Source of the DNA: Methanoregula sp.
Lineage (GTDB): Archaea; Halobacteriota; Methanomicrobia; Methanomicrobiales; Methanospirillaceae
DNA length: 6,882 nucleotides
Assembly: GCA_003136075.1 (NCBI GenBank)
Contig: PNBP01000081.1
Span: forward strand, 10,149-17,030
Direction of reading: 5' to 3'
The position numbers and the translations under genes are program-made. Shown here in pieces: positions 1 to 6,882 of the stretch; the first letter of the stretch is position 1; each line of letters begins with the position of its first letter. The notes below the pieces were generated by a model. That model worked only from the letters and a program-made list of their open reading frames with translations, did no database searches and was not told the DNA's origin.

Positions 1-115
1 ACTACAAGTAAAAAACCCCGACGAAGCAACCCGGCGACCCCTATCATGATGGGGCAAACTCACCATGCCCCTGAGTACGATGAGTGCCGCCTCACCTGTC
101 CATTCAAAGTACACT

Positions 116-220
116 GCCCGACCCCCTCCATCAACTTACCCCCATTCCCCGGCAATTTCACCATCGTAAAATAGCACCAGTTTTGTCCTTATTTTGGCCG
201 GGCTCATGAGGGGGTCGGGC
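116..220. repeat. 13-bp perfect inverted repeat with a nested 6-bp repeat
   Basis: GCCCGACCCCCTC at 116-128 is exactly complementary in reverse to 208-220. Inside it, CCCGGC (148-153) pairs with GCCGGG (197-202). The outer arms are 79 nt apart. As RNA this could fold into a two-level stem of about 105 nt on either strand. I see no target-site duplication at its ends and no transposase, so a structured RNA or regulatory element fits better than a miniature transposon. The repeat is certain, but its function is unknown. Confidence 0.75.
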
Positions 221-223
221 GGG
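200..223 (+). other. Canonical G-quadruplex motif
   Basis: The + strand has four G-runs: 200-202, 210-214, 217-219 and 221-223. The loops between them are 7, 2 and 1 nt, which meets the usual G3+/N1-7 pattern. It overlaps the right arm of the 116-220 inverted repeat, so quadruplex and stem would compete. It directly abuts a TATA-like patch at 224-231. The motif is seen directly, but folding in the cell is inference. Confidence 0.6.
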
Positions 224-494
224 TATATTATGAAAACAAGTACCATGAGCGATCATTAAAACCATTATATTTCTGATGTGAACTTCCCGGACACGCCATT
301 CCGCAAGGGATCGGTTTGTACCCGTCCGACCCTTCATCACCCTTGACCCGGAGACCCACGGCAGGAGCAGACCTGTTCGCACTGCCTATGAGCGATGCCT
401 CATGGAATCGCCCTGCAAAAATCCACACAGAGACGCGATTGGCAGGGTGATACCGGAAAATTGTAAAATCCCATGAATGGATCGCTGACTCCGG

Positions 495-508
495 GAAAAG
501 CTTAAACA
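495..508 (+). promoter_or_regulatory. Putative TATA box for the small lipoprotein gene
   Basis: An A-rich stretch followed by CTTAAACA lies about 25-30 nt before the ATG at 533. That is the spacing expected of an archaeal TATA box when transcription starts at or next to the start codon. No Shine-Dalgarno sequence precedes the ATG, so a leaderless or near-leaderless transcript is plausible. The match to the archaeal TATA consensus is only moderate. Confidence 0.3.
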
Positions 509-532
509 TGTCAGAACCATTCTATCTCAATC

Positions 533-901
533 ATGCAATCAGGAGGTATTGTTTGCATCATTGTTTTCTGCTTAATAATCACAGCAGCATGTATCCAGCT
601 GCCGGGTATGCATATTATTAGTAACACACCCGATCCCATTATCGGCCAATGGATTGGTGGTGAACCGCCGGCATCAGACCGGCACCTCATTTTCTATGAA
701 AACCAGACATTTTATTCCACAAACTTTTTTTTAAACAACGGGGAAACGGTTGACACCGGGAACTGGACAAAGATACATTCTGGACTCTATACAACGCAAT
801 CAGTCACCGGTGAAACAACCGACTGGGTGTATGATTCATTTTATGATTCACTGTATATGAGCAAAGTCCCCCAGATGAAATACAACCGCTATAAAGGATA
901 G
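533..901 (+). CDS. Small secreted or lipid-anchored protein of unknown function
   Basis: This 122-residue protein begins with a hydrophobic segment (about residues 6-19) ending in ITAAC, which resembles a lipobox with Cys20 as the lipidated residue. The peptide before the hydrophobic core (MQSGG) lacks the usual positive charge, so a simple membrane anchor is an alternative. The mature part starts with a PDPIIGQW segment (33-40) and alternates short hydrophobic and aromatic stretches (FYENQTF 54-60, GNWTK 76-80, YDSFYDSLY 100-108). This suggests a small beta-sheet fold like the many DPIxGxW extracytoplasmic proteins I associate with Methanomicrobiales, which have no known function. The start is fixed: an in-frame TAA at 503-505 and no other usable start codon lie upstream. 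There is no Shine-Dalgarno sequence. It is convergent with the transporter gene, with 43 nt between the stop codons and no clear terminator. I am sure it is coding, less sure of lipidation, and cannot assign a role. Confidence 0.75.
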   Translation: MQSGGIVCIIVFCLIITAACIQLPGMHIISNTPDPIIGQWIGGEPPASDRHLIFYENQTFYSTNFFLNNGETVDTGNWTKIHSGLYTTQSVTGETTDWVYDSFYDSLYMSKVPQMKYNRYKG

Positions 902-944
902 CCCGGGAGATTGTGATAGCCCGTATAATACCTGACAGTCTTCA

Positions 945-2984
945 TTATTTAGACCGGTATCCCGGCGGGGACTCTTTTTCTGCACTGATCGGCATAATAA
1001 CCGTCGTAATACCGCTGTACTGCAACCGTCGCTGTATGGCAAATGCTGTCTCGTTGTGCAGGATTTTCTGGAAGGGGTTTTCATGGCGGAACACGATCTG
1101 TCCGGTAAAGAACGTGGAATTCGGGAATTCCTGTGCGATATGTTTACAGAGAGGTACTGCCAGTCCCACAACATCAGTGCCTATATCCATACGGTAATCT
1201 GCTGCAAAGCCTGACTCACGGGCAAGATTCACGTATTTATCCAGTGCGTTTCTTGTTGATTCCGAAAGTGCCGTCATTTCAGCTGAACCCTTGAATGTTC
1301 CTGAATCAACGACGGCAATAGAAACAAATATAAAATTATCATAGACCCCGGGGAAATTTTTCGTTATGGAATAAAACGTGTTGACGCCCAACCCATGAAA
1401 CCCGGAAACGAGCTGCACTGCAGTCATTTTATGGGGATTCACGGGATCGGTATTCTTACTACCGGTTGTGGGTATAATTTCAAGCAGGGTATCTAATTTT
1501 CTCAACCCTCGCGTTATCGTCTGGTAATGTTCATGGATCAGGAAACAGAGTCCTACAAGGGCAGCTGTCAGAAATAGCGTGAGCCAGCCACCCTCGCCAA
1601 TCTTTTCATAGATGGTGATAAGGAGAATTGTACTGCACAGGACAAACCCGATGATATGGATGAGGATGTGTCGTTTCCAGTTCGTTTCTGTTGCCCTGTT
1701 TTTGTAAAAGAACCGTGCCATACCGAACTGGGATAGGGAAAACGTGATGAACACGTTAATGGCGTACATGGTGACGAGAAAGACTATCGACCCGTGTGAA
1801 AAGATCATGAGCAGGAGGGCCGATCCGCCCATCAGGATAATTCCATTTGTCATCGTAAGGCGTTCTGACAGGAGTGCAAATGACCGGGGGAGCCATGAAT
1901 CGATTGCCATATTTGCCATCACCCTGGGCCCGTCTATGAACCCGGTCTGGGCCGCGACAAAGAGCAGGGCCCCCTCAGAGAGGATGGTAACCAGTGCGAG
2001 GACTCCCCCCAGAGGCCAGCCACCAAAGACTTGTGTTGCAAGGACCGCATTGAGGGTCTGTCCCTGGACCGGGTGAATGTTCCAGAGGAGATAACACAGA
2101 AAGAGACCACCGGAAAGCACGGCAAGTGAGATTGCCATATATCCCATCGTCCGCTTTCCGGTCCTCACCTTGGGCTCCCGCATGATCTGCATACCGTTTG
2201 CAACTGCTTCAATACCGGTATAGGTCCCGCCACCAAGCGAATAGGCGCGTAACAAAATGGCCAGAACGCCAATCATCCCCACCGTAGCCAAATCGTAGGA
2301 GAGTCCCGACTGAAATCCTGCAGCAACCACGGCAACCCGGGGAGCATGAGCAAAAATCCCATACCCGAGAAGCAGTGCATGGGCGATGATGAACACGAGA
2401 AATATCGGGGCAAGCGTCATGACGGATTCCTTGACCCCCCGCAGGTTCAATTCAATCAGGATTACGATGAGCAGGCAGGCGACAGCCAGTTTGAACGGTT
2501 GGTACGAATAGGGTAAAAACGAGAAGATGGCATCGGCACATGCCGCGATGGAAACCGTGATGGTCAGCATGTAGTCGATAAGAAGTGCGCTTCCGGATAT
2601 GACACCTGCCCGCTGGCTGATCGTGTGGGTGGCGACGATATACCCCCCACCTCCTCCAGGGTAATGTTCGATAATGCGGGTGTAGGCATACGAAATAATA
2701 AAGACAGTGAATGCGGTGCCAAATGCGAGGAAAATCGCGAGATACGTATGCTCGCCCAGTGCAAGAAACGCTTCAGGAGGCCCGTAGGAGGAGGATGATA
2801 CGCCGTCAGCCCCAAGGCCGATCCAGGCAAGAACGGGAATTAAGGCAATCTTATGGAATATCGTAGGGTCATCAATATTCTTCTTGGCGCCAATTATGGT
2901 TCGGCGGGCACCTGCCCGGATATCCTCCCAGTTCCACGAGTCTTTTTGTCCCACGGTATCTTCTTCCGGCAGCCGGACAGGCAT
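945..2984 (-). CDS. KimA/YdaO-type APC-superfamily transporter, probable potassium-proton symporter
   Basis: This 679-residue membrane protein has about 12 transmembrane segments (roughly residues 45-485) and a soluble C-terminal domain (about 495-679). It follows Bacillus subtilis KimA along its whole length, including the C-terminal ILHNETAF segment (641-648). Compared with KimA from memory, the ion-site residues are all present: Asp60, Tyr67, Asp137, Thr141, Ser145, Thr256, Glu259 and Tyr407, matching KimA D36, Y43, D117, T121, S125, T230, E233 and Y377. This favours proton-coupled potassium uptake over the amino-acid transport that automatic annotation would give. In KimA the C-terminal domain is cytosolic and the protein is controlled by cyclic di-AMP; whether that holds here is unknown. 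The N-terminus is about 25 residues longer than KimA. The ATG at 2984 has no Shine-Dalgarno sequence, and a GTG at codon 11 is an alternative start. A hairpin lies 12 nt upstream of the ATG. The gene is divergent from the PAS operon. Family is confident; substrate is inferred. Confidence 0.85.
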   Translation of the reverse strand: MPVRLPEEDTVGQKDSWNWEDIRAGARRTIIGAKKNIDDPTIFHKIALIPVLAWIGLGADGVSSSSYGPPEAFLALGEHTYLAIFLAFGTAFTVFIISYAYTRIIEHYPGGGGGYIVATHTISQRAGVISGSALLIDYMLTITVSIAACADAIFSFLPYSYQPFKLAVACLLIVILIELNLRGVKESVMTLAPIFLVFIIAHALLLGYGIFAHAPRVAVVAAGFQSGLSYDLATVGMIGVLAILLRAYSLGGGTYTGIEAVANGMQIMREPKVRTGKRTMGYMAISLAVLSGGLFLCYLLWNIHPVQGQTLNAVLATQVFGGWPLGGVLALVTILSEGALLFVAAQTGFIDGPRVMANMAIDSWLPRSFALLSERLTMTNGIILMGGSALLLMIFSHGSIVFLVTMYAINVFITFSLSQFGMARFFYKNRATETNWKRHILIHIIGFVLCSTILLITIYEKIGEGGWLTLFLTAALVGLCFLIHEHYQTITRGLRKLDTLLEIIPTTGSKNTDPVNPHKMTAVQLVSGFHGLGVNTFYSITKNFPGVYDNFIFVSIAVVDSGTFKGSAEMTALSESTRNALDKYVNLARESGFAADYRMDIGTDVVGLAVPLCKHIAQEFPNSTFFTGQIVFRHENPFQKILHNETAFAIQRRLQYSGITTVIMPISAEKESPPGYRSK

Positions 2985-2996
2985 ATTTCTGAGATA

Positions 2997-3013
2997 CGCA
3001 GAGCCGGTCTGCG
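2997..3013 (-). promoter_or_regulatory. Hairpin just before the transporter start codon
   Basis: CGCAGA at 2997-3002 and TCTGCG at 3008-3013 form a perfect 6-bp stem around a 5-nt GC-only loop. In the minus-strand transcript it would end 12 nt before the ATG at 2984. A stem there could limit ribosome access, or mark the 5' leader of an mRNA that lacks a Shine-Dalgarno sequence. It matches no riboswitch class I know. Confidence 0.45.
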
Positions 3014-3075
3014 CCTTGGGGATGATTCAGCCAAATATTGACTATGCACTAAAGATCCTGTACCAAATACCCGGC

Positions 3076-3086
3076 TTATTTAATTT
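3076..3086 (-). promoter_or_regulatory. Putative TATA box for the transporter gene
   Basis: Read on the minus strand, this AT-only patch is AAATTAAATAA, a fair archaeal TATA-like element within GC-richer surroundings. Transcription would start about 25 nt downstream, near 3050-3056. That leaves a leader of about 70 nt carrying the 2997-3013 hairpin. A second AT-rich patch at 3033-3040 is a weaker alternative that would give a much shorter leader. Confidence 0.3.
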
Positions 3087-3168
3087 CTGGTTTGAGTATT
3101 CTGATTGGCAGATCGATACCATCGAGTGCGGACAGTTGACTCAAGAATCACCAGCAAGCATGGCAAAG

Positions 3169-3203
3169 ATGCCCTGTCCCGTATAACGAGATTAAGAGGG
3201 CAT
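3169..3203. repeat. 7-bp perfect inverted repeat in the divergent promoter region
   Basis: ATGCCCT (3169-3175) and AGGGCAT (3197-3203) are exact inverse complements 21 nt apart. The arms sit about two helical turns apart between the two divergent genes. They could bind a dimeric regulator or form a stem in an upstream transcript. No T-tract follows on either strand, so a terminator is unlikely. Confidence 0.4.
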
Positions 3204-3210
3204 ATCCCGG

Positions 3211-3223
3211 ATTTATCGTAAAT
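3211..3223. promoter_or_regulatory. Small palindrome, possible operator
   Basis: ATTTA (3211-3215), spacer TCG, then TAAAT (3219-3223) form a 5-bp inverted repeat, shorter than typical for a helix-turn-helix operator. It lies 8 nt to the right of the AGGGCAT arm and about 45 nt upstream of the first rightward TATA box. The palindrome is visible, but operator function is inference. Confidence 0.25.
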
Positions 3224-3246
3224 ATCAGGACCGCAATGAATGGTGC

Positions 3247-3265
3247 TGACAAAAAAAGTTTGTCA
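3247..3265. promoter_or_regulatory. TGACAAA/TTTGTCA palindrome next to a TATA box, probable operator
   Basis: TGACAAA (3247-3253) and TTTGTCA (3259-3265) are a perfect 7-bp inverted repeat around a 5-nt spacer, giving a 19-bp site. It ends one base before the TATA-like CATATAAA at 3267-3274 and covers the position where the TFB recognition element would lie. A regulator bound here should affect TBP/TFB loading, so this is the best operator candidate in the window. The regulator is not encoded in view. Confidence 0.5.
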
Positions 3266-3266
3266 T

Positions 3267-3274
3267 CATATAAA
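3267..3274 (+). promoter_or_regulatory. TATA box, main promoter candidate for the PAS operon
   Basis: CATATAAA is a good archaeal TATA box. Transcription would begin about 25 nt downstream, near 3293-3299, giving a leader of about 80 nt before the ATG at 3376. A second TATA-like patch, CATATAAT at 3313-3320, would start transcription near 3340-3345 instead. Both cannot be equally close to the gene, and only 5'-end mapping would decide between them. Confidence 0.45.
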
Positions 3275-3312
3275 CCGGTTGTTGTGTGGCGGGGGAAAGA
3301 TGACTATACATT

Positions 3313-3320
3313 CATATAAT
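3313..3320 (+). promoter_or_regulatory. Second TATA-like box for the PAS operon
   Basis: CATATAAT lies 56 nt upstream of the PAS-gene ATG. It would give a short leader of about 30 nt that still includes the GAGGAG ribosome site at 3365-3370. It is less perfect than the upstream CATATAAA and lacks an adjoining palindrome. Confidence 0.3.
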
Positions 3321-3364
3321 CAAAAGGAGAATCCCTTGCCAGCAGAGATGCCCCCGGGGTTAAT

Positions 3365-3370
3365 GAGGAG
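3365..3370 (+). promoter_or_regulatory. Ribosome binding site that fixes the PAS-gene start
   Basis: GAGGAG ends 5 nt before the ATG at 3376. An in-frame TGA at 3364-3366 rules out any earlier start, so this site and that ATG define the N-terminus. It is one of the few strong Shine-Dalgarno sequences in the window. The lipoprotein and transporter starts have none. Confidence 0.7.
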
Positions 3371-3375
3371 AACAC

Positions 3376-4386
3376 ATGACTGGACAACCAAACGACAATG
3401 CTGCCTGCATTGAAGCAAACTTCCTTGATAATGCACTCGTGATGATAGCTGTCCTTGAAAAAGAGGGCAAAATCGTCTCATGGAACCATGCGGCAGAAGC
3501 GATCACAGGGTATTCATACGATGAAGTGGTGGGAAAAACCACAGTCTGGAAACAGCTGTACCCGGACAAAGATTACCGGGATAGTGTTACCGCAAAAATC
3601 GCATCAATCCTCTCTACAAAAAATTATTTTGAAAATCTTGAAACCATCATCCGCACCCGGTCCGGGGATTCCCGCATCATTCTCTGGAATACCAAAAAAA
3701 TTACGAATATGGGCCTGCCAAGGACCATCTCAGTTGGTCTTGATGTTACGGAACAGCGGAGGGCAGACCAGTTCCGCGAAAGCGTGATCGACAATGCAAA
3801 TATCCTGATTGCGGTTCTTGACAAAGGTAAAGTCATTGTCTGGAACAAGGCCGCAGAAACCATCACCGGGTATTCACGGGATGACGTGATCGGTAAACGG
3901 GATATATGGAAATGGCTCTATCCGGATGCTGAGTACCGAAATACTGTTACCCGACAGATTATGGATATCCTCACGAAAAACCTGTTCTTTGAGAACCTTG
4001 AAACGACCATTGTCACAAAATCCGGTGAAAAGAAAATTATTGCATGGAACACACGGCAGATCGCTAACGGGAAGGCACAGCAGGATATCGCCATCGGCCG
4101 TGACATCACCGAACGAAAACGAGCTGAGGAAGCCCTTCTGTCCTACATGACGGAAATGGCGATGAGGTTAAAGGGGCCCATCGAGATCATCCGGAATAAT
4201 CTGCAGGATGTAGCCGCGCTCGTCCGGAACGGAAAACTCGAACTCGATGATATGGCGATCGTGCTTGACAGCCAGGTAAGAAATGCCAACCAGATCGCAC
4301 AAAACGTCATTGAGTTCCAGCGGGCGGTAACTGAGAAGAACAAGGATATTCCCGAAGCCTACCGGAAATTCCTTGAGGGTGAATAA
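3376..4386 (+). CDS. Tandem-PAS sensor protein with a degenerate kinase-like tail
   Basis: This 336-residue soluble protein has two PAS domains (about residues 13-130 and 134-251). They are about half identical to each other with a repeat unit of about 120 residues. Shared landmarks are DNA, WN.AAE.ITGYS, LYPD, FENLET and WNT. Each ends in a TEQRRA or TERKRA linker of the kind that normally joins a PAS domain to a histidine-kinase core. The remaining 85 residues (252-336) are predicted helical. MAMRLKGPI (261-269) aligns with the MSHELRTPL box of a HisKA domain, with Met263 at the phosphoacceptor His position. No HATPase domain follows, and the reading frame ends normally at TAA. It therefore probably senses a ligand or redox state and signals by protein contact rather than phosphotransfer. 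There are no membrane segments or haem-binding motif that I can see. It is the first gene of an operon, 2 nt before the KaiC-like gene. The PAS assignment is strong; the function is inferred. Confidence 0.85.
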   Translation: MTGQPNDNAACIEANFLDNALVMIAVLEKEGKIVSWNHAAEAITGYSYDEVVGKTTVWKQLYPDKDYRDSVTAKIASILSTKNYFENLETIIRTRSGDSRIILWNTKKITNMGLPRTISVGLDVTEQRRADQFRESVIDNANILIAVLDKGKVIVWNKAAETITGYSRDDVIGKRDIWKWLYPDAEYRNTVTRQIMDILTKNLFFENLETTIVTKSGEKKIIAWNTRQIANGKAQQDIAIGRDITERKRAEEALLSYMTEMAMRLKGPIEIIRNNLQDVAALVRNGKLELDDMAIVLDSQVRNANQIAQNVIEFQRAVTEKNKDIPEAYRKFLEGE

Positions 4387-4388
4387 CA

Positions 4389-4940
4389 GTGACCGTTATT
4401 GTCAACCCTGATGCACTGGCACAAAAGCAGATCTTTTTGATCCTTGCGTCCCCGGGAAACATACGGGAGCGCAATATCCAGATCATTAAGGAACTCTCGG
4501 CGCTTGGCTATCATTCGGCAGTCATCACGACAAATTTTCCGTACAGTATCCTGAAGAAACTGTATGAGCAGAGCGGGGTCGATCTCACAAAGGTGTCCTT
4601 TGTGGATGCCGTCACGAGAAATTCCATCGGCAGTGTGGAAAATGTACCCGGTGTTGTCCGGTATATCAACAATCCTGCCAACCTGACGGATATGGGGATT
4701 GCAGTAACCGAAATGCTCAAGGAACACCAGGGACAGAAGGTCTGCATCCTGTACGATTCCATCAGTACAATGCTCATATACCTCTCATCACCCAATATAT
4801 CGAAATTCATCCACTTTGTGACGAACAAACTCCGGCTCATGGATATTTCAGGGGTGTTTCTTGCGGTGGAGAAAGGACTTGACCCGATGCTGATGACCCA
4901 GCTGACCACATTTGTCGATTCCGTGGTTGACACGGGATAA
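4389..4940 (+). CDS. KaiC/RecA-like signalling protein lacking a Walker A loop
   Basis: This 183-residue soluble protein has alternating strands and helices. IFLILASPGNIRERN (15-29) sits where the P-loop of a RecA-like ATPase would be but lacks GxxxxGKT. VCILYDSISTMLIYL (118-132) is a Walker-B-like strand. It is followed by helix SKFIHFVTNKLRLMD (138-152), the strand GVFLAVEKG (155-163) and a final TTFVDSVVD (173-181). This is the layout of the archaeal KaiC-like proteins linked to signal transduction, here without visible ATP binding. Translation starts at GTG 4389, with GGTGA (4378-4382) 6 nt upstream, inside the end of the PAS gene. Only 2 nt separate the two genes, so translational coupling and a shared role with the PAS protein are likely. 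I place it in the superfamily by pattern, not by search, and cannot name the exact family or partner. Confidence 0.7.
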   Translation: MTVIVNPDALAQKQIFLILASPGNIRERNIQIIKELSALGYHSAVITTNFPYSILKKLYEQSGVDLTKVSFVDAVTRNSIGSVENVPGVVRYINNPANLTDMGIAVTEMLKEHQGQKVCILYDSISTMLIYLSSPNISKFIHFVTNKLRLMDISGVFLAVEKGLDPMLMTQLTTFVDSVVDTG

Positions 4941-4947
4941 AATATAA

Positions 4948-5023
4948 GGCAGTTTAAAAAAATCTGCCAACAGAGGGGGTGGGATCGGGGGGGTTTAACC
5001 TCTTGTATACCTCCGCTTTTTTT
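4948..5023 (+). terminator. 3' region of the PAS operon: hairpin, G-quadruplex motif, T7 tract
   Basis: Eight bases after the stop codon, GGCAG (4948-4952) and CTGCC (4964-4968) enclose an A-rich loop. A G-rich stretch follows at 4975-4993 (GGGGG, T, GGG, ATC, then seven Gs), which fits a canonical G-quadruplex pattern. A run of seven Ts lies at 5017-5023. Archaeal RNA polymerase stops mainly at T-runs on the non-template strand, so the T7 tract is the likely stop. The hairpin and the G-rich part may protect the 3' end or slow the polymerase. Confidence 0.5.
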
Positions 5024-5035
5024 CAGGACTCTGCG

Positions 5036-5160
5036 CTGTTTTAAACAGGTACATCAGATTTGGGGTAAACTCAGCCATGCGGAAAAATACCTAAAATGCT
5101 CCCAAAAGGGAGTGTTGCCACGTGGACAAATCCGTCATGATCCTGCAAAAATATTCCCGT
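5036..5160 (-). other. Structured intergenic DNA between two converging operons
   Basis: There is no gene here. Three palindromic elements are visible: CTGTTT/AAACAG (5036-5048, one-base centre), CTCCC-AAAA-GGGAG (5099-5112), and the self-complementary CCACGTGG (5118-5125). Read on the minus strand, the 5099-5112 hairpin is followed by a short T4 run (5094-5091). This could act as a backup stop for transcripts passing the main spt5 terminator, or belong to a small RNA. The evidence is limited to the repeats. Confidence 0.3.
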
Positions 5161-5171
5161 GGGTGAAAATG

Positions 5172-5197
5172 TTTTAAAAAAACCAAAAAAATAAAAA
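5172..5197 (-). terminator. T-rich terminator of the ftsZ-secE-spt5 operon
   Basis: Immediately after the spt5 stop codon, the minus strand has three runs of 5, 7 and 7 Ts separated only by one A and by GG, then AAAAC. No hairpin is needed. This is a textbook archaeal U-tract terminator and one of the clearest signals in the window. It ends the operon right after spt5. Confidence 0.85.
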
Positions 5198-5725
5198 TTA
5201 CCGGTCCTTGAATTTCTCAACGACACGAACATTGTCGCCGCGAACCGTAATCGGGATCGGCACGACACTCTCGTAGAGTTCAACGGTAATCTCTTCTTTT
5301 TGCGAATCGACGCGCTTGACCACCGCTTTCTCACCCTTGAAAGGCCCGGCGATCAGTTCGACAATCGTGCCTTCATCAATACCGGCCACGACTGGTTTGG
5401 GGATCAGGAAATGCCCGACTTCGGCAAGGCTCGTTTCACCCTTGACAACGACACGTGCATGAGCAATAATCTCCACGAGCTGCTCGATCCGGTTCATCTT
5501 TTCGGGCGTCTCGACTAAAACATAGCCCTGGAGCTCGTTTGGCACGATGATCGACGACACTTTTATATCCACGGCTTTTGTTTCAATTGCCTTGAGGATA
5601 TTATCCGCTACCGTACGTTCCTGCTTGGATGTGGTCTTGATCGCAAAGATCCGGTTATTGAAGACCTCGAGAGTGCCTGCGGGAATCTGCGGTGCCGCGG
5701 ACCCGGGGTTAGCCTGTTCGGTCAT
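5198..5725 (-). CDS. spt5: Transcription elongation factor Spt5 (archaeal NusG)
   Basis: This 175-residue protein has an NGN domain (about residues 25-108) and a KOW domain (about 117-172, with GTIVELIAGPFKGEKAVV at 119-136). The NGN domain binds the clamp coiled coil of RNA polymerase, in archaea together with Spt4, and keeps the elongation complex closed. The KOW domain can contact the ribosome or other factors. The first 24 or so residues, rich in Ala, Pro and Gly, are an extension compared with the usual archaeal protein of about 150 residues. The ATG at 5725 lies 12 nt after the secE stop codon, without a good Shine-Dalgarno sequence, so translation probably depends on coupling. In many euryarchaea spt5 is followed by ribosomal protein genes beginning with L11, but here the operon stops. 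Identification is secure. Confidence 0.95.
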   Translation of the reverse strand: MTEQANPGSAAPQIPAGTLEVFNNRIFAIKTTSKQERTVADNILKAIETKAVDIKVSSIIVPNELQGYVLVETPEKMNRIEQLVEIIAHARVVVKGETSLAEVGHFLIPKPVVAGIDEGTIVELIAGPFKGEKAVVKRVDSQKEEITVELYESVVPIPITVRGDNVRVVEKFKDR

Positions 5726-5737
5726 AAGAGATCAGGA

Positions 5738-5944
5738 TTAGAAACCCAGCAGTTTCTTGTGTTCGAAAAATACGTAGATGACAAATCCGATCAGGCCGAC
5801 AAGCAGGACGCCGGCAGCCGCAACGGTCGCAATCTTGGAGAACTCCTCACGGGTGGGAGTGCGCGCAAGTTTCAGGACCCGGAAGTATTTGCGGAATAAC
5901 TCTTCGTGCACGTCTACTTTGATATCAGGTTTTGAAATTTCCAT
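5738..5944 (-). CDS. secE: Preprotein translocase subunit SecE (Sec61-gamma type)
   Basis: This 68-residue protein has an amphipathic N-terminal part and one transmembrane helix (about residues 38-61). The segment RVLKLARTPTREEF (22-35) is the conserved Sec61-gamma motif that lies along the cytosolic face of the membrane and clamps SecY. Its length is normal for archaeal SecE, which has a single helix. The ATG at 5944 is preceded by GTGAG (5950-5954) with 5 nt between. This site overlaps the ftsZ stop codon, so translation of secE is probably coupled to ftsZ. Only 6 nt separate the two genes. Confidence 0.93.
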   Translation of the reverse strand: MEISKPDIKVDVHEELFRKYFRVLKLARTPTREEFSKIATVAAAGVLLVGLIGFVIYVFFEHKKLLGF

Positions 5945-5950
5945 AACTGC

Positions 5951-6882
5951 TCACTTGAGAAAATCGATCTCAAACTGTTTCTGTACTTTGGGGGTAAGCT
6001 TCTCATTACGACCATATATTTGTGGCGACCGTACGCCCGTGACTACCAGCAGTGTCCGCATCTTGCCTGACATCTCGGGATCGACCTGCGCTCCCCAGAT
6101 GATGCGCGCATTCGTATCAACCCGGTTATAGACTTCCTGTACCACACCCTCCGCTTCAAGCATGGTCATGTCCGGGCCGCCCACCACATTGACAAGGGCG
6201 GCTGTCGCGCCGGAGATATCCACATCCAGCAGCGGGGACCGGATTGCCTTCTTGACGGAATCGGCTGCCTTGTCCTCGCTGTCACTCTCTCCCATCCCGA
6301 TCATGGCAACACCGCCACGCTCCATGACCGTGCGGACATCGGCAAAGTCGAGATTCACGAGACCCGGCATCGTGATGAGCTCGGTGATCCCCTTTACCGC
6401 ACGCATCAGCACTTCGTCGGCGATCTTGAACGCCGCGTGGAGCGGCAGCTTGGGCACCACTTCGAGCAGCCGGTCATTGGGCACAACAATGACCGTGTCT
6501 GCCACATCGCGCAGGCGCTCTAAGCCGGCCTCTGCGTTCTCCATGCGGATCGCGCCTTCGGACGCAAACGGCAGGGTGGTCACTGCAATGGTCAGGGCCC
6601 CCTCTTCCCGCGCCGCTTTTGCAACCACTGGTGCACAGCCGGTACCGGTACCGCCACCAAGACCCACCGTGATAAAGACCATATCGCAGCCGGAGACAAC
6701 TGCCCGTATCTCCTGCTCGTTTTCCAAAGCGGCTTCCTCACCGATCTGGGGTATGGAGCCGGCTCCAAGACCCCGGGTCCGCTGCCGGCCGATCAGGATA
6801 CGCTGGTCGGCATGGGTGCGGATAAGGTGCTGGGCGTCCGTATTGATGGCGACCAGTTTGGCGCCGTGGATACCCTCTTCCA
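5951..6882 (-). CDS. ftsZ: Cell division protein FtsZ, N-terminus beyond the window edge
   Basis: The last 309 residues of FtsZ are visible; the frame stays open past 6882, and perhaps 50-70 residues including the start are missing. The tubulin signature GGGTGTG (6638-6658) binds GTP phosphates. The T7 loop NLDFADVR (6332-6355) supplies the acidic residues that complete GTP hydrolysis across the filament interface. Both are intact, so it should be an active polymerising GTPase forming the mid-cell ring. The C-terminus ends in EIDFLK after a short basic linker. This resembles the D/E-I-P-x-F-L-R tail peptide by which FtsZ binds membrane anchors. Position directly before secE and spt5 matches the FtsZ1 type of euryarchaea, from what I know of haloarchaea; the two archaeal FtsZ types are not otherwise distinguished here. 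A short frame beginning at TTG 6727 is only an internal codon, not a start. Confidence 0.95.

Follow-up and report, generated by a model that had tools for sequence, protein, structure and literature searches.

Background

Proteins that resemble histidine kinases but have no HATPase domain ("HisKA, no HATPase") have been described from Archaeoglobi and Methanomicrobia, and in these nonenzymatic proteins the conserved His is kept (Galperin et al. 2018, PMC5847659, section 7). Inactivated KaiC-like domains, namely DUF835, MEDS, and HalOD1-iKaiC, are found as iKaiC in the tables of the same paper. DUF7504 and DUF7090, two families that are matched by one of the proteins described here, are not mentioned in the papers that were searched. 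The iKaiC listing itself reportedly goes back to Makarova et al. 2017 in mBio.

Here we describe two adjacent genes, ORF1 and ORF2, from a stretch of 6,882 nucleotides of archaeal DNA. This stretch, referred to as the window, covers positions 10149-17030 of its contig in a draft genome of 2.16 Mb that is 82.9% complete, and most of the named relatives of its proteins come from Methanoregula (Methanomicrobiales). The reading that we favor and consider rather probable is that the pair belongs to a conserved two-gene signalling module in which a swappable sensor with a His-less hairpin docks a KaiC-fold protein that has no P-loop, the signal being relayed by conformation.

The ORF1-ORF2 locus

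945-2984, opposite strand to ORF1 and ORF2: amino acid permease (family match)
3376..4386, + strand: ORF1, sensor protein, PAS-PAS-helical hairpin, 336 aa, ATG start (ORF call, family matches, AF2 model)
3397..3750, + strand: PAS domain 1 of ORF1, residues ~8-125 (Pfam matches, AF2 model)
3763..4137, + strand: PAS domain 2 of ORF1, residues ~130-254 (Pfam matches, AF2 model, comparison with PAS 1)
4138..4365, + strand: C-terminal DHp-like hairpin of ORF1 without the His, residues 255-330, with M263 at 4162-4164 (profile alignment, AF2)
4375..4382, + strand: Shine-Dalgarno-like GAGGGTGA for ORF2, within the 3' end of ORF1 and 6 nt ahead of the GTG (read from the sequence)
4389..4940, + strand: ORF2, DUF7504 protein, predicted KaiC fold without Walker A, 183 aa, GTG start (ORF call, family match, fold search)

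ORF1 and ORF2 are both on the + strand with 2 nt between them, and the Shine-Dalgarno-like sequence of ORF2 is inside the end of ORF1. Thus the first-pass annotation, made from the letters of the window, was right in reporting two genes 2 nt apart with overlapping translation signals, and its description of the sequence was correct overall. Downstream of ORF2 a NusG/Spt5 protein and FtsZ are encoded on the opposite strand, and nothing links these two genes or the permease to the ORF1/ORF2 unit. The window also holds, at 533-901 (+), a small ORF of 122 aa without a convincing family, whose start looks by eye like that of a signal peptide or a lipoprotein.

Two PAS domains were found in ORF1 (TIGR00229, E 7.7e-36, and also Pfam PAS families); they share 54% identity over 110 aa and look like internal duplicates. 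Pfam HisKA and HATPase_c did not match ORF1 up to an E of 1, and the last ~76 residues matched no Pfam family above its cut-off. The AF2 model of the ORF1 monomer (mean pLDDT 84, pTM 0.57, with lower confidence in the C-terminal tail) predicts two PAS folds followed by helices at 245-284 and 290-321, that is, a two-helix hairpin C-terminal to the sensor as in HisKA/DHp proteins. A fold search with the whole model listed PAS proteins, including the LOV-PAS-HK of Brucella, and the hairpin profile compared to the PDB gave just designed or apparently unrelated helical proteins. Both folds of the pair had been said to work normally by ATP-dependent chemistry. This does not hold for PAS domains, which themselves use no ATP, and therefore the claim that ORF1 has lost catalysis stands on the hairpin and the absent HATPase.

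Pairing of ORF2 with a hairpin protein in Methanomicrobiales

Relatives of ORF2 were collected from 19 genome-contig loci, the flanks of 80 matches in the order, and the window, which gave 101 distinct ORFs; three of these, namely L011:2 and two frames of L021, are interrupted or truncated, and 98 are full-length. For 90 of the 98, the gene immediately upstream is matched in its C-terminal part by a hairpin HMM that was built from ORF1 relatives only. At L010:5489, L056, L130, and L131 a hairpin is upstream of ORF2 with a domain E of 9e-10 to 7e-6, and at L098 it is marginal (E 0.002). Gene order is reversed at L016 (5968-7781) and L058 (3375-5246), where ORF2 comes first and the hairpin is directly downstream so that adjacency is kept, and L127 has no hairpin beside ORF2. 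In all 90 pairs the candidate start of ORF2 nearest to the upstream stop is at -4 to +24 nt, and a hairpin-ORF2 fusion was found in none of the 90 examined.

The first-pass annotation had called for a search for the gene pair across Methanomicrobiales genomes, and had said that conserved pairing would support its idea and that failure of the two genes to co-occur would refute it; the outcome is conserved pairing. Among 100 genomes of the order 47 have a strong ORF2 and all 47 have the hairpin, while four have the hairpin only and 49 have neither. Because this layout recurs in 47/100 genomes, 15 genera, and six families, it is not due to chance. Up to seven ORF2 matches were found per genome, and 103 of the 109 matches in the 100 genomes adjoin a hairpin; the other six are a 39-residue fragment, the orphan lineage L127/L184/L185, L182 with no readable partner, and L183 with a weak partner (1e-4). 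The pairing is less strict from the side of the hairpin. Thirty-five of 139 hairpin matches, for example L162, L163, L165, L166, and L173, have no strong ORF2 alongside, and together with the four hairpin-only genomes this means that the hairpin may have other partners. When 19 of the 35 were examined the hairpin was found again in 16, none of which has His at the motif, and Lys replaces Arg in three. These proteins may draw on an ORF2 produced from another locus, or their partner may be a different protein. At L182 (1659-2567, -), where no upstream hairpin gene is readable, the near-invariant His of ORF2 (in KFIHF) is Arg; this is only a hint of relaxed constraint without a partner, and the partnerless L184 keeps the His.

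Beyond the order, DUF7504 is above cut-off in 174 of 294 genomes of the phylum, whereas the hairpin matches in 33 of the 294, of which 30 are in the order and three are outside it at a marginal 1e-4 to 9e-4. A class-wide search with the ORF2 profile gave Methanomicrobiales genomes only, among the matches listed. At this sensitivity the hairpin-ORF2 pairing seems to have arisen in Methanomicrobiales, where about half of the sampled genomes have it. No conserved third gene was found: a same-strand gene is within 80 nt downstream in 11/82 cases and upstream in 19/84. The nearest neighbors, of which 106 of 166 were scanned, are diverse, with HATPase_c in eight, Response_reg in six, and then mostly housekeeping families (25 of 117 families listed).

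The part of the upstream protein that stays constant is the hairpin. Mean column identity is 9% over the 90 whole partners, 44% over the hairpin (45 diverse rows), and 41% over ORF2 (71 rows). PAS_9 is in 72 of the 90 partners, Response_reg in eight, and GAF in five, and at least two hydrophobic segments are present in 22 partners. In 18 pairs of modules the hairpins are at least 42% and the ORF2 proteins at least 50% alike, and yet no similarity is detectable between the sensors. Thus the constant element of the partner of ORF2 is the His-less hairpin and not PAS, and what is held together with differing sensors is a hairpin-plus-ORF2 pair in a bicistronic layout. Ten short partners were scanned, and nine of them have no sensor family above cut-off and have three or four hydrophobic segments each. 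At L057, L059, L060, L061, L063, L064, L066, L079, and L085 an N-terminus of ~120-140 aa of this membrane type, with three to four hydrophobic segments and no Pfam family above cut-off, precedes the hairpin and may be a membrane sensor of a kind not yet described.

The hairpin and the missing phosphoacceptor His

The first helix of the hairpin reads EMAMRLKGP in ORF1. We aligned the hairpin profile by hhalign with a profile of 22 HisKA domains from related genomes, and the two are in register over 65 columns with one gap; the alignment places M263 at the phosphoacceptor His, R264 at the acidic residue after the His, and P268 at the H-box Pro. The probability was 29%, the E 6e-4, and the score 22.97, and in 60 column shuffles the mean was 10.8 and the maximum 22.46, so that none of the 60 scored higher and one came close. 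Since the score is just above that of the best shuffle, kinship between the hairpin and HisKA is weakly supported and is likely but not proven, and it is likely on these profile comparisons that the hairpin was derived from the DHp domain of a kinase. Pfam HisKA is matched by eight of the 45 hairpin rows, with a best E of 0.0014, and one scanned partner gave 16.4 bits against the cut-off of 26.9.

In the His column the 90 partners have M in 37, L in 35, V in five, I in four, A in three, R in three, S in two, K in one, and H in none, and Arg follows this column in all 90; the columns of R264 and P268 are invariant. Three columns ahead of the His column Glu is in 87 partners and His in two. In ORF1 the conserved faces of the hairpin include E260, R264, and P268, and also Q300 and N310. 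By motif, the aligned residue in 120 close relatives of ORF1 is M in 118 and L in two. HATPase_c was found in none of the 90 partners at 1e-5, a search that found 14 families, and HisKA likewise in none. Thus the finding for ORF1 of two PAS domains with no HATPase and no phosphoacceptor His is borne out by Met263 at the aligned position and by the lack of a HATPase_c match.

A hairpin that resembles HisKA could act on true kinases. The hairpin protein would then dimerize non-catalytically with histidine kinases from other loci, or modulate them in a phosphatase-like manner, and ORF2 would be an accessory stabilizer. The register with HisKA, the nine HisKA matches in the same genome, and the 35 hairpins without an adjoining ORF2 all fit this, and phosphatase activity has been proposed for HATPase-less HK-like proteins (PMC5847659, section 7). 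We nevertheless consider it unlikely. The HisKA His is absent and the acidic residue that follows it is replaced by Arg in 90/90 partners, HATPase_c is in just eight of the 106 neighbors scanned, and the nearly constant presence of ORF2 would be left unexplained.

ORF2 and the missing P-loop

4446..4472, + strand: site of the missing P-loop in ORF2, residues 20-28, ASPGNIRER (placed by eye)
4740..4760, + strand: Walker-B-like strand of ORF2 that ends in D123-S124 (alignment, structure model)
4812..4814, + strand: H142 of ORF2, His in 100 of 101 aligned rows and a gap in the other

ORF2 matches DUF7504 (PF24336) with 37.2 bits, which is above the curated cut-off of 27, and more weakly and under cut-off DUF7090 and DUF835 (18.1 bits against 33.1 for DUF835). 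Neither the ORF2 sequence nor the ORF2 profile gave anything credible in the PDB, and matches came from the fold search alone, in which the predicted structure has the fold of the KaiC/RecA superfamily at about 10-17% identity to solved KaiC chains. The folds of both ORF1 and ORF2 are therefore given here as predicted. Among the 101 aligned rows the D123 column is Asp in 95 and the S124 column is Ser in 92. The place of the P-loop was set by visual comparison with the GPPLxGKR loops that three of seven relatives have; the profile alignment begins inside the loop. Relatives with an intact P-loop at this place would, by the first-pass annotation, have refuted its idea, and none was seen among the 98 full-length relatives; the Walker A motif GxxxxGK[ST] is absent from their whole sequences (0/98) and from 120 close proteins (0/120). 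Thus ORF2 was correctly described as having a Walker-B-like core, the D123-S124 strand being kept, and no Walker A loop.

Tandem KaiC-like proteins were also seen elsewhere in the same genome, on contig C103 (L186, 2-700 and 697-1404, both -). One has 233 aa or more and the other 235 aa, and by eye neither has a GK[ST] loop; relatives of the 235-aa protein recur in Methanomicrobiales, and a gene that by eye is like undecaprenyl-diphosphate synthase is nearby at 3287-4057.

Two further explanations give ORF2 itself a different part. In one, ORF2 would be a poison subunit or regulator, controlled by the sensor, that mixes into the rings of P-loop KaiC-family ATPases of the same cell. Its predicted KaiC fold is consistent with this, as is the presence in its own genome of KaiC-superfamily proteins with intact P-loops, for example at L256 and L257. 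But no KaiC family is among the 25 of 117 families listed for the 106 neighbors, and identity as low as ~10-17% to solved KaiC chains also argues against such mixing, which we regard as improbable. In the other, ORF2 would still bind nucleotide or another small ligand without Walker A and the module would be a ligand-gated switch. Most members retain the Walker B Asp, so that ORF2 could conceivably bind nucleotide even with no P-loop, and both the near invariance of D123, S124, and H142 and the GPPLxGKR loop kept in 3/7 DUF7504 relatives that belong to other families of the phylum agree with it. Against this, GxxxxGK[ST] is missing from all of the relatives and close proteins searched, and the ORF2 family has TTNxP at what we take to be the place of the catalytic Glu of KaiC; we think a switch of this kind quite improbable.

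Co-inheritance and selection

The distance matrices of the hairpin and ORF2 have a correlation of 0.61, as against 0.38 +/- 0.05 when partners were shuffled within genomes, and none of 2000 shuffles was as high. Blind re-pairing within 21 genomes was correct in 54 of 54 cases where 21 were expected. Duplicated modules are thus passed on as units, but linked genes can give a mirror-tree signal by co-inheritance alone, without binding. Rough NG86 dN/dS values from comparison with seven relatives are 0.05 to 0.23 in 17/21 comparisons giving a value, with dS saturated, and they point to purifying selection.

That a kinase gene and a KaiC gene decayed together at random in this genome, as the catalytic motifs missing from both proteins might suggest, is practically excluded by the same state in 47/100 genomes of the order, 15 genera, and six families, by the low if rough dN/dS values (saturated dS), and by the invariant residues in both the hairpin and ORF2. 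The first-pass annotation had argued that both halves degenerating together speaks against random decay; it was right about decay, but the losses are a state common to the order and not a joint degeneration at this locus. The His, the HATPase, and the P-loop are absent from the members examined. It had also suggested that the pair may be a non-enzymatic sensing and scaffolding module, or may modulate kinases and KaiC ATPases from other loci, and of this the part that is well supported, because P-loops are in 0/98 relatives and co-occurrence is 47/47, is a conserved module without catalytic motifs.

Proposed function

In the module reading that we favor, an interchangeable sensor ends in the hairpin, which would be dimeric and would dock ORF2, and ORF2 would replace in trans the catalytic domain that is missing. 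The state of the sensor would alter what ORF2 can bind, and the signal would be conformational, with no phosphotransfer or ATP hydrolysis. P-loop KaiC-family ATPases, histidine kinases, and response regulators of the same cell are candidate targets only. Eight of the 90 partners have a receiver domain, which suggests that such a phosphate-free output could take its input from classical phosphorylation. A bolder form of the proposal is an order-wide "phosphate-free two-component system", in which a dead KaiC-fold protein would have replaced the catalytic domain of a kinase in trans and, with the His-less DHp hairpin, would be a universal plug-in output for PAS, GAF, receiver, and membrane sensors, all of them read purely by conformation; we put this forward tentatively, and the balance is somewhat against it. 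If the module reading is true, the double loss of catalysis reflects conserved design rather than decay, DUF7504, for which no function has been described, gains a specific partner domain, and the pair is a defined, widespread, and testable handle on signalling by HATPase-less sensors and inactivated KaiC in methanogenic archaea.

Comparison with known systems

The first-pass annotation knew of no described system of this kind. Both ingredients, HATPase-less HK-like proteins and inactivated KaiC, are already known in archaea (PMC5847659), and what may be new is their combination: the literature searched gave no case of a His-less hairpin whose constant partner has a KaiC fold and no P-loop, although Makarova et al. 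2017, which was outside that search, may cover part of it.

Like the nonenzymatic HK-like proteins of PMC5847659, ORF1 and its relatives have sensor domains followed by a C-terminal domain that is probably HisKA-like and would serve in dimerization, have no HATPase, and come from the same archaeal class. Unlike those proteins, which keep the His, they lack it in 90/90 cases, so that they share the missing HATPase with that group of proteins but fall outside its definition as HisKA-like proteins with His. They also have a gene for a P-loop-less KaiC-fold protein alongside, and none is mentioned for the nonenzymatic proteins in section 7 of that paper.

ORF2 has the features of iKaiC, namely a predicted KaiC fold, a lost Walker A, and an adjoining sensor gene. 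As with iKaiC in the tables of PMC5847659, a KaiC fold with a presumed loss of ATPase activity is tied to archaeal signal transduction, and ORF2 weakly matches DUF835. The iKaiC examples in these tables are mostly fused with REC, PAS, or HalOD1, whereas ORF2 stands as a gene of its own and has the hairpin as its dedicated partner; since the tables cover response regulators and output domains, fusions are favored among their examples. By its score above the family cut-off ORF2 is a DUF7504 protein, but unlike DUF7504 at large it has a hairpin partner that is nearly confined to Methanomicrobiales, and three of the seven aligned DUF7504 members from other families of the phylum, probably haloarchaea, retain the GPPLxGKR loop.

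Two more distant systems may be compared. DivL retains a catalytic-type domain and works with CckA, and we know of no KaiC-fold partner of DivL. SasA is an active kinase whose thioredoxin-like domain binds KaiC, itself an active ATPase. The pair described here would be like the DivL-type pseudo-histidine kinase of Caulobacter (PMC4211667, PMC5361649) in that a protein derived from a histidine kinase signals without kinase action. It is like SasA-KaiC of cyanobacteria (PDB 6x61) in that a sensor kinase is coupled there to a KaiC-fold protein, and it differs from it in that the kinase and the ATPase of that system are both active.
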